Source: Actinoallomurus soli
GTDB taxonomy: Bacteria; Actinomycetota; Actinomycetes; Streptosporangiales; Streptosporangiaceae
DNA length: 64,000 nt
Reading direction: 5' to 3'
NCBI RefSeq assembly: GCF_024055715.1
Contig: NZ_JAMXMV010000001.1
Location: forward strand, 868,001-932,000
The notes under the pieces were generated by a model. That model was not told the origin of the DNA and did no database searches. It saw only the letters and a list, made by a program, of their open reading frames with translations. The stretch's first letter is position 1, and every line of letters starts with the position of its first letter. Of this stretch, positions 1-64,000 are shown piece by piece. A program made the translations under genes and the position numbers.

Positions 1-1
1 C

Positions 2-1705
2 GACATAGACATCGCGATCAAGCATGGACTCGTCCCTGCGACCACTCTCATCGAACGCATCGATCAGGCACTCGAGGCATTGGTCGACATCAGCCTCCTG
101 GAGGTGACCGACGCTGGTGCGTCGGCGGAGGCACAAGAAGAGGCCTTCACCTGTGTCAAGGCGCACCGGCTCGTTCTGGAGTCGAATGCCGAGTGGCTAC
201 GCGCGTCCCCCTCCAAGCACCGCACCGCGATCTGGCGGGCGGCCGCGGAGATGTTGGAACTCGGCACCCGGATCGCCCCGGAGGCCCCGCAGAACTGGGT
301 GTGGTGGCGCCTGCTGTCGTCGCATATATTCGCGGCCGTGGAAACCGTGCAGAATGGAGATCAGCATGTGCTCTCGCGGCTGTTGAAGGCGGGCTTGAAC
401 GCTTTCTCTTACCTTTGGTTCTCGGGCAACTTCGAGGACGGGAAGTTGCTGGCCTCCCTGCTGAGGAGGCGAAGCGAAGAGCTCGACTCAACGGATCCCA
501 TCGGCCTGTCCATCCGGCATCGGTACGCGCTGGCGCATATGCAGGGCGAGGAAGAGCACGCCGAATATGGCGAAATCCTCGCCGCGCAGCGGAAGGCTCT
601 CGGCGCCGATCACCCGGAAACGCTGATCACTCACCATCAATTCGCCGCCAGCCTCTTCGGCTCGGGAGATCTGGCAGAGGCGGAAGCGGGGTTGCGGGCT
701 GTTCTCGAGGCTCGGCGGCGTGTCCTCGGTCCGTCGAACCCTTATACGCTCATCACGCGTGGTGAGCTGGCGCGGATCATGAACAAACGCGGACATTCGG
801 AAGAAGCTGTTGCGGAATACAAGAAAATAATCGAGCATTCCGACGGAGACCATCGCTTCCTTTCGCTGGACTATCGGCACCAGCTGGCGCATGTTCTGGA
901 TTCCGAAGGCAGATACGCGGAAGCAGAGAAAGATTACCGCTCCATCATCCGTGAGCTCGAGAGAGCTGATGCTCGTGATAGCAACCTCTATCGGGATATG
1001 AAGCGGTGTCTGGCCTGGAATCTCCGGAGTCAGAAGCGGAACGTCGACGCCTGTGTCGAGTTTCAGGACTTCTTGTCGCTCTTCGGCCGAGATCATTCGG
1101 AGGACAGCGCGGCCATGCTGGCATCCCGGCACGAACTCGGTGATCTATTGCGGAGCGCGGACCGGCCCGCGCACGCCGAAGCCGAGATCCGGGCGGTACT
1201 CGACCTGCGGCGACGTGCGGGTGGGGAAGAGGACTCGGTCGTGCTGCGGGAGCGTCACTGCCTGGCCCATGCCATAGGCGACCAGGGTCGTTACGACGAA
1301 GCCGTGCAGGAAATGCGGACGGTGGTGACGGCGTACGAAGATGTGCTGGAGGACGACGACGAGACCATGCGAACGACCCGTTACTGCTTGGGATGGTTGC
1401 TGCGAAAGGCCGGACGACTGGTTGAAGCGCGGGACGCCTACGAGGCAGTGCTCGAAGCGGAGATGCGGACGCTCGGTTCCGATCACCACGAAACGCTGAT
1501 GACGAGATTCCAATTGATCCAGGTCCGACACGCCCTTCAACTGATCGACGACGAGGCCGCACTAACGGACCTCGAGGCCGTCGAAGTCGCGATGGCCGCC
1601 GCAGTAGGAGAGGACGATCGAAGGGTCAGCGGTATACGGTCAGAGAGGGACGTGGTCCGACAAAGGCTCGGACGCTCCGAAGGGAATGCGCCGGGGAGTT
1701 CATGA
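2..1705 (+). CDS. Tetratricopeptide repeat protein (5' end outside window)
   Basis: The frame is open from the first bases of the window, so the true start lies upstream; at least 567 residues are present. The visible part has an alpha-helical lead-in and then about seven 42-residue TPR_10/TPR_12-like repeats, recognisable by repeated A-ExG---VL--R---LG--HP-T---R patterns (for example ALGADHPETLITHHQ and TLGSDHHETLMTRFQ). In actinomycetes such arrays are usually the C-terminal part of proteins with a P-loop NTPase (NB-ARC/STAND) or TIR/peptidase domain; that part is not visible here. The repeats should act as a protein-interaction scaffold. Codons such as ATA, AAA and TAT are used more than in neighbouring genes, suggesting separate ancestry. 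The upstream domain, and so the function, is unknown. Confidence 0.85.
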   Translation, partial: DIDIAIKHGLVPATTLIERIDQALEALVDISLLEVTDAGASAEAQEEAFTCVKAHRLVLESNAEWLRASPSKHRTAIWRAAAEMLELGTRIAPEAPQNWVWWRLLSSHIFAAVETVQNGDQHVLSRLLKAGLNAFSYLWFSGNFEDGKLLASLLRRRSEELDSTDPIGLSIRHRYALAHMQGEEEHAEYGEILAAQRKALGADHPETLITHHQFAASLFGSGDLAEAEAGLRAVLEARRRVLGPSNPYTLITRGELARIMNKRGHSEEAVAEYKKIIEHSDGDHRFLSLDYRHQLAHVLDSEGRYAEAEKDYRSIIRELERADARDSNLYRDMKRCLAWNLRSQKRNVDACVEFQDFLSLFGRDHSEDSAAMLASRHELGDLLRSADRPAHAEAEIRAVLDLRRRAGGEEDSVVLRERHCLAHAIGDQGRYDEAVQEMRTVVTAYEDVLEDDDETMRTTRYCLGWLLRKAGRLVEARDAYEAVLEAEMRTLGSDHHETLMTRFQLIQVRHALQLIDDEAALTDLEAVEVAMAAAVGEDDRRVSGIRSERDVVRQRLGRSEGNAPGSS

Positions 1706-1737
1706 CGGGCAGGTGAGGAGCGCTGGGCCGGTCTCCT

Positions 1738-1844
1738 CCTGCAACCGTCGCCCGCAGTGGCATGACGTGCTCCCCGTCCCCGGCGGCCCGCACGCCGGAA
1801 TCGCCGCCGACGGCGGTATCAATCGGGCACGCGGTTCGTGTGAG
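1738..1844 (-). pseudogene. Decayed fragment of a MazG-like pyrophosphohydrolase gene
   Basis: Read on the minus strand, this intergenic stretch encodes GGDSGVRAAGDGEHVMPLRA, almost the same as GGDPDVRAAGDGEYLMLLRA in the intact gene at 2470-3165. The similarity continues at nucleotide level over about 60 bases and fades on both sides (LTRTACP against LVRDRVP). It has no start, no catalytic EExxE part and no ribosome site, so it is a remnant rather than a gene. It probably marks an old duplication, or a gene lost by deletion, beside the TPR gene. Confidence 0.7.
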
Positions 1845-1941
1845 CCTCTGTGCCTCGCCGGAGAAGTCACCCGTTTCCGGACGAGTGATCGTCGGCGAGA
1901 CGGGGATCCTCCCGGCGAGAAGGACGGACCGAGGAGGCGCC

Positions 1942-2439
1942 GTGAAGTTCGTGATGCGCGAGCGGATGTTCAGCATCGGCGACGATTTCTGGATCGAGGA
2001 CGAGGCGGGTGAGCGCGCCTTCCTCGTCGACGGCAAGGCGCTGCGGCTGCGCCAGACGTTCGAGCTGAAGGGGCCGGGCGGGGAGGTCCTCGCCGTCATC
2101 CGGAAGAAGATGGTCAGCATCCGCGACACCATGCTTGTCGAACGCGACGGCGAGACCGTCGCGAAGGTGCACAAGAAGCTGTTCAGCCCGCTCCGCCACA
2201 AGATGGTGGTCGAGCTCGCCGACGGGCAGGAGTGGACCGCGACCGGCGACCTCATCGAGAAGAACTACCGGATCGAGGCCGACGAGGGCGTCGTCGCGCA
2301 GACCTCCCGCAAGTGGTTCCGGATCCGCGACACGTACGGGATCGAGGTCGGTCACCCCGACGTCCCGCTCGTCCTCGCCGTCGCCGTCGCCGTCGACGAG
2401 CTCGCCGAGGACGACCGGCACCGGGACGAGGGCGACTGA
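1942..2439 (+). CDS. LURP-one-related (Tubby-like fold) protein
   Basis: The 165-residue protein has the LURP-one/DUF567 pattern: a string of short beta-strands with repeated motifs such as FSIGDDFWIEDEAGERAFLVDGKALRLRQTF and IRKKMVSIRDTMLVERDG-like segments (residues about 8-70), ending in an acidic tail. Relatives form a Tubby/scramblase-like beta-barrel; their bacterial function is not established. Start chosen at GTG 1942 because GAGGAGG (1931-1937) is correctly spaced; the frame is open farther upstream but without support. It stands alone between the MazG remnant and a convergent intact MazG-like gene. A second protein of probably similar fold is encoded at 50004-50603. Confidence 0.85.
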   Translation: MKFVMRERMFSIGDDFWIEDEAGERAFLVDGKALRLRQTFELKGPGGEVLAVIRKKMVSIRDTMLVERDGETVAKVHKKLFSPLRHKMVVELADGQEWTATGDLIEKNYRIEADEGVVAQTSRKWFRIRDTYGIEVGHPDVPLVLAVAVAVDELAEDDRHRDEGD

Positions 2440-2469
2440 ACGGGCGCGACGCCGGGGCGGCCCTTGAAG

Positions 2470-3165
2470 TTAGTGCCGGTCAGAGCGGCGGAGCACCTGA
2501 CGCCGCTCGAAGGACCCGTTGCGGGCGGCCTTGGCCGCGCGGAGCCGCTCCAGTTCGCCGGCCGTGACGCCGCGCGCGGCGGCGAGGGCGTAGACCACCT
2601 CCAGCACGTCGGCGAGTTCCTCGACGTCACCGGACGCCGCGAACTCCCCGGCCTCCTCGTACAGCTTCGCCCGCAGCAGCATGAGGTACTCCCCGTCCCC
2701 GGCGGCCCGTACGTCGGGGTCCCCGCCGTCGGCGCGGATGAGGTCCGGCACCCGATCGCGTACGAGCTTCTCCATCCGCCCGGGGCCGGCCGGGGCCCGG
2801 TGGGTGAGCTCTCCGTCGCGGCGGTCGATCGCCTGCACCCACTTCACCGCGACGGCGGCGGTCTGGATCAGCTCCGTGCGCAGGGCACGCGGGTCGGTCT
2901 CGGCCAGCGCCTCGCAGAACTCCTCGGCGAGGATGTGCCGCCAGGTCAGCCGGGCGTCGGCCCAGGCCTCCCGGCAGTCGCGCTTGGCGGAGTCCGCCGC
3001 CGCCGTGTGCTCGCTCCCGGTGCCGTCCGGGAGGTCCTGCACGCCCCACATCACGTCCTGCGCCGCGCGCTCGGCGGCGACGTCCGCGAGGACACGGTCG
3101 AGGGAACGGGGAACGCCGGAGTCCCCGGGGGACGGGTCACCGTACGGCTCGTCGGCATCGCTCAT
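2470..3165 (-). CDS. MazG-like nucleotide pyrophosphohydrolase fusion
   Basis: This 231-residue protein has two parts. The C-terminal half (from about residue 132, EKLVRDRVPDLIRADGG) is an all-alpha phosphoribosyl-ATP/MazG-like NTP pyrophosphohydrolase with the metal-binding pattern KLYEEAGEF...EELADVLEV. The N-terminal half (LDRVLADVAAERAAQDVMWG...HILAEEFCEAL) looks like another helical NTP-PPase-like unit seen in phage and actinobacterial proteins. The likely role is hydrolysis of non-canonical or excess nucleotides in the cytosol; the substrate cannot be read from sequence. Start chosen at ATG 3165; an in-frame start at 3201 would add 12 residues. It ends convergently with the LURP-one gene. 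Confidence 0.75.
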   Translation of the reverse strand: MSDADEPYGDPSPGDSGVPRSLDRVLADVAAERAAQDVMWGVQDLPDGTGSEHTAAADSAKRDCREAWADARLTWRHILAEEFCEALAETDPRALRTELIQTAAVAVKWVQAIDRRDGELTHRAPAGPGRMEKLVRDRVPDLIRADGGDPDVRAAGDGEYLMLLRAKLYEEAGEFAASGDVEELADVLEVVYALAAARGVTAGELERLRAAKAARNGSFERRQVLRRSDRH

Positions 3166-3198
3166 GGGCCCAGTCTGACCCGGCGCCCCTTCGTCACG

Positions 3199-3366
3199 CA
3201 CCCGAACGCCGGGCCCGGGGCACGGCGCTTCTGACCCGGCAACCCGCCCTCAGGCACCCGAACGCCGGGCCCGGGGCACGGCGCTTCTGACCCGGCAACC
3301 CGCCCTCAGGCACCCGAACGCCGGGCCCGGGGCACGGCGCTTCTGACCCGGCAACCCGCCCTCAGG
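3199..3366. repeat. 56-bp tandem repeat, three copies
   Basis: Three nearly identical 56-bp units start at 3199, 3255 and 3311 (each opening CACCCGAACGCCGGGCCCGG). A fourth, diverged unit begins at 3367, and it is the coding 3' end of the LigD gene. Each unit carries a copy of the TCA that is the LigD stop codon, so the array looks like repeated duplication of that gene's own 3' end into the spacer before the MazG-like gene. The period is not a multiple of three, consistent with non-coding DNA. Confidence 0.9.
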
Positions 3367-4312
3367 CGCCGGAACGCCGGGCGCGGGCCCGGCGCTTCCC
3401 CTCGTGCATCGCCTGCACACGGGCCACCGGGATCGTACGGCCCTCGGCGACCAGGTCCGGATCCAGCGGCTGCGGACCGGGCATCCGCGTGGCCCACGGG
3501 TCGCTCTCGGCGAGCAGGCTGCGCGCGGTCCGCATCGTGAAGTCCGCCGGCGTGACCTCGTCCAGGTCCTCCCAGGCGACGGGGAACGAGACGGGCACCC
3601 CCGGTCGTACGCGCGGGCTGTAGACGGCCACCACGGTCGCGCCGCCCGCGCGGGTCGAGTCGATGAACACCTTGCCGCCGCGGTCCTCCCGGATGAACGC
3701 CGTGGTGGCGAGCGCCGGATCCAGGCGTTCGGCGCGGGCTCCGATCGCCCGGGTGGCCGCGGCGGCCTCCTCCGCGGTCACCCGCCCGTCGACCGGGACG
3801 AACACGTGGACGCCCTTGGCGCCGCTGGTCTTGACCACGCCGGTGAGGCCGGCGTCCGTGAGGACCTCGCGAACGAGGCGGGCCGCACGCACGGCGAGAC
3901 CGAACGCCCCGTCGTCCGGCGGGTCGAGGTCGAGCACGAGGTGGGTGACCCGGTCGCCGCGCAGGAGTGCGGGGTGGTACTCGACGGCGCGCTGGTTGGC
4001 GAACCACAGCAGCGTCCGGCGGTCGTCGCAGACCGCGTACGTCACCTCCCGGTGGGACGCCTCCGCCCACGTCCGCACGGCCGGGATCCACGACGGGGCG
4101 TACTTCGGGAGGTTTTTTTGCATGAAGGGACGCTGCCCGCGCAGGGCCCGGATCACCGACAGCGGGCGTTCCCGCAGGTTCGGGATGATCCGGTCGGCGA
4201 CCGCGTCGAGGTAGTCCACCAGCTCCCGCTTGGTCGCGTCGGCCCCCTCGAACAGGGGCTGGTCCAGGTTGGTCAGGGCCACCCCGTCGCGCTGCTCGCC
4301 GTCCCCGCTCAT
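3362..4312 (-). CDS. ligD: LigD-type NHEJ polymerase domain protein
   Basis: The 316-residue protein is a stand-alone polymerase (AEP primase-polymerase) domain of the LigD family. It shows the catalytic acidic motif HLVLDLDPPDD near the middle, VVKTSGAKGVHVFVPV, and the conserved GKVFIDSTRAGGATVVAVYSPR segment. In bacterial non-homologous end joining it fills gaps and adds ribonucleotides at double-strand breaks held by Ku; the ligase and phosphoesterase modules are separate genes in many actinomycetes. No ku gene or ATP-dependent ligase lies in this window. Start is ATG 4312. The gene's 3' end is the source of the neighbouring 56-bp repeat. Confidence 0.9.
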   Translation of the reverse strand: MSGDGEQRDGVALTNLDQPLFEGADATKRELVDYLDAVADRIIPNLRERPLSVIRALRGQRPFMQKNLPKYAPSWIPAVRTWAEASHREVTYAVCDDRRTLLWFANQRAVEYHPALLRGDRVTHLVLDLDPPDDGAFGLAVRAARLVREVLTDAGLTGVVKTSGAKGVHVFVPVDGRVTAEEAAAATRAIGARAERLDPALATTAFIREDRGGKVFIDSTRAGGATVVAVYSPRVRPGVPVSFPVAWEDLDEVTPADFTMRTARSLLAESDPWATRMPGPQPLDPDLVAEGRTIPVARVQAMHEGKRRARARRSGA

Positions 4313-4377
4313 CGCCCCATCCTCCGCCGTACCGGACGGAGTCGTCCATGCCCGCGCCGGGCGCCGGCATGCCGGTG

Positions 4378-5577
4378 TCAGGCGGCCGACTGCGGAGAAG
4401 CCTCCGGTACGGGTGCGGGCTCGCCGCGCAGCCCGGGGGCGAGGAGGACGGTCACCGTCACCGAGGCCGCCGCCATCACGGCCATCGCCGTCGCGGGGGA
4501 GACGTGCTGGGCGACCGCCCCGGCGAGGGCCGCGCCGACGCCCTGCATGGTGAGCATGCCGGCGGAGTGCAGGCCCAGCGCCTGCCCGTGCACGTCCTTC
4601 GGCGTGAGGGCCATCAGACGGTCCTGCAGCAGCAGGGTGGCCGAGTACCCGATCGAGGCGAGCGTGATCGCGGCCACGGCGATGGTGAGGCCCGGGTGCG
4701 CGGCGAAGACGAGGTATGGCGCGGCGAGCAGCAGGCGCAGCGGCGCGTCGAGCGACCGCCGCAGGCCCGGCGGGACGAACCGGCCGGTCAGCGTGTCGCC
4801 GAGCAGCATCCCCCCGGCCGCGAAGGCGAACAGCAGTCCCGCGTGCCGTGGCGCGTACGGGATGAAGAGCGACTCACAGCCGACGATCAGGCCGTTCGGC
4901 ACCCACAGGGCGAGGTAGACGTACCGGCGGGGCCGCGAGGACAACAGGCGCGCGTTCGTCCGCCACGTCGCGGCGATCGACGGCCGTCCCGAGGCCCGCG
5001 GTGGGCGGCCGCTGAGACCGAACCGGGCCACGGCCGCCGTGACGAGGTAAAGGGCCGCACCGGTCAGCAGCGTGCCGCGCGGGGACAGGACCGTCACCAG
5101 CCCGCCGCCCACGGCGAACCCGCAGATCTGCATGATGCCGACCGACATGTTCAGCACGGAACGGCCGAGCAGGTAGCCCTCGCCGGGAAGGATCTCGCTG
5201 AGCAGGCCGTATCGCACCCCGCCTCCCACCGCGCCCACGAGCCCCAGGAACATGATCACGGCGAAGACGGCCCACATCGGCAGGCCCGGGACGGCCAGCA
5301 GGGCGGTACCCGACCCGAAGGCGAGCGCCAGGCCCGCCGTCGCGGCGCGGGGCGGCAGCCGGTCGGCCGCCGACAGCAGCGCCGTCGCCCCGATCACCTG
5401 CGCCAGCGACGGGCCGAACATGCTCAGCGCGGACAACAGCGGTGAGCCCGTCGCCGTGTAGACGAGCGTGCCCAGGGCCAGGCCGCTCACCGTCGTCGCG
5501 GCGATCTGGACCGACGCGGTCGCGAAGAGCGGGGCGAACTCGGGCGTGCGGAAGAGCCCTCGGTAGGTGGTCGGCAT
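4378..5577 (-). CDS. MFS transporter
   Basis: This is a hydrophobic protein of 399 residues with about 12 predicted transmembrane segments, two six-helix halves and an arginine-rich central loop (SGRPPRASGRPSIAATW), as in drug- or metabolite-exporting major facilitator proteins. It begins MPTTYRGLFRTPEFAPLF, a common N-terminus for actinobacterial MFS exporters. I use ATG 5577; GTG 5592 in frame would add five residues, and neither has a clear ribosome site. It is divergent from the ArsR-type regulator at 5637, whose operator lies between them, so it is probably controlled by that repressor. Substrate unknown. Confidence 0.85.
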   Translation of the reverse strand: MPTTYRGLFRTPEFAPLFATASVQIAATTVSGLALGTLVYTATGSPLLSALSMFGPSLAQVIGATALLSAADRLPPRAATAGLALAFGSGTALLAVPGLPMWAVFAVIMFLGLVGAVGGGVRYGLLSEILPGEGYLLGRSVLNMSVGIMQICGFAVGGGLVTVLSPRGTLLTGAALYLVTAAVARFGLSGRPPRASGRPSIAATWRTNARLLSSRPRRYVYLALWVPNGLIVGCESLFIPYAPRHAGLLFAFAAGGMLLGDTLTGRFVPPGLRRSLDAPLRLLLAAPYLVFAAHPGLTIAVAAITLASIGYSATLLLQDRLMALTPKDVHGQALGLHSAGMLTMQGVGAALAGAVAQHVSPATAMAVMAAASVTVTVLLAPGLRGEPAPVPEASPQSAA

Positions 5578-5614
5578 GATCGGGAGTGTCACGCCCGGCG
5601 GGACGGGGCCGTTA

Positions 5615-5638
5615 ACGTTTCGCGGGGAGGCGAAACGT
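5615..5638. promoter_or_regulatory. 9-bp inverted repeat, probable ArsR operator
   Basis: ACGTTTCGC and GCGAAACGT form perfect 9-bp arms separated by six bases. The repeat covers the ribosome site (GGGGAGG) and the first bases of the GTG start of the ArsR gene, and abuts a GTTAAC -10-like box (5611-5616). This position would let the regulator repress itself and the divergent MFS gene. Confidence 0.7.
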
Positions 5639-6635
5639 GGGCTGGTGGCGACTCAGCACGGACACACTGGCGGAGAGCCGGTTCGTGGTCTCGCCGCTGG
5701 CCGAGACCACCGCGTGCCTCCTCGCGCTGCACAAGAACGCGGGCGCGCACCCCGGCGAGCGGGCGTGGCTCGACGCCCACCTGGCCGCCTACCGGGCACG
5801 CCTGGCCGGCGATCCGGTCACCGCGCTCCTCGTACGTTCCGCGCTGCGTCCGGGCTGGATCGCGGACTTCGTGGTCCCTCCGTCCTCCGGTGCGGCGGAT
5901 CCGGCCTTCCACGACGAACTGACGGCGATCCGCGAGGTGCCCGCCGACCAGGTCCATCGGCATCTCGAGGTCGCGTTGCGGGGCCCCGTCCCGGCGGGAC
6001 TCCGCCGAACGGACCTGGCCGAACGCCTCGCCGGCCTGCTGGAGTGGATCTGGACGGAGATGGTCCAGCCGGATTGGGCGCGGCGCCGGCGCGTCATCGA
6101 GGCCGACATCGTCGCGCGGACCGCGCAACTCGGCCAGGCCGGATGGGCCGCCGCGTTCGACGCGATGCGTCCGGGAATGCGCTGGCTGGGAGAGGGCCGT
6201 CTCCAGATCAACCGGTACGACTCCCCGCCCCGGGACCTGTCCGGAACGCGGCTGCTGTTCGTCCCGGTCACGCCGGGCGTCGGCTGGGTCTCCTGGAACG
6301 ACTCCGACCGGCACGCCGTGATCTATCCCTGCTCCGGTGTGCTCGCCGGCCCCGAGCCGGCTCCGGTCTCCGACGCCCTGGGGGCGCTGCTCGGGCCCGC
6401 GCGGGCGCGGGTGCTCGTCCTCCTGGACACGCCCAAGACCACGACGCAGCTGGTCGCCCTGACCGGCCAGGGACTGGGTTCGGTGGGCCGCCACCTGAGG
6501 GTCCTGCTCGATGCCCGGCTCGTCCGGCGCCGGCGCGCCGGACGAGCCGTCCTCTACGACCGCACCGCCGCCGGCGAGGTCCTCATCCGCGCCCAGGCCC
6601 CCGATGACGGCGGCCCTTCGAATTCGAAGCAGTAG
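5637..6635 (+). CDS. ArsR-type winged-helix regulator (DUF5937-like)
   Basis: This 332-residue protein has a long N-terminal region (residues about 1-240) resembling DUF5937 and a C-terminal ArsR/wHTH domain (about 245-325): LGPARARVLVLLDTPKTTTQ, then a recognition helix GLGSVGRHLRVLLDARLVRRRR. Members sit next to MFS exporters and act as repressors; the N-terminal region probably senses the exported molecule. Start is GTG 5637 with GGGGAGG just upstream. The inverted repeat over its own start suggests autoregulation. A marR gene follows 9 bp downstream, perhaps co-transcribed. No metal-binding cysteine motif is visible. Confidence 0.8.
   Translation: MGWWRLSTDTLAESRFVVSPLAETTACLLALHKNAGAHPGERAWLDAHLAAYRARLAGDPVTALLVRSALRPGWIADFVVPPSSGAADPAFHDELTAIREVPADQVHRHLEVALRGPVPAGLRRTDLAERLAGLLEWIWTEMVQPDWARRRRVIEADIVARTAQLGQAGWAAAFDAMRPGMRWLGEGRLQINRYDSPPRDLSGTRLLFVPVTPGVGWVSWNDSDRHAVIYPCSGVLAGPEPAPVSDALGALLGPARARVLVLLDTPKTTTQLVALTGQGLGSVGRHLRVLLDARLVRRRRAGRAVLYDRTAAGEVLIRAQAPDDGGPSNSKQ
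6616..6629. promoter_or_regulatory. Perfect 14-bp palindrome before marR
   Basis: CTTCGAATTCGAAG is a perfect palindrome 15 bp before the marR ATG at 6645, lying inside the last codons of the preceding ArsR gene (encoding SNSK). MarR dimers bind such short palindromes at their own promoters, so this is a candidate autoregulatory operator. Confidence 0.55.
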
Positions 6636-6644
6636 ACTCCTCTC

Positions 6645-7148
6645 ATGCCTGACTCACCGCCGTCGCTCGACCCCGTGCAGCTCGGCGCCTACTTCGCCCT
6701 CATCGAGGTGACCAGCCTGCTGCGGCACGCGGTCGAGCAGCAGCTGCGCGAGGCCGGCGATCTCAGCTACGTGCAGTTCCAGCTGCTGGCCCGTCTCGGG
6801 GACTCACCGACGGGCAGTCACCGCATGACCGACCTGGCCGACGGCGTCGTCTACAGCCGCAGCGGTCTGACCTACCAGGCGGGTCTGCTCGAGAAGGCGG
6901 GCCTGGTCGTGCGCGCCCCCTCTCCGGATGACGAGCGGAGCATCACGGTCACCATCACCGAGGCCGGCCGCGCGCTGCTCGCGGAGGTGCTGCCCGGTCA
7001 CATCGAGGTCGTCAGCGGCCTGCTCTTCGAGCCGCTCTCACGCGACGACGTCAAATCCCTCGCCGGCCTGCTGGGGCCGGTACGAGACCACATGCGCTCG
7101 ACGCCGCCCCGCTCGGCAGCGCCGCGCCGCCGCAAGAGCGGAGCGTGA
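6645..7148 (+). CDS. MarR family transcriptional regulator
   Basis: This 167-residue protein has the MarR winged-helix layout: dimerisation helices at both ends and a central wHTH (residues about 45-110) with LSYVQFQLLARLGDSPTG, the recognition helix GVVYSRSGLTYQAGLLEKAGLV and the wing SPDDERSITVTITEAGR. It probably represses a nearby detoxification or efflux gene in response to a small ligand. Neighbours are the ArsR/MFS pair upstream and a convergent epoxide hydrolase. Start ATG 6645; a palindrome just upstream is a likely operator. The C-terminus is a basic tail (PRRRKSGA). Confidence 0.88.
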   Translation: MPDSPPSLDPVQLGAYFALIEVTSLLRHAVEQQLREAGDLSYVQFQLLARLGDSPTGSHRMTDLADGVVYSRSGLTYQAGLLEKAGLVVRAPSPDDERSITVTITEAGRALLAEVLPGHIEVVSGLLFEPLSRDDVKSLAGLLGPVRDHMRSTPPRSAAPRRRKSGA

Positions 7149-7151
7149 CGC

Positions 7152-7205
7152 GCCAGGCAGGGCGGCGTCCCCGCCGACCGTGCCAGGCGGGACGGCGTCC
7201 CCGCC
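7152..7205. repeat. 24-bp direct repeat, two copies 30 bp apart
   Basis: GCCAGGC(A/G)GG(G/A)CGGCGTCCCCGCC occurs at 7152-7175 and 7182-7205, between the convergent marR and epoxide hydrolase genes. It starts directly after the marR stop. GGCGG/CCGCC pairs inside each unit could form short hairpins, so it may serve as a bidirectional terminator. Confidence 0.6.
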
Positions 7206-7229
7206 CGGCATCGACCGGGAGTACCCCCG

Positions 7230-8381
7230 TCAGCCGGTCCGCAGCGGCCGGAAGAAGGCGCGCAGGTCGGTGACCACCTGCTCGGGCTCCTCATGCGCCA
7301 TGAAGTGCCCACCCCGCTCGGGCCGGTGCCAGTGGCGCAGGTCCGCGTACACCCGCTCCGCGAGGCTCCGGGGCAGGGCCCGCAGCGCAGGTTCGTTGCT
7401 CAGCGTCACCGCTGCCGGGACGGTGATCCGCGGGATCGGCGCGTTGAGCGGATAGTCGTAGTACTGCCGGAAGGACGACCCGATCGTGCCGGTCGCCCAG
7501 TACAGGGTCGCGATCGTGCACAGGGTGTCCATGTCCCAGCGGGCCTCCAGGTCACCGCCGCAGTCGCTCCAGTCGCGGTACTTGTCGATGATCCAGGCGG
7601 CGAGCCCTGCGGGGGAGTCCATGAGGGCCGCGGCGATCGTGTCCGGCCGGGTCCACATGATCTCGCTGTACCCGCCGTCCTTCTCGTCGTAGGCGCGCAG
7701 GTCGTCGAGGAACGCCTGCTCTTCGGCGGTCGGCGGCCGGTCACCGAAGTCCTCGGTGATCACCGCGGACGTCACGTGGACGCCGGCCAGGCTCTCGGGG
7801 AAGAGTGCGCCGAGCCACTGGGTGACGCCGCCCCCGATGTCCCCGCCGAACGCCCCGAACCGCCGGTAGCCGAGGGTCTCGGTCATCAGCGCGTGCCAGG
7901 TCTCGGCGACGCCGCGGCGGGTGAAGGGGCCGTCCGGAAGTTCGGAGAACAGGAATCCGGGCAGCGAGGGGATCACGACGTCGAAGGCGTCGGCGGGATC
8001 GCCGCCGTACGCGGCCGGGTCGGCGAGGCGCCGGGCGACGGGCAGCATCTCGAGGAAGCTGCTCGGCCAGCCGTGCGTCAGGACGAGTGGAAGCGGCTCG
8101 GGTCCGCCTTCGGGACGCACGCCGCGTACGTGCACGAAGTGGACCCGCCGGCCGGCGATCTCGGCGCGGTGGTGCGGGTAGGCGTTCAGCGCTCGTTCGG
8201 CCGCGCGCCAGTCGAACGCGTCCGCCCAGTACGCGACGAACTCGCGTAGGTAGCGGGGATCGGCCCCGGCCGCCCACGGGGTGGTGTCGGACGCCGTCGT
8301 GAAGCGCGTACGGGTGAGGCGTGCGCGCAGGTCGTCGAGGACGTCGTCGGATACGGAGATCTGAAAAGGCGTGACTGTCAT
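7230..8381 (-). CDS. Epoxide hydrolase (alpha/beta-hydrolase fold)
   Basis: This 383-residue protein has the epoxide-hydrolase N-terminal domain (FQISVSDDVLDDLRARL, residues about 5-110) followed by an alpha/beta-hydrolase core. Visible motifs are the oxyanion HGWPSSFLE, the nucleophile aspartate in GGDIGGGV, and the catalytic histidine in GGHFMAHEEPE near the C-terminus. Relatives open epoxides by a covalent ester intermediate; some act as juvenile-hormone or microsomal-type hydrolases. Start ATG 8381 has GAAGGA just upstream. A 16-codon reading frame with a strong ribosome site precedes it. Physiological substrate unknown. Confidence 0.9.
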   Translation of the reverse strand: MTVTPFQISVSDDVLDDLRARLTRTRFTTASDTTPWAAGADPRYLREFVAYWADAFDWRAAERALNAYPHHRAEIAGRRVHFVHVRGVRPEGGPEPLPLVLTHGWPSSFLEMLPVARRLADPAAYGGDPADAFDVVIPSLPGFLFSELPDGPFTRRGVAETWHALMTETLGYRRFGAFGGDIGGGVTQWLGALFPESLAGVHVTSAVITEDFGDRPPTAEEQAFLDDLRAYDEKDGGYSEIMWTRPDTIAAALMDSPAGLAAWIIDKYRDWSDCGGDLEARWDMDTLCTIATLYWATGTIGSSFRQYYDYPLNAPIPRITVPAAVTLSNEPALRALPRSLAERVYADLRHWHRPERGGHFMAHEEPEQVVTDLRAFFRPLRTG

Positions 8382-8429
8382 GCTTCCTTCGCTGAGGAGT
8401 GTGTACGGACGGACACTCCCCGGTGCGGG

Positions 8430-8480
8430 TCAGAAAGCCGCGTCGGCGAGGAGCGCCCGGAAAGGACCGGTCGTCGTCAT
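8430..8480 (-). CDS. Possible 16-residue leader peptide
   Basis: ATG 8480 to TGA 8430 encodes MTTTGPFRALLADAAF, directly behind an excellent ribosome site (GAGGAGGTGA), 48 bp upstream of the epoxide hydrolase start. A TAGGGT box sits about 40 bp before it. The strong ribosome site in an otherwise empty spacer suggests it is translated, perhaps as an upstream peptide coupled to the hydrolase mRNA. I do not recognise the peptide; it has no run of one amino acid typical of attenuators. It could also be the start of a deleted gene. Confidence 0.4.
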   Translation of the reverse strand: MTTTGPFRALLADAAF

Positions 8481-8568
8481 CGGGCTCACCTCCTCGCGTC
8501 GTTCCGCTGCCCAGGACCCTACAGCGCCGCGGCGTGCTCCGGAAGCCGGCAACGTCGCCGGAGCGGGG

Positions 8569-9240
8569 TCACGGGTCGGTGCGGTGGGCGGTGTGGGAGG
8601 CGGCCTCGGCGGTGGCCGTGTCGGCGTCACGGGCGCGGATGGCGTCGAGCAGCCGGGAGTGGTCCATGTATCCCTCGGGCGAGAGCTCGGCGCCGAAGTG
8701 CTCGCGCAGCGAGTCCCGGATCACCTGACCGAGGTCCGCGTACAGCTCGGCCATCACCTCGTTGTGGGACGCGGCGACGACCGCCAGGTGGAAGGCGGCG
8801 TCCGCGTCGACGAAGGCGTCCCGATCGCCGGAGGCCCAGGCCTTCTCCCGCCCGGCCAGGAGGGCGTCGAGCCGGCGCAGGTCCTCATCCGTACGCCGCG
8901 CGGCGGCCAGTCCCGCCGCCGCGGCCTCCAGGGCGCCCCGTACCTCGATGACGTCGAGCCGGCCGACCTCGGCGAAGCGGCGCCGCATGACGCCGGACAG
9001 CTCGCTGGTCGCCACGACGTAGGTGCCGGAGCCCTGGCGGATGTCCAGCATCCCGTTGTGGGCCAGCGCCCGTACGGCCTCCCGCACGGTGTTGCGGGCG
9101 ACGCCCAGCTGCTCGACCAGCTCCGGCTCGGTGGGGATGCGCGAACCGACCGGCCAGGCGCCGGAGGTGATCTGCTGCCGCAGCCGGGCGATCACCTCGT
9201 CCGACAGCGCGCCCCGGCGCGGGACTGGTGCGAGATTCAT
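8569..9240 (-). CDS. GntR/FadR-type transcriptional regulator
   Basis: This 223-residue protein has an N-terminal GntR winged helix (residues 10-75: RIPTEPELVEQLGVARNTVREAVRALAHNGMLDIRQGSGTYV in segments) and a C-terminal all-helical FCD domain with the metal/ligand-binding pattern D-AFHLAVVAASHN and, near the end, MDHSRLLDAI. FCD regulators respond to carboxylic acids. Start ATG 9240. It is divergent from a CynX/NimT-like MFS gene only 23 bp away, which it very likely controls. A TAGAAT box lies six bases before the ATG, implying a leaderless transcript. Confidence 0.9.
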   Translation of the reverse strand: MNLAPVPRRGALSDEVIARLRQQITSGAWPVGSRIPTEPELVEQLGVARNTVREAVRALAHNGMLDIRQGSGTYVVATSELSGVMRRRFAEVGRLDVIEVRGALEAAAAGLAAARRTDEDLRRLDALLAGREKAWASGDRDAFVDADAAFHLAVVAASHNEVMAELYADLGQVIRDSLREHFGAELSPEGYMDHSRLLDAIRARDADTATAEAASHTAHRTDP

Positions 9241-9263
9241 CCCATGATTCTACGATTGGCGCC
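9241..9263. promoter_or_regulatory. Overlapping divergent leaderless promoters
   Basis: On the plus strand TACGAT (9251-9256) ends 7 nt before the MFS ATG at 9264. On the minus strand TAGAAT (9252-9247) ends 6 nt before the GntR ATG at 9240. Both fit leaderless transcription starting at the ATG, and the two -10 boxes share two base pairs, so polymerase can occupy only one at a time. Confidence 0.6.
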
Positions 9264-10514
9264 ATGTCGAAAAATGAGGCGGTTCGTCCGCATTACGCCG
9301 AACCGTCGCAGGACCTCACCGCGTCGCCGCTCCCGAGCCGCAGGCTGGCGGTCGTGGCGCTGGTCCTCGCCGCGCTGAACCTGCGCCCCGCCGTCACGAG
9401 CCTGGGCCCGGTGCTCGAAGAGGTGCGCTCCGCGCTGGGGATGAGCGGCACCGTCGCCGGGCTGCTCACCTCGCTGCCGGAGGTGTGCTTCGCGCTCGTC
9501 GGCTTCGCCGCGCCGCGGCTGGCCCGGCGGTACGGGGCGGACGGGGTGATCGCGCTCGGGGCCGTGGCGCTCACGCTCGGCCTGGTCGCGCGCCCCTTCT
9601 CATCGGGCACGCTCGTCTTCATCGTGCTCAGCGCCGTCGCGCTGGCCGGCATCGCGGTGACGAACGTGCTGCTGCCGGTGGTGGTCAAGCAGCGCTTCCC
9701 GGACCGGGTCGGCGCGATGACCGGCGTGTACTCCATGGCGCTCAACGTCGGCGCCTGCGCGGCCGCCGCGGGCACCGTTCCGCTGGCCCGGGCGTTCGGC
9801 GGGCGGTGGGAGGCCGGTCTGGGCTCCTGGACGGTCCTCGCCGCCGTCGCCGTTCCGGCCTGGCTCGTCCTCGGCCGCCGGCGCGGCGCACCGCTCGCCG
9901 CCGCGCCGGGCGGGGCGGCGGGCGCACCGGGTGACGTGCCCGACGTGCGCATCACCCGGAGCCCCACGGCCTGGGCGCTGGCGGTCTTCTTCGGCCTGCA
10001 GGCCGGCGGCGCGTACGTCATCATCGGCTGGCTGCCGCAGATGTTCCGTGACGCCGGGCTGTCGGCGGAGGCCGCGGGCCTGCTCTTCGCGGTGACCTCC
10101 CTGCTCAGCGTGCCCCTGTCCTACCCGCTGTCCGCCCTCGCGGGCCGCCTGCGGAGTCAGAGCGGCCTGGCGGCGGGCCTCGCCCTGTGCGGCCTGGCCG
10201 GGTTCGCCGGGCTCTGGGCCGCGCCGGCCGGCGCGGCCTGGCTGTGGGCGGTGCTGCTCGGCCTGTCCAACACCGCCTTCCCGCTGGCCCTGGCCATGAT
10301 CGGAATGCGCGGTCGGGACGGCGCCACGGTGACCCGGCTGTCGGCCTTCGCGCAGAGCACCGGCTACCTCATCTCGATCCCCGTGCCCATCCTCGTCGGG
10401 GTGCTCTACCAGCACAGCGGCGGCTGGCGGACGCCACTGGTGCTCATGGCCGTCCTCATGGTGCTGCAGCTCACCGCCGGCCTCGTCGCGGGCCGCGATC
10501 GCCGGATCGCCTGA
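9264..10514 (+). CDS. CynX/NimT-like MFS transporter
   Basis: This 416-residue membrane protein has about 12 transmembrane segments and the CynX/NimT signature near the N-terminus (ALNLRPAVTSLGPVLEEVR). Named relatives are the cyanate transporter CynX and the 2-nitroimidazole transporter NimT; most actinobacterial members are of unknown substrate. I use ATG 9264 because the -10 box lies just upstream; GTG 9228 in frame would overlap the divergent GntR gene and remove the shared promoter from the spacer. Its regulator is probably the adjacent GntR protein. Confidence 0.88.
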   Translation: MSKNEAVRPHYAEPSQDLTASPLPSRRLAVVALVLAALNLRPAVTSLGPVLEEVRSALGMSGTVAGLLTSLPEVCFALVGFAAPRLARRYGADGVIALGAVALTLGLVARPFSSGTLVFIVLSAVALAGIAVTNVLLPVVVKQRFPDRVGAMTGVYSMALNVGACAAAAGTVPLARAFGGRWEAGLGSWTVLAAVAVPAWLVLGRRRGAPLAAAPGGAAGAPGDVPDVRITRSPTAWALAVFFGLQAGGAYVIIGWLPQMFRDAGLSAEAAGLLFAVTSLLSVPLSYPLSALAGRLRSQSGLAAGLALCGLAGFAGLWAAPAGAAWLWAVLLGLSNTAFPLALAMIGMRGRDGATVTRLSAFAQSTGYLISIPVPILVGVLYQHSGGWRTPLVLMAVLMVLQLTAGLVAGRDRRIA

Positions 10515-10536
10515 CACCGATCGATAAGATCGCCGG

Positions 10537-11481
10537 ATGCCGAGCGAGGAGACGACGATGGCCGACGGCGGCGGACCGCGGCTCACCGAGGTGGCGCCGG
10601 GCGTGCACGCCTGGCATCAGCCGGACGGGTCGTGGTGGATCAACAACGCCGGAGCCGTGCACGGGGCCGACGGCGTGATCCTCATCGACACGTGCGCGAC
10701 GGCCGAGCGCACCCGGCGGTTCCTCGCGGCGGTCGACGCGGCGACCGGCGGGGCACCCGTACGGATGGCGGTGAACACGCACTTCCACGGGGACCACGCG
10801 TACGGCAACGCGCTCCTCCCCGCCTCCGCCGTGGTGGTCGGCCACCGAGCGACCCGCGAGGAGCTCCTGGCGGACTTCATCCTGCGGGCCACCCCGCCGA
10901 TCTGGTCGCCGTCCCCCGACTGGGGCGTCTCGGACATCCGGCCACCGGCGGTCGTCCTCGACGACGAGCTGACCCTGTTCACGGGTGAGCGGCGGATCGA
11001 GCTCCGGCATCCCGGACACCGCGCCCACACGGCCGGGGACGTGGTCGCGTGGCTGCCGGAGGAGCAGGTGCTGTTCACCGGCGACCTGGTCTTCCACGGC
11101 GTGACGCCGCTCGTCCTGATGGGATCCGTCGAAGGGGCGCTGCGCTCGCTGGACTGGCTGGCCGGCTTCGGCGCCCGTACGGTCGTGCCCGGCCACGGAG
11201 CGATCATCACCGGCGAGTTCGCGCCCGTCCTCGCGGCGCACGAGGCGTACTACCGCCTCATCCTCGACATCGCGCGGCGCGGCCGGGAGGAGGGGCTGAC
11301 CCCCCTGGAGGCCGCCCGGGCGTGCGACCTCGGGCCGTTCGCCGCGTGGCCGGACCGCGAGCGGATCGTCCTCAACCTGCACCGCGCGTACGCGGACGCC
11401 GAAGGCGCCGAACTCGACCTGATCGCCGCCTTCACCGACGCCATCGCCTACAACGGCGGCCCGCTCCGCTGCGCCGTCTGA
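10537..11481 (+). CDS. Metallo-beta-lactamase-fold hydrolase
   Basis: This 314-residue protein carries the MBL metal-binding motif THFHGDHAYGN (residues about 87-97), a downstream HPGHRAHTAGD histidine and GDLVFHG and VVPGHG metal ligands, so both zinc sites appear complete. Family members hydrolyse lactones, thioesters, sulfates or beta-lactams; the substrate is not evident. ATG 10537 lies 7 nt after TAAGAT (10525-10530), suggesting a leaderless start, while ATG 10558 has its own GCGAGGAG ribosome site; either could be used. It begins 22 bp after the MFS gene but has its own promoter-like box. Confidence 0.85.
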   Translation: MPSEETTMADGGGPRLTEVAPGVHAWHQPDGSWWINNAGAVHGADGVILIDTCATAERTRRFLAAVDAATGGAPVRMAVNTHFHGDHAYGNALLPASAVVVGHRATREELLADFILRATPPIWSPSPDWGVSDIRPPAVVLDDELTLFTGERRIELRHPGHRAHTAGDVVAWLPEEQVLFTGDLVFHGVTPLVLMGSVEGALRSLDWLAGFGARTVVPGHGAIITGEFAPVLAAHEAYYRLILDIARRGREEGLTPLEAARACDLGPFAAWPDRERIVLNLHRAYADAEGAELDLIAAFTDAIAYNGGPLRCAV

Positions 11482-11491
11482 ACCACGCGGC

Positions 11492-12301
11492 TCAGCGCCG
11501 CCCGTGCAGCGAGGCGCGCGAGACCGGGAAGTCGAAGTAGGTGTTCGGGAACGGCTCGGGCTGGTAGGTGTAGTGCCACCACTCCTCGGCCAGGTTGACG
11601 AAGCCCGCGGCCTCCATGGCGTGCTTCAGCAGCAGCCGGTTCGCGTGCTGCGTGCCCTTGACGCGCGGGTCGAGGGTGTGCGCGAGCGTGTCGAAGCAGT
11701 CGAACCCGGTGCCCATGTCGATCGAGTTGTCGGGGAACCGCTCGGACTTCGGCGCGTAGCAGGGCACGAGCCGCTGCCCGGGGCGGTACGGCGGCGTCGG
11801 CCGGGCGGGCAGCCTGACGACGGTGAGGTCCATCGTGCTGCCCCGGCTGTGCCCGGACTTCTCCGCGATGTACCCGTCCGCGAACAGCCGCGACTTGTCG
11901 ACGCGCGGGTAGAACTCGGCCTTCATCTGGGTGGCCTTGGGGTCCTCGGCCCACGCGACGAAGTCGTTCACCGCGCGCTGCGGGCGGTAGCAGTCGTACA
12001 CCTTCAGCGAGTAGCCGCGGCGCACCAGCCTCTGCTGCACCTCGTGCAAGGCCTGGGCGGCCGTCCTGGTCAGGATGCAGATCGGCTGGCGGTACCCGTC
12101 GATGGGCCGGCCCACGAAGTTGTGCTTCGTCGGGTAGCGCATCTCCTGAATGATCGTCGGGTCGACGTCGCTCAGCGCGACGAACCCCTTGGGGGCCTTC
12201 GGCTCTGTACGAGCCTGCGCCGCCGGGGCCGCGGCGGTCACGGCCAGCAGCGCCGCGAGCGCGACGGTCAGGCGGCGGACGACGGTGGCGGGTCTCTGCA
12301 T
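11492..12301 (-). CDS. Secreted VanX-type D-Ala-D-Ala dipeptidase (M15D)
   Basis: The 269-residue protein begins with a signal peptide (MQRPATVVRRLTVALAALLA..., cleavage likely after AQA near residue 30). The mature part has the M15 zinc site: SGHSRGSTMDLT (His and Asp ligands) and EEWWHYTY (catalytic Glu and His ligand), plus a substrate-binding DCYRPQRAV segment. VanX relatives cleave D-alanyl-D-alanine; secreted forms recycle or trim peptidoglycan dipeptides outside the membrane. No vanH/vanA partner is nearby, so a cell-wall recycling role is more likely than glycopeptide resistance. It converges on the MBL-fold gene with a 10-bp gap. Confidence 0.9.
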   Translation of the reverse strand: MQRPATVVRRLTVALAALLAVTAAAPAAQARTEPKAPKGFVALSDVDPTIIQEMRYPTKHNFVGRPIDGYRQPICILTRTAAQALHEVQQRLVRRGYSLKVYDCYRPQRAVNDFVAWAEDPKATQMKAEFYPRVDKSRLFADGYIAEKSGHSRGSTMDLTVVRLPARPTPPYRPGQRLVPCYAPKSERFPDNSIDMGTGFDCFDTLAHTLDPRVKGTQHANRLLLKHAMEAAGFVNLAEEWWHYTYQPEPFPNTYFDFPVSRASLHGRR

Positions 12302-12346
12302 CCCTCTGGCCTATCAGGTCCGCGCTCCGGGCGGAACCCTTCCCCC

Positions 12347-13075
12347 TCAGCCGAACCGGCCGCTGAGCGAGCGGAACACGCCCGGCGCCGCGCCCCGCAG
12401 GCGGGAGGGCAGCCGGAGCCAGCACGGCACGTAGCACTCCGCGCGGTCCCGCTCGACCGCGGCGACGACGGCCCGCGCGACCCGCTCGGGCGAGACCGGT
12501 CGGGGCCACCGGCGGGCGTACGGCCGGCCGCGCCGCGCGAAGAACGGCGTGTCCACGACGCCCGGCAGCACGACCGACACGCCCACGTCGCGCACCTCGT
12601 GGCGGAGCCCCTCCGCGAAGACGATCAGCCCGGCCTTGGTCGCGGAGTACACCGCCTCCTCCCGTACGCCCACGGCGCCGGCGATGGAGGACACGAACAC
12701 CACGTGGCCGCCGCCCCGCTCGACCATGCCGGGCAGCAGGAGCCGGGTCAGCTGGATCGGCGCGGTCAGGTTGACCGCGGCCAGCCGGTCGACGGCCTTG
12801 CCGGGCATGCGCGTCAGCGGCCCGGCCCACCCCGCCCCGGCGTTGCTCACCAGGACGTCGACCGGCCCGGCGCGTGAGGCCAGCCGGGCGACGTCCCAGG
12901 CCAGGTCGCCCGCCACCACCCGCCCGCCGGTCTCGGCCGCGACGGCGTCCAGCCGCCGCCGGTCCCGCCCGGTCAGGACGAGCCGCGCACCGGCCCGCGC
13001 CATCTCCCGCGCCGTCGCCGCCCCGATCCCCGAGGACGCCCCGGTGATCAGCACCCGCGCCCCGCTCAGCCGCAT
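12347..13075 (-). CDS. Short-chain dehydrogenase/reductase
   Basis: This 242-residue Rossmann-fold protein has TGASSGIG (NADP-binding), NAGAG, the catalytic serine in FVSSIAG and YSATK (Tyr-xxx-Lys) motif of classical SDRs. It keeps all catalytic residues and should be an active NAD(P)H-dependent alcohol/ketone oxidoreductase of unknown substrate. It is transcribed away from the GlxA-type regulator gene upstream on the same strand (gap 93 bp). Start ATG 13075. Confidence 0.9.
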   Translation of the reverse strand: MRLSGARVLITGASSGIGAATAREMARAGARLVLTGRDRRRLDAVAAETGGRVVAGDLAWDVARLASRAGPVDVLVSNAGAGWAGPLTRMPGKAVDRLAAVNLTAPIQLTRLLLPGMVERGGGHVVFVSSIAGAVGVREEAVYSATKAGLIVFAEGLRHEVRDVGVSVVLPGVVDTPFFARRGRPYARRWPRPVSPERVARAVVAAVERDRAECYVPCWLRLPSRLRGAAPGVFRSLSGRFG

Positions 13076-13168
13076 ACCCCACCCGTTCCCCCGGTGTACC
13101 CCGCTGATCCCTGGTGCCCGCCCTGAGGTACGGCCTCGCGGAGGGGCCGAGGTGCTCGTTCAAGCCTG

Positions 13169-14149
13169 TCAGGGGCCGCGGAATGTGGCGCGGTAGGCGC
13201 TGGGGGAGACCCCCAGCTCGGCTTGCAGGTGCAACCGCATCGAGCCGGCGGTGCCGAAGCCCGCGGTGACGGCGACCTCATCGATGGGCAGGTCGGTGCG
13301 TTCCAGGAGGGAGCAGGCTCGCTCGATGCGCTGTTGGGTGAGCCACCGTCCCGGCGAGGTGCCGATCTCGTCTCGGAATCGTCGGGTGAATGTTCGCGTG
13401 CTCGTCGATTCCTGGGCTGCCAGTTCCCGGAGCGTGATGGGCCGGTGCAGGTTCGCGAGTGCCCATTGGCGTGCCTTGCCGGTTGAGGAGACCCTCGGGT
13501 CCGGCATCGGTCGCTGCACGTATTGCGCCTGCCCGCCCTCGCGGTGTGGCGGGACGACGGAGCCGCGCGCCACCTCGTTGGCGACCGCTGCGCCATGGTC
13601 GGTACGGATCATGTGGAGGCACAGGTCGATGCCTGCCGCCGCTCCGGCGGAGGTGAGGACGCCGTCGTCGTCGGTGTAGAGGACGTCCACGTCGAATACG
13701 ACGTTCGGGAATCGCTCCCGGAACCGGGCGGATGAGCGCCAGTGCGTGGTCGCTCGCCGCCCGGTGAGCAGGCCCGCCGCGGCCAGCACGAAGGATCCCG
13801 AGCAGATCGAAGCGATCCGCGTGCCGGGCCGGATCCGCGCCAGCGCGGCGGTGAGCGAGGGGGCGAGCGGCCCGCTTCGGGGCTCGAAGTCGACTCGGGA
13901 TCCCGGGACGACGACGGTGTCGGCCTCGGCCAGCGCCTCGGGGCCGTGAACGACGGTGATGGTGAAGTCGGCGTCCGTGCGTACGTCCCCCGGGTCGAGC
14001 GCGCAGGTCACGACCTCGTAGAGCGCGGTACCGGCGGCCGAGCGCGCCTGGCCGAAGAGGCGGTGAACGATGCTGAGCTCGAAGGACAGGATCTCGTCAC
14101 GGACCAGGACCGCCACACGGTGGCGCCCGTCATCGGCGAAGGCGGTCAT
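13169..14149 (-). CDS. GlxA-type AraC regulator (DJ-1/PfpI + HTH)
   Basis: This 326-residue protein joins an N-terminal DJ-1/PfpI-like domain (residues about 10-180, including the nucleophile-elbow sequence ASICSGSFVLAAAG) to a C-terminal AraC DNA-binding domain with two HTH units (ITLRELAAQESTSTRTFTRRF and LPIDEVAVTAGFGTAGSMRLHLQ). GlxA-type proteins are ligand-sensing activators. ATG 14149 is preferred because GAGGAT lies just upstream; ATG 14176 would add nine residues. It is divergent from the flavodoxin-fold oxidoreductase at 14221, its most likely target. Confidence 0.88.
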   Translation of the reverse strand: MTAFADDGRHRVAVLVRDEILSFELSIVHRLFGQARSAAGTALYEVVTCALDPGDVRTDADFTITVVHGPEALAEADTVVVPGSRVDFEPRSGPLAPSLTAALARIRPGTRIASICSGSFVLAAAGLLTGRRATTHWRSSARFRERFPNVVFDVDVLYTDDDGVLTSAGAAAGIDLCLHMIRTDHGAAVANEVARGSVVPPHREGGQAQYVQRPMPDPRVSSTGKARQWALANLHRPITLRELAAQESTSTRTFTRRFRDEIGTSPGRWLTQQRIERACSLLERTDLPIDEVAVTAGFGTAGSMRLHLQAELGVSPSAYRATFRGP

Positions 14150-14220
14150 GGCCCGATCCTCGCACATGTTGTCCATCAGGCCAGTCGTGGTGGCCGTGTC
14201 GCCCGTTCATGATCGAAGCC

Positions 14221-14985
14221 ATGGATGTTCTCTGGATTCTCGCCCACCCCGAACCCCGCTCGCTCAACGGCCACCTCGCCGCGGAGGGGCAGCGCGCACT
14301 CCGCGCCGAAGGTCACCACGTTGAGGTGTCGGACCTGTACGCGATGGGCTGGAACCCCGTCGTCGACGCCGCCGGCTACGCCCACCCGCCGGCGGAGCGG
14401 TTCCGGGTCGCCGCCGCCGCGAAGCAGGCGTATCAGAGCGGCGCGCTGAGCGCCGATATCCGAGCCGAGCAGGAAAAGATCAACCGGGCGGACACCCTCG
14501 TCGTCCAGTTCCCGATGTGGTGGTTCGGGATGCCCGCCATCCTCAAGGGCTGGTTCGACCGGGTCTGGCACCAGGGCTTCGCGTACGGGTTGCGCGGCCC
14601 GAACGGTGAGTGGATCGGCTACGGAGACGGGTTCCTCGCGGGCAAGCGTGCGATGGCGGTCGTGACCATGGGCGGGCCGGCGTGGTTCTACGGTGAGCGG
14701 GGCATCCACGGAGCCGTCGACGAGCTGCTGTTCCCGTTGCAGCACGGCACCCTGTTCTACGCGGGCGCACAGGTGCTGCCCCCGGTGCTGATCTCGGGTG
14801 CCGACAGGTTCACGCCCGAGGAGGGCGAGGCGGCGGCCAAGGAACTGCGCGAGCGCCTGCTCGCGATCCCGGCGACCGAGCCGATCGCGTACCGAACGCA
14901 GAACGGCGGAGACTACGACCCCAACCTCGTGCTGCGACCGGACGTGGCACCGGGCCTGACAGGGCTGGGAGCGCACGTGGCCTGA
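14221..14985 (+). CDS. NAD(P)H-dependent quinone/flavin oxidoreductase (flavodoxin fold)
   Basis: The 254-residue protein begins MDVLWILAHPEPRSLNG, the FMN/FAD-phosphate loop of the MdaB/KefF/NQO1 family, and has the conserved FPMWWFGMPAILKGWFDRV and VTMGGPAWFYGERG segments. It should reduce quinones or other electrophiles with two electrons. ATG 14209 in frame is an alternative start. It lies divergently opposite the GlxA-type regulator with a 71-bp spacer, a typical sensor-target pairing. Confidence 0.9.
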   Translation: MDVLWILAHPEPRSLNGHLAAEGQRALRAEGHHVEVSDLYAMGWNPVVDAAGYAHPPAERFRVAAAAKQAYQSGALSADIRAEQEKINRADTLVVQFPMWWFGMPAILKGWFDRVWHQGFAYGLRGPNGEWIGYGDGFLAGKRAMAVVTMGGPAWFYGERGIHGAVDELLFPLQHGTLFYAGAQVLPPVLISGADRFTPEEGEAAAKELRERLLAIPATEPIAYRTQNGGDYDPNLVLRPDVAPGLTGLGAHVA

Positions 14986-15018
14986 CGCTGGTACAGAACC
15001 CCGATACAGGGACACTCT

Positions 15019-15062
15019 GGGCGCCCACATCGGCGAGCATCATGCCGTGGACGTGGGCGCCC
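15019..15062. terminator. Inverted repeat between convergent genes
   Basis: GGGCGCCCAC and GTGGGCGCCC form 10-bp arms around a 24-nt loop, about 33 bp after the oxidoreductase stop and 64 bp before the minus-strand ATPase stop. No T-run follows. A bidirectional terminator is the simplest reading. Confidence 0.45.
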
Positions 15063-15125
15063 GGTCGTGGGGCCGCCTTCACCGCGCGGTCAGCGGCGCC
15101 AGTGTCCGCGTGGAGGGCGCCTCCA

Positions 15126-15890
15126 TCACCGACGGCCGTGCTCCTCGATGTGGCGTACGAGGTGCTCGGCGACGTCCTGCAGGTCGGTGACGGGGCGATG
15201 GACGCGGATACCGCCGGACCCGGCGAAGTCGAAGCCCTCGGCGCGCACCCACACGTTCAGGGCGCCGCCGCCGGGCAGCGGGACGCCGACCAGGGAGACG
15301 CGGACCCCGTGGCGGTGCGCGACGTCGTCGATGCCGCGTGCGGAAAGCGCCGCCGCGAGGTTCTGAGCGACGGCGGAGGCGACTACGGGCCGGGCGGCGG
15401 GCCGCGACGCGTCACCCAGGGGGAAGGCACTCCACACCGCCTTCCCCGGCCCGGCGCCCAGGCGGGACCGCGACAGGTGGGCGCCCCAGGAGCCGGAGAC
15501 CGTGCCGACGATGTCGAGTCCCTTGCCGTGCTCGGCGAGCAGATCGCCCGGCCGCGCGGCCGGCCAGGCGGTCCGGCATGCGTCGAAGACCGCCACCACG
15601 AGCTCCGGGCGTGGAGTCGTACGGCTCCAGATCCAGAGTTCGGCCGGGATGACGGGGTCGTACGGGCCGGGGCGGAGGCCGTGCTTGAGGGCGTTGGTGG
15701 CGAGTTCGCTCGCGGTCAGCACCGCGGCGTCGACCAGGTCACCGGGCAGCCGGAGCGCAGTGAGGGTGTCGTGGACCAGCGACCGGCCGGCCGAGGCGCA
15801 CCGCGGATCCGGGGGTAGCCGCCACGCGGCCGCACCGTTCTCGGCGATTTCTGCCGCGGCCATATATCCGGGTTGCATGGTATGCGTCAT
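15126..15890 (-). CDS. HATPase-domain regulator (anti-sigma-like)
   Basis: This 254-residue protein has a GHKL ATPase fold in the middle: TASELATNALKHG (N-box), VAVFDACRTAW (D-box), and HGKGLDIVGTVSGSWG (G-box), as in RsbW/AbaA-like anti-sigma factors. The C-terminal part (about 160-254) is not recognised. Such genes accompany XRE/DUF397 pairs in actinomycete whiJ/abaA-type loci that affect development and antibiotic production; here the XRE gene is divergent 120 bp away. The binding partner is unknown. ATG 15890 is preceded by GAGGG. Confidence 0.78.
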   Translation of the reverse strand: MTHTMQPGYMAAAEIAENGAAAWRLPPDPRCASAGRSLVHDTLTALRLPGDLVDAAVLTASELATNALKHGLRPGPYDPVIPAELWIWSRTTPRPELVVAVFDACRTAWPAARPGDLLAEHGKGLDIVGTVSGSWGAHLSRSRLGAGPGKAVWSAFPLGDASRPAARPVVASAVAQNLAAALSARGIDDVAHRHGVRVSLVGVPLPGGGALNVWVRAEGFDFAGSGGIRVHRPVTDLQDVAEHLVRHIEEHGRR

Positions 15891-16010
15891 TTCTGCCGCC
15901 CTCGCGGGTCGTTAATTTCTGTGTTCCCGCTAACACCGTGCCTTTCTCGCCCTAAAGTCGTCTCGGTTGCCGACAAGTCCCGCAAGTCAGCGAAACGCCG
16001 GAGGATGGCC

Positions 16011-16823
16011 ATGAGTTTCCGGGAATCCCCAGACCCCAAGTCGTCGATGTGGGCGCTCATCGCCTACTACCTGCGGTTCTGCCGCCAGCAGCGCAAGCTC
16101 AACGGCGACCTGATGGGGGAGGTGCTCGGTGGTTCGAAGTCGACAGTTTCACGGCTGGAAACCGGCGAGATGCGACTCGACGAAACGCGCGCCAAGGCGA
16201 TCGACCGTAAATGGCAGACTGGCGGGATATTCTCCCTTCTCGTCTGGTATGCGACGCTCGGTCATGATCCGGACTGGTTCAAGCAGTACCTCGACCTCGA
16301 AGCCCGCGCCAAGGTGATCCGTATCTGGGAACTCGCCCTGGTTCCCGGCCTCTTCCAGACGGCCGACTACGCGCGGGCCGGTCTCGCGTCGGGCGGGGTC
16401 AGCGACGTCGATGCGGCACTCGAGCACCGCCTGGCTCGCCAGGCGGTGCTCGACCGGGAAGACGCCCCCGTTCTATGGGCTCTGCTGTCGGAGTCCCTCC
16501 TTGAAACGCCCTGCGGCGGGCGGGACGTCATGAGAGCCCAGCTCGCCCACATCCTCGAGCTCTCGGAACGCCCCAATATCGGAGTGCGGGTCGTCCCGAA
16601 GGCCGTCGGACATCATCCGGGCCTTGACGGAGCGTTCATGATCCTCAGGCTGGCCGATCCGTTCGGTGAGGTGGCCTACGTCGAGGCTCCGGGAGGAGGG
16701 CGACTCGTCCCCAATATCGATGAGGTGACGTCATTCGATCTGCGCTACGAGCGGATCGGGCATCAGGCATTGCCCGAGACCGCGTCGCGGGACATGATCA
16801 AACAGATCATGGAGGTCATGTGA
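16011..16823 (+). CDS. XRE regulator, Scr1/DUF5753 type
   Basis: This 270-residue protein has an N-terminal XRE helix-turn-helix (YYLRFCRQQRKLNGDLMGEV ... SKSTVSRLETG, residues about 15-60) and a C-terminal DUF5753 domain from about 95, with WELALVPGLFQTADYARA and the later EAPGGGRLVPNIDEV strand. Such regulators pair with a small DUF397 protein encoded next door. I chose ATG 16011 because CGGAGGA precedes it by about 6 nt; the ATG at 16005 lies inside that site. The stop overlaps the ATG of the DUF397 gene (TGATG), so the two are translationally coupled. Confidence 0.9.
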   Translation: MSFRESPDPKSSMWALIAYYLRFCRQQRKLNGDLMGEVLGGSKSTVSRLETGEMRLDETRAKAIDRKWQTGGIFSLLVWYATLGHDPDWFKQYLDLEARAKVIRIWELALVPGLFQTADYARAGLASGGVSDVDAALEHRLARQAVLDREDAPVLWALLSESLLETPCGGRDVMRAQLAHILELSERPNIGVRVVPKAVGHHPGLDGAFMILRLADPFGEVAYVEAPGGGRLVPNIDEVTSFDLRYERIGHQALPETASRDMIKQIMEVM

Positions 16824-16927
16824 TGGGTTCATCGTGGCGTAAGAGCAGCCGAAGCACCAATCAGGGCGGGGCATGCGTCGAGGTCGCCGTCGTTGAGCGT
16901 GACGCGTTGGTCACAATCGCCGGTTGA
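16823..16927 (+). CDS. Truncated DUF397 small protein
   Basis: ATG 16823 overlaps the XRE stop codon. The 34-residue product reads MGSSWRKSSRSTNQGGACVE then VAVVERDALVTIAG. The first part is the DUF397 signature (WRKSS-S-N-G-CVEVA). Full DUF397 proteins run to about 60-70 residues and continue with VRDSKDP-GP-L-FTPAEW; that second half is missing here, because a stop arrives right after the first strand. It may be a degraded partner of the XRE protein, or a minimal form. The following bases do not restore the missing part obviously in another frame. Confidence 0.75.
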   Translation: MGSSWRKSSRSTNQGGACVEVAVVERDALVTIAG

Positions 16928-16956
16928 CCTGAGAACCCAGCCGAATACTGGGCAGT

Positions 16957-17814
16957 ATGGGGCTCATGGGCTGGGTTATGACCGGGGATATTGCGGAATA
17001 TGACGCGACCGCTGGGTTCTTCCTCCGGTCCCGGCCGGTCGAGAACACGGTCCTGATCACCGTGGCCGAGTCCCTGCGCGCCCGGGGACTGACCGCGTAC
17101 GGTGACGCGCCGGCGGTGATGGGATTCTTCCTGTCCACCGGGTGCGTGGCCGGGGCGTTCGTGCACACGCCGCCCTTCCCCCTGCTGCTCAGCGCCATGC
17201 CGGCGCAGGCCGTCACCGAGTTGGCGAAGACCCTGGCCGCCGAGAGACGGCGGCTGGCGGGGGTCACCGGCCGCCACCAGCTCGCCGAGATCTTCGCCGA
17301 ACGCTGGCGGGCCGAGACCGGATCCGGCTGCACGATCTGGGAACGCCGGCGCCTCTACCGACTGGAAGAGGTGCGCGTCCCGGACACGCCCGGCCGGGCA
17401 CGCCTCGCCGAGCCCGCCGACCGCGACCTGCTCCTCGACTGGTACCACGACGCGGAACGGGAGATCCGTAAGCGCCCCGGCGATCACGCGGCGGCGGTCG
17501 ACGACCGGATCGCGTACGGCGGGCTGACGCTCTGGGAACGGGACGGCACGCCGGTGGCCCTCGCGGGTCAGACCCGGATGGTCGCCGGGATGGCGCGGAT
17601 CGCCCCTGTCTACACCCCGCCGGAGCACCGGCGGCACGGGTACGGCGCAGCCGCCACGGCCGCGGTCGGCCGGGCCGTCGTCGAGGCCGGGGCGGAAGAG
17701 GTCGTCGTCTTCGCCGACCTGGCCAACCCGGGGATCAACGCGATCCACCGGCGTATCGGCTTCCAGCCCCTGGACGACTACCTGGTGATCTCCTTCGGCG
17801 GACGCCGCGCCTGA
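16957..17814 (+). CDS. GNAT-family acetyltransferase
   Basis: This is a 285-residue protein whose C-terminal half (about 150-280) is a GNAT fold with the acetyl-CoA loop EHRRHGYGAAATAAV and the strand ARIAPVYTPPEH. The N-terminal half is less conserved and is typical of two-domain actinobacterial GNATs. The acceptor is not identifiable. ATG codons at 16957, 16966 and 16978 are all possible starts; none has a clear ribosome site. It starts 29 bp after the truncated DUF397 gene and ends at a strong hairpin. Confidence 0.8.
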   Translation: MGLMGWVMTGDIAEYDATAGFFLRSRPVENTVLITVAESLRARGLTAYGDAPAVMGFFLSTGCVAGAFVHTPPFPLLLSAMPAQAVTELAKTLAAERRRLAGVTGRHQLAEIFAERWRAETGSGCTIWERRRLYRLEEVRVPDTPGRARLAEPADRDLLLDWYHDAEREIRKRPGDHAAAVDDRIAYGGLTLWERDGTPVALAGQTRMVAGMARIAPVYTPPEHRRHGYGAAATAAVGRAVVEAGAEEVVVFADLANPGINAIHRRIGFQPLDDYLVISFGGRRA

Positions 17815-17818
17815 GGGA

Positions 17819-17845
17819 CCGCGCCTCCGGCTCGCGGAGGCGCGG
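17819..17845. terminator. GC-rich hairpin between convergent genes
   Basis: CCGCGCCTCCG and CGGAGGCGCGG form a perfect 11-bp stem with a five-base loop, starting 5 bp after the GNAT stop and ending 9 bp before the stop of the minus-strand membrane gene. A bidirectional terminator is likely. Confidence 0.7.
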
Positions 17846-17854
17846 CGGCCCCCG

Positions 17855-18070
17855 TCACGATCCGCCGGCCACGCGGCTCCCCTCTTCGGCGGGCTCCTCG
17901 GCCGGTACCACGTCCGCCGCCGGTGCCCCCGAGACGAACGCGGCCGACAGCGTCAGCAGCATGGCCCACAGGCCGAAGAAGGTGAACGCGACGGCGCCGT
18001 ACGGCCCCGTGATCCAGTAGATGAACAGACCCGCGCAGATGATTCCGATCCCCGTTAACGCGATGCGCAT
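17855..18070 (-). CDS. Small two-helix membrane protein
   Basis: A 71-residue protein: MRIALTGIGIICAGLFIYWI (first membrane helix), a second helix VAFTFFGLWAMLLTLSAAFV, then a short acidic C-terminal tail (PAEEPAEEGSR). I do not recognise a named family. Start ATG 18070 was chosen because it begins directly at the first membrane helix; an upstream extension would be arginine-rich and lacks support. TAGTAC lies 2 bp upstream of the ATG on the minus strand, so the promoter position is unclear. Function unknown. Confidence 0.6.
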   Translation of the reverse strand: MRIALTGIGIICAGLFIYWITGPYGAVAFTFFGLWAMLLTLSAAFVSGAPAADVVPAEEPAEEGSRVAGGS

Positions 18071-18136
18071 GCGTACTACTTTGCGGCCAGATCCGAGCCG
18101 CTGTCGAGTGGTTAAGACCGGGGGAGTGACGCTTGC

Positions 18137-18176
18137 GCCGAGGATTTCGGTGTCACCGGCGACGAGAATCCACGGC
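18137..18176. repeat. 40-nt palindromic element, copy 1
   Basis: On the minus strand this reads GCCGTGGATTCTCGTCGCCG then GTGACACCGAAATCCTCGGC, an imperfect palindrome. The same 40-nt architecture occurs at 41954-41993. Here it lies 16 bp after the stop of the minus-strand nucleotidyltransferase gene. It may be a terminator or a REP-like element. Confidence 0.55.
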
Positions 18177-18192
18177 GGTGATGGGGCGGCGT

Positions 18193-18942
18193 CTAGATCA
18201 CGGCTTCGAACAGCTCCTCCGCCTGCCTGATCGCCGTCACGAGGGCGCCGGGTTCCGGGCGCAGTCCGGTGGTGATCGTGTCGATGCCGCGCAGGCCGGC
18301 GCGCTCCAGGAGGCGCTTCTCGTTGGTGACCCACTCACCGCGCGCGGCCAGCACCGCGTGTGCCGTGTTCATGGCGGCGGTGGCCAGCGCCCCCGCGACC
18401 TCGGTGGCCTGACCGCGCCGGGCGTAGGCGTCCTCGGCGTACTGGAGCGTCACGGCCGCGCGGCCGCGCCACACCGGCGGAGCCGCCTCGCGCAGCGCCC
18501 GCGGGTACTCCGGGCGGGGCAGCGTGCCGCGCAGCACCCGGTTGACGGCGAGTTCGGCGACCACCAGGTAGCTGGGGATGCCGGCGAGGTGGAACATCAG
18601 CGGCTCCCAGTGGAAGCGGCCCTGCCGGGCCTCGGCGAGTTCGTGCTCGACGACGTCGAGGTCGCGGTAGTGGACGTCCACGTGCCGGCCGTCGATGGTG
18701 AGCCACGCTCCTCCGTTGAAGACCCCGCCGCCCCAGCCGCCGAGCTCGGAGACCTCGCCGTCCCAGCCGACGGCGCGCAGATCGGCCGGGTCGAACCCGC
18801 CTCGGTAGTAGACGGCCAGGTCCCAGTCACTGTCCGGGCCGTGCGTGCCCTGGGCGCGCGAGCCGCCGAGAGTGACGGCTCGCACGGCGGGCAGCGCCGC
18901 GAGCCGGTCGGCGACGAGGTCGAGGAACGTGGTGTCGGTCAT
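18193..18942 (-). CDS. Nucleotidyltransferase-domain protein
   Basis: This 249-residue protein has the Pol-beta-like nucleotidyltransferase signature LGGSRAQGTHGPDSDWDLAV (residues about 25-45), with the metal-binding Asp pair in DSDWD and a third acidic residue in HVDVHYRD. The C-terminal half is helical, as in aminoglycoside or MNT-type nucleotidyltransferases. It could modify a small molecule or a protein; no partner HEPN gene is visible. Start ATG 18942 was selected because GAGAGG lies 9-14 bp upstream; ATG 18951 sits directly against it. Confidence 0.82.
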   Translation of the reverse strand: MTDTTFLDLVADRLAALPAVRAVTLGGSRAQGTHGPDSDWDLAVYYRGGFDPADLRAVGWDGEVSELGGWGGGVFNGGAWLTIDGRHVDVHYRDLDVVEHELAEARQGRFHWEPLMFHLAGIPSYLVVAELAVNRVLRGTLPRPEYPRALREAAPPVWRGRAAVTLQYAEDAYARRGQATEVAGALATAAMNTAHAVLAARGEWVTNEKRLLERAGLRGIDTITTGLRPEPGALVTAIRQAEELFEAVI

Positions 18943-18992
18943 GAGGATCATCCTCTCGTCCCCGCCATGGACCGGTCGTGCGAATATTTCTC

Positions 18993-19064
18993 GTCCGGCT
19001 GTCCGGCTGTCCGGCCGTCCGGCTGTCCGGCTGTCCGGCCGTCCGGCTGTCCGGCCGTCCGGCC
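18993..19064. repeat. 8-bp tandem array (GTCCGGCY)9
   Basis: Nine consecutive 8-bp units GTCCGGC(T/C) run without interruption, followed by a diverged unit GACCGGTC. The array is flanked by the direct repeat ACCGGTCGTG at 18971-18980 and 19067-19076. It sits in the 289-bp spacer between the divergent nucleotidyltransferase and DMT genes. A second short repeat (GGCCGCCCGTCCCGAG, twice, 21 bp apart) follows near 19110-19146. Copy number is probably unstable between strains. Confidence 0.9.
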
Positions 19065-19190
19065 GACCGGTCGTGGGGATCGCGTTCCGGTCATGGGCGC
19101 GGCCGAGGCCGGCCGCCCGTCCCGAGGGCGCGGCCGCCCGTCCCGAGCGGCAGGCCGATGGAATCGCAGGTCAGCCGGTAGGAGACGGGG

Positions 19191-19212
19191 CGTAGGGGTA
19201 CCACCCCCTACG
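19191..19212. promoter_or_regulatory. 8-bp inverted repeat before the DMT pair
   Basis: CGTAGGGG and CCCCTACG are perfect arms separated by TACCAC, ending 19 bp before the ATG at 19232. The position fits an operator or a short leader hairpin controlling the transporter pair. Confidence 0.5.
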
Positions 19213-19231
19213 TGAGTTCGGCGGGCGGCCG

Positions 19232-20107
19232 ATGAAGACGTTCCTCGCTCTCGCGGCGGCCTGCTTCCTCGGCATCGGATTCGTCGCCCAGCAGCACGTG
19301 GCATACCGCGAGCCGCTGGACGAGATGCTGCGGTTCAAGCTGCTCGCCCATCTCATCCGCCAGCCGGTGTGGCTCCTGGGCATCGCCGCGATGATCTGCG
19401 GGCAGGTGTTGAGTGCGGTGGCGCTCGACGAGGCCGACCTGGGCCGGGTCGAGCCGCTGCTGGCGACCAATCTGATCTTCGCGCTCGTCATCGCTCACGG
19501 GGTCTACAAGGAGCCGCTCAGCCGGGAGGTCTGGCTGGGCGGATCGCTCGTCACGGGTGGAGCGGTGATCTTTCTGGCCTTCGGGCAGCCGCACGGGGGG
19601 CGGACCACGGGACCGTCGTCGTTCCGCTGGCTTGTGGCCGGCGCCGTGGTGGTGGTCGCGGCCGGGCTCGTGCTGGCCGCCCTCCCGCGTTCCCTGCGGA
19701 CCAAGGCGATGCTGTTCGCGGCGGCGGCCGGAATGCTGTTCGGCGTGCAGGACGCGCTGACCCGCAGCTCGCTGCTCGAGCTGGGGGAGGGGGTGCCGGT
19801 CGCCCTGCGGAGCTGGCAGCCGTACGCCCTGATCATCATCGCCCTGCTGTCGCTGCTGCTCGCGCAGAGCGCGTTCGACGCGGCGCCGATCGGCATCTCG
19901 CTGCCGGCGATGACGGCGGTCGAGCCGATCATCGGCATCATTCTGGGGATCTTCGTCTTCGCCGAGCACCTCCGGTTCACCGGGCCCGCGATCGCGGCCG
20001 AGGTCCTCGGCCTGCTGATGATCGTCGCCGGGATCGGCGTGCTCGGCCGCTCGTCCTTCCTCGACAAGCCGGGACCGGCCGCGCGGCAGGGCGGCGGGCC
20101 GGGATGA
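19232..20107 (+). CDS. DMT-family membrane protein, first of pair
   Basis: A 291-residue protein with nine or ten predicted membrane helices and an EamA/DMT-like internal repeat. It starts with a hydrophobic helix (MKTFLALAAACFLGIGFVAQ) and has the family phrase ILGIFVFAEHLRFTGPAIAAEVLG near the end. It overlaps the next gene by 4 bp (ATGA) and is related to it, so the two may work as a heteromeric transporter or as two independent ones. Start ATG 19232 lies behind a short inverted repeat. Substrate unknown. Confidence 0.82.
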   Translation: MKTFLALAAACFLGIGFVAQQHVAYREPLDEMLRFKLLAHLIRQPVWLLGIAAMICGQVLSAVALDEADLGRVEPLLATNLIFALVIAHGVYKEPLSREVWLGGSLVTGGAVIFLAFGQPHGGRTTGPSSFRWLVAGAVVVVAAGLVLAALPRSLRTKAMLFAAAAGMLFGVQDALTRSSLLELGEGVPVALRSWQPYALIIIALLSLLLAQSAFDAAPIGISLPAMTAVEPIIGIILGIFVFAEHLRFTGPAIAAEVLGLLMIVAGIGVLGRSSFLDKPGPAARQGGGPG

Positions 20108-20994
20108 TCTCCGTACTGTTCGCGGTCCTCGCCGCGGCGAGCAACGCCCTCGCATCCGTGCTCCAGCGGCATGCGGCACGGTTGGTGCCCGAGGACGAGG
20201 CGTTCCGGCTCGCGCTGATCTGGGATCTCATCCGTCGCCCGGACTGGCTCGGCGGCATCGTCGCGCTGATGTTCGGGTTCCTGTTCCAGGCCGCCGCGCT
20301 GACCACCGGAGAGCTGTCCCTCGTGCAGCCGATCCTCGTCACCGAACTGCCGATCACGATGCTGCTGCTGGCCGGTCTCTTCCGGATCCGGCTCGGCACG
20401 GAGTCCTGGCGGGCGGTCGCCGCGCTGACCGTCGGGCTGGCCGTCCTCCTGGCCTCCGCCGCCCCGTCCGCCGGGCACCGGCATCCGAACCGGATCGAGT
20501 GGGCGATCGCCACGCTGGTGACCCTCGGCCTGGCCGCCTACCTCGTCTCGGTGGCGAAGGTCACCCGCGGGGCGAGCCGCGCGGCGCTGCTCGGGGTCGC
20601 CTCGGGTCTGGGGTTCGCGTTCACGGCCGCGCTGATGAAGGAGGCGACCCATGTCCTGCCCGCGGGTCCGGTCGCGCTGCTGACCTCCTGGTCGGTGTGG
20701 GCCATGGTGGCGGCCGGGCTGGGCAGCCTCTTCCTCCTGCAGAACGCCCTGCACAGCGGCACGCTCGTCGCCGTGCAGCCCGCCCTGAACGTCTCCGACC
20801 CGGTCTCCAGCATCGCGTACGGGGTCGGCCTGTTCGGCGAGAACATCCGCCTCGGCGGGTGGGTGGTCCTGGAGCTCCTCGGCGTCGGCCTGCTCCTGTA
20901 CGGCAGCAGGCTGCTGGCCCAGTCACCGCCCGTCCGCGACCACCCCCAGGTCAACCCGCCCGGTCCGGAGAGTGAGACCCCTCTGGGGCACTGA
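20104..20994 (+). CDS. DMT-family membrane protein, second of pair
   Basis: The ATG at 20104 overlaps the stop of the first DMT gene (ATGA). The 296-residue product has similar topology, beginning MISVLFAVLAAASNALASVL, with an N-terminal LQRHAARLVPEDEAFRLALI loop matching the corresponding loop of its neighbour, and VSDPVSSIAYGVGLFGENIR near the C-terminus. The paired arrangement resembles heterodimeric small transporters, but both proteins are full DMT size. Its 3' end overlaps the convergent glycosyltransferase gene by 44 bp. Confidence 0.82.
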   Translation: MISVLFAVLAAASNALASVLQRHAARLVPEDEAFRLALIWDLIRRPDWLGGIVALMFGFLFQAAALTTGELSLVQPILVTELPITMLLLAGLFRIRLGTESWRAVAALTVGLAVLLASAAPSAGHRHPNRIEWAIATLVTLGLAAYLVSVAKVTRGASRAALLGVASGLGFAFTAALMKEATHVLPAGPVALLTSWSVWAMVAAGLGSLFLLQNALHSGTLVAVQPALNVSDPVSSIAYGVGLFGENIRLGGWVVLELLGVGLLLYGSRLLAQSPPVRDHPQVNPPGPESETPLGH

Positions 20995-22321
20995 CCGCCG
21001 TCGCGTACGGCGCTAGGAGCAGGTCCTCGGCCGGGGGAGCGTCGAACAACGCCGCCGCGCGGGCGACCGGCCGGGCCCGTACGGCGGGGTCCGCGAGCCG
21101 GTCGAGCTCGGTGAGGAGCCGCCCGGCGTCCTCGGCATGGACGCTGAGCCCGGCGCGGGCCATCGCCAGGACGCCGTCCCGGCCGTGGCCCGGGATCGGC
21201 CGGTACGACACGACCGGCAGCCGCGCCGCGAACGCCTCCCGGCACGTCAGCCCCGCCGCGTTGTCGACCAGGGCGTGGGCGACGGCCATCAGCTGGGGAA
21301 GATCCGTACGCCAGCCGAGCGCGACGGTCCCCTCGGCGGCGTCGAGCCGGGCGCGGAGCGCGTCGTTGCGGCCGCACAGCACGACGGGCACGTACCGGCC
21401 CGAGCGCGCGAGCACCCGTGCGGTCTCCTCGACCTCGCCGACGCCCCACGAGCCCGCCGAGACCAGGACCAGACGGTCCTCCGGCCGGGTGCCGAGCCGG
21501 GCGTGGACCGCCGCCGCGTCGGCCCGCGCGTTCTGGAACGCGGGACGCGTCAGCGGAGCGTGGCAGGCGGCGGGACGACCTGTCGCGGCGGCGACGTCAC
21601 GCGCCGTCTCCGGGCAGGGGCACAGGTAGCGGTCGACGCCCGGGTGCAGCCACAGCCGGTGGGCCGCGAAGTCGGTGAGCAGCACCGCACTGGGGGCCGG
21701 TGACCGTCCCGCGCGGCGCAGGTGCCCGGCCGCCTGCGCGGCGAGGTGGAACGTCGAGACGACCAGGTCCGGCGAACGCCGGCGCAGCAGGCGGTCCAGG
21801 CGCGCGGCGGCCAGCACGGTCAGCGGGGACGCGAGCCACGCCGGCCGCCGCCCGGCGGACGCCGTGAGCGCCCGGCGGCCGGCGGAGGCCGCGCGTGCCC
21901 AGTGTTCGGCGGCGACCGCGCGTGTCCGGCGGCCGGCGGAGGCCGCGCGTGGCCCGTGTTCGGCGGCGACCGCGGGTATTCGGCGGTCGGCCGAGGTCGC
22001 GCGCGCCCGGTGGTCGGCGGGGGCCGCGCGCGACCGGCGGCCGGGCGAGAAGAACACGCGGTAGATCAGAGCGTACGACCAGGGCGCACGCCGCATCATC
22101 CAGCCGTACCAGGCCCGCAGGACGCGCCCGAGGCCCAGCGGGAGCAGGTCGAGCACGTCGGCGACGTCGGCGTCGTGACCGGCGGCCGCGAGCCGGGCGG
22201 CGAGTTCGACGGCGACGGCGTCGTGACCGGCGCCCATCCCGGCGCTGAGGACGAGTACGCGGAGGCCGGTGCCGGGTCCATTTCCGGGAATGCTCAGGTG
22301 GGCTTTCTCGGTGCTTTTCAT
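20951..22321 (-). CDS. MGDG-synthase-like glycosyltransferase
   Basis: The 456-residue protein has the N-terminal MGDG-synthase domain with VLSAGMGAGHDAVAVELAARL (residues 24-44) and a C-terminal GT28-like nucleotide-sugar domain with LVSAGSWGVGEVEETARVLA, CGRNDALRARLD and ALVDNAAGLTCREAFAARLP. Relatives glycosylate diacylglycerol or related lipids at the membrane. Between the two domains there is an unusual repetitive Ala/Arg-rich insert (residues about 95-170). ATG 22321 is preferred over 22405, which would place a poorly conserved 28-residue extension in front. It is divergent from the hopanoid operon, suggesting a membrane-lipid role. Confidence 0.82.
   Translation of the reverse strand: MKSTEKAHLSIPGNGPGTGLRVLVLSAGMGAGHDAVAVELAARLAAAGHDADVADVLDLLPLGLGRVLRAWYGWMMRRAPWSYALIYRVFFSPGRRSRAAPADHRARATSADRRIPAVAAEHGPRAASAGRRTRAVAAEHWARAASAGRRALTASAGRRPAWLASPLTVLAAARLDRLLRRRSPDLVVSTFHLAAQAAGHLRRAGRSPAPSAVLLTDFAAHRLWLHPGVDRYLCPCPETARDVAAATGRPAACHAPLTRPAFQNARADAAAVHARLGTRPEDRLVLVSAGSWGVGEVEETARVLARSGRYVPVVLCGRNDALRARLDAAEGTVALGWRTDLPQLMAVAHALVDNAAGLTCREAFAARLPVVSYRPIPGHGRDGVLAMARAGLSVHAEDAGRLLTELDRLADPAVRARPVARAAALFDAPPAEDLLLAPYATAVSAPEGSHSPDRAG
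21855..22040. repeat. In-frame 54-bp repeats within the glycosyltransferase gene
   Basis: Copies of a 54-bp unit (18 residues: IPAVAAEHGPRAASAGRR and TRAVAAEHWARAASAGRR) lie in tandem, flanked by shorter diverged copies (ATSADRR, ALTASAGRR). They encode an Ala/Arg-rich linker between the two halves of the glycosyltransferase. Confidence 0.8.
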
Positions 22322-22509
22322 TAGAGTTCCGTGAGTCCTTGTTGGCGGGCCTTTTCCTCGCTCGACGGCGGCGTCGTCAGTATGAGTTCTCCCTGATGAG
22401 GGCAACCTGCTGATCTCTGAAGAGTCAAATCATCGTCGATATACGGTCTGCTCGGCTGTTATCGGCCGCCCAGTCGTTTACGTCGTCTCTCCAGGGAAAT
22501 CGTGAAGCC
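22322..22509. promoter_or_regulatory. Divergent promoter region, hopanoid operon and glycosyltransferase
   Basis: This 188-bp spacer is distinctly AT-richer than its flanks. A TATACG box at 22440-22445 could serve the plus-strand hopanoid operon, about 65 bp before its GTG start. I see no clear inverted repeat or known operator. Confidence 0.4.
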
Positions 22510-23340
22510 GTGTCATCGGCAGAGGGTGTCATATACAAAGCGCGCCGGGAGAATTTTCCGGTGGCGTCGCGGCTGCTGCCGCGCGGGTACCGCCGGCACC
22601 TGATGGCGGTGTACGGCTTCGCCCGGTTCATCGACGACATCGGAGACGAGGCCCCGCCTGCCGACCGGCTCCGCCTGCTGGACGTCGTCGAGGACGACCT
22701 GGCACGTCTCTACGCCGGGCGCGTCGCGCAGGTGCCGGCCGTCGGGGCGCTGAAACGGACCGTCGGCGAGTACGGGATCCCGGCCGAGCCGTTCCGGCGG
22801 CTGATCCGGGCCGGGCGGCGCGACCAGGCGGTCACCCGCTACGAGAGCTTCGAGGACCTGCTCGCCTACTGCGAGCTGTCCGCGAACCCGGTGGGCCACA
22901 TCGTGCTGCACGTGTTCGGCGCGGCGGACCGGCGGCGCTGCGCCCTCTCGGACCAGGTCTGCTCGGCTCTGCAGGTGATCGAGCACTGCCAGGACGTCGG
23001 CGAGGACTACACGCGCGGCCGGGTCTACCTGCCGGGCGCCGACCTGCGCCGGTTCGGCTGCACGGACGACGACTTCGCGCGCGCGAAGACCCCGGACCGG
23101 CTGCGCCGCGCGGTCGCCCTGCAGACGACCCGGGCCGGCGCGCTCCTGGACGCCGGGACCTCCCTGGTCTCGGAGCTGACCGGCCCGGCGCGCGTCGCCG
23201 TGGCTGGCTACATCGCGGGCGGCCGCGCCACGATCACCGCGCTCGTGGCCGCGGACCACGACGTCCTCGGCCGGGCCGTCCGCCCCCGGCGGACGCGGCT
23301 GCTGACGACGTGGCTGCGCGTCCTCGCGACAGGAAGGTGA
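22510..23340 (+). CDS. hpnC: Hydroxysqualene synthase-type protein HpnC
   Basis: The 276-residue protein is a trans-isoprenyl diphosphate synthase-like enzyme (squalene/phytoene synthase family): FARFIDDIGD (first Asp-rich motif, residues 38-46), YCELSANPVGHIVLHVFG, and EHCQDVGEDYTRGRVYLP (second motif). HpnC converts presqualene diphosphate to hydroxysqualene in the HpnCDE route to squalene. GTG 22510 is the first start in the frame. It is followed 4 bp later by hpnD, opening a seven-gene operon. Confidence 0.93.
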   Translation: MSSAEGVIYKARRENFPVASRLLPRGYRRHLMAVYGFARFIDDIGDEAPPADRLRLLDVVEDDLARLYAGRVAQVPAVGALKRTVGEYGIPAEPFRRLIRAGRRDQAVTRYESFEDLLAYCELSANPVGHIVLHVFGAADRRRCALSDQVCSALQVIEHCQDVGEDYTRGRVYLPGADLRRFGCTDDDFARAKTPDRLRRAVALQTTRAGALLDAGTSLVSELTGPARVAVAGYIAGGRATITALVAADHDVLGRAVRPRRTRLLTTWLRVLATGR

Positions 23341-23344
23341 GCCG

Positions 23345-24202
23345 GTGAGCGTATCCGACGCCTATCGAAGCTGTGAGCAGATCGTCCGCACGCAGGCGCG
23401 GAACTTCTCCTACGGCATCCGGCTGCTGCCGGGGCCGAAGCGCCGCGCGCTCAGCGCCGTGTACGCCTTCGCCCGCCGGATCGACGACATCGGGGACGGT
23501 GACGGGCCCGCCCACCGGCGGCTGGCTCGCCTGGAGGAGGAGCGCGCCGCCCTGCACCGCCGCACGCCCGACCCCGGCGACCCGGTGCTCGTCGCCCTCC
23601 GGGACGCCGCGCGCCGCCTGCCCATCCCCCTGGCGGCGTTCAACGAACTCATCGACGGGTGCGCGTCCGACGTGCGCGGCACGACGTACGCCCGCGCCGA
23701 GGACGTCGTCACGTACTGCCGCAGCGTCGCCGGATCGGTGGGCCGCCTCTCGCTCGGCGTCTTCGGCGCCGACGACGTCGAGGCCGCCACGCCGCTGGCC
23801 GACTCCCTCGGCATCGCCCTGCAGCTCACCAACATCCTCCGGGACGTACGGGAGGACCGCCTGATCGGGCGGATCTACATCCCGGCCGAGGACCTGGACC
23901 GCTTCGGCTGCACGCTCGACCTCGACTGCGACGGCGCCTTCACCGACCCGCCGGACCGGCTCGCGGCGCTGATCCGGTTCGAGGCCGACCGGGCCCGCGG
24001 CTGGTACCTGCGCGGCCTGCGGCTGCTGCCCCTGCTGGACCGGCGCAGCGCGGCCTGCACGGCGGCGATGGCCGGCATCTACCAGTCGCTGCTCGAACGG
24101 ATCGCCACCGATCCGACCGCCGCCCTGGCCGCCCGCTCGGCGCTGCCGACGTGGGAGAAGGCCATGGTCGCCGCCCGCGCCCTGGTCGGGGCGGGCCGGT
24201 GA
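23345..24202 (+). CDS. hpnD: Presqualene diphosphate synthase HpnD
   Basis: This 285-residue squalene/phytoene synthase homologue has FARRIDDIGD and LQLTNILRDVREDRLIGRIYIP, both Asp-rich motifs intact, as well as the YCRSVAGSVGRLSLGVFG signature. HpnD joins two farnesyl diphosphates to presqualene diphosphate, the first step of the HpnCDE pathway. Start GTG/ATG choice: GTG 23345 follows AGGAAGGTGAGCCG, a good ribosome site. Its stop overlaps the GTG of hpnE (GTGA). Confidence 0.93.
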   Translation: MSVSDAYRSCEQIVRTQARNFSYGIRLLPGPKRRALSAVYAFARRIDDIGDGDGPAHRRLARLEEERAALHRRTPDPGDPVLVALRDAARRLPIPLAAFNELIDGCASDVRGTTYARAEDVVTYCRSVAGSVGRLSLGVFGADDVEAATPLADSLGIALQLTNILRDVREDRLIGRIYIPAEDLDRFGCTLDLDCDGAFTDPPDRLAALIRFEADRARGWYLRGLRLLPLLDRRSAACTAAMAGIYQSLLERIATDPTAALAARSALPTWEKAMVAARALVGAGR

Positions 24203-25650
24203 ATCCGTCGGTGCTGGACGGGCGGCCCGGCGCGCCGGGCCCCGGCGGGCGGCCCGTGGCGGGCCGCGCCGGCCGGCCGGCGCCGTCGAGCGCCCGGCGG
24301 CCGGTGGATCCGCCGGGCCGTCACGCCGCGATGGCTCCGGTCGCCGTCGTCGGCGGCGGACTGGCGGGCATCACCGCCGCGCTCGCGCTCGGCGAGGCCG
24401 GTCTCCCGGTCACGCTGTACGAGGCGCGTCCCCGGCTGGGCGGCGCCACCCACTCCTTCGAGCGGGACGGGCTCGTCGTGGACAACGGCCAGCACGTCTT
24501 CCTGCGCTGCTGCACGGCCTACCGCGGCCTGCTCGACCGGCTCGGCGGGACCGACCGGGTCCGCCTCCAGGACCGGTTCGACCTGCGGGTGCTCACGCCC
24601 GCCGGCCGGCCCGGCCGGCTCCGGCGCGCGACACTGCCGGGGCCGCTGCACCTGATGCCGGCCCTGGCGGCCTACTCGCTGCTGCGGCCGGCCGACCGGA
24701 TGCGGGCCGTACGCTGCGCGCTCGCCCTGCGCCGCCTCGACCCCGCCGGCCCCGAGCTCGACGGGATCGCCCTGGGGGACTGGCTGGCCGCCCACGGGCA
24801 GCGGGACACGGCACGGCGGGCGCTGTGGGAGCTGTTCGCCGTCGCCGCCCTGAACATCGGCGTGGAGGAGGCGGCCCTGGGGCCGGCCGCGATGGTCTTC
24901 CGCACCGCGCTGCTGGGCCGGGCGGACGCCGCCGACATCGGCGTGCCCGTCGTGCCCCTCGGCGACCTGCACGGCACCGCCGCGACGGCGGCGATCGAGA
25001 AGCGGGGCGGCCGCGTACGGCCGGCTGCCAAGGTCACCGCGATCGAGCCCGGGCCGGTGGTCGTGGTGGACGGCGAGCGGATCGACGCGGCGGCCGTCAT
25101 CGTCGCGACCCCGCACCGGCAGGCCGCGCACCTCGTGCCGTGGGACGCCGCCCCGGACCGGCAGCGCTGGGCCGGCCTCGGCGAGAGCCCGATCGTGAAC
25201 GTCCACCTTCACTACGACCGGCCGGTCACCGACCTGCCGTTCGCGGCCGTCGTCGACTCGCCCGTGCAGTGGATCTTCGACCGGACCCGCCCCTCCGGCG
25301 CCCGTACCGGCCAGTACCTCGCCGTCTCGGTGTCGGCGGCGGACCGCTGGATCGACGAGCCGGCCGCCAAGCTCCGCGCCGAGTTCGTCCCGGCGATGGA
25401 GCAGCTGTTCCCCGCGGCCCGCCACGCCGGGCTGCGGGACTTCTTCGTCACCCGGGAACGCCGCGCGACCTTCCGCCAGGCGCCCGGCAGCGGCGCACTC
25501 CGGCCCGGGCCCGACACACGGTGGCCCGGGCTGTACCTCGCCGGCTCGTGGACCGACACGGGCTGGCCCGACACGATGGAGGGAGCCGTGCGCAGCGGAC
25601 TCACCGCCGCCCGTCTGGTCCGGAGCCGCCTGACGGGAAGCGCCTCATGA
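24199..25650 (+). CDS. hpnE: Hydroxysqualene dehydroxylase HpnE (FAD)
   Basis: This flavoprotein has the dinucleotide-binding motif VAVVGGGLAGITAALALGEAG followed by YEARPRLGGATHSFERDG, and a C-terminal FAD-binding segment WPGLYLAGSWTDTGWPDTMEGAVRSG. HpnE reduces hydroxysqualene to squalene, completing the HpnCDE route. GTG 24199 overlaps the hpnD stop and gives 483 residues with a 44-residue Gly/Pro/Arg-rich lead; ATG 24331, just before the FAD motif, gives 439 residues, nearer the usual length. The extra lead may be translated or may be spacer. Its stop overlaps the next ATG. Confidence 0.92.
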   Translation: MNPSVLDGRPGAPGPGGRPVAGRAGRPAPSSARRPVDPPGRHAAMAPVAVVGGGLAGITAALALGEAGLPVTLYEARPRLGGATHSFERDGLVVDNGQHVFLRCCTAYRGLLDRLGGTDRVRLQDRFDLRVLTPAGRPGRLRRATLPGPLHLMPALAAYSLLRPADRMRAVRCALALRRLDPAGPELDGIALGDWLAAHGQRDTARRALWELFAVAALNIGVEEAALGPAAMVFRTALLGRADAADIGVPVVPLGDLHGTAATAAIEKRGGRVRPAAKVTAIEPGPVVVVDGERIDAAAVIVATPHRQAAHLVPWDAAPDRQRWAGLGESPIVNVHLHYDRPVTDLPFAAVVDSPVQWIFDRTRPSGARTGQYLAVSVSAADRWIDEPAAKLRAEFVPAMEQLFPAARHAGLRDFFVTRERRATFRQAPGSGALRPGPDTRWPGLYLAGSWTDTGWPDTMEGAVRSGLTAARLVRSRLTGSAS

Positions 25651-26660
25651 CGGCGATCGCCCCGCCGTCGGTCTCCGGCGCCCGCTCGCTCGTCGAACCG
25701 GTGCTCCGCGACGCCGTCGCGCGGCTCGACCCGCTGACCGCCCGGGTCGCCGGGTACCACCTCGGCTGGAGCGATCCGTACGGCCGGCCCGCCACACCGG
25801 GCGGCAAGGCGCTGCGGCCCGCGCTGGCGATCCTGTCGGCCCGCGCGGCGGGCGCGGACGTCGGGTCGTGCCTGCCGGCCGCCGCCGCGGTGGAGCTCGT
25901 GCACGCGTTCTCGCTGCTGCACGACGACATCATGGACGGGGACCGCGTCCGCCGGCACCGGCCCTCCGCCTGGACCGTGTTCGGCCGGTCGGCCGCCATG
26001 CTCGCCGGCGACGCGCTGCTGGTCCTGGCCGGGGAGCTCCTCCTCGAACAGGGCACGCGCGGCGGGGTGTGGGCGGCGCGGGGGCTGGCCGCCGCCACCC
26101 AGCGCCTCATCGCCGGGCAGGCGTCCGACCTGGAGTTCGAGGGGCGGCCCGACGTGAGCCTGGAGGAGTGCCGCCGGATGTCGGCGGACAAGACCGGCTC
26201 GCTGCTGGCCTGCTCCTGCTCGATCGGGGCGATGGTCGCCGAGGGGCCCGCGCACCTCGTCGCGGCGCTGGCGGCCTTCGGCGCGCAGGCGGGCCTGGCC
26301 TTCCAGCTCGCCGACGACCTGCTCGGCATCTGGGGCGCGCCGGAGGTCACCGGCAAGCCGGTCCTGGCCGACCTGCGGGCGCGCAAGAAGAGCCTGCCGG
26401 TCGTCGCCGCCATCACGAGCGGGACGACCGCCGGTGAGCGCCTGGCCAAGCTCCTCGCCCAGCCGGACCCGCTCTCGGAGGCCGAACTCGCCGAGGCCGC
26501 CCGGCTCGTCGAGGAGGCCGGCGGGCGCGCGTGGGCCGAGGCGGAGGCCGAGCACCGGCTCGACGCGGCCGAGCGCCAGCTCGCCGCCCTGGACCTGCCC
26601 CGGGGCGTCCGCGAGGAGTTCGGGGAGATCATCCGTTTCATCGCATCCCGGGACCACTAG
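25647..26660 (+). CDS. Polyprenyl (farnesyl-type) diphosphate synthase
   Basis: This 337-residue trans-prenyltransferase has the first Asp-rich motif LLHDDIMDGDRVRRHRPS and the second FQLADDLLGIWG, as well as the GGKALRP substrate-binding site. Within hopanoid clusters this enzyme supplies farnesyl diphosphate for HpnD. Chain length cannot be fixed from sequence; residues upstream of the first DDxxD suggest a short-chain product. Start ATG 25647 overlaps the hpnE stop (ATGA), and the TAG stop shares a base with the GTG of shc. Confidence 0.92.
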   Translation: MTAIAPPSVSGARSLVEPVLRDAVARLDPLTARVAGYHLGWSDPYGRPATPGGKALRPALAILSARAAGADVGSCLPAAAAVELVHAFSLLHDDIMDGDRVRRHRPSAWTVFGRSAAMLAGDALLVLAGELLLEQGTRGGVWAARGLAAATQRLIAGQASDLEFEGRPDVSLEECRRMSADKTGSLLACSCSIGAMVAEGPAHLVAALAAFGAQAGLAFQLADDLLGIWGAPEVTGKPVLADLRARKKSLPVVAAITSGTTAGERLAKLLAQPDPLSEAELAEAARLVEEAGGRAWAEAEAEHRLDAAERQLAALDLPRGVREEFGEIIRFIASRDH

Positions 26661-28813
26661 TGGACACAGACACCCGTACGACCGGCGCCGGCGTCGCTCT
26701 CACGGCGGACGTGGCTCTCAAGGCCGACGTGGCACCCAAGGCCGACGTGGCTCTCAAGGCCGACGTGGCTCTCAAGGCGGCCTGCGACCACCTCCTCGGC
26801 CTGCAGGCCGAGGAGGGCTGGTGGAAGGCCGAGCTGCAGACGAACGTCACGATGGACGCCGAGGACCTGCTGCTGCGGGAGTTCCTCGGCGTCCGCGACG
26901 CCGACGACACCGCCGAGGCCGCCCGCTGGATCCGCTCCGAGCAGCGCGCGGACGGCTCGTGGGCCAACTTCCACGAGGGCCCCGGCGACCTGTCCACCAC
27001 CATCGAGGCGTACGCGGCGCTGCGGCTGGCCGGAGATCCGGCCGACGCCGCGCACATGCGGGCCGCCGCCGCCTTCGCGCGTCGGCACGGCGGGATCGAG
27101 GCCAGCCGCGTCTTCACCCGCATCTGGCTGGCGCTGTTCGGGCAGTGGCCGTGGACGGACCTGCCGGTCATGCCGCCCGAGCTGGTGTTCCTGCCGCCGT
27201 GGTTCCCGCTCAACGTCTATGACTGGGCGTGCTGGGCCCGGCAGACGGTGGTGCCGCTGACCATCGTGAGCGCGCGGCGCCCGGTCCGCCCGCTGCCGTT
27301 CGACCTGGACGAGCTGCGCACCGGCCGCAGGCCGCGCCGCCGGCCGCGCCTCGGCTGGGAGGGGTTCTTCGGCGCCCTCGACCGTGCGCTGCACCGCTAC
27401 GAACGGCGACCCGTGCCCGGCCTGCGGCGCGCGGCCCTGCGCCGCGCCGTCGAGTGGATCGTCGCCCGGCAGGAGCCGGACGGCTCCTGGGGCGGCATCC
27501 AGCCGCCGTGGGTGTACTCGCTCATCGCCCTCCACCTGTCCGGCTACGACGTGGACCATCCCGTCATGCGCCGGGGCCTGGCCGGGCTGGACCGGTTCAC
27601 GATCCGCGACGAGCGGGGCCGCCGCCTGGAGGCGTGCCAGTCACCGGTGTGGGACACCGCGCTCGCCGTCAACGCCCTGCGCGACGCGGACGTGCCCGGC
27701 GACCACCCCGCGCTCGTGCGGGCCGGTCAATGGCTGCTCGACGAGGAGGTCAAGGGCCCCGGCGACTGGGCCGTACGGCGGCCGTCGCTGCCGCCGGGCG
27801 GCTGGGCGTTCGAGTTCGACAACGACGGCTATCCGGACACCGACGACACCGCCGAGGTGATCCTCGCGCTGCGCCGCGTCGCGCTTCCGGGCGTACGGCC
27901 CGCGATCGACCGGGGACTGCGCTGGATGGCCGGGATGGCGTCCCGCGACGGAGGGTTCGCCGCGTTCGACGCCGACAACACCCGTGAGCTGTGCCTGCGG
28001 CTGCCGTTCTGCGACTTCGGCGCCGTGATCGACCCGCCGTCCGCCGACGTGACCGCGCACGTCGTCGAGGCGCTGGCGCACGAGCGCCCGGCGGAGTACG
28101 GGGACGTGCTGCGCCGGGCCGTCGTCTGGCTCCTGGAGGCCCAGGAGCCGGACGGCTCCTGGTTCGGCCGCTGGGGCGCCAACCATGTCTACGGCACCGG
28201 GGCGGTGCTGCCCGCCCTGGTCGCGGCCGGCGTGCGCCCGCAGCGGCCGTGCGTCCGGCGGGCCGTCGCCTGGCTCGAACGGCACCAGAACGACGACGGC
28301 GGCTGGGGCGAGGACCTGCGGTCGTACCGCGACCCGGCCTGGATCGGGCGCGGCCACTCCACCCCGTCCCAGACCGCATGGGCGCTCATCGGGCTCCTGG
28401 CGGCGGGGGAGCGCTCGGCGGCCGTCGAACGGGGCGTGGCGTGGCTCGTCGGCGCCCAGCGCGCGGACGGCACCTGGGACGAGCCCTACTTCACCGGGAC
28501 CGGCTTCCCCGGCGACTTCTACATCAACTACCACCTGTACCGGCTCGTCTTCCCGATCAGCGCCCTCGGCCGCTACCTGCGTGCGGACGCCTCCACAGAC
28601 GGTCTCGTGGAGGGGCCCACTGCCGGTGCCGCGGGTAGCTCCGCGGGCGGCCCTACAGGTGGCTCCGTGGACGCTCTCGCAGACGGCTCCACAGGTGGCT
28701 CCGTGGGCGGTCTCGCGGGTGGCTCCGTGGGCAATGTCGCGGGTGGCTCCGTGGGCAATGCCGCGGGTGGTTCCGTGGACGGTGCCGCGGGCGGCTTCGC
28801 GGAGGGCACGTGA
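26660..28813 (+). CDS. shc: Squalene-hopene cyclase
   Basis: This 717-residue protein has the class II terpene cyclase fold with several QW repeats (QRADGSWANFHEG, QEPDGSWGGIQPPWVYS, QEPDGSWFGRWG, QNDDGGWGEDLRSY) and the catalytic acid motif DTDDTAE from residue 393. It cyclises squalene to hopene at the membrane face. Usual length is about 630-680. The extra comes from four in-frame 18-bp repeats (DVALKA) near residues 17-40 and a Gly/Ser/Ala-rich C-terminal tail of about 75 residues after LGRYLRAD. GTG 26660 shares its G with the previous stop. Confidence 0.95.
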   Translation: MDTDTRTTGAGVALTADVALKADVAPKADVALKADVALKAACDHLLGLQAEEGWWKAELQTNVTMDAEDLLLREFLGVRDADDTAEAARWIRSEQRADGSWANFHEGPGDLSTTIEAYAALRLAGDPADAAHMRAAAAFARRHGGIEASRVFTRIWLALFGQWPWTDLPVMPPELVFLPPWFPLNVYDWACWARQTVVPLTIVSARRPVRPLPFDLDELRTGRRPRRRPRLGWEGFFGALDRALHRYERRPVPGLRRAALRRAVEWIVARQEPDGSWGGIQPPWVYSLIALHLSGYDVDHPVMRRGLAGLDRFTIRDERGRRLEACQSPVWDTALAVNALRDADVPGDHPALVRAGQWLLDEEVKGPGDWAVRRPSLPPGGWAFEFDNDGYPDTDDTAEVILALRRVALPGVRPAIDRGLRWMAGMASRDGGFAAFDADNTRELCLRLPFCDFGAVIDPPSADVTAHVVEALAHERPAEYGDVLRRAVVWLLEAQEPDGSWFGRWGANHVYGTGAVLPALVAAGVRPQRPCVRRAVAWLERHQNDDGGWGEDLRSYRDPAWIGRGHSTPSQTAWALIGLLAAGERSAAVERGVAWLVGAQRADGTWDEPYFTGTGFPGDFYINYHLYRLVFPISALGRYLRADASTDGLVEGPTAGAAGSSAGGPTGGSVDALADGSTGGSVGGLAGGSVGNVAGGSVGNAAGGSVDGAAGGFAEGT
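26708..26779. repeat. Four 18-bp repeats at the start of shc
   Basis: GACGTGGCTCTCAAGGCC occurs four times without gaps (26708, 26726, 26744, 26762) with three substitutions in total. It encodes (DVALKA)x4, a predicted short helix just before the first cyclase domain. Confidence 0.9.
28617..28806. repeat. Repeats encoding the Gly-rich tail of shc
   Basis: Degenerate 24-bp units (GTGGCTCCGTGGGCAATGYC and relatives) encode AGGSVGN-like octads (LAGGSVGN, VAGGSVGN, AAGGSVDG, AAGGFAEG). They follow the last conserved cyclase residues and end at the stop that overlaps the next start. Confidence 0.75.
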
Positions 28814-29400
28814 GCGGGCTGGTGATCTGCACCGCGCTGCGCGTCGAGCGGCGGGCCGTGCGCCGCGGGCTGCCGTCGTCCGCGCGCGACGTCCGCGTCG
28901 TACGGACCGGCCTCGGACCGCGGCGCGCCGCCCGCGCGGCCGCCCGGCTGCCCGAGCACGCCGCGCTCGCGGTCACCGGGTTCGGCGGCGCGCTCGACCT
29001 CGGGCTGCGCCCCGGTGACGTGCTCGTGGCGACGGAGGTGCGGTTCGGCGAACGGGTCATCCGGTGCGCGTCGGTCCGTCCGATCGCCGAACGGCTGACG
29101 CTCGCCGGCCTGGACCCGCGCACGGGACCGCTGTTCACCTCGCCGCGCCTCGTCACGGGCGGGGAGCGGCTGCGCCTCGCGGCGGCCGGCGTCCGCGCCG
29201 TCGACATGGAGACCGGGCCGCTCGCCGAGGTCGCCATCGGAAGGCCCTTCGTCGCCGTGCGCGTCATCGTCGACACCCCGGCCATGCCGCTGCTGCGGCC
29301 CGGTACCGTCCGCCGCGTCCGGACCGCCCGGAGCCGGCTGCGCCGCGTCACCCCGGTCCTGGTCGCCTGGGCGGGGACCACGGCGGAGGCGATGTCATGA
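28810..29400 (+). CDS. hpnG: Hopanoid phosphorylase/nucleosidase HpnG-like
   Basis: The 196-residue protein is a purine-phosphorylase-fold (PNP/MTAN-like) protein with AVTGFGGALDLGLRPGDVLVA and the catalytic-site segment VDMETGPLAEVA. HpnG removes adenine from adenosylhopane to give ribosylhopane. GTG 28810 overlaps the shc stop (GTGA). It is slightly shorter than most homologues but keeps the motifs. It lies next to hpnH, which makes its substrate. Confidence 0.85.
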   Translation: MSGLVICTALRVERRAVRRGLPSSARDVRVVRTGLGPRRAARAAARLPEHAALAVTGFGGALDLGLRPGDVLVATEVRFGERVIRCASVRPIAERLTLAGLDPRTGPLFTSPRLVTGGERLRLAAAGVRAVDMETGPLAEVAIGRPFVAVRVIVDTPAMPLLRPGTVRRVRTARSRLRRVTPVLVAWAGTTAEAMS

Positions 29401-29464
29401 GCGAGCGGAGCGCGCGAGCCGTGAGCACCGTGCCTCGGGTCACTTCCCCGACGGAGGAGGACGC

Positions 29465-30469
29465 ATGAGCATGCCGGTCCGTCAGAGCCTGCGCATCGGC
29501 GCGTACATCCTGGGCCGCAAACTGCGGCGCGTCCGGAGGTTCCCGCTGCTCGTGGAGCTGGAGCCGCTGTTCGCGTGCAACCTCGCCTGCGCGGGCTGCG
29601 GCAAGATCCAGCACCCCGCCGACGTGCTGCGCCGGCGCATGCCCGTCGAACAGGCGGTGGCCGCCGTCGAGGAGTGCGGCGCGCCGATGGTGTCGATCGC
29701 GGGCGGCGAACCGCTCATGCACCCGCAGATCGGCCGGATGGTCCGTGAGCTCGTCGCCCGCAAGAAGTACGTCTTCCTCTGCACCAACGCGCTGCTCATC
29801 CCCAGGAAGATCGACCAGTTCGAGCCGTCGCCGTACTTCGCCTGGACCGTGCACCTCGACGGGCTGCGCGAACGCCACGACGCCTCGGTGTGCAGGGAGG
29901 GCGTGTTCGACAAGGCGGTGGCCGCCGTCCAGGAGTGCCGGCGCCGCGGGTTCCGGGTCACCACGAACACGACGTTCTTCAGCACCGACAGCCCGCAGAC
30001 GGTCATCGACGTGTTGAACTACCTGAATGACGACCTGGCCGTCGACCAGATGATGATCTCCCCGGCGTACGCCTACGAGAAGGCGCCCGACCAGGAGCAC
30101 TTCCTGGGCGTCGAGGAGACGACGAGGCTGTTCCGCAAGGCGTTCGCCGGGGGCAACCGGCGGCGCTGGCGGTTCAACCACTCACCGCTGTTCCTCGACT
30201 TCCTCGAAGGCCGGGTCGACTTCCCGTGCACGGCCTGGGCGATCCCGTCCTACTCGCTGTTCGGGTGGCAGCGGCCCTGCTACCTGATGGCCGACGGATA
30301 CGCGCGCACCTACCGGGAGCTGGTCGAGGAGACCGACTGGGACTCCTACGGCCGCGGGCGCGATCCCCGCTGCGCCAACTGCATGGCGCACTGCGGCTAC
30401 GAGCCCACGGCCGTGTTCGCCACCCTGTCCTCGCTGAAGGAGACTCTGCGCGCCGTACGCAGCGGCTGA
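29465..30469 (+). CDS. hpnH: Adenosylhopane synthase HpnH (radical SAM)
   Basis: This 334-residue radical SAM protein has the [4Fe-4S] motif CNLACAGC (Cys 38, 42, 45), SIAGGEPLMHP and a C-terminal cysteine cluster (FPCTAWAIPSY..., CANCMAHCGYEP). HpnH attaches the 5'-deoxyadenosyl radical to hopene, the first step of bacteriohopanepolyol side-chain formation. ATG 29465 follows GGAGGAGGACGC. It closes the seven-gene operon; ispH, dxs and the aminotransferase hpnO seen in some actinomycete clusters are absent here. Confidence 0.93.
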   Translation: MSMPVRQSLRIGAYILGRKLRRVRRFPLLVELEPLFACNLACAGCGKIQHPADVLRRRMPVEQAVAAVEECGAPMVSIAGGEPLMHPQIGRMVRELVARKKYVFLCTNALLIPRKIDQFEPSPYFAWTVHLDGLRERHDASVCREGVFDKAVAAVQECRRRGFRVTTNTTFFSTDSPQTVIDVLNYLNDDLAVDQMMISPAYAYEKAPDQEHFLGVEETTRLFRKAFAGGNRRRWRFNHSPLFLDFLEGRVDFPCTAWAIPSYSLFGWQRPCYLMADGYARTYRELVEETDWDSYGRGRDPRCANCMAHCGYEPTAVFATLSSLKETLRAVRSG

Positions 30470-30471
30470 CC

Positions 30472-30505
30472 CACCTGGTCTGCGCGGTCACCTGGTCTGC
30501 GCGGT
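30472..30505. repeat. 17-bp tandem repeat spanning a gene 3' end
   Basis: CACCTGGTCTGCGCGGT occurs twice in tandem, continuing into CACCGGGTTCGCGCG, the coded 3' end of the minus-strand membrane gene. Each unit begins with the TCA (stop on the minus strand). The gene end has been duplicated into the space after hpnH. Confidence 0.8.
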
Positions 30506-30852
30506 CACCGGGTTCGCGCGTGCACGAGCGCGCCGGTCGCGAGGACGAGTGCGCCGACGCCGTCCACGGCGGCCGGGCGCCGCCACAGCGGCAGGAACGC
30601 CACGGCCCCCGCGCAGGTCGCCGCGTGGAGCAGGTCCACCGCGGCGCCGAGCCGCAGTACCGTCGGGGTCGGCATGGCGAGGTCGATCCCGGCCTGCAGG
30701 GCGTGCCGGCCGCCGAGCACGCGCAGCACCCAGCGCTGTGAGGCCGTGGTGGGCCGGCCGGTGATCGTCTCCAGCACCGTGCCCGGTGCCGTGATCAGGA
30801 GCGTGCCCCAGGTCAGCCGCGCGAGCGGCTGCGCCCTCATCGGCGCCGTCAT
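30505..30852 (-). CDS. Small membrane protein
   Basis: This 115-residue protein has three to four hydrophobic segments (TWGTLLITAPGTVLETITG, LRVLGGRHALQAGIDLAM, LLHAATCAGAVAFLPLW, DGVGALVLATGALVHA). I recognise no named domain, although such proteins recur beside SDR genes in actinomycetes. ATG 30852 overlaps the SDR stop (ATGA), so the two form an operon and may be functionally linked. It ends convergently with hpnH. Confidence 0.7.
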   Translation of the reverse strand: MTAPMRAQPLARLTWGTLLITAPGTVLETITGRPTTASQRWVLRVLGGRHALQAGIDLAMPTPTVLRLGAAVDLLHAATCAGAVAFLPLWRRPAAVDGVGALVLATGALVHARTR

Positions 30853-31871
30853 CGTCCGTTCCGCAGGAGCCCGACGCCGGTCAGGCCCAGCGCCGCCCCG
30901 GCGCCGGCGGCCAGCAGGCCGCGGTGCTCCGCCGCCCAGGTCTGGACGCTGCGCGGGTGCGCCTTGTCGTCGAAGCTGCCGTGCGCGCCGAAGTCGCGCC
31001 CGTCGGGGCCGTCGGCGGGCTTCCAGAGGTTCGCCGGCTGGTGCGGGTCGCGGGGCCGGTCGGTCTGCTGCGACTTGTACCCGGTCCGCGCGAGGTAGCG
31101 GTCGAGCAGGCTCGGGGCGATCCGGTTGGCCAGCAGTGTCGCCACCGTGCTGCCGCCCACCCAGTACTCCCGGCGCTTCGGATGGTCGGCGGCGTACACG
31201 AGCGCCCGCGCGGCGACCTCCGGCTGGTAGATGGGCGGGACCGGCTGCGCGTGCTTGGGCAGCTTGCTCTCCACCCAGTCGAACTGCGGGGTGTTGACCG
31301 CCGGCATGTGCACGATCGTCGCGTGGACGTTGCTCTTCCGGTGCAGCAGCTCGGTCCGCAGCGACTCGTGGAAACCCTGGATCGCGTGCTTGGCCCCGCA
31401 GTACGCCGACTGCAGGGGGATCCCTCGCTTGGCCAGCGCCGACCCGGTCTGCACGATGACGCCGTGGTCGCGCGGCAGCATGCGGTCGAGCGCCGCCTTC
31501 GTCCCGTACACGAACCCCAGGTAGGTCACCTCGGTGGTGCGCTTGAACTCCGCCGGGTCGATGTCCTTGAACTCGGCGAACACCGAGCTGAACGCGACGT
31601 TCACCCAGACGTCGATCGGCCCGAGCTCCTCCTCGACGCGGTCGGCGGCGTCGCGTACCTGCTCCCAGTCGGCGACGTCGGTGGGGATCGGCAGCGCCTG
31701 CCCGCCGGCGTCGCGGATCTCCTCCGCCGCGGCTCGCAGCCCGGTCTCGCCCCGTGCCAGCAGGGCCACCTTGTCGCCGCGCGCGCCGAACTCCCGCGCC
31801 GCCGCGCGTCCGATGCCCCCGCTCGCGCCGGTCACCACGACGACGCGAGGTCTGCTGTTGCGGTCCGTCAT
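30849..31871 (-). CDS. SDR oxidoreductase with C-terminal membrane anchor
   Basis: This 340-residue protein has a classical SDR domain (residues 10-260) with TGASGGIG, the NVAFSS strand, a catalytic Ser in QTGSALAKRG and YCGAK (Tyr-xxx-Lys). The last 25 residues contain a single hydrophobic helix (AGAGAALGLTGVGLLRNG), which probably anchors it in the membrane. Substrate unknown. ATG 31871 is preferred to an upstream in-frame codon at 31916. It is transcribed with the small membrane gene that follows. Confidence 0.88.
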   Translation of the reverse strand: MTDRNSRPRVVVVTGASGGIGRAAAREFGARGDKVALLARGETGLRAAAEEIRDAGGQALPIPTDVADWEQVRDAADRVEEELGPIDVWVNVAFSSVFAEFKDIDPAEFKRTTEVTYLGFVYGTKAALDRMLPRDHGVIVQTGSALAKRGIPLQSAYCGAKHAIQGFHESLRTELLHRKSNVHATIVHMPAVNTPQFDWVESKLPKHAQPVPPIYQPEVAARALVYAADHPKRREYWVGGSTVATLLANRIAPSLLDRYLARTGYKSQQTDRPRDPHQPANLWKPADGPDGRDFGAHGSFDDKAHPRSVQTWAAEHRGLLAAGAGAALGLTGVGLLRNGR

Positions 31872-31945
31872 CCCATCACCCCTCACGAGCGTTCGAGAAG
31901 CCGCCGGCCCGCCCACCGGCCCGGCATGGCAACGCTCCGCCCCTA

Positions 31946-31962
31946 CCCGCGAGCCTCGCGGG
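31946..31962. terminator. Hairpin after esterase gene
   Basis: CCCGCGAG and CTCGCGGG are 8-bp complementary arms around one base (a 6-bp stem with a 5-base loop in practice), 36 bp downstream of the minus-strand esterase stop. Probable terminator of that gene. Confidence 0.5.
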
Positions 31963-31997
31963 TTAACGGGACGACGAGGTCCTGAGGGGGCGACCGC

Positions 31998-32996
31998 TCA
32001 GGCGAGCTTCTTCGCCTTGATCGCCTTCATCATCAGCGGCCAGGCGGTGTGCATCTCCGGCTGCCACGTCGACCAGTCGTGGTAGCCCTTCTGGTAGATG
32101 TGCGCGGTGACCGGGATGTGCAGCTTGTGGAGCCGGTCGACCATCGCGGTGGTCGTCGCTCCGCAGACGACCTCCTGCAGCTCGACCGCCTCGCCGCCCG
32201 CCGGGTCGTTCTTGCCGGGCAGCCCGGTGAGGCCGCTGGCGAGGTAGAGCCCGGTGCCCTTGAGCTTCGACGCGAGCTCGTACGGGTCGTTGGCCTTCCA
32301 GTTCCTGTCGTCGATGCCCGGGATCCCCCAGATGCGGAACGGGTCGTACTTCTCGCTCGCCTCGAACATCACGAGCGCGGGCACGCCGGTCTGGGTGAGG
32401 TGGAGGACGCCGCTGAGCGAGACGGCGTACTCGAACATCCCCGGGTGCCGCGCGGCGTACTTGACCGCGCCGTACCCGCTGGAGGAGACGCCCATCGTGG
32501 CGCGGCGCGTGCCGGCGTGGTAGTTCCGCTCCATCAGCTGGAGCAGCTCCTTCGTGTGGAAGGTCTCCCACTTCGGGGTGCCGCGCCGGCCGCCGTTCCA
32601 CCAGTCGGTGAACCAGCCCGCCCATCCGGTGTCGGGCATCACGACCATGACGCCGTACGACGCGGAGACCTTCGCGATGTCGGTGCTGCGGGTCCACGAG
32701 ACGTACGTGTCCCGGCCGCCGTGGTAGGCGTACACGACGGGCCAGGACACCTTGGTGGCCCGCTTCCACGTGCGCGGCACCAGGACGCGGACCGGCACCG
32801 AGGCGCCCAGCGCCGGGGAGCGGACGGTCAGGTCGACGGTGCGCGCGTCGATCCAGTGCTCGGCGGTGATCTTCGCGCCGTCGCCGGCGGCGACCCGCTG
32901 CACGGCGCCGTCCGCCGTACCGGACAGGACGCCCACCGAGGCGGTGACCGCCAGGAGGACTCCGGTGAGGCCCCGCGTGAATCCGCCACCGACCAT
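31998..32996 (-). CDS. Secreted esterase-family protein (antigen 85-like fold)
   Basis: The protein of 332 residues starts with a signal peptide (MVGGGFTRGLTGVLLAVTAS...ADGA). Its core has the nucleophile motif GVSSSGYGAVKYA, the WDTGW/GWAGWFTDWWNG region typical of the antigen 85/esterase D family and the catalytic histidine in GYHDWSTWQPEM. Relatives include mycolyltransferases and feruloyl or acyl esterases; in a non-mycolic actinomycete an esterase role is more likely. ATG 32996 has GGGAG upstream. It is preceded by a 155-bp spacer to the universal stress protein gene. Confidence 0.85.
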   Translation of the reverse strand: MVGGGFTRGLTGVLLAVTASVGVLSGTADGAVQRVAAGDGAKITAEHWIDARTVDLTVRSPALGASVPVRVLVPRTWKRATKVSWPVVYAYHGGRDTYVSWTRSTDIAKVSASYGVMVVMPDTGWAGWFTDWWNGGRRGTPKWETFHTKELLQLMERNYHAGTRRATMGVSSSGYGAVKYAARHPGMFEYAVSLSGVLHLTQTGVPALVMFEASEKYDPFRIWGIPGIDDRNWKANDPYELASKLKGTGLYLASGLTGLPGKNDPAGGEAVELQEVVCGATTTAMVDRLHKLHIPVTAHIYQKGYHDWSTWQPEMHTAWPLMMKAIKAKKLA

Positions 32997-33151
32997 GCGC
33001 CGACTCCCGCTTTCCGTGCTCGCGCGACGAGGAGTCATCACCCTTGCGGAAACCGCGGCCCGTTCGCTGCGCGTGTCCGGCACGAAAACGGAGCGGCGAT
33101 TGGCACGGGAGGACTAAAACGGCCCCTCCATGCAGCCGTGCGGACGGTCCG

Positions 33152-33646
33152 TCACGGCGTGATCGCGAGGTGGACGGAGTACTCCCGTGCCCGGGCGAGC
33201 CGGCGCGCCGGACAGCGGTGGAACAGCCGGGCCCATCGGCCGGTGCGCGGCGACTGCCCGACGAACAGCGCGTCGCCGTGCCGGGTCATCGTGACCTCAC
33301 GCAGGATCTTGTCGGGACGGCCCATGACGACCTGGAACTCCCACGGACAGGGGAGCGGATCCAGGATCTGAACGCAGTCCAGCCAGGCCTGCATCTCGAT
33401 GAGGTCCCGGCAGTCCCGGCTGGCCAGCGCGGCGCCGGGGGCGACGAGCGCGGCCATCTCGCCGATGCTCGGCTGGCAGCGCACGTGCACACACAGGATC
33501 CGCGCGTCGGCCTGGCCCGCCTCGTCGGCCGCCTGGCACAGCGCGGCCCGGCCGGAGTCGGATCCGTCCACGCCCACGACGTACAGCGGTCTGTGCCGCG
33601 CGTCCCGCTCGGCGCCGTCGGGGCTGGAAATGAATGACTCGTCCAT
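33152..33646 (-). CDS. Universal stress protein-like
   Basis: This 164-residue UspA-fold protein has LYVVGVDGSDSGRAAL at the first strand and VVMGRPDKILREVTMTRHGDALFVGQS with the glycine-rich nucleotide-binding loop reduced (GQSPRTGRWARLFH instead of G2xG9GS), so ATP binding is uncertain. ATG 33646 is used; the in-frame GTG at 33664 overlaps its ribosome site. It is divergent from the marR gene, with a 43-bp spacer that holds the promoters of both. Confidence 0.8.
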   Translation of the reverse strand: MDESFISSPDGAERDARHRPLYVVGVDGSDSGRAALCQAADEAGQADARILCVHVRCQPSIGEMAALVAPGAALASRDCRDLIEMQAWLDCVQILDPLPCPWEFQVVMGRPDKILREVTMTRHGDALFVGQSPRTGRWARLFHRCPARRLARAREYSVHLAITP

Positions 33647-33673
33647 GGTGGCCCGTCTCCTCACTCAGACTCC

Positions 33674-33685
33674 ATAGTACGCTAT
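33674..33685. promoter_or_regulatory. Small inverted repeat / -10 region before marR
   Basis: ATAGTACGCTAT carries perfect ATAG/CTAT arms and the -10-like TAGTAC, ending 4 bp before the marR ATG at 33690. A leaderless transcript with an autoregulatory site is plausible. Confidence 0.4.
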
Positions 33686-33689
33686 ATAC

Positions 33690-34166
33690 ATGACGGACCG
33701 GGGTCCTGTAACGACCGGAAGTGACGAAAAGGCCGACCTTTTCGAAGCCTTCGTGGATGCGGTGCTGGACCTCCTCCGCGCGGCCCGGCGTACGGGCGGC
33801 GCGGCCAACATGGTCCAGGGGGACGCCATCTCGGTGCCGCAGCTGGTCGTCCTGGGGGCGATCGACGTCGCGGGGGACCGCGGGATCTCGGCGGTGGCGG
33901 AGCGGGCGGGGCTGGCTCAGCCCACCGTGACCCGCGCCCTGGCCGCGCTGGAGCGCCGGGGAATGGTCGAACGTACGCCGCACGCCAGCGACGGGCGGAG
34001 CAGGTGCGTCGCGCTGACCGCCGCGGGCCGGGCCGTGCTCGAGGAGAAGAGGCAGGAGATCGTCGGCCGGTTCGCCGAGCTCTGGGCGGACCTGTCGGCC
34101 GGCGAACGCGACCACGCCGTGTCCCTCGTCCGCCGCCTGTCCGCCATCACCGACCGGCTCGTCTGA
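33690..34166 (+). CDS. MarR family transcriptional regulator
   Basis: The protein of 158 residues has the MarR wHTH fold: VPQLVVLGAIDVAGDRGISA, recognition helix AGLAQPTVTRALAALERRGMV, wing HASDGRSRCVALTAAGR, and a C-terminal dimerisation helix. It faces the universal stress protein gene across 43 bp and probably represses that gene or the MscS gene behind it. Start ATG 33690 lies right after a -10-like box, suggesting a leaderless mRNA. Confidence 0.88.
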   Translation: MTDRGPVTTGSDEKADLFEAFVDAVLDLLRAARRTGGAANMVQGDAISVPQLVVLGAIDVAGDRGISAVAERAGLAQPTVTRALAALERRGMVERTPHASDGRSRCVALTAAGRAVLEEKRQEIVGRFAELWADLSAGERDHAVSLVRRLSAITDRLV

Positions 34167-34254
34167 ACCGGCTCACCCGAACCGGCAGGCTCGTCCGAAC
34201 CGGGCGGGCTCCAGCCGGCCGGGTCGTCCGAACCGAGTGGCTGGTCGGAACCGG
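34157..34254. repeat. Degenerate repeats of the marR 3' end
   Basis: The gene's last bases, CTCGTCTGAACCGG, are repeated with variations as CTCACCCGAACCGG, CTCGTCCGAACCGG, GTCGTCCGAACCGA and GGTCGGAACCGG through the spacer to the MscS gene. Only the first copy keeps the stop codon. Confidence 0.7.
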
Positions 34255-34267
34255 CCGGCCGACGCCG

Positions 34268-35296
34268 TCAGCGGGGCTGGGCCGCGCTCGCGAGGAGGAT
34301 GCCGCCCTGGGGGAACGGAAGGTCGATCCCCTCGTCGCGGAACCTCCGATGCAGCCGCTTGATGAACTCGTGGACCACGACGTACTGGTCGGTGAACTCC
34401 CGGGTACGGAGGTTGACCGAGAAGCCGACGCTCGTCTCGCCCAGCGTGTTGAACCGGACCGAGGGCTCGTAATCGCTGACGCCGCCGTCGACGGTGGCCA
34501 TCACCTCCTGGGCCACGTCGAGGGTCACCTTCTCCACGTGATCCAGGTCGCTGTGGTAACCGATGACGACCTTGACGGAGATCGACATGTCCTGCGCCGG
34601 CCGGTGGAAGTTCGTCACGATGGCGTCGGCGAAGCGGGAGTTCGGCACGACCACCAGGTTGTCGGGGAGCTGGCGGATGGTGGTGTTCCGCCAGTTGATG
34701 TCGACGATGTAGCCCTCCTGGCCGCTGTCCAGCCGTACGAAGTCGCCCGGCTGCACCTTCCTCGACGCCAGGATGTGCACTCCGGCGAACAGGTTGGCCA
34801 GTGTGTCCTGCAGCGCCAGCGCGACCGCCAGGCCGCCCACGCCGAGGGCGGTCAGCAACGGGGTGATCGAGACGCCGAGGCTCTGCAGGAGGATGAGCGC
34901 GCCGATCCCGACGACCACGACCCGGACGATGTTGACGAAGATCGTCGCGGACTGCGCGACGCCCGACCGGGCCAGCGCGATCGAGGAGACGACCCCTGCG
35001 GCGAAGCGGGCGATCGCGATCGAGATGGTCAGGATGAGGACCGCCACGAGGGTGCGGCCCGTCATCGTCCGGATGCCCGGCTTGAGGTGCAGTGTCAGCA
35101 CCGAGATCCACAGGCCGAGGACGGTGCACGGCACCACCGCGAGGTCGCGCAGCAGCCTGACGAACAGGTCGTCCCAGGCCCACCGGGTGTTGCCCGCGCG
35201 GTGCGCGAGCCGGGCGAGGAGCGCGCGCAGGCCGATTCCCGTTCCCGCCGCGGCGACGGTCACGGCCACGGCCACCACGAGTCGCTGCCAGTGCAC
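34268..35296 (-). CDS. MscS-type mechanosensitive channel
   Basis: This 342-residue membrane protein has four predicted transmembrane helices, a glycine/alanine-rich pore helix (TALGVGGLAVALALQDTLANLFAGV) and the MscS beta-domain phrase VQPGDFVRLDSGQEGYIVDINWRNTTIR. It should open under membrane tension to release solutes on hypo-osmotic shock. I start it at GTG 35296 because GGAGGA lies eight bases upstream; ATG 35377 has no ribosome site. The neighbouring GH13 gene suggests osmotic or carbon stress. Confidence 0.9.
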   Translation of the reverse strand: MHWQRLVVAVAVTVAAAGTGIGLRALLARLAHRAGNTRWAWDDLFVRLLRDLAVVPCTVLGLWISVLTLHLKPGIRTMTGRTLVAVLILTISIAIARFAAGVVSSIALARSGVAQSATIFVNIVRVVVVGIGALILLQSLGVSITPLLTALGVGGLAVALALQDTLANLFAGVHILASRKVQPGDFVRLDSGQEGYIVDINWRNTTIRQLPDNLVVVPNSRFADAIVTNFHRPAQDMSISVKVVIGYHSDLDHVEKVTLDVAQEVMATVDGGVSDYEPSVRFNTLGETSVGFSVNLRTREFTDQYVVVHEFIKRLHRRFRDEGIDLPFPQGGILLASAAQPR

Positions 35297-35395
35297 GTTC
35301 GAGTTCCTCCACTTTCGTCGGGATTGAGCCGGCCGGGGGCCGCGAATCAGCGAGCGTAGCCAGCTCGCCACCGTCATGCGGTGCTATGAGGCGGT

Positions 35396-35433
35396 TTCCG
35401 GTGAAAAGCCTGGTAGACGGCTTTTCACCGGAA
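35396..35433. promoter_or_regulatory. 15-bp perfect inverted repeat
   Basis: TTCCGGTGAAAAGCC and GGCTTTTCACCGGAA are perfectly complementary arms separated by TGGTAGAC. It lies 100 bp from the mscS start and 181 bp from the GH13 start. It could be a large operator, or a hairpin acting as terminator or leader element in either direction. Confidence 0.65.
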
Positions 35434-35544
35434 TGTCGCACATGGGTGATCACGCGCCGCTCATCTCCGTGCTCACCTGCCGGTTGGCCGAGTGCGGCCA
35501 AGATCGTTACTGGCCGGTTGACCTGGTGGGGTTCCACGATGCGG

Positions 35545-35567
35545 ACGGGCCTGCGGACCAGGCCCGT
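35545..35567 (+). terminator. Leader hairpin before GH13 gene
   Basis: ACGGGCCTG and CAGGCCCGT are perfect 9-bp arms with loop CGGAC, followed by TTCG, 46 bp before the GH13 ATG. Its position inside a likely 5' leader suggests an attenuator or a processing hairpin. Confidence 0.45.
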
Positions 35568-35613
35568 TTCGTGGTCACGTGCACTGCGGGTAAAGCAGGG
35601 TAAAGAGCCGCCC

Positions 35614-37245
35614 ATGACGGACAAGGCGACCAGTGACCTGTGGTGGAAGAACGCGGTCGTGTACTGCGTGGACGTGGCGACCTGGCTGGACACCGACGAC
35701 GACGGCGTCGGCGACCTGTCCGGCCTGACCAGACGGCTGGACTACCTCAGCGGCCTCGGCGTCAACTGCCTGTGGCTGATGCCCTTCTACCCCTCGCCGC
35801 TGCGCGACGACGGGTACGACATCACCGACTACTACGCGGTCGACCAGCGGTTCGGCAGTCTCGGCGACTTCGTGGAGATGCTCCGCACCGCCGACGACCT
35901 CGGCATCCGGGTGCTGGTCGACCTCGTGCTGAACCACACGAGCAACGAGCACCGCTGGTTCCGGGACCGGCCCGACTACTACGTCTGGAGCGACCACCCC
36001 CGCAAGGAGCCCAGCGAGGTCGCCTTCCCCGGCGAGCAGGACGGCACCTGGTCCTACGACGAGGCCAGAGGCCAGTGGTACATGCACCGGTACTACGACT
36101 TTATGCCGGACCTGGACATCACCAAGCCCGAGGTCCGCGATGAGATGAACAAGATCCTCGGCTTCTGGCTGGAGCTGGGCATCTCCGGCTTCCGGGTCGA
36201 CTCGCTGCCGTTCATGATCGAGACGGTCGGCACCGACTGCCGGGACAACCCGGTCACCTTCCTGCGGTCGATGGTCGAGTTCCTCGAACGGCGGCGCGGC
36301 GACGCCATCTTCCTCGGCGAGGCGAACGTCTCCCCGGAGGAACAGCAGCGCTACTTCGGCCTCGACGGCGGCGAGGGCGTGCAGATGCTGTTCGACTTCC
36401 GCGGCTGCGCGGCCCAGTGGCTGTCGCACGCCCGCGGCGACGCGACACCGCTCGCCGAGGCGCTGCGGAACCGGCCGCCGCATCCGGTCGGCGGCCAGTT
36501 CGCCAACTTCTGCCGCCACCACGACGAGCTGAACCTCGGCCTGCTCAGCGAGTCCGAACGCGACGAGGTCTTCGCCGCCTTCGCCCCCGAGGAGACCCAC
36601 CGCGTGTACGGGCGCGGCATCCGGCGGCGGCTCGCGCCCATGCTCGGTAACGACCCCCGCCGGATCCGCCTCGTCCTCGCGCTCACCCTCGCGCTGCCCG
36701 GCACGCCGGTCATCCTGTACGGCGACGAGATCGGCATGGGGGAGGACCTGTCCCTGCGCGGCCGGCTCGCCGTCCGTACCCCCATGCAGTGGTCCGCCCG
36801 CCCCAACGGCGGCTTCTCGCGGGCGAAGGAGGTCTACCGCCCGGTCCTCGCCGACGGCGAGTACGGCTTCCGCGAGGTGAACGTCATCGGCCAGCGCCAG
36901 GACCCCGACTCCCTCTGCTCGTGGACGAGCCGCGCGATCCGCGTCCGCCGCGAGTGCCCCGAGTTCGGCTGGGGAGAGTGGGAGATCCTGGACGTCGGCG
37001 ACACGCGCGTGCTCGGCCTCGCGTACCGGTGGCGGGACGGCCGCGTCGTGACCCTGCACAACGTCTCCGCCGACCCGGTGCGCGTCAAGCTGCCCGACGA
37101 CCTGGACCTGACCGGCGTGGAGCAGGTCCGCCAGATCTTCGGTGACGCGCCGGCGAACGAGCTCGGCCGGGAGATCGAGCTGGCCGGCTACGGCTACCGC
37201 TGGCTCCGCCTCATCGACGACGAGGCGACCACCGCCATCATCTGA
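35614..37245 (+). CDS. GH13 trehalose-synthase/alpha-amylase-like enzyme
   Basis: This 543-residue protein is a GH13 (TreS/oligo-1,6-glucosidase-like) enzyme: WWKNAVVYCVDVATWLDTDD at the N-terminus, DLVLNHTS, nucleophile Asp in GFRVDSLP, acid/base Glu in FLGEANVSP and the third acid in FCRHHDELNL; the C-terminal beta domain is present. TreS converts maltose to trehalose and links to osmoprotection; some relatives are simple alpha-glucosidases. ATG 35614 fits the family N-terminus. The MscS gene lies divergently, supporting an osmotic-stress theme. Its stop is 5 bp from the kynU stop. Confidence 0.85.
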   Translation: MTDKATSDLWWKNAVVYCVDVATWLDTDDDGVGDLSGLTRRLDYLSGLGVNCLWLMPFYPSPLRDDGYDITDYYAVDQRFGSLGDFVEMLRTADDLGIRVLVDLVLNHTSNEHRWFRDRPDYYVWSDHPRKEPSEVAFPGEQDGTWSYDEARGQWYMHRYYDFMPDLDITKPEVRDEMNKILGFWLELGISGFRVDSLPFMIETVGTDCRDNPVTFLRSMVEFLERRRGDAIFLGEANVSPEEQQRYFGLDGGEGVQMLFDFRGCAAQWLSHARGDATPLAEALRNRPPHPVGGQFANFCRHHDELNLGLLSESERDEVFAAFAPEETHRVYGRGIRRRLAPMLGNDPRRIRLVLALTLALPGTPVILYGDEIGMGEDLSLRGRLAVRTPMQWSARPNGGFSRAKEVYRPVLADGEYGFREVNVIGQRQDPDSLCSWTSRAIRVRRECPEFGWGEWEILDVGDTRVLGLAYRWRDGRVVTLHNVSADPVRVKLPDDLDLTGVEQVRQIFGDAPANELGREIELAGYGYRWLRLIDDEATTAII

Positions 37246-37250
37246 GACTC

Positions 37251-38426
37251 TCAGCCGAGGACGTCCGCCAGGGTACGGGCGGCGTGGAGGGCGTCGGCGT
37301 GGCTGACGTACAGCGGGGCGAGGCCGAAGCGGAGGACGTCGGGGGCGCGGAAGTCGCCGATGACCTCACGGGCGATCAGCTCCGCCATGACCGCCTCGGC
37401 GCCGGGGTGGCGAAGGGACACCTGGTGGCCGCGCCGCTCGTCCCGTGGGGTCAGCACCTCGACCGTGCCCGGCGGCAGGAGCTCGGTCACGCACGCGACG
37501 AAGAAGTCGGTCAGCGACAGGCCCTTGGCGCGCACGTCGGCCAGGTCGACGCCGTCCCACACCTCCAGGGCGGCCTCCAGGGCCAGCAGGGACAGGATGT
37601 CCGGAGTGCCGCAGCGGCCCCGCTCGATCCCGTCGGCGGGGACGTAGTCCGGGGCCATGGCGAACGGCTCCCGGTGGCCGCTCCAGCCCGACAGCGGCTG
37701 GTCGAAGGCCTCCTGTAGGTCACGCCGCACGTACAGGAAGGCGGGTGCGCCCGGTCCGCCGTTCAGGAACTTGTAGGTGCAGCCGACCGCGAGGTCGACG
37801 TCGAGGGCGTCCAGAGCCAGCGGGAGCACGCCGACGCTGTGGCACAGGTCCCACACGACGCGCGCGCCGGCCGCGTGCACGCGCGCGGTCACGGCGGCCA
37901 TGTCGTGCAGCCGGCCCGTGCGGTAGTCCACGTGGTTGGCCAGCACCACGGCGGTCCGCTCGCCGAGCACCGCCGGAAGGTCGTCGAGGTCCGCGGTCCG
38001 CAGCACCCGGCCGGTCAGTTCGGCGACCGACGTCGCGATGTACCCGTCCGTGGGGAACGTCGCGGCGTCGACGACGATCTCGGGCCGGCCCGGCGCGAGC
38101 CGGACGGCGCCGGCCAGCGCCTTGAAGACGTTGACGCTGGTCGAGTCGGCGACCACGACCTGGCCGGGCGCGGCGCCGAGCAGCGGCGCGATCCGCTCGC
38201 CCACCCGCCGGGGCGCCTCCCACCAGCCCTCCGACCAGGACCGGATGAGCCGGCCGCCCCACTGCTCGCGGACCACCCGCTGCATCCGGTCGGCGACGCG
38301 CCGGGGCGGGGCGCCGAGGGAGTTGCCGTCGAGGTAGACGGTGCCGGGCGGAAGGTCGAACTCCGCGCGCAGGCGCGCGAGGGGATCCTCGGCGTCGAGC
38401 TCGGCGGCGCGTGCGGTCAGGTCCAT
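37251..38426 (-). CDS. kynU: Kynureninase
   Basis: This 391-residue fold-type I PLP enzyme has YLDGNSLGAPP at the N-terminus, WDLCHSVGVLPL (PLP-binding Asp) and GCTYKFLNGGPGAPAF with the PLP lysine, all kynureninase signatures. It cleaves kynurenine to anthranilate and alanine. It follows kynA by 12 bp and is transcribed with it. Anthranilate may feed catabolism, tryptophan salvage, or natural product synthesis; nothing near by decides this. ATG 38426. Confidence 0.95.
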   Translation of the reverse strand: MDLTARAAELDAEDPLARLRAEFDLPPGTVYLDGNSLGAPPRRVADRMQRVVREQWGGRLIRSWSEGWWEAPRRVGERIAPLLGAAPGQVVVADSTSVNVFKALAGAVRLAPGRPEIVVDAATFPTDGYIATSVAELTGRVLRTADLDDLPAVLGERTAVVLANHVDYRTGRLHDMAAVTARVHAAGARVVWDLCHSVGVLPLALDALDVDLAVGCTYKFLNGGPGAPAFLYVRRDLQEAFDQPLSGWSGHREPFAMAPDYVPADGIERGRCGTPDILSLLALEAALEVWDGVDLADVRAKGLSLTDFFVACVTELLPPGTVEVLTPRDERRGHQVSLRHPGAEAVMAELIAREVIGDFRAPDVLRFGLAPLYVSHADALHAARTLADVLG

Positions 38427-38438
38427 GAACGTGATCCT

Positions 38439-39287
38439 TCAGACGTGGGAACGGGCGGTCCACAGCTCCGGGAACAGGTCCCGGCGGGCGCGCTTCTCCA
38501 GCCAGGACACCCCGGCCGAGCCTCCGGTCCCGGTCTTGGCGCCCATCGCGCGGCGCGTGGCCATCAGGTGGTCGTGCCGCCAGCCGGTGAACTCCTCGGC
38601 GACGTCGGTCAGCGCCTCGCCGAGCCGCAGCAGCTCGCCCTCGTCGGTCGCGTAGATCTTCGCCCAGACGTCCTCGACGGCGGGGGAGGGGGCGTACGGG
38701 CGGGTGAGGTCGCGGTTCAGCACGTCGTCCGGTACGGCGTGCCCGCGTCGCGCCAGCAGCGCGAGCGCCGCGTCGTACACGCCGGGCTCGGTCAGCGCCC
38801 GTGACAGCTCGGCGTGCTGGGCGGGCACCGACCGGTGGGGGACGAGCATCGACGCGGACTTCTCGCCGAGCAGGAACTCCACCTGCCGGTACGCCGCCGA
38901 CTGGAAGCCGGAGCCCTCGCCGAGCGCGTCGCGGAAGGCGTTGAACTCCCGTGGCGTCATCCGCGCGATCGGCAGCCAGGCGGCCCGCAGCGCCTTGACG
39001 TGGAGAACACAGCGGTGCAGCGCGGTCGTGGCCGCGCGGACGTCGTCGCCGGCCAGCCGGTCCCGTGCGTACGTCAGGTCGAAGGCCAGCAGGCCGAAGT
39101 ACAGCTCCATGACCTGGGTGACCACGAGGAAGGACCGCTCCAGCGGCTCGTCGGTGACCGGCCGCTGAAGGTCGTGCAGCGTGGCGGCGTGGACGTAGTC
39201 CTCGTACGGCGTGGTGCCGCCGAAGTCGAGCCTGGGCTCGTCGGCGGAGTGCAGGACAGGGCAGCCGGACAGTGCATCGGCCGTCAC
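38439..39287 (-). CDS. kynA: Tryptophan 2,3-dioxygenase
   Basis: This 282-residue protein has the TDO patterns GGTTPYEDYVHAATLHDLQ, FLVVTQVMELYFG (substrate-binding and distal-pocket residues) and GWRHDHLMATRRAMG with the haem-ligand histidine. It opens the indole ring of L-tryptophan to N-formylkynurenine. The kynB formamidase needed between TDO and kynureninase is absent here and must lie elsewhere. An Lrp-type regulator is encoded divergently with a 133-bp spacer, probably controlling this operon in response to tryptophan or kynurenine. Confidence 0.95.
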   Translation of the reverse strand: MTADALSGCPVLHSADEPRLDFGGTTPYEDYVHAATLHDLQRPVTDEPLERSFLVVTQVMELYFGLLAFDLTYARDRLAGDDVRAATTALHRCVLHVKALRAAWLPIARMTPREFNAFRDALGEGSGFQSAAYRQVEFLLGEKSASMLVPHRSVPAQHAELSRALTEPGVYDAALALLARRGHAVPDDVLNRDLTRPYAPSPAVEDVWAKIYATDEGELLRLGEALTDVAEEFTGWRHDHLMATRRAMGAKTGTGGSAGVSWLEKRARRDLFPELWTARSHV

Positions 39288-39420
39288 CTCGGACCTCCTT
39301 CGTCACTCGGGGCACTGACCATTGTGTGCAGGACGATTCAGACATCAAAGGGGCGACGGGAGGCACAGCACCCCTGTTTTCTTACGAATGCGAGCGGATC
39401 CGGGGTTTAGGCTTACGAGC

Positions 39421-39879
39421 ATGAAACCGGACCTCGACGCGGTGGACTGGGCTCTCCTCGGGGCGCTGCAGGAGGACGCCCGGCTGTCGTACAACGAGCT
39501 CGCCCGCAGGGTGCACCTGTCCGCGCCGACGGTCGCCCAGCGGGTCCGCCGGCTGGAGGAGGCCGGGGTGATCACCGGCTATCACGCTCGCGTCGACCCG
39601 GCGGCGGCCGGGTTCCCCGTCGTCGCCCAGGTCCGGATGAAGTGCTACGGCGCCCGCTGCATCACCGTGCACCCCGAGCTGCTCGACGACATCCCCGAGG
39701 TACTCCAGGTGTCGCGGCTCACCGGAGACGTCTGCTCCATGGTCCTGATCGCCACCACCTCGGTCGCCGAGCTCGAGCGCATCCTGGTGCGCCTCGCCTC
39801 GCACGGCGAGACGAGCTCGGCGATGGTCCTGTCCACGCCGATCGCCTGGCGGCCCCTCACACCGCCATCGCATCTCTGA
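39421..39879 (+). CDS. Lrp/AsnC-family regulator, likely of the kyn operon
   Basis: The protein of 152 residues has an N-terminal HTH (DWALLGALQEDARLSYNELARRVHLSAPTVAQRVRRLEEAG in parts) and a C-terminal RAM ligand-binding domain (VAQVRMKCYGARC ... VLQVSRLTGDVCSMVLI). AsnC proteins beside kynurenine genes (KynR in other bacteria) respond to kynurenine or tryptophan. ATG 39421 is used; an upstream extension to 39322 would be poorly conserved and would overlap the promoter region. Confidence 0.88.
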   Translation: MKPDLDAVDWALLGALQEDARLSYNELARRVHLSAPTVAQRVRRLEEAGVITGYHARVDPAAAGFPVVAQVRMKCYGARCITVHPELLDDIPEVLQVSRLTGDVCSMVLIATTSVAELERILVRLASHGETSSAMVLSTPIAWRPLTPPSHL

Positions 39880-39885
39880 CCTGCG

Positions 39886-39910
39886 GTTTCCCTCCCCTGA
39901 AGAGGGGTAG
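39886..39910 (+). promoter_or_regulatory. Stress-sigma-like promoter before DUF3072 gene
   Basis: GTTT (39886-39889) and GGGTAG (39905-39910) are separated by 15 bp, matching the GNNT-N14-16-GGGTA(C/T) pattern described for SigB-type promoters in actinomycetes. Start of transcription would fall near 39917. The same arrangement precedes the gas vesicle operon. Confidence 0.6.
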
Positions 39911-39912
39911 TC

Positions 39913-39932
39913 CATCGAACCTGAGTTCGATG
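39913..39932. promoter_or_regulatory. Inverted repeat at the DUF3072 transcript start
   Basis: CATCGAAC and GTTCGATG are perfect arms around CTGA, between the GGGTAG box and the ribosome site. It could be an operator or the 5' hairpin of the transcript. Confidence 0.5.
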
Positions 39933-39947
39933 ACCGGAGGAGGGGAC

Positions 39948-40145
39948 ATGACCGAACGGCCCGTGGAGAAGGACCCCGAGGACTGGACGACGGGTGACGA
40001 GCCGATGACCGGACCGCAGGAGTCCTACCTGCGCACCCTCGCCCGTGAGGCGGGCGAGGACGTGCCGGAGAACCTGTCCAAGGCGCAGGCGTCCGAGCTG
40101 ATCGACGAGCTGCAGGGCCGCAGCAAGCGCCTGCGAGGTGGCTGA
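39948..40145 (+). CDS. DUF3072 small protein
   Basis: A 65-residue soluble protein: MTERPVEKDPEDWTTGDEPM then TGPQESYLRTLAREAGEDVP and a helical end KAQASELIDELQG. The DUF3072 signature is W-TGDEPMTGPQ-SYL-TLA-EAG-----LTKA-AS--I--LQ. Members are stress-associated small proteins of unknown activity. ATG 39948 has GGAGGAGGGG just before it. The sigma-B-like promoter upstream supports a general stress role. Confidence 0.88.
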   Translation: MTERPVEKDPEDWTTGDEPMTGPQESYLRTLAREAGEDVPENLSKAQASELIDELQGRSKRLRGG

Positions 40146-40201
40146 CCGGCACGCCTGCGCGACCGGTGACCGGGCCGCCTGAGTCCGTCGAGGCGCGGCC
40201 G

Positions 40202-41830
<1,629 letters not shown>

Positions 41831-41850
41831 CACGGCCCTTCCGACGGACA

Positions 41851-41866
41851 TACCGACCGGTCGGTA
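41851..41866. promoter_or_regulatory. TetR-type operator palindrome
   Basis: TACCGACCGGTCGGTA is a perfect 16-bp palindrome 20 bp before the acyl-CoA synthetase start. Sequences of the form ACCGACCGGTCGGT are typical of TetR-family operators at actinobacterial fatty-acid and detoxification genes. Confidence 0.8.
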
Positions 41867-41953
41867 GCAGGTTAGGAGCGGCACCGTCACCCCGTCAACG
41901 ATGTCCCGTTACGTAAGGTCTACGCCGATCAGCCGGCTCCCGCCCCGGTCACC

Positions 41954-41993
41954 GCCGAGGATTCTGGTCGCCCCCGCCACCAGAATCCTCGGC
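41954..41993. repeat. 40-nt palindromic element, copy 2 (likely terminator)
   Basis: GCCGAGGATTCTGGT and ACCAGAATCCTCGGC form a perfect 15-bp stem with a 10-nt loop, 55 bp after the stop of the minus-strand ABC permease gene. Length, ends and core match the element at 18137-18176, also located 3' of a minus-strand gene. Confidence 0.75.
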
Positions 41994-42048
41994 ACAGACC
42001 GCCCGCCATCCGGCTCGTGGGCCTGCGCGCCGGCTTGCGGGTGGCGGG

Positions 42049-44601
42049 TCAGGAGCGTTGGGCGAGGACGTCCGCGGGGGCGGCTCGGAGCGCGCCGCGT
42101 ACCGGGATCTCCGTGGCCAGCCAGGCGATGCCCGCGACCGCGGCGGCGCAGGCCGGCAGGAGCCAGACCGGCCCGGCGGCCCAGGGCCGGCCGAGGAACC
42201 CGGCGCCCAGCAGGGCCAGCGGCACCACGGACAACGCCGCCCCCGCGCCGACGGCCGCGACCGCGACCAGCGCCGCCTCGCGCCGTACCATCGCGACGAT
42301 CTGCCGGGGGGTGGCCCCGATCAGCCGGAGCGCCGTGAACTCGTCGCGGCGCTGCGCCGCCGCGGCCGCCAGCCGGTTCGCCACCGCGAGCAGGACGTAG
42401 CCCAGGAGCACGGCGAGCACGACGACGTTCACCCAGACCTCCGGGGGCGTCGGCGCGTTCCTGATCACGCCGCGCGCGTCGTCGGCCCGTACGCCCGGCT
42501 CCCGTGCGGCGAGCGCGGTGAGCGAGTGCCGTACCGCCTCGGCCCGCCCGGGCACGGCGCGGACCAGGATCCGGTCCACCAGGCCGGCCGTCGTGTGACC
42601 GGCGGCCAGGTCGCGGGAGACGACGACGTCCCCGAAGCCGAGGCTGCGGTCGTACGTCGCGACCACCTGGGCGGCGGCCCGCGTTCCGTCGCCCAGGATC
42701 ACCGTGACGCGATCGCCGACCCCGGCGCCCCGGGCCAGGGCGGTGGTCCTGCTCACCGCGATGGTGGCGCCCGTCAGCCGGCCCAGGTCGCCGGCGCGCC
42801 GCTTCAGGTCGAGGACGGCCGGGATGTCCGGTCCGGCGACGAGCGCCTGGTACGACGCGACGGTCCGGTCACCGTCCTCGCGATACGGCCACAGGACGGT
42901 CGTCGTGGCCACCGGCACGGCGGCCGCGACGCCCGGCGTCGCGCGGATCTCGTCGGCCAGGCCCGCGGGGACCCCGCCGAGCGCGGGCGCGGTGACCGTG
43001 ACGTCGGCGTGCGTCGCCGCCCTCGCCTGGTGGGTGGTCGCGGCCAGCAGCGTGGTCTGCGTGAGCGCGTAGCTCAGCGTGAACGTCACCGCCATGCCGA
43101 GCGCCGTCACCGCGCCGCCGACCCGCAGCGCGTAACCGTGGCCGTTGCCGACGGCCAGCCAGGTGGCCGGGGACGTGCGGGGCGGCAGCCGCCGCAGCAG
43201 CGCGCCGCTGCCGCGCCGGACGAGGGCCGGGCCCGCGAGGCCGAGTCCGATGACCGCCAGGAGACCGGCCGAGCCGGTCGCGGCCGTCGCCTCGGCGGTG
43301 CGCAGGAACAGCGGCACCACGCTCAGCGTCATCCCGGCCAGGATGATCAGCAGCCCGATCCGGGTCCGCACGGCCGACGGCGTACGGGGCTCGGCCCGCG
43401 ACTCGGCGACGGCCTCGGTCGCCGGCATCCGCGATGTGCGGAACGCGGCGCCCAGCGCCGACACCCGCACCGCGACGGACAGCAGCAGGACCGCCGTGAC
43501 GGCCGGGAGCGGGCTCCAGGCGAGCGGCAGGCGTCTCGGCAGCACGCCGTGGTCGGCCAGCAGGCCGCCGAACCGGCCGGCGAGGACGTACCCGAGCGCC
43601 ACGCCGAAGGGCAGCGGAATCAGCGCCACCACCCCGGTCTGGGCGGCGATGAGGCGGCGGACCTGCCGCGGCGTGGCGCCGACGGCCCGCAGGAGGGCCA
43701 GGTCGCGGCGCTGCCCGGCGATCGACACCGAGAGCGCGCCCGCGACGACGAAACCGACGATCATCAGCACGACCCCGCCGATCGAGCCGGCGAGCAGGAA
43801 CAGCACCGTACGGCCCGTCGCCGCCTCCGGCTCCTCCACGTCGCCGCGCGCCCCGCCCGACGCCACCGTGAGGTCGCCGTGGCCGTCCGCCCGCAGGGCG
43901 CCGCGGACGCGGGCGGCCAGGGCGCCCGGAGCGGTGCCCTTCGCGGCGCGCAGCGCCACCAGGTCGACCGTTCCGCGCCGCGGGCCCGCGTCCCGGCCCG
44001 CCAGGTGGGCCGCGACGGCGTCGCCGAAGTAGACGCCGGGCGGGCCGTCGACGACGGCGGACACCCGGTAGCCGCCCCGCCGGCCGGCGGCCACGACCGT
44101 CACCCGGTCGCCGGGGCGGACGCCGGCGCGCGCCGCGGTGGCGGCGTCGAGCGCCACGTCCCCGGCGCCGGCCGGGGGAGTGCCCTGGAAGGAGCCGGGC
44201 CCCGGCAGCGTCCGGGACGACCAGCCGTGCCCGGCGGTACGCGGATCTCCGGCGTCGACGACGGCGCCGTTCCGCCCGATGACGGCGGCGGGCAGGCTCA
44301 CGTCGCCGACGGCGGAGGCGACGCCGGGCAGCGCGGCCAGCAGCCCGGCCGGCCGCGCCGGGACCGGGGCGCGTTCGGGCAGCGGTTCGTCCAGGTCCCC
44401 GTCCTGGGCGACCGACTGCCGGGCGGCGACGACGACGTCCGCCCCGGCGAGACGTTCGACGGGCGGGTGCGAGCGCAGGCCGGACTCCGCCAGCACGCCC
44501 GTGGCCGTCAGGAACGCGGCCCCGCCCAGCACCGCGCCGACGATCGCGACCAGCGCGCCGGTCCGGCCGCGGGTCAGGAGAAGCGAGATCCGCAGCATCA
44601 T
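42049..44601 (-). CDS. ABC transporter permease (double FtsX/MacB-like)
   Basis: This 850-residue membrane protein has two FtsX domains, each with helices near the end of a large extracytoplasmic region; the repeated phrase LLRAVGATPRQVRRLIAAQTG / ALRLIGATPRQIVAMVRREA marks the coupling helices of both halves. Relatives export peptides, lipoproteins or antibiotics as mechanotransmitters. ATG 44601 overlaps the ATPase stop (ATGA). The two-component system opposite suggests induction by an envelope-active compound. Confidence 0.9.
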   Translation of the reverse strand: MMLRISLLLTRGRTGALVAIVGAVLGGAAFLTATGVLAESGLRSHPPVERLAGADVVVAARQSVAQDGDLDEPLPERAPVPARPAGLLAALPGVASAVGDVSLPAAVIGRNGAVVDAGDPRTAGHGWSSRTLPGPGSFQGTPPAGAGDVALDAATAARAGVRPGDRVTVVAAGRRGGYRVSAVVDGPPGVYFGDAVAAHLAGRDAGPRRGTVDLVALRAAKGTAPGALAARVRGALRADGHGDLTVASGGARGDVEEPEAATGRTVLFLLAGSIGGVVLMIVGFVVAGALSVSIAGQRRDLALLRAVGATPRQVRRLIAAQTGVVALIPLPFGVALGYVLAGRFGGLLADHGVLPRRLPLAWSPLPAVTAVLLLSVAVRVSALGAAFRTSRMPATEAVAESRAEPRTPSAVRTRIGLLIILAGMTLSVVPLFLRTAEATAATGSAGLLAVIGLGLAGPALVRRGSGALLRRLPPRTSPATWLAVGNGHGYALRVGGAVTALGMAVTFTLSYALTQTTLLAATTHQARAATHADVTVTAPALGGVPAGLADEIRATPGVAAAVPVATTTVLWPYREDGDRTVASYQALVAGPDIPAVLDLKRRAGDLGRLTGATIAVSRTTALARGAGVGDRVTVILGDGTRAAAQVVATYDRSLGFGDVVVSRDLAAGHTTAGLVDRILVRAVPGRAEAVRHSLTALAAREPGVRADDARGVIRNAPTPPEVWVNVVVLAVLLGYVLLAVANRLAAAAAQRRDEFTALRLIGATPRQIVAMVRREAALVAVAAVGAGAALSVVPLALLGAGFLGRPWAAGPVWLLPACAAAVAGIAWLATEIPVRGALRAAPADVLAQRS

Positions 44602-45410
44602 CGGGCTCCCAGCGAGGTGAGCCGGGCGGCGAGCGCCGGCGCACCGGGCTCGCGCATCACGTCCACGATCCGGCCGTCGGCCATGATCAGGACCTGGTGG
44701 GCGCGGGCCGCCGCGGCCGGGTCGTGGGTGACCATCACGATGGTCTGGCCGAGTTCGTCGACGATCTCGCGGAGGAGCGTGAGGACGTCGCCGGAGCTGC
44801 GGACGTCCAGCGCGCCGGTCGGCTCGTCGGCGAACACGATGTCGGGCCGCGCGGCCAGCGCCCGGACGATCGCCACGCGCTGCTGCTGGCCGCCGGACAG
44901 CTCCGCGGGGCGCCGGTGCAGGAACTCCGCCAGGCCGGTGCGGCCGACCAGCGCGCGGATCCAGTCCCGGTCGGGGGCACGGCCGGCCAGGCGCAGCGGG
45001 AGGGTGACGTTCTGCTCGACGGTGAACGCCGGGAGCAGGTTGTAGCCCTGGAACACGAAGCCGATCCGGTCGCGGCGGAGCACGGTGCGCCGGGCCTCGT
45101 TCAGGCCGGAGACGTCCGTGCCGCCGACCGTGACCGTGCCCGACGTCGGGGTGTCCAGCCCGGCCGCGACCTGCAGCAGCGTGCTCTTGCCGGACCCGGA
45201 CGGCCCCATCACCGCGAGGAACGTTCCGCGGGGCACGGTCAGCGACACGTCGTCGAGCGCGGTGACCGCGACCGTGCCCGTGCGGTACACCTTCGTGACC
45301 CGGTCCAGGCCGATCACCTCGCCCGGGTGCGCCGTCCGGACGCCGGCCGCCTCCCGCCGTCTCACGTCCGCCTCCGCCGTCCGGACGCCGGCCGCTTCGC
45401 GCCGTCTCAC
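44598..45410 (-). CDS. ABC transporter ATP-binding protein
   Basis: This 270-residue ATPase has Walker A GPSGSGKS, Q-loop FVFQGYNLLP, signature LSGGQQQRVAIVRALA and Walker B DIVFADEPTGALD, and so is fully equipped; it belongs to the MacB/LolD class. The GTG at 45410 overlaps the stop of the preceding small gene (GTGA). A second equivalent GTG lies 45 bp on (45365), because the first 15 codons are tandemly duplicated, so either may be used. Partner of the double-FtsX permease. Confidence 0.92.
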   Translation of the reverse strand: MRRREAAGVRTAEADVRRREAAGVRTAHPGEVIGLDRVTKVYRTGTVAVTALDDVSLTVPRGTFLAVMGPSGSGKSTLLQVAAGLDTPTSGTVTVGGTDVSGLNEARRTVLRRDRIGFVFQGYNLLPAFTVEQNVTLPLRLAGRAPDRDWIRALVGRTGLAEFLHRRPAELSGGQQQRVAIVRALAARPDIVFADEPTGALDVRSSGDVLTLLREIVDELGQTIVMVTHDPAAAARAHQVLIMADGRIVDVMREPGAPALAARLTSLGAR

Positions 45411-45420
45411 GCCCGCCTCC
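45331..45420. repeat. 45-bp tandem duplication of the ATPase gene start
   Basis: Two 45-bp units (45331-45375 and 45376-45420), differing at three positions, each contain the GTGA start context and encode VRRREAAGVRTAEAD / VRRREAAGVRTAHPG. Confidence 0.88.
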
Positions 45421-45640
45421 GCCGGGACCGGTCCGCGAGCAGGCCGGCGATGCACAGGATGGTCACGACGCCGCACGACACGCTCACCGCGACGGGCAGC
45501 CCGCTCATCGAGGTCACGGCGTTCCCGGCGGCGCTGACCACCAGGACCGTCCAGAGGAGCGCGCGCCGCGCGCCGATGCCGTTCCGGTCCGGGGTGCCGG
45601 GGTCCGCCTGGGGGCCGCTGAGCCGATATGGGTCGTTCAT
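45407..45640 (-). CDS. Small two-helix membrane protein
   Basis: A 77-residue protein with a hydrophilic N-terminus (MNDPYRLSGPQADPGTPDRN) and two hydrophobic segments (ALLWTVLVVSAAGNAVTS and LPVAVSVSCGVVTILCIAGLL), ending in five arginines. I do not recognise a family, though such genes lie ahead of MacB-like ABC genes in actinomycetes. ATG 45640 has GGGAGG upstream. It is first gene of the operon with the ATPase and permease and probably an accessory membrane subunit. Confidence 0.72.
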   Translation of the reverse strand: MNDPYRLSGPQADPGTPDRNGIGARRALLWTVLVVSAAGNAVTSMSGLPVAVSVSCGVVTILCIAGLLADRSRRRRA

Positions 45641-45805
45641 CGTGGATCCTCCCTTAGGTCTGACCCCGACGCTACGGACGGCTGTGACCTGCGGCGATCC
45701 CACGTGCTACCCGGTCGTGGTACAGCAGGCACCACTCTTCGGGCGTTACGTCACCAACGGTCGCTATCCGTCATAAAGTGGCTACCGATCTTCGGGGAGG
45801 AACGG
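45641..45805. promoter_or_regulatory. Divergent promoter region, ABC operon and two-component system
   Basis: The 165-bp spacer separates the ABC operon (minus) from the kinase gene (plus). TATCCGTCATAAAG (45766-45779) is the AT-richest part and may include the -10 of the kinase promoter. I find no perfect repeat that would identify the response-regulator site. Confidence 0.4.
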
Positions 45806-47059
45806 ATGGCGGACGGGAACGACGGCGCGCTCAGACGCGCGCTGCGCGACCCGATCGAGGCGCTCGCGCGGCTGGTCGGCGGCCTGGGCACCGCGACCCT
45901 CGCCCTGCTCACCGCCCTCGTACTGATCGTCGTCGGCGTCCTCTGCCTCGTCGGCGTCGGGCTGCCGCTCCTGCCGTGGGCGCTCGCCGCCGTGCGCGCG
46001 GTCGCCGACCGGGAGCGCGAGCGGCTGAGCCGGTGGGACGAGGAGATCATCAGCCCGTACGACGCGTGGCCGAGCGGCTGGTCCGCCCGGCTCCGCGCCG
46101 CCGCCCGGGACCCGGCGACCACGCGCGACCTGCGCTGGCTGTTCACCCACGCGGTGTTCGGGTTCGTCCTCGGCCTGTTCGGCGCGCTCCTGCCGCTGCT
46201 CGCGATCGAGGACCTCACCCGGCCGCTCTACTCGTGGGCGCTGCCGCCCGGTGAGGTCACCACCTCGGTGGGCATCTCGGCCGGCGGATGGACCGGGATG
46301 GTGTCCAGCGTCTCCCTGGGCGCCGGGTGGGTGGCGATCCTGGTCGGTCTGGGCCCGGCGATGGCCCGGCTGCAGGCGCGGCCCGGGAGGCGCCTGCTCG
46401 CGCCCCATCCGAGCATCGACCTGTCCGCGCGGGTCGCGGAGCTGACGGCGACGCGTGCCGCCGCCCTCGACGCTCACACCGCCGAACTCCGCCGGATCGA
46501 GCGCTCGCTGCACGACGGCACGCAGAACCGGCTCGTCGGCGTGGTCGTCCTGCTGGGCGCCGCGCGGCGGGCGCTGAAGAACGACCCCGCGCTCGCGGAC
46601 GGCGCCCTGGAGCAGGCGCAGTCGGCGGCCGAGCAGGCGCTCGCGGAGCTGCGCGCGGTCGTCCGCGGCATCCTCCCGCCCGTGCTCGAACAGCGGGGGC
46701 TCGGCGGCGCGCTGGCCGCGCTGGCGGCCGGATGCGCCGTGCCCTGCCGCGTGTCGGCCGACGTGCACGGCTCCCGGCCCGCCTCCGTCGACGCGACCGC
46801 GTACTTCGTCGTCGCCGAGGCCCTCACCAACATCTCCAAGCACAGTCACGCCCGGCACGCGACCGTCGAGGTGCGCCAGACCCGGGACCGGCTGTTCCTG
46901 CGCGTCGAGGACGACGGGCGCGGCGGCGCCGACGAGAACGCCGGGAGCGGCGTCGTCGGCATCCGCCGCCGGGTCGAGGCGCACGACGGCCACATGACCC
47001 TGACCAGCCCGCCGGGCGGGCCGACCGTTCTCGAGGTGGAGTTGCCGTGCGTGTTGTGA
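45806..47059 (+). CDS. NarL-type sensor histidine kinase
   Basis: The protein of 417 residues has a membrane domain of about four helices (residues 25-195) and a HisKA_3 dimerisation helix with ERSLHDGTQNRLVGVVVLLG (phospho-acceptor His), then a HATPase domain with AEALTNISKHSHA, VEDDGRGG and SGVVGIRRRVEAHDG. It autophosphorylates and passes phosphate to the adjacent response regulator. ATG 45806 has GGGGAGG upstream. The divergent ABC exporter is the likely target. Confidence 0.92.
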   Translation: MADGNDGALRRALRDPIEALARLVGGLGTATLALLTALVLIVVGVLCLVGVGLPLLPWALAAVRAVADRERERLSRWDEEIISPYDAWPSGWSARLRAAARDPATTRDLRWLFTHAVFGFVLGLFGALLPLLAIEDLTRPLYSWALPPGEVTTSVGISAGGWTGMVSSVSLGAGWVAILVGLGPAMARLQARPGRRLLAPHPSIDLSARVAELTATRAAALDAHTAELRRIERSLHDGTQNRLVGVVVLLGAARRALKNDPALADGALEQAQSAAEQALAELRAVVRGILPPVLEQRGLGGALAALAAGCAVPCRVSADVHGSRPASVDATAYFVVAEALTNISKHSHARHATVEVRQTRDRLFLRVEDDGRGGADENAGSGVVGIRRRVEAHDGHMTLTSPPGGPTVLEVELPCVL

Positions 47060-47700
47060 TCGCCGAGGACGACGCCCTGCTCCGCGCCGGGCTCCAACTG
47101 CTGCTGCGCGGGGAGGGGTTCGAGGTCCTCGCCGCCGTCGACACGCCGGACGCCTTTCTCGCCGCCGTCGACGAGACCCCGCCCGACATCGCCATCGTCG
47201 ACGTGCGCATGCCGCCCACCCACACCGACGAGGGCATCAAGGCGGCCGTGGCGGCCCGGCGCCGCCACCCGAAGCTCGCCGTCCTCGTGCTGTCGGCGTA
47301 CGTCGAGGAGAGCTTCGCGACCGACCTGCTCGCCGAGGGCACGAACGGCATCGGCTACCTGCTGAAGGAGCGGGTCGGACGGGTCGAGCGGTTCCTCGAG
47401 GCCCTGCACCGGGTCGCCGAGGGCGGCACGGCCATCGACCCGGAGCTGGTGGCCCAGCTGTTCGCGCACCGGCGCGCCGACGATCCCCTGGACCGGCTGA
47501 CGCCGCGCGAACGCGACGTGCTGGCGCTCATGGCCGAGGGGCTCGGCAACATCGCCATCGCCCAGCGCCTGGTCGTGACCGAGGGCGCGGTGCACAAGCA
47601 CATCCGCAACATCTTCGCCAAGCTGGACCTGCGGCCGACCGAGCACACCGACCGCCGCGTCGCCGCCGTCCTGCGGTACCTGGACAGCACGGGGCGGTAG
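47047..47700 (+). CDS. NarL/LuxR-type response regulator
   Basis: This 217-residue protein has a receiver domain (MRVVIAEDDALLRAGLQLLL; acceptor Asp in IAIVDVRMPP) and a C-terminal LuxR HTH (LTPRERDVLALMAEGLGNIAIAQRLVVTEGAVHKHI in parts). GTG 47047 overlaps the 3' end of the kinase gene by 13 bp, so translation is coupled. It probably regulates the divergent ABC operon. Confidence 0.92.
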   Translation: MRVVIAEDDALLRAGLQLLLRGEGFEVLAAVDTPDAFLAAVDETPPDIAIVDVRMPPTHTDEGIKAAVAARRRHPKLAVLVLSAYVEESFATDLLAEGTNGIGYLLKERVGRVERFLEALHRVAEGGTAIDPELVAQLFAHRRADDPLDRLTPRERDVLALMAEGLGNIAIAQRLVVTEGAVHKHIRNIFAKLDLRPTEHTDRRVAAVLRYLDSTGR

Positions 47701-47837
47701 GAGGGACCTCCGGTCGATCCGGATGAGTGATCGCCAGGTACGGTTGCGTCCTTTCTGACTCAAATGTCAGATTCATTGACTCGTTGGATGTCTTGGTGTT
47801 TTTGTGGTCCCCAGCTCCTGACCTTCGAGGAGGACCA

Positions 47838-49913
47838 TTGAGACGCCTGCCCGTCGCGATCGCGGCGGTGGCCGCACTGATCGGGCCGCTCGCCGCCGCG
47901 CCGGCCGCCCTGGCCGGGCGGCTCCCCGCGCCCACGCCGGAGCAGCGTGCCGCGGCACTCGTCGCGCAGATGACGCTGGACGAGAAGATCACGCAGACGC
48001 ACACCACCGGCAAGGGCGCCGGCGGGATCTCCCGGCTGGTGCCCGGTATCCCCCGGCTCGGCATCCCCGACTTCCTCATCAGCAACGGCCCGGCGGGCGT
48101 CGGCACCGGCGCGGTGGGGACCCAGCCCGACGCCACGGCGCTGCCCGCCCCCGTCGCCCTCGCCGCCGGCTTCGATCCGGAGCTGGCCCGCCGCTACGGC
48201 GTCGTCGAGGGCAGGGAGACCGCGAACGTCGGTCACAGCCTCCTGGAGGCGCCCGACGTCAACATGGTCCGCGTCTACCGGAACGGCCGGGCGTTCGAGA
48301 ACTACGGCGAGGACCCCTACCTCGCCGGCCGGCTCGCCGTGGCGAACATCCAGGGCATCCAGAGCCAGGGCGTGCTCGCCGAGGTGAAGCACTACGCGGC
48401 CAACGACCAGGAGACCGACCGCAAGACCATCAACGAGAACATCGACGACCGCACCCTCCACGAGATCCACCTGCCCGCGTTCGAGGCGGCGGTGAAGGAG
48501 GGGCACGTCGCCTCGGTGATGTGCGCCTATCCCTCGGTCGACGGCTCGTTCATGTGCCAGAACAAGCACCTGCTGACGGACGTGCTGCGCGGCCAGTGGG
48601 GCTTCCGGGGTTTCGTCCAGTCCGACGCCGGCGCCACGCACACCGCGGTCGGCTCCGCGGACGCCGGGCAGGACCTCGAGCTGCGGGACAACGGCCCGTA
48701 CGACGAGGAGCTCAAGCAGGCCGTCCTCGACGGCGAGGTGAGCATGCGGCAGCTCGACACGATGATCGAGCGCAGGCTCGCCGTCGAGATCCGCGCCGGG
48801 CTGTTCGACCACCCGCGGACCGTCACGCCCATCGACGCGGCGGCCGGGGGAGCGGTGGCGCGGTCGGTGGCCGAGCAGACCGCCGTGCTGCTGAAGAACT
48901 CCGGCGCGACCCTGCCGCTCACGGCGAGCGCCCTGCACTCGATCGCGGTGGTCGGGCCGTACGCCCAGGTGGCGCACCCGGGCGGCGGCGGAAGCTCGCA
49001 CGTCGACCCGCTGTACACCGTCAGCCCGGTCGAGGGCATCGCGAAGAGGGCCGGCGCGGGCGTCACCGTCCAGAGCTCGGACGGCTCCGACCCGGCCGAG
49101 GCGGCGAAGCTGGCCGGCTCCTCGGACGTCGCCGTCGTCATCGTGGGGGACGCGGAGAAGGAGGGGACGGACCGTGCGAGCCTGTCCCTGCCCGCCGGCC
49201 AGGACCAGCTCGTCCGCTCCGTCGTCGCGGCGAACCCGCGCACGATCGTCGTCCTCGACAGCGGCGCGCCCGTGCTGATGCCGTGGCTCGACGGCGTCCC
49301 CGCCGTCCTCGAGGCCTGGTACCCGGGCGAGGAGGACGGCAACGCGCTCGCGGCGTTGCTGTTCGGCGACGTGAACCCCTCCGGCAAGCTGCCCGTCACC
49401 TTTCCGCGCAGCGAGAGCCAGACGCCCACGAGCACGCCGGACCGGTACCCGGGCGTGAACGGCGACGTGAACTACTCCGAGAAGCTGGAGGTCGGCTACC
49501 GCTGGTACGACGCGCAGGGCGAGCAGCCGCTGTTCCCCTTCGGGTACGGCCTGTCGTACACGAGCTTCGCGTTCGGCCACCTGAAGGTGTCGCCGCGCCC
49601 GGACGGGCACGGACGGGTGACGGTGAGCGTGGACGTCCGCAACACCGGATCCCGTAGGGGCGCCGAGGTCGTCCAGGTCTACGTCTCGGCGCCGCCGTCC
49701 GCCGGTGAGCCGCCGAGGCAGCTCAAGGGCTTCGTGAAGGTGACGCTGCGCCCGGGCCGGACCAGGCGGGTGACGGTGCCGCTGGACACGCGGGCGTTCT
49801 CCGTCTGGGACACCGCGTCGCAGCGGTGGACCACCGTCGGCGGCCGTCACCTGGTCTCGGTCGGCGACTCCTCGCGGAACCTGCCGCTGTCGGCGCCGGT
49901 CCGCGTCCGCTGA
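47838..49913 (+). CDS. Secreted GH3 beta-glucosidase
   Basis: This 691-residue protein starts with a signal peptide (MRRLPVAIAAVAALIGPLAA..., cleavage near ALAG). The GH3 N-domain holds VKHYAANDQETDR and the nucleophile aspartate in FRGFVQSDAGATHTA; the GH3 C-domain (GDAEKEGTDRASLSLPAGQD) and a fibronectin-III-like end (SVDVRNTGSRRGAEVVQVYV) complete the family layout. It should release glucose or related sugars from beta-glycosides outside the cell. I chose TTG 47838 because GAGGAGG lies just upstream and this puts the signal peptide at the very start. Confidence 0.9.
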   Translation: MRRLPVAIAAVAALIGPLAAAPAALAGRLPAPTPEQRAAALVAQMTLDEKITQTHTTGKGAGGISRLVPGIPRLGIPDFLISNGPAGVGTGAVGTQPDATALPAPVALAAGFDPELARRYGVVEGRETANVGHSLLEAPDVNMVRVYRNGRAFENYGEDPYLAGRLAVANIQGIQSQGVLAEVKHYAANDQETDRKTINENIDDRTLHEIHLPAFEAAVKEGHVASVMCAYPSVDGSFMCQNKHLLTDVLRGQWGFRGFVQSDAGATHTAVGSADAGQDLELRDNGPYDEELKQAVLDGEVSMRQLDTMIERRLAVEIRAGLFDHPRTVTPIDAAAGGAVARSVAEQTAVLLKNSGATLPLTASALHSIAVVGPYAQVAHPGGGGSSHVDPLYTVSPVEGIAKRAGAGVTVQSSDGSDPAEAAKLAGSSDVAVVIVGDAEKEGTDRASLSLPAGQDQLVRSVVAANPRTIVVLDSGAPVLMPWLDGVPAVLEAWYPGEEDGNALAALLFGDVNPSGKLPVTFPRSESQTPTSTPDRYPGVNGDVNYSEKLEVGYRWYDAQGEQPLFPFGYGLSYTSFAFGHLKVSPRPDGHGRVTVSVDVRNTGSRRGAEVVQVYVSAPPSAGEPPRQLKGFVKVTLRPGRTRRVTVPLDTRAFSVWDTASQRWTTVGGRHLVSVGDSSRNLPLSAPVRVR

Positions 49914-49918
49914 GCACG

Positions 49919-49947
49919 GGTCCGGCCGGCGCGTCACCGGCCGGACC
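49919..49947. terminator. Hairpin terminator after GH3 gene
   Basis: GGTCCGGCCGG and CCGGCCGGACC are perfect 11-bp arms with a 7-base loop, beginning 5 bp after the GH3 stop. Confidence 0.75.
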
Positions 49948-49957
49948 TGCACGCGCC

Positions 49958-49993
49958 GAGCGGCCCGGCGGCCTGCCCACCGCCGGGCCGCTC
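49958..49993. terminator. Second hairpin, 14-bp stem
   Basis: GAGCGGCCCGGCGG and CCGCCGGGCCGCTC are perfect arms around CCTGCCCA, ending 10 bp from the stop of the convergent LURP-like gene. With the adjacent hairpin it forms a back-to-back terminator pair. Confidence 0.75.
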
Positions 49994-50003
49994 GATGGCG
50001 GGA

Positions 50004-50603
50004 TCAGCGGTGCTGGAGGGCGTCCAGGGCGACCGCTTGGGCGATGACCAGGCGACGGTCCAGGCGCGGGTCCTTGATGTCGACGACGTACTTGTCGCGC
50101 AGCGCGAACTTCTTGTCCACCGCGAACGTCTCCTGCCCGTTCGCGGCGAAGTCGAAGTGGTACGGCCAGGCGAACGGGAGGCTGTCCACGTAGGGGATGA
50201 AGTCCCAGACACGGCGCAGGATCGCGACGAACTTGCTGCGCTCCGAGCCGGTGGTCACGCCGAGGCCCGGCTGCTCCAGGTGCCAGGTGGAGGCCAGCAG
50301 CGAGGCCTTGAAGTCCTTGCGGAAGTTGCCGATCGGCTGCCCGCTGGGGTCGGTGACGTCGTACGTCGCGCCGAGGTCGAGGCGCTGCCGGGCCTTGAAG
50401 CCGAAGAGCGGGTGCTGCTTGTCGTCGTCGCTGTAGAAGGTGACCTGCTCCTTGAACGCCAGGCGCTTCTGCTGGGCGAAGGCGATGAGCTCGCCCTCGG
50501 ACCCGTCCGGGTTCTCGGCGTGCACCTCGTACTGGTTCACCATCAGCCGCACGCGCTGGCGGATCAGCAGCCGTCGCTGCGCCTGGAACGTCTGGAAGTC
50601 CAT
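50004..50603 (-). CDS. LURP-one/Tubby-like protein
   Basis: This 199-residue protein shows a beta-rich pattern: VRLMVNQYEVHAEN, LAFKEQVTFYSDD, HPLFGFKARQRLDLGATYDVTD, IGNFRKDFKASLLASTWHLEQ, and ALRDKYVVDIKDPRLDRRLV. This fits the LURP-one/Tubby-C-like superfamily found in actinomycetes, though the family link is by pattern. Function unknown. ATG 50603 is used; no strong ribosome site is seen. A smaller LURP-one protein lies at 1942-2439. Confidence 0.7.
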   Translation of the reverse strand: MDFQTFQAQRRLLIRQRVRLMVNQYEVHAENPDGSEGELIAFAQQKRLAFKEQVTFYSDDDKQHPLFGFKARQRLDLGATYDVTDPSGQPIGNFRKDFKASLLASTWHLEQPGLGVTTGSERSKFVAILRRVWDFIPYVDSLPFAWPYHFDFAANGQETFAVDKKFALRDKYVVDIKDPRLDRRLVIAQAVALDALQHR

Positions 50604-50718
50604 CTATCCCCGTCTCCGTACACGGTCCATTGGAGCAGCAAAGGTACAGAACAGGTAAAGGACGCACCAAGGCGCTGTTGTGATCGGTGTCGAAACCGAG
50701 ATCTGAGGCTCGGCCGCC

Positions 50719-52245
50719 TCACATCACCGTGCCGAGCCGCCAGGGCACGAACTCCTCGTCGCCGAAGCCGAGCTCTTCGCTGCGCGTGCGGCGGCCGGAC
50801 GCGGTCGCCAGGACCAGATCGAAGATCCGGCGGCCCATCTCGGCGACGTCGCACTCCCCGTCGGCGATCAGGCCGCAGTTGAGGTCCATGTCGTCGGTCA
50901 TCCGCTCGTACAGCGGCGTGTTGGTGGCGAGCTTGAGGCTGGGCGCCGGCTTGCAGCCGAACACCGACCCGCGGCCCGTCGTGAAGCACAGCACGTGCGC
51001 GCCCCCGGCCACCATCCCGGTCGCGTTGACCGGGTCGTAGCCGGGCGTGTCCATGAACACCAGGCCCTTGGCGGTGACGGGCTCGGCGTACTCCACGACG
51101 TCGGCCAGGTTGGACTGACCGCCCTTGGCGGCCGCGCCGAGCGACTTCTCCAGGATGGTGGTCAGGCCGCCGGCCTTGTTGCCGGGGGAGGGGTTGTTGT
51201 CCATCGACCCTCCGTGCCGGGCGGTGTACTCCTCCCACCAGCGGATTCGCCGGAGAAGCTTTTCCCCGACCGCACGGCTGACCGCGCGCCGTACGAGCAG
51301 GTGCTCGGCGCCGTAGATCTCCGGCGTCTCGCCGAACACCGCGGTGCCGCCGTGCCGGATCAGCAGGTCAGCGGCGGCGCCGAGGGCCGGGTTCGCGGTG
51401 ATGCCGGAGTAGCCGTCCGAGCCGCCGCACTCCATCGCCAGGACGAGCTCGGAGGCCGGTACGGGCCGCCGGCGCACGGCGTTCGCCGCGGGCAGCAGGT
51501 CCGTGATCCGGGCGACCCCTTCGGCGACCGCCGCCCGGGTGCCGCCGGGCTCCTGGAGCGCCATCGCCGCCACGGGCGTGTCCGCGCCGACTTCCCACTC
51601 CTCGGCGAGGGACCGTACCCGGCCGGCCTCGCGGCCGAGGACGAGGAAGCCGGCGAAGTTCGGATGGCGCGCGTAGCCGGTGAGGGTGCGCCGCAGCACG
51701 GCGGACTCCTCGCCGTCCTCACCGGCCGTTCCGTCGCCGAGGGCGTGGGGCAGCGCGACGACCCCGTCCACGGCGGGGTAGGCGTCGAGGAGGCCGGGCA
51801 GGCCCTCCTGCCTCCGGAACCGCTCGGCGATCCGCCGGGCGACCGTCACCCCGTGGCTTTCCGTGGTGAGGATGCCGATGTGGTTGCGGGTGGCCACGCG
51901 GCCGTCGGGCCGGACGATCCCGTCGAAGGTCGCCCGTTCCCGGGCGGGCACCCTGTCCTCGGGCCGGACGGCGACGCCGTACTCGTACTCCCGGTCGAAG
52001 ATCTGGAAGCCGAGGTTGTGGGTGTGGACGTGCTCCCCGGCGGCCACCGGGCGCGTCGTGAACCCGATGACCTGGCCGTACTTGCGCACCGGGGTGTCGG
52101 CGGGCAGGTCGCGCAGCGCGACCTTGTGGCCGCGCGGCACGTCGGCCCGTGCGACCAGGCCGTCGCGGACGGGCCTGCCGGCCGCGAGATCCTCGGTGGC
52201 CAGGGCCACGTCGTCGTCCCGGTGCAGGATCAGCAGGGCGGTCAT
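50719..52245 (-). CDS. Altronate/galactarate dehydratase-like (UxaA family)
   Basis: The protein of 508 residues joins an N-terminal SAF domain (residues about 1-75, DDDVALATEDLAAG ... VARADVPRGHKVALRDL) to a UxaA/GarD catalytic region with RNHIGIL, MECGGSDGYSGITANPALG and DNNPSPGNKAGGLTTILEKSLG. Relatives are Fe-dependent dehydratases of altronate, galactarate or related sugar acids. The exact substrate is not decided by sequence; no uxaC/uxuA partners are near. ATG 52245 is used. Confidence 0.9.
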   Translation of the reverse strand: MTALLILHRDDDVALATEDLAAGRPVRDGLVARADVPRGHKVALRDLPADTPVRKYGQVIGFTTRPVAAGEHVHTHNLGFQIFDREYEYGVAVRPEDRVPARERATFDGIVRPDGRVATRNHIGILTTESHGVTVARRIAERFRRQEGLPGLLDAYPAVDGVVALPHALGDGTAGEDGEESAVLRRTLTGYARHPNFAGFLVLGREAGRVRSLAEEWEVGADTPVAAMALQEPGGTRAAVAEGVARITDLLPAANAVRRRPVPASELVLAMECGGSDGYSGITANPALGAAADLLIRHGGTAVFGETPEIYGAEHLLVRRAVSRAVGEKLLRRIRWWEEYTARHGGSMDNNPSPGNKAGGLTTILEKSLGAAAKGGQSNLADVVEYAEPVTAKGLVFMDTPGYDPVNATGMVAGGAHVLCFTTGRGSVFGCKPAPSLKLATNTPLYERMTDDMDLNCGLIADGECDVAEMGRRIFDLVLATASGRRTRSEELGFGDEEFVPWRLGTVM

Positions 52246-52593
52246 CCGTCACTCCATCCGCGAAGGCGAGCACTGTCCGATATCTTCCCCCGAGCCGTCA
52301 CGGCGGCGGAACCCACCGGTATTTCGGCACCCGGAACATTCGCCGGACCGTGGCCGCCTGTCAACGCTGAGTGACAGTTTTCGGGGTTTAGAACCTCCAT
52401 TTCTACGCGTCGTGCAAGCCCGCCTCCGCTCCGTCGAGCACGGCGCCGACAGGCCGGGTGACCTCGGACGTTGGTTACGGACGCCGTAGACCCCCTGTCT
52501 GTTTGGAGGTGATTTGTGCGGGTAGCCGCTGGACCAAGCCGGCCGAACCGCGGGTACCGGTTCCGGCCGGACCGACGAAGAAGGGAATGGAAC
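52246..52593. promoter_or_regulatory. Regulatory region of the gas vesicle operon
   Basis: This 348-bp region holds no gene. An inverted repeat CTGTCA/TGACAG (52358-52363 and 52372-52377) lies in its first half, the stress-type promoter at 52501-52525 in its second, and GGGTACC at 52552. A ribosome site (AAGGGAATGG) precedes gvpA. Confidence 0.6.
52501..52525 (+). promoter_or_regulatory. Stress-sigma-like promoter of the gvp operon
   Basis: GTTT (52501-52504), a 15-bp spacer and GGGTAG (52520-52525) match the SigB-type pattern GNNT-N14-16-GGGTA. Transcription would start near 52532, giving a leader of about 60 nt before gvpA. Confidence 0.65.
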
Positions 52594-53019
52594 ATGGGCA
52601 GCGGGCAGATAGCCCAGCGCGGCGCTCCGGTACAGCAGTCCTCCGGCGGTGGCGGCGGCGGTCTCGCCGACGTCGTCGAGCTGATCCTCGACAAGGGCCT
52701 CGTCATCGACGCCTTCGTCCGGGTCTCCCTCATCGGCATCGAGATCCTCCGCATCGACGCGCGCGTCGTCATCGCCAGCGTCGACACGTACCTGCGCTTC
52801 GCCGAGGCGTGCAACCGCCTCGACATCGCCAACGACGGCTCCAGCGCCGGTCTCCCCCAGATGATCGGCCAGATGACGGAGAGCGGCGCCAAGCGCAAGA
52901 CCAGGGGCGCACTTCAGGGCGCCGGTGAGACGCTCCGCGACACCCTCGGCCGAGGCCAGGACAAGGAGAAGGCCGGCTCCCGCCGGAAGAAGGACGAAGA
53001 CGACGAGGAGGAGCAGTGA
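52594..53019 (+). CDS. gvpA: Gas vesicle structural protein GvpA-type
   Basis: The 141-residue protein contains the GvpA/GvpJ core (residues about 23-85): [40 protein letters not shown] and [15 protein letters not shown]. It forms the ribbed protein shell of gas vesicles. Actinomycete GvpA is longer than cyanobacterial GvpA (about 70); here a basic-acidic tail ([18 protein letters not shown]) follows. ATG 52594 has AAGGGAATGG upstream. Its stop overlaps gvpF (GTGA). Confidence 0.93.
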
Positions 53020-53753
53020 CCGTGCAGTACGTCTACGGCGTCACCGACGCCGACGTGGAGATCCCCGGAACGCTGACGGGGATCGACGGCCAGGAGGTGT
53101 CCCTGGTCACCCACGGACGCTGCGCCGCCCTGGTGAGCGACCTGGCCGCCGACCGGCCCCTCGGCACGCGTGACGACCTCATGGCCCACCAGGCCGTCCT
53201 CCAGCAGGTGGTCGAGGCGGGCGGGACCGTCCTGCCCTTCCGCTTCGGCGGCGCGCTGACCGACCGGGACGCCGTCGTCGAGGAGCTCCTCAGCCCCCAC
53301 GAGGACACGTTCGTCGAACAGCTCGAGTCCCTGCGCGGCCAGATCGAGGTGCGGATCAAGGCGCGGTACGTCGAGGACGCCGTGCTGCGCGAGATGGTGC
53401 AGGACGAGCCGGAGATCGCCGAGCTCAACCAGCGGGTCCGCGAGCTCCCCGAGGACGCGGCCTACTACGACCGGGTACGCCTCGGCGAGCTCATCGCGCA
53501 GGCCTTCACCCGCCGCCGCGAGAACGACGGACAGGGCCTGCTCGACGCCCTGGCGCCCCGCGCCACGGCGGTCGCGCAGCGCGAGCTGTCCCGGGAGGAC
53601 GACGTCCTGGACGCCGGCTTCCTCATCGACCGCAAGGAGCGCGAGGAGTTCGAGAAGCTGGTCGACGAGGTCGGCAAGGAGATCGACGGGCGCATCCGCC
53701 TGCGCTTCGCCGGGCCCCTGCCGCCGTACGACTTCGTCGGCCAGGAGAGCTGA
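53016..53753 (+). CDS. gvpF: Gas vesicle protein GvpF/L
   Basis: This 245-residue protein is a GvpF/L-family protein ([15 protein letters not shown] at the N-terminus, [19 protein letters not shown] in the middle, and [17 protein letters not shown] at the end). GvpF and GvpL bind GvpA and help assemble the shell. GTG 53016 overlaps the gvpA stop. Its stop is 1 bp from gvpG. Confidence 0.92.
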
Positions 53754-53754
53754 C

Positions 53755-53991
53755 ATGGGACTCTTCTCGGGGCTGGTGCTGTTGCCGCTGGCCCCGGTGC
53801 GGGGGGTCGTATGGCTCGCCGAACAGGTACAGGAACAGGCCGAACGCCAGCTGTACGACCCCCAGCGCATCGTCCGCCTCCTCGAAGAGGTGGCCGAGGC
53901 CCGTGACGCTGGCGAGATCAGCGAAGAGGAGGCCGCTCGCCAGGAGGAGGAGCTGGTGAACCTGCTGGCAGAGGGGTCTCGCCGGAGGTAG
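53755..53991 (+). CDS. gvpG: Gas vesicle protein GvpG
   Basis: A 78-residue coiled protein with LLPLAPVRGVVWLAEQVQEQ and a helical acidic stretch (LLEEVAEARDAGEISEEEAA) ending NLLAEGSRRR, the GvpG pattern. It is a minor assembly component. ATG 53755 is right after the gvpF stop. The stop lies 6 bp before the gvpO start. Confidence 0.92.
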   Translation: MGLFSGLVLLPLAPVRGVVWLAEQVQEQAERQLYDPQRIVRLLEEVAEARDAGEISEEEAARQEEELVNLLAEGSRRR

Positions 53992-53997
53992 GTGACC

Positions 53998-54381
53998 ATG
54001 CCCCAGAGCAGAAGCACCCAGAGTCAGAGCGGCCAGAGCGAAGGGGGACAGAGCCAGAACGGCCGGAACCAGAGCGGCCGGAGCGGAGGCCGGAGCGGGA
54101 GCGGTCGGCGCAAGAAGGGCCTCGCCCCCGAGGAGGTCGCGCGCACGGCCGTCGAGCACGTCGTCGAGATGACGGGCCGCGAGAGCGAGGGCGTCATCGC
54201 GCTGGAACGGACCGACGACGGCTGGAAGGTCGGCGTGGAGGTCGTGGAGTCCGGCCGCATCCCGGACACCAACGACATCCTCGCCGTGTACGAGGCCGAA
54301 CTCGACGACGAGGGCAACCTGCTCTCATACCGGAGGACCGCCCGCTACTACCGCGGGCGGTTCGATAGGGACAAACGATGA
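53998..54381 (+). CDS. gvpO: Gas vesicle protein GvpO
   Basis: This 127-residue protein has a Ser/Gln/Gly/Arg-rich N-terminal region (residues 1-38) and the GvpO domain: VEHVVEMTGRESEGVIALER, DDGWKVGVEVVESGRIPDTNDILAVYEAELD, RRTARYYRGRFDRD. GvpO affects gas vesicle expression or assembly in haloarchaea and is widespread in actinomycetes. ATG 53998 has GGAGGTAG upstream; GTG 53992 would add two residues. It overlaps gvpJ by 4 bp. Confidence 0.9.
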   Translation: MPQSRSTQSQSGQSEGGQSQNGRNQSGRSGGRSGSGRRKKGLAPEEVARTAVEHVVEMTGRESEGVIALERTDDGWKVGVEVVESGRIPDTNDILAVYEAELDDEGNLLSYRRTARYYRGRFDRDKR

Positions 54382-54761
54382 CAGAAGTGACGTGGGCCGG
54401 CGGCTCGCGCTCCGCGGCGCCCCAGCAGAGTGGGCCGTCCTCGGCCAATCTGGCCGACATCCTCGAGCGGATCCTCGACAAGGGGATCGTGGTCGTCGGC
54501 GATATCCGCGTGAACCTGCTCGACATCGAGCTGCTGACGATCAAGCTCCGGCTGCTGATCGCGTCCGTGGACCGCGCGAAGGAGATGGGGATCGACTGGT
54601 GGGAGCACGACCCGACCCTCTCCTCCAAGCACAACGACGTGATCGAGGAGAACCGCCGGCTGCGTGAGCGCCTCGCCGCGCTCGAGGGCGGCGAGGAGAA
54701 CGGCCAGAGCCGCGCGGTGGAGGAGAACGCCGAGGAGAAGGCGGAGGCGGATCGTGGCTGA
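54378..54761 (+). CDS. gvpJ: GvpA-family protein (GvpJ)
   Basis: The protein of 127 residues has a second GvpA/J core, SSANLADILERILDKGIVVV then GDIRVNLLDIELLTIKLRLLIASVDRAKEMGIDWWE, followed by a coiled acidic tail (NRRLRERLAALEGGEENGQS). GvpJ is a minor shell protein near the tips. ATG 54378 overlaps the gvpO stop. Its 3' end overlaps the next gene by 8 bp. Confidence 0.92.
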   Translation: MTEVTWAGGSRSAAPQQSGPSSANLADILERILDKGIVVVGDIRVNLLDIELLTIKLRLLIASVDRAKEMGIDWWEHDPTLSSKHNDVIEENRRLRERLAALEGGEENGQSRAVEENAEEKAEADRG

Positions 54762-55527
54762 CGTCGGCGTCTACCTGTACGGAGTGGCGCAGGACCTCTC
54801 ACCCGACGCCCTCCGCGACCTCCCCGGCGTGGCCGGCGCCCCGGTGCGCACCGTCGCGGACGGCGGGTTCGCGGCGCTCGTCAGCACCGTCGACCTGGAG
54901 GAGTTCGGGGAGACGGCGCTGCGGCGCAACCTGGAGAGCCTGCAGTGGCTGGAGGCGACGGCACGGGCCCACCACGACGTCGTCGACACGGTGGCGCGGG
55001 CGGCCCCCACCGCTCCGGTGCGGATCGCGACGGTCTACCGCGACGACGACCGCGTCCGTGAGCTGCTGCGGGAGCGGAGGGACGAGCTCACCGAGGTCCT
55101 CGGGCGGGTCGTCGGCCGCGTCGAGTGGGGCGTCAAGGCGTACGGGACCCCCGAGGCGGCGCAGGAGCCGTCCGGCGGGGACGACGCCGCGAACGACAAG
55201 CCCGGCATGGCCTACCTGCGGCGCCGGCGGCTCCAGCAGCAGAGCCGGGAGGAGGCGTCCCGGCGTCTCGCCGAACAGGCGCAGGAGATCCACGCCACGC
55301 TGTCCGAGCACGCGGTGGCGAGCCGGCAGCACCCGCCGCAGGACCCGCGCCTGTCCGGGCACGAGGGGACCATGATCCTCAACGTGGCGTACCTGCTCGA
55401 CGAGGACCGTGCCGAGACCCTGGCCGCCGCCGCCGACGAGCTGGCGGCCCGGATGCCCGGCGTACGGATCGAGCTCACCGGCCCCTGGCCCGCGTACTCC
55501 TTCACCGAACTGGACGCGTCGTCGTGA
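54754..55527 (+). CDS. gvpL: Gas vesicle protein GvpL/F
   Basis: This 257-residue protein is a second GvpF/L-family member (VGVYLYGVAQDLSPDALRD at the start, APVRIATVYRDDDRVRELL in the middle, GPWPAYSFTELD at the end), with a variable insert (residues about 130-190) rich in Gln and Arg. It is likely to form a complex with GvpA-type proteins. GTG 54754 overlaps gvpJ and its stop overlaps the GTG of gvpS. Confidence 0.92.
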   Translation: MADVGVYLYGVAQDLSPDALRDLPGVAGAPVRTVADGGFAALVSTVDLEEFGETALRRNLESLQWLEATARAHHDVVDTVARAAPTAPVRIATVYRDDDRVRELLRERRDELTEVLGRVVGRVEWGVKAYGTPEAAQEPSGGDDAANDKPGMAYLRRRRLQQQSREEASRRLAEQAQEIHATLSEHAVASRQHPPQDPRLSGHEGTMILNVAYLLDEDRAETLAAAADELAARMPGVRIELTGPWPAYSFTELDASS

Positions 55528-55754
55528 GCGTGGGGGAGGACGTCGAGCGCGCCGTGGCGGTCCGGCAGGACCCGCGGGCGCTGCCGTCCGAGCGGATCGC
55601 GCTCGTCGATCTGCTGGACCGCCTACTCGCGGGCGGCGTGGTGATCGCCGGCGACGTCGTCATCTCGATCGCGGAGATCGACCTCGTCCGGGTGTCGCTG
55701 CGGGCCCTGATCACGACGGTTAAAGAGGAATACGATGACATCCTCCCTCACTGA
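55524..55754 (+). CDS. gvpS: Small GvpA-family protein (GvpS)
   Basis: A 76-residue protein with the GvpA-like core IALVDLLDRLLAGGVVIAGD then VVISIAEIDLVRVSLRALIT. It resembles GvpS, the third GvpA-type subunit of actinomycete gvp operons. GTG 55524 overlaps the gvpL stop. It overlaps gvpK by 20 bp. Confidence 0.88.
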   Translation: MSVGEDVERAVAVRQDPRALPSERIALVDLLDRLLAGGVVIAGDVVISIAEIDLVRVSLRALITTVKEEYDDILPH

Positions 55755-56025
55755 ACGGCTGCGGACGGACCCGGAGACCGTCGAGCACGACCTCGCGGCG
55801 CTGGTCCTCACCGTGATCGAGCTGATCCGGCAGCTGATGGAGAAGCAGGCCCTGCGCCGCGTCGAGGAGGACGAGAGCCTCACCGACGACCAGGTCGAGC
55901 AGCTGGGCCTGGCGCTGATGCGGCTCGACGAGGCCATGGAGCGGCTGAAGGACCACTTCGGGCTGACGGCCGAGGACCTCAACCTCGACCTGGGGCCGCT
56001 CGGGACGCTCCTGCCCGAGGCCTGA
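55735..56025 (+). CDS. gvpK: Gas vesicle protein GvpK
   Basis: A 96-residue helical protein with the GvpK pattern ALVLTVIELIRQLMEKQALR, DQVEQLGLALMRLDEAMERL and LTAEDLNLDLGPLGTLL. GvpK is an essential minor component of gas vesicles. It overlaps gvpS by 20 bp and closes the eight-gene run, which ends at a strong hairpin. Confidence 0.93.
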   Translation: MTSSLTERLRTDPETVEHDLAALVLTVIELIRQLMEKQALRRVEEDESLTDDQVEQLGLALMRLDEAMERLKDHFGLTAEDLNLDLGPLGTLLPEA

Positions 56026-56092
56026 CCAGGCCGTACGAACGGCGTCCCGGTCCGTACGAACGTCCGCCGGCGGGAGGGCTCCCCCGGCGAAC

Positions 56093-56144
56093 GTCCGCCG
56101 GCGGGAGGGCGGGGTAGGGGCTCGCCGCCCTCCCGTCGGCGGAC
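56093..56144. terminator. Long hairpin between gvpK and the convergent small gene
   Basis: GTCCGCCGGCGGGAGGGCGG and its near-perfect complement (one G:U pair) form a 20-bp stem with a 12-base loop. It ends 8 bp before the stop of the minus-strand gene. A 23-bp direct repeat (CGAACGTCCGCCGGCGGGAG and following bases, 56057 and 56088) shares its left arm. Confidence 0.75.
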
Positions 56145-56152
56145 GGAGGGGA

Positions 56153-56443
56153 TCACTTCTTCCGCAGGCGGCGAATGAACCAGCCCGCGACGAGCACGAG
56201 GGCCACCGGCACGGCGCGCGGGCCGATGAAGCGGATCGCCGCGCCCAGCACCCGCACCAGCCGGCCGAGCGCCAACGACTTCAGCGCCTTCCCGACGACG
56301 GGAGCCCGCAGGCCCTTCATCACCGTTTCCTGCGCCGCTTTCTTCGGGGCGTTCTTCAGCGCGCCGGCGGATTGCGTGACCTTCTTGTCCGGGCGGGACT
56401 CGGCGGCCTTGTTCACCGCGGCACCGGCAATGTTCTTGCGCAT
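56153..56443 (-). CDS. Small basic membrane protein next to gvp operon
   Basis: The 96-residue protein is very basic (KK, RK, Lys-Asn-Ala-Pro-Lys-Lys) through residue 55, then has one hydrophobic helix (RAVPVALVLVAGWFIRRL) ending in RLRKK. I recognise no named family. It converges on gvpK and is divergent from the SRPBCC gene. On its own strand GAAT-N14-GGGTAC lies 46 bp before its ATG, the same promoter type as gvp, which supports a link to gas vesicles or stress. Confidence 0.65.
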   Translation of the reverse strand: MRKNIAGAAVNKAAESRPDKKVTQSAGALKNAPKKAAQETVMKGLRAPVVGKALKSLALGRLVRVLGAAIRFIGPRAVPVALVLVAGWFIRRLRKK

Positions 56444-56488
56444 GTCGCGCCTCTCCTATTGGGGGGACATCCGTTCTGCATCATGGTC

Positions 56489-56512
56489 GTACCCGGACAG
56501 CGCGACCTATTC
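56489..56512 (-). promoter_or_regulatory. Stress-sigma-like promoter of the small basic gene
   Basis: On the minus strand GAAT (56512-56509), 14 bp, then GGGTAC (56494-56489). A start near 56482 would give a leader of about 39 nt before ATG 56443. Confidence 0.6.
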
Positions 56513-56602
56513 CTGCGCAGGTGGAAGTAACGCCCGGATCCCTTGACCGGCCGTGTCCGGGGAATTGCCCGCCGTGATCCACCGGTCGTCCGGAGCCGAT
56601 CG

Positions 56603-56627
56603 GAATGCGTCGCCTTTTCGCGGGTAA
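56603..56627 (+). promoter_or_regulatory. Stress-sigma-like promoter of the SRPBCC gene
   Basis: GAAT (56603-56606), a 15-bp spacer and GGGTAA (56622-56627). A start near 56634 would give a leader of about 47 nt before ATG 56681. The final A departs from the usual C/T. Confidence 0.5.
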
Positions 56628-56680
56628 GCAACTCCGTCAAGCCCGGCAAAGACGCTGGATCCAAACGAGAGGGTAGAAAC

Positions 56681-57817
56681 ATGGCCGAGCGGCCAGGGAG
56701 TTCTCTTGCGAAGCACGCGACGAGCATCGCCAAGCCGGTGACGAAGCAGATCGGGAACACCGTCAAGACGGTCGCAAAGGAGGCCCGGCGCGGCGGTGAC
56801 CTGGGGCCCAAGGCCGCTGCCGGCGCGGCCAAGTCCATCGGGAAGGCCGGCGGGGCGTCGGCGAAGGCGGCGGTCTCCGGAGGCATCACCGCGCTCAAGG
56901 AGGTCGGTGGGCAGGTGATCGGCAAGAACGGCAAGGACAAGAAGGGCGAGGGCGGGTCCGCCAAGACGAAGGTCACCAACATCATCGAGGAGATCGACGT
57001 CGGCGCGCCCCGGCAGCTGGTGTACGACCAGTGGACGCGTTTCCAGGACTTCCCGTCCTTCATGAAGAAGGTGGAGAGCACCGACCAGCTCGCCGACGAG
57101 AAGGTGCGCTGGAAGGCGAAGATCTTCTGGTCCACCCGCACGTGGGAGTCGACGATCGTCGAGCAGGTCCCCGACGAGCGGATCGTCTGGCGCTCCACCG
57201 GCCAGAAGGGCTACGTCGACGGAGCCGTGACGTTCCACGAGCTGGCCTCGGACCTGACCCGTGTCCTGCTCGTCCTCGAATACCACCCGCAGGGGTTCAT
57301 GGAGAAGACCGGCAACCTCTGGCGCGCCCAGGGGCGGCGGGCCCGGCTCGAGCTCAAGCACTTCCGGCGGCACGTCATGTCGCAGGCGCTGCTCCACCCC
57401 GGTGACGAGGCCGAGGGCTGGCGCGGCGAGATCCACGACGGTGAGGTCGCCACGTCCGCGAAGAGCGACGGGCAGGGCGGTTCCAAGAGCCGCCGGACCT
57501 CGTCCCAGAGCGGCCGCTCGACCCGGTCCCGCAGCTCGTCGAGCGCGGCCAAGTCCTCCGACAAGGCCTCGTCGGCCAAGTCGTCCGACGAGAAGTCGTC
57601 GGCGTCGAAGTCGTCCGGAGACAAGGCCTCCTCGGCCAAGTCGTCCGGTTCCTCGTCGGCCGGGTCCTCCGGAGGCAGGTCCTCGGGCACCCGGCGGTCC
57701 TCGAACGCCAAGAAGTCGTCGGCGTCCGGGCGGTCCTCGGGCGGCTCGTCCGGCGGTTCCTCCTCGGGCACGCGGCGGTCGGCCGCCAAGGAGACCGCGG
57801 GGGCCAAGGACGAGTAG
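56681..57817 (+). CDS. SRPBCC (polyketide cyclase-like) protein, gvpZ-like
   Basis: The 378-residue protein has a basic Ala/Lys-rich start (residues 1-95), an SRPBCC/START-like domain (about 100-225: NIIEEIDVGAPRQLVYDQWT, FPSFMKKVESTDQLADEKVR, YVDGAVTFHELASDLTRVLL), and a long Ser/Lys/Gly tail of about 120 residues made of KSSDKASSAKSS-like repeats. SRPBCC genes (gvpZ) occur in Streptomyces gvp clusters, so a gas vesicle role is likely, perhaps binding a lipid or hydrophobic ligand. ATG 56681 has GAGAGGG upstream; a sigma-B-like promoter precedes it. Confidence 0.82.
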   Translation: MAERPGSSLAKHATSIAKPVTKQIGNTVKTVAKEARRGGDLGPKAAAGAAKSIGKAGGASAKAAVSGGITALKEVGGQVIGKNGKDKKGEGGSAKTKVTNIIEEIDVGAPRQLVYDQWTRFQDFPSFMKKVESTDQLADEKVRWKAKIFWSTRTWESTIVEQVPDERIVWRSTGQKGYVDGAVTFHELASDLTRVLLVLEYHPQGFMEKTGNLWRAQGRRARLELKHFRRHVMSQALLHPGDEAEGWRGEIHDGEVATSAKSDGQGGSKSRRTSSQSGRSTRSRSSSSAAKSSDKASSAKSSDEKSSASKSSGDKASSAKSSGSSSAGSSGGRSSGTRRSSNAKKSSASGRSSGGSSGGSSSGTRRSAAKETAGAKDE

Positions 57818-57824
57818 GAGGGTG

Positions 57825-60368
<2,544 letters not shown>

Positions 60369-60402
60369 GCGGCAATAGTGCCGTATGGCAGTGGTAGCTG
60401 GT

Positions 60403-61557
60403 TCATCCGCGGTCCCCCGTGACGTCATCCGGTGGAAAGGCCATGATCCCGGCGAGGAGGGCGGCCCGCTCGGCGAGCCCGGCCACACGGATCGCCTCGT
60501 CCGCCGCGTGCGCGCCCCGGCCGGGGGGACCGAAGCCGTCCAGGGTGGGCAGCCCGCGCGAACCCGGCAGGTTCGTGTCACCGGCACCGGCGGCGGGCCG
60601 CCCGGTGATCCGCAGACCCAGGAGCCTCCCGACGCCGGCGACGTGGTCGAGCAGCGGATCGCCGGGCCGCTCCGGCCAGGTCGGCCGAGCGGACAGCACG
60701 GTCGCCTCGACGGCAGCGCCCGTCCGTACGGGCTCCAGGGCCGCGAGGGCGTCCAGCACCGTGCGCTCGGCCTCCGCCGAGGCGAACCGCAGGCCGATCT
60801 CGGCCGACGCCTCACCGGCGACGACGTTGGCGCGCCGCCCGCCCTCGATCCGGCCGATGTTGAAGAGGGTGCTGCCGTCGGCCGGCACGACGCCGCGGGC
60901 GACCGCGAGCTGGTCGATGAGCTCGTCGACGGCGGAGACGCCCTTGCCCGGGTCGAGCGCGGCGTGCGCCTCGCGGCCGCGGACGCCGAGCCGGAGGCGG
61001 ACGCTGCCCCGCCGCGCGTTCTTCAGCGCGCCGTCCGGGTGCGGTGACTCCAGGCCGAGCACGGCCACCGCGCCGTCGAGGTGGCGTTCGACGACGGCGC
61101 CGCCGGTGGGGCTGCCCACCTCCTCGTCGGCGACGACGACCAGGCGCACCTGCCGGGCCGGGGTCGTCCCGGTCTCCCGCAGCGCGCGCAGCGCCATCTC
61201 GACGGCGACCAGGCCACCCTTCATGTCGTACGTCCCGGGGCCGGTGATCGTCGTGCCGTCGTCGGTGTACGGCATGGCGCCGAGCCGCCCGACCGGCCAG
61301 ACGGTGTCGTAGTGGCCGACGAGGAGCAGGTGCGGGCCGTCCTCCGGGCCGAACCGCGACACCAGGTGCTCGCCTTCGCGGGCCACGGCGCCGCCGGCCT
61401 CGCGGTGACCGGCCTCGATCAGCGCCGCGCAGCGGGCCAGCGCGGCGGCGTCGCCGGAGGGCGACTCGGCCAGCGCGTACTCGCGGAGCCGCGCGCGGCC
61501 GAAGCCGAGCAGCCGGGCGGTCGCGCCGGTCAGGGCGGCGGCCAGGTCGGGGGTCAT
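60403..61557 (-). CDS. M20 peptidase/amidohydrolase
   Basis: The protein of 384 residues has M20 zinc ligands LLVGHYDTVWPVG, GTYDMKGG (bridging Asp), VADEEVGS (catalytic Glu pair) and a C-terminal RGAHAADE, with a dimerisation domain between. Relatives are glutamate carboxypeptidase/CPG2, acetylornithine deacetylase and N-acyl- or N-succinyl-amino-acid hydrolases. The divergent neighbours (a GNAT and a racemase-type enolase homologue) suggest an N-acyl-amino-acid substrate. ATG 61557 has GGAGG upstream. Confidence 0.9.
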   Translation of the reverse strand: MTPDLAAALTGATARLLGFGRARLREYALAESPSGDAAALARCAALIEAGHREAGGAVAREGEHLVSRFGPEDGPHLLLVGHYDTVWPVGRLGAMPYTDDGTTITGPGTYDMKGGLVAVEMALRALRETGTTPARQVRLVVVADEEVGSPTGGAVVERHLDGAVAVLGLESPHPDGALKNARRGSVRLRLGVRGREAHAALDPGKGVSAVDELIDQLAVARGVVPADGSTLFNIGRIEGGRRANVVAGEASAEIGLRFASAEAERTVLDALAALEPVRTGAAVEATVLSARPTWPERPGDPLLDHVAGVGRLLGLRITGRPAAGAGDTNLPGSRGLPTLDGFGPPGRGAHAADEAIRVAGLAERAALLAGIMAFPPDDVTGDRG

Positions 61558-61659
61558 CTCACCTCCGGTGGGCGGTACGTCGATAATGGAAGAAGCCGCA
61601 GGTGGCAGCCCTGCACCGAGCGTACCCGTGAGCATCTCTTGCCGCCTCTCACGCCGCAG

Positions 61660-62433
61660 TTGACCGTGCGGCCACTCACCACCTCCGCCGAGATGCGGGC
61701 CGGGGTGGAGGTGTACCGCGCCGCGTTCGCGCTGGGCCCCACGGACCCGGCCGTCAGCCCCAGGCTGCTCGCCGCGCTGCAGCGCAACGCCGGGTCGGTC
61801 ATCGGCGCGTTCGCCGGCGAGGAGCTGGTCGGGTTCACGTACGGCTTCCTGGGCTCGGACGGCGGGACCGTCTACCACTACTCGCAGGTGGCGGCGGTCC
61901 GGCCGGACTGGCAGCGGCGCGGCGTGGGACGGGCGCTGAAGCTCAGCCAGCGCGACTACGTCCTGTCCGGCGGCGTCACCCGGATGCGCTGGGCCTTCGA
62001 CCCGGTCCGCACCCACAACGCCCACTTCAACCTCGACGTGCTGGGCGCGACGGGCCGCTGGTTCCTGCGGGACTTCTACGGCGTCGAGGACATCGGACGC
62101 GATCCGGGCATGCGCACCGACCGGTTGATCGTCGAGTGGGACCTGCTCCGGCCGGCCGGGCCGTCCGCTCCGCCGCCCGCGTACGCCGGGTGGGGGGAGA
62201 CGCGCCGCGAGGACGACGACGTGCTCCTCGGCGCGCCGCGGGACTGGGACGCCCTGGTCGCCCGGGACCGCGAGACGTCGCTCCGGGTCCGCGACGACCT
62301 CGCGGCCGCGATGCGGCGGCTGATCGACGAGGGGTACGTCGCGACCTCCTGCGAGACGTGCACGGAGGACACGGCCGTCTACCGGTTCCAGGCCGCGGAC
62401 CGGGCGCCGCCGGACGGCCCGGAGGAGGGGTGA
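61660..62433 (+). CDS. GNAT acyltransferase, partner of the racemase-type gene
   Basis: This 257-residue protein has the GNAT acyl-CoA loop VRPDWQRRGVGRALKLSQRD and a downstream DPVRTHNAHFNLDVLGA motif. The GNAT partner of N-succinylamino acid racemase in Geobacillus transfers succinate to D-amino acids; this one may do the same. TTG 61660 or GTG 61666 are possible starts (I use TTG, giving TVRPLTT after the initiator); no ribosome site is clear. It ends 6 bp before the racemase-type gene. Confidence 0.8.
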   Translation: MTVRPLTTSAEMRAGVEVYRAAFALGPTDPAVSPRLLAALQRNAGSVIGAFAGEELVGFTYGFLGSDGGTVYHYSQVAAVRPDWQRRGVGRALKLSQRDYVLSGGVTRMRWAFDPVRTHNAHFNLDVLGATGRWFLRDFYGVEDIGRDPGMRTDRLIVEWDLLRPAGPSAPPPAYAGWGETRREDDDVLLGAPRDWDALVARDRETSLRVRDDLAAAMRRLIDEGYVATSCETCTEDTAVYRFQAADRAPPDGPEEG

Positions 62434-62439
62434 GAGACC

Positions 62440-63546
62440 GTGCCGCGAGTGTCGAAGATCGAGGCGTTCCGGGTGAGCCTGCCGCTCGTGCGGGCGTTCG
62501 AGACCAGCTCGCACCGCAAGGCGTACCTGGAGCACATCCTCATCCGGGTCCAGGACGGCGACGGAGCGGTCGGGTGGGGGGAGATCGCCTCGCCGAGCGA
62601 CCCGTACTACTGCCCGGAGACCGTGGAGGACTGCCTGCTCATGGTCGACCGGTACCTCGCGTCCGCCCTCCTCGCCGCGGAATGGGAGCACCCCGCCGAC
62701 GTCGGGGCGGCCTGGGCACGGATCCGCGGCCACGAGTTCGCCAAGGCCGGCGTGGAGATGGCCTGCTGGGACCTGTGGTGCCGGGCGACCGGACGGTCGC
62801 TGGCGGGGGCGCTCGGCGGCACCCGGCCGGTGATCGAGGCGGGCGTCAGCCTCGGCATCGAGCGGACGGTCGACGACCTGCTGGCCCAGGTCGACCGGTA
62901 CGCCGCCGAGGGCTACCGCAGGATCAAGCTGAAGATCGCGCCGGGGTGGGACGTCGAGCCCGTCCGCGCGGTCCGGACGGCACGGCCCGGCCTGCCGCTG
63001 CACGTCGACGCCAACGGCGCGTACACCGAGGACCAGGACGCGGTGTTCACCGAACTCGACGACTTCGGCCTGACCATGATCGAACAGCCCTACGCCCCCG
63101 GCGCGCTGGCCGCGCACGCCCGGCTGCAGGCCCGGATCGTCACCCCGCTGTGCCTGGACGAGTCGGTGGAGGACCTGGACCGGCTCGACACGGCCGTCAC
63201 CCTGGAGGCCGGCCGGATCCTCAACATCAAGGTCTCGCGCATGGGCGGCCTCACCCCGGCACGGGCGGCGCACGACCGCGCCGTCGCTGCGGGCTGGCAG
63301 GTCTGGTGCGGAGGCATGCACGAGTTCGGCGTCGGGCGCGCCGCCAACGTCGCGATCGCGTCGCTGCCCGGGTTCACCCTGCCGAGCGACGTGTCCGGCT
63401 CGGACAAGTACTACGAGCGGGACATCGTCGAGCCGCCGATCCGGGCGGCCGACGGGCTCGTCCCGGTGCCGTCGGGACCCGGTCTGGGCCACGAGGTCGA
63501 CGAGGATCTCGTGCGCCGTCTCGCGACCGCCGTAATGGCCTGGTGA
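62440..63546 (+). CDS. Enolase-superfamily protein (o-succinylbenzoate synthase/N-acylamino acid racemase type)
   Basis: This 368-residue enolase-superfamily protein of the OSBS/NSAR group has the catalytic lysine pair YRRIKLKIAPG, metal ligands HVDANGAY, MIEQPYAP and LCLDESVED, and the second catalytic lysine in NIKVSRMGG. OSBS makes menaquinone precursor; NSAR racemises N-succinyl amino acids, and many enzymes do both. The M20 and GNAT neighbours favour the racemase role; no men genes lie here. GTG 62440 follows GGAGGAGGGGTGAGA. Confidence 0.88.
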   Translation: MPRVSKIEAFRVSLPLVRAFETSSHRKAYLEHILIRVQDGDGAVGWGEIASPSDPYYCPETVEDCLLMVDRYLASALLAAEWEHPADVGAAWARIRGHEFAKAGVEMACWDLWCRATGRSLAGALGGTRPVIEAGVSLGIERTVDDLLAQVDRYAAEGYRRIKLKIAPGWDVEPVRAVRTARPGLPLHVDANGAYTEDQDAVFTELDDFGLTMIEQPYAPGALAAHARLQARIVTPLCLDESVEDLDRLDTAVTLEAGRILNIKVSRMGGLTPARAAHDRAVAAGWQVWCGGMHEFGVGRAANVAIASLPGFTLPSDVSGSDKYYERDIVEPPIRAADGLVPVPSGPGLGHEVDEDLVRRLATAVMAW

Positions 63547-63609
63547 AGCCTTGTTAAATTCCGTCCACACGGGGGATCGACCCGTCGGATCACGCACGGG
63601 AGGTTTCTG

Positions 63610-64000
63610 GTGGACTTCGACGACGATGCCGGGCTGGACGCGTCCCAGGTGGAGGACGCCCGCGGCATGCCCTTCGGCGGGATGGCCATCGGCGGCGGCG
63701 CGATCGGGCTGATCGCCCTGGTCGCCGCGGTGCTGTTCGGCGTCAACCCGGGCCACATCCTCGGCGGGGGAGGCGGCGGTGGCGGCGGCGCCCCGACCGC
63801 GGGCAGCCTGTCGTCCAAATGCCGTACGGGCGCCGACGCCGACCAGGCCGACGACTGCCGCATCGTCGGCGTCGTCAACAGCGTCCAGGCGTACTGGAAG
63901 AAGGAGTTCACCGACCAGGGCAGGACCTACACGGTGGCGCGCACCCGGCTGTTCAGCGGGCAGACGTCGACGGCGTGCGGCACCGCCAGCTCGGAGGTCG
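63610..64000 (+). CDS. YpfJ-type neutral zinc metallopeptidase (3' end outside window)
   Basis: The visible 130 codons encode VDFDDDAGLDASQVEDARG, one hydrophobic helix (GGGAIGLIALVAAVLFGVNP), a glycine-rich linker and the family start SKCRTGADADQADDCRIVGV with NSVQAYWKKEF and GRTYTVARTRLFSGQTSTACG. This matches the YpfJ/Zn_peptidase family; the HExxH zinc site lies beyond the window. GTG 63610 has GGGAGG upstream. It follows the racemase-type gene by 63 bp. The catalytic domain should be extracytoplasmic. Confidence 0.9.
   Translation, partial: MDFDDDAGLDASQVEDARGMPFGGMAIGGGAIGLIALVAAVLFGVNPGHILGGGGGGGGGAPTAGSLSSKCRTGADADQADDCRIVGVVNSVQAYWKKEFTDQGRTYTVARTRLFSGQTSTACGTASSEV

Follow-up and report, generated by a model that had tools for sequence, protein, structure and literature searches.

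Soil actinomycetes carry gas-vesicle genes of uncertain function, and a stretch of the Actinoallomurus soli genome brings this question into a form that can be addressed genetically. Within 64,000 nucleotides of contig NZ_JAMXMV010000001.1 (positions 868,001 to 932,000; hereafter the window), a gvp operon adjoins a gene for a small basic protein and a gene for an SRPBCC protein, and a first-pass annotation proposed that the three units share a stress-sigma-like promoter. Are these units under common control, and, if so, which sigma factor would exert it? We consider it very probable, from the sequence evidence below, that the three boxes are SigB/SigF-type promoters, most likely read by the sigma factor designated here the C9 sigma, and that the units are switched on together under stress. 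Stress, probably osmotic, would free the C9 sigma from its anti-sigma factor, RNA polymerase containing this sigma would read the three boxes, and all three units would be induced jointly. We infer each of these steps (sigma binding, joint induction and the type of stress), and any part that the basic and SRPBCC proteins may play in gas vesicles is likewise inferred. Through the common promoter two proteins, unnamed or poorly known, become candidates for a part in the process that the gas-vesicle genes serve.

Putative promoter boxes and genes of the three units

The boxes upstream of the gvp, basic-protein and SRPBCC units have exactly the letters and coordinates that the first-pass annotation had assigned to them (Table 1). 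At all three units GNNT and GGGTA lie at about the published spacing before a start codon, with the end of GGGTA 69 nt from the ATG of gvpA, 46 nt from that of the basic gene and 54 nt from that of the SRPBCC gene. The SigB consensus given for Streptomyces coelicolor is GNNTN-N14-16-GGGTAY (PMC5402319); measured against it, the 14 nt that follow GNNT in the box of the basic gene fall short by one base. The open reading frame that follows a fourth box matches PF11272 with 105.7 bits.

Table 1. Predicted promoter boxes and genes of the window, numbered from its first nucleotide.
Feature	Coordinates	Strand	Details
Fourth box GTTT-N15-GGGTAG	39886..39910	+	20 nt upstream of DUF3072 ORF 39930-40145; unlisted in the first-pass annotation
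gvp operon box GTTT-N15-GGGTAG	52501..52525	+	GTTT 52501-52504, 15 nt, GGGTAG 52520-52525; predicted SigB/SigF type
gvp operon	52594..56025	+	Pfam PF00741, PF06386, PF05120, PF05800, PF05121, all above cut-off
gvpA	52594-53019	+	PF00741 (common to all three A/J/S genes)
gvpF	53016-53753	+	
gvpG	53755-53991	+	
gvpO	53992-54381	+	
gvpJ-type	54378-54761	+	PF00741; J label by gene order
gvpL/F	54754-55527	+	
gvpS-type	55524-55754	+	PF00741; S label by gene order
gvpK	55735-56025	+	
Small basic protein, 96 aa	56153..56443	-	convergent with gvpK; N-terminus rich in Lys/Ala, C-terminal stretch hydrophobic, tail basic
Small basic gene box GAAT-N14-GGGTAC	56489..56512	-	GAAT 56512-56509, 14 nt, GGGTAC 56494-56489; predicted SigB/SigF type
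SRPBCC gene box GAAT-N15-GGGTAA	56603..56627	+	GAAT 56603-56606, 15 nt, GGGTAA 56622-56627; predicted SigB/SigF type
SRPBCC (Polyketide_cyc) protein	56681..57817	+	PF03364, 67 bits; Lys/Ala-rich N-terminus, Ser-rich tail

The close spacing of the gvp genes suggests that they form a single transcript. The gvpA leader has a predicted hairpin of -29.3 kcal/mol, which at a z of -1.06 is not unusual. The small basic protein matched no Pfam or NCBIfam family, and its sequence alone suggests anchoring in the membrane. In Actinomadura a look-alike basic-protein gene is placed before gvpA; comparison of the basic protein with these small Actinomadura proteins revealed no homology (profile comparison probability 3.7%, 17 columns). 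The SRPBCC protein appears to fit the GvpZ type, a label assigned by gene order, in its domain and in having Streptomyces relatives between gvpY and gvpJ. One such relative (locus L036) occupies the gvpZ position of its gvp cluster, this position being taken from the gene order in PMC5839063; gvpY-like genes were found in three of the eight loci searched, and a gvpY-like neighbour of the SRPBCC relative was read in L036 only.

A candidate sigma factor

The host assembly, which is about 98% complete and comprises 60 contigs, encodes one sigma factor of the SigB/SigF/SigG family above the family cut-off (312.8 bits, C9:33114-33785), and the next four sigma matches are RpoD/SigA-like. The gene of this C9 sigma adjoins a gene for an RsbW-like anti-sigma factor (a weak match). 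As a point against the explanation, no GGGTA box precedes the sigma operon in the 15 kb read. Among 24 genomes, six, the host included, have only one sigma of this family above the cut-off (G000, G060, G070, G071, G078 and G080), and all six keep the box before gvpA or the gene that precedes it (the window and loci L009, L112, L113, L118 and L120). The single family match, its RsbW-like neighbour and the boxes kept in one-sigma genomes make the C9 sigma the likely reader. Real promoters could instead be the target of another sigma, replacing or supplementing this one, that the family search missed, as the nine SigB homologues with overlapping promoters described for S. coelicolor (PMC8346170) and the presence of more than one family match above the cut-off in Actinoallomurus iriomotensis and in 15 of the 19 Actinomadura searched would allow; we regard this as improbable, given the single match in the host and the retention of boxes in five other one-sigma genomes. 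In a genome that has a single candidate sigma and three adjoining units with boxes, one deletion can test the stress hypothesis, a task that is harder with the nine homologues of S. coelicolor.

Motif frequency and conservation of the boxes

The boxes rise above chance through their conservation in related genomes and not through their counts. The window contains seven copies of the loose motif GNNT-N14/15-GGGTA, where 50 dinucleotide shuffles gave 4.36 +- 1.91, and genome-wide the motif shows no excess, being rarer than the backwards-pattern controls (367 against 486 for the N14 form, 198 against 333 for the N15 form); its count was accordingly dropped as evidence for promoters. Letter shuffles put the chance of GNNT-N13-15-GGGTA within 120 nt before the start at 0.029 for gvpA, 0.017 for the SRPBCC gene and 0.014 for the basic gene, for regions picked post hoc. 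The stricter GTTT-N13-15-GGGTA has 30 genomic sites and its backwards control has 16; in an automatic test 16 of the 30 sites, against 5 of the 16 control sites, lay upstream of an open reading frame, a small difference. Eight open reading frames downstream of these 30 sites were searched; sites other than those described here stand before genes of the STAS, Hemerythrin, SRPBCC and MNHE-like types, the last of these below the cut-off. When a matrix built from 45 Actinomadura boxes, a set selected with GTTT and excluding the two '+' boxes of L108 and L116, which stand before other genes, was run across the window, the gvp box ranked first of 255,882 placements and the fourth box second.

Within Actinoallomurus, all three boxes were found again before the same genes in Actinoallomurus spadix (L009) and Actinoallomurus iriomotensis (L010), the two other members of the genus found with the cluster. 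The flanks of the boxes, 30 nt on each side, are identical between the window and L010 at 51 of 180 positions (28%, ungapped); the fixed letters of the boxes agree by construction in this comparison, since the L010 boxes were located by pattern. GAAT-N14-GGGTA precedes the basic gene in all three genomes found with that gene. The basic protein occurs in three of eight Actinoallomurus genomes and gvp genes in all eight; among five further testable gvp heads, fetched later as a test, the box was present at one and absent at four.

There is a small probability, in a reading compatible with our main explanation, that the gvp box alone is a strong SigB-type promoter and that the two GAAT boxes are weak or serve another factor. 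Neither GAAT box reaches the first 15 ranks when the window is scanned with the matrix, whose training set was GTTT-selected, and the SRPBCC boxes of Actinomadura have GTTT rather than GAAT; against this, GAAT or GATT with GGGTA is retained at the basic and SRPBCC genes in all three Actinoallomurus, and GNNT suffices for the consensus as stated in PMC5402319.

Conservation extends to Actinomadura. With 400 nt scanned upstream and no choice of start, GTTT-N14/15-GGGTA was found at 16 of 20 SRPBCC loci; the 20 exclude one further locus, L056 (33% identical). A set of 18 SRPBCC upstream regions, from which the box-less L019, L020, L027 and L029 and the boxed L024, which has no usable start codon, were excluded, carried the box in 18 of 18 cases and any permuted -10 in at most one of 18; where several starts were possible one downstream of the box was chosen, so that distances lean towards the box. 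At gvpA, with heads found by translation, the box was present in 16 of 18 Actinomadura, the end of GGGTA lying 46-70 nt from the ATG; the sample was 20 genomes, of which one (G077) had no gas-vesicle match and the head of another (G076) was left out. In the remaining two operons (L110 and L112) the box lies upstream of a basic-protein gene directly before gvpA. Among 25 Streptomyces, Frankia-type and other loci, none of the 22 with a matched head had GNTT-N13-16-GGGTA there, and the box is thus not universal at actinomycete gvp loci.

The boxes might be accidental hits of a loose pattern, singled out by eye from the several in the window. This would suit the unremarkable counts, but it is very improbable: the recurrence of the boxes at related genes of both genera, with near-zero permuted controls for the SRPBCC set, comes near to refuting it. 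Support for a SigB-type promoter common to the three units comes from the conservation of the boxes in the two genera, from the single SigB/SigF/SigG-family sigma that exceeds the cut-off in the host, and from the published S. coelicolor consensus.

Comparison with known stress-sigma regulons

A broader picture, which we hold to be possible but rather doubtful, is that in Actinoallomurus and Actinomadura the gvp genes, the Lys/Ala-rich and probably membrane-anchored protein, and the GvpZ-type SRPBCC protein, joined in Actinomadura by an MnhE-like antiporter subunit, would form one dispersed stress unit under a SigF-type sigma, in which the two unnamed proteins would be accessory gas-vesicle or envelope proteins and the vesicle genes would serve stress rather than flotation.

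The Mycobacterium smegmatis SigF system, as described in PMC7693655, has a sigma gene cotranscribed with that of its anti-sigma factor and the consensus GGWWT-N16-17-GGGTAY; it resembles the host in pairing a sigma gene with a gene for a putative anti-sigma factor and in its type of promoter consensus, and differs in the longer spacer of its consensus. A close parallel is S. coelicolor, where the promoter of the gvp operon SCO6496-6508 is stated to be SigB-regulated (PMC5733086); a gas-vesicle operon under a SigB-type promoter and the consensus class are common to both, whereas nine SigB homologues stand against one above the cut-off in the host. SCO6509, which encodes a hydrophobic protein and is numbered adjacent to gvpK (SCO6508), recalls the basic gene in having a SigB-type promoter, reported in PMC8346170 as SigB and SigM dependent; its published box, GCCTGT-N12-GGGAAA, differs from that of the basic gene. 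In Streptomyces L036 a 57-aa hydrophobic open reading frame lies convergent after gvpK, as does the host basic gene, although by eye its product does not resemble the basic protein; its position suggests that it may be the counterpart of SCO6509. Streptomyces loci further differ in having the SRPBCC gene within the gvp cluster, whereas that of the host has its own promoter box. As we analyse it, the host case would reveal no new system and would extend control already known from Streptomyces.

Probable promoter boxes in the window and their frequency

The first-pass annotation had placed three SigB-type promoter motifs (GNNT-N14/15-GGGTA) ahead of the gvp operon, a small basic gene on the minus strand, and a gene encoding an SRPBCC protein, and reading of the sequence confirmed all three positions. 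The gvp set behind the first box comprises gvpA, F, G, O, J-type, L/F, S-type, and K; the SRPBCC protein matches PF03364, and a family search found no family match for the 96-aa basic protein, whose gene is convergent with gvpK. A fourth box, GTTT-N15-GGGTAG, which ranked second in a matrix scan, lies ahead of a DUF3072 gene (box and gene together, 39886-40145).

Positions of the three boxes relative to the start codons of their genes
Box	Position	Strand	End of GGGTA
gvp box	52501-52525	+	69 nt before gvpA ATG
Basic-gene box	56489-56512	-	46 nt before ATG
SRPBCC-gene box	56603-56627	+	54 nt before ATG

Motif counting does not lift the boxes above chance. The window contains 7 sites of the form GNNT-N14/15-GGGTA, compared with 4.36 ± 1.91 in 50 shuffles, and genome-wide the loose motif is rarer than its backwards controls (367 versus 486 for N14; 198 versus 333 for N15). 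The stricter pattern GTTT-N13-15-GGGTA occurs 30 times in the genome versus 16 for the backwards pattern. A crude filter, which overlooked two true pre-gene sites (those of the DUF3072 gene and an MNHE-like gene), placed an ORF downstream of 16 of these 30 sites as opposed to 5 of 16 control sites carrying GGTAG instead of GGGTA; these 16 remained after removal of the 11, out of 27, that contained GGGTAG. Four of the host sites (L152, L144, L139, and L151) precede, respectively, an MNHE-like gene scoring below cut-off and genes of the STAS, SRPBCC, and Hemerythrin families; a gene on contig C23 scores 26.9 bits to MNHE (cut-off 27), with the box 11 nt before its GTG. Together these genes plausibly constitute a stress regulon.

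Conservation of the boxes in Actinoallomurus and Actinomadura

A search for relatives of the SRPBCC protein returned 48 loci, which belong to Actinoallomurus, Actinomadura, Streptomyces, Frankia-type bacteria, and a small number of further actinomycetes. The three genes and three boxes are all present in A. spadix (L009) and A. iriomotensis (L010). The A. spadix locus is near to the window, its basic protein being 85% identical. The A. iriomotensis boxes (GTTT/GGGTA, GAAT/GGGTA, and GATT/GGGTA) lie at the same places despite divergent flanks, of which 51 of 180 positions are identical in ungapped comparison (30 nt each side); they were found with the pattern, so that their fixed letters agree by construction and the evidence is the presence of one box per region.

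In Actinomadura, GTTT-N15-GGGTA was found within the 400 nt scanned upstream of the SRPBCC gene at 16 of 20 loci; it was absent from that interval at L020, L027, L029, and L019 (A. barringtoniae). Another SRPBCC gene of A. barringtoniae, beside the gvp operon (L110), possesses the box. In 120-nt upstream regions from 15 Actinomadura and 3 Actinoallomurus loci the box occurred in 18 of 18, compared with 0.44 after letter shuffling and at most 1 with permuted -10 letters. All but one of the 22 genomes searched in Actinoallomurus and Actinomadura carry gas-vesicle genes somewhere; except at L019, none was seen near the Actinomadura SRPBCC loci within the fetched flanks.

Ahead of gvpA itself, GTTTA[GC]-N12-GGGTA is found in 16 of 18 Actinomadura heads, ending 46-70 nt from the ATG; in the remaining two (L110 and L112) the box precedes a Lys/Ala-rich gene immediately in front of gvpA, a gene preceded by a box in 12 of the 18. 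Nine heads (L104, L107-L109, L114, and L117-L120) bear a divergent G[GA]TT..GGGTA box near gvp. In eight, the box is followed at 10-11 nt from GGGTA by the start of an ORF, and the encoded membrane proteins look alike; the ninth lies at a contig end. The L107 protein, the only one searched, scores 18.7 bits against Pfam MNHE, below the curated cut-off of 27. A start so near the box suggests that an MnhE-like gene is transcribed with almost no leader.

In view of the conservation in Actinoallomurus and Actinomadura, the three boxes are very likely SigB-type promoters, as the first-pass annotation had proposed.

Limits of the association and the encoded proteins

A. spadix and A. iriomotensis each have a second gvp cluster (L102 and L103), in which no box lies within 120 nt before gvpA; the A. 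spadix cluster, like that of the host, has one ahead of a gvpY-like gene. The host's second cluster (L128, G000:C5:78000-96000; gvpY-like, SRPBCC, gvpA) carries GTTT-N15-GGGTA approximately 150 nt before the gvpY-like ATG, or 99 nt when counted to the ATG of its longest form. In the same cluster, a gene in divergent orientation with an N16 box resembles an Hsp20 protein by eye only. Among six further heads from five other Actinoallomurus, one cut by a contig end, a box was found in one of the five readable (L194), again before a gvpY-like gene. A set of 25 loci of Streptomyces, Frankia-type, and other origin, of which 22 had a matched gvp head, gave two strict GNTT-N13-16-GGGTA matches, neither of them at a gvp head; a looser pattern gave one GNNT..GGGTA upstream of gvpA in L045, probably within gvpO. 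Both the further Actinoallomurus heads and these 25 loci count against a universal rule of a box at gvp genes. Four Frankia-type loci (L033, L034, L035, and L037) have GTTT ahead of gvpO, paired there with GGGGA or GGGCA; this may be a variant form of the promoter.

The basic protein occurs in 3 of 60 genomes searched, host included, which are 3 of the 8 Actinoallomurus, all eight of which possess gvp genes; we hypothesize that it is linked to gas vesicles. Profile comparison with 14 Actinomadura small proteins gave no match (3.7%), so their similar composition and location may have arisen by convergence. In Streptomyces, the relatives of the SRPBCC protein are located within gvp clusters. In one (L036: gvpO, A, F, gvpY-like, SRPBCC, second GvpA-type gene), the SRPBCC gene occupies the place of gvpZ in the gene order printed in PMC5839063.

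Candidate sigma factor and comparison with known SigB control

The host has one match above the cut-off for the SigB/SigF/SigG family (TIGR02980), at C9:33114-33785 (312.8 bits); the next four sigma matches are RpoD/SigA-like. The RsbW-like gene upstream matches its family weakly (55.6 bits against a cut-off of 145), and the sequence ahead of the sigma operon showed no GGGTA box. Each of 23 other genomes searched has at least one such sigma factor above cut-off, and five (G060, G070, G071, G078, and G080) have exactly one.

Full-text literature searches found no publication on gas vesicles in Actinomadura and, judged by title, nothing on such promoters in Actinoallomurus; SigB control of gvp genes in these genera seems unreported in the literature searched. 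The principle of SigB-controlled gas-vesicle genes is already known. The Streptomyces coelicolor SigB consensus is GNNTN-N14-16-GGGTAY (PMC5402319), a related motif is given in PMC3613396, and the promoter of SCO6509, a hydrophobic protein, depends on SigB/SigM (PMC8346170). Acid shock raised 11 of 16 gvp genes and lowered 2, according to PMC2631018, and PMC5733086, citing Lee et al., states that the S. coelicolor gvp operon is under SigB control.
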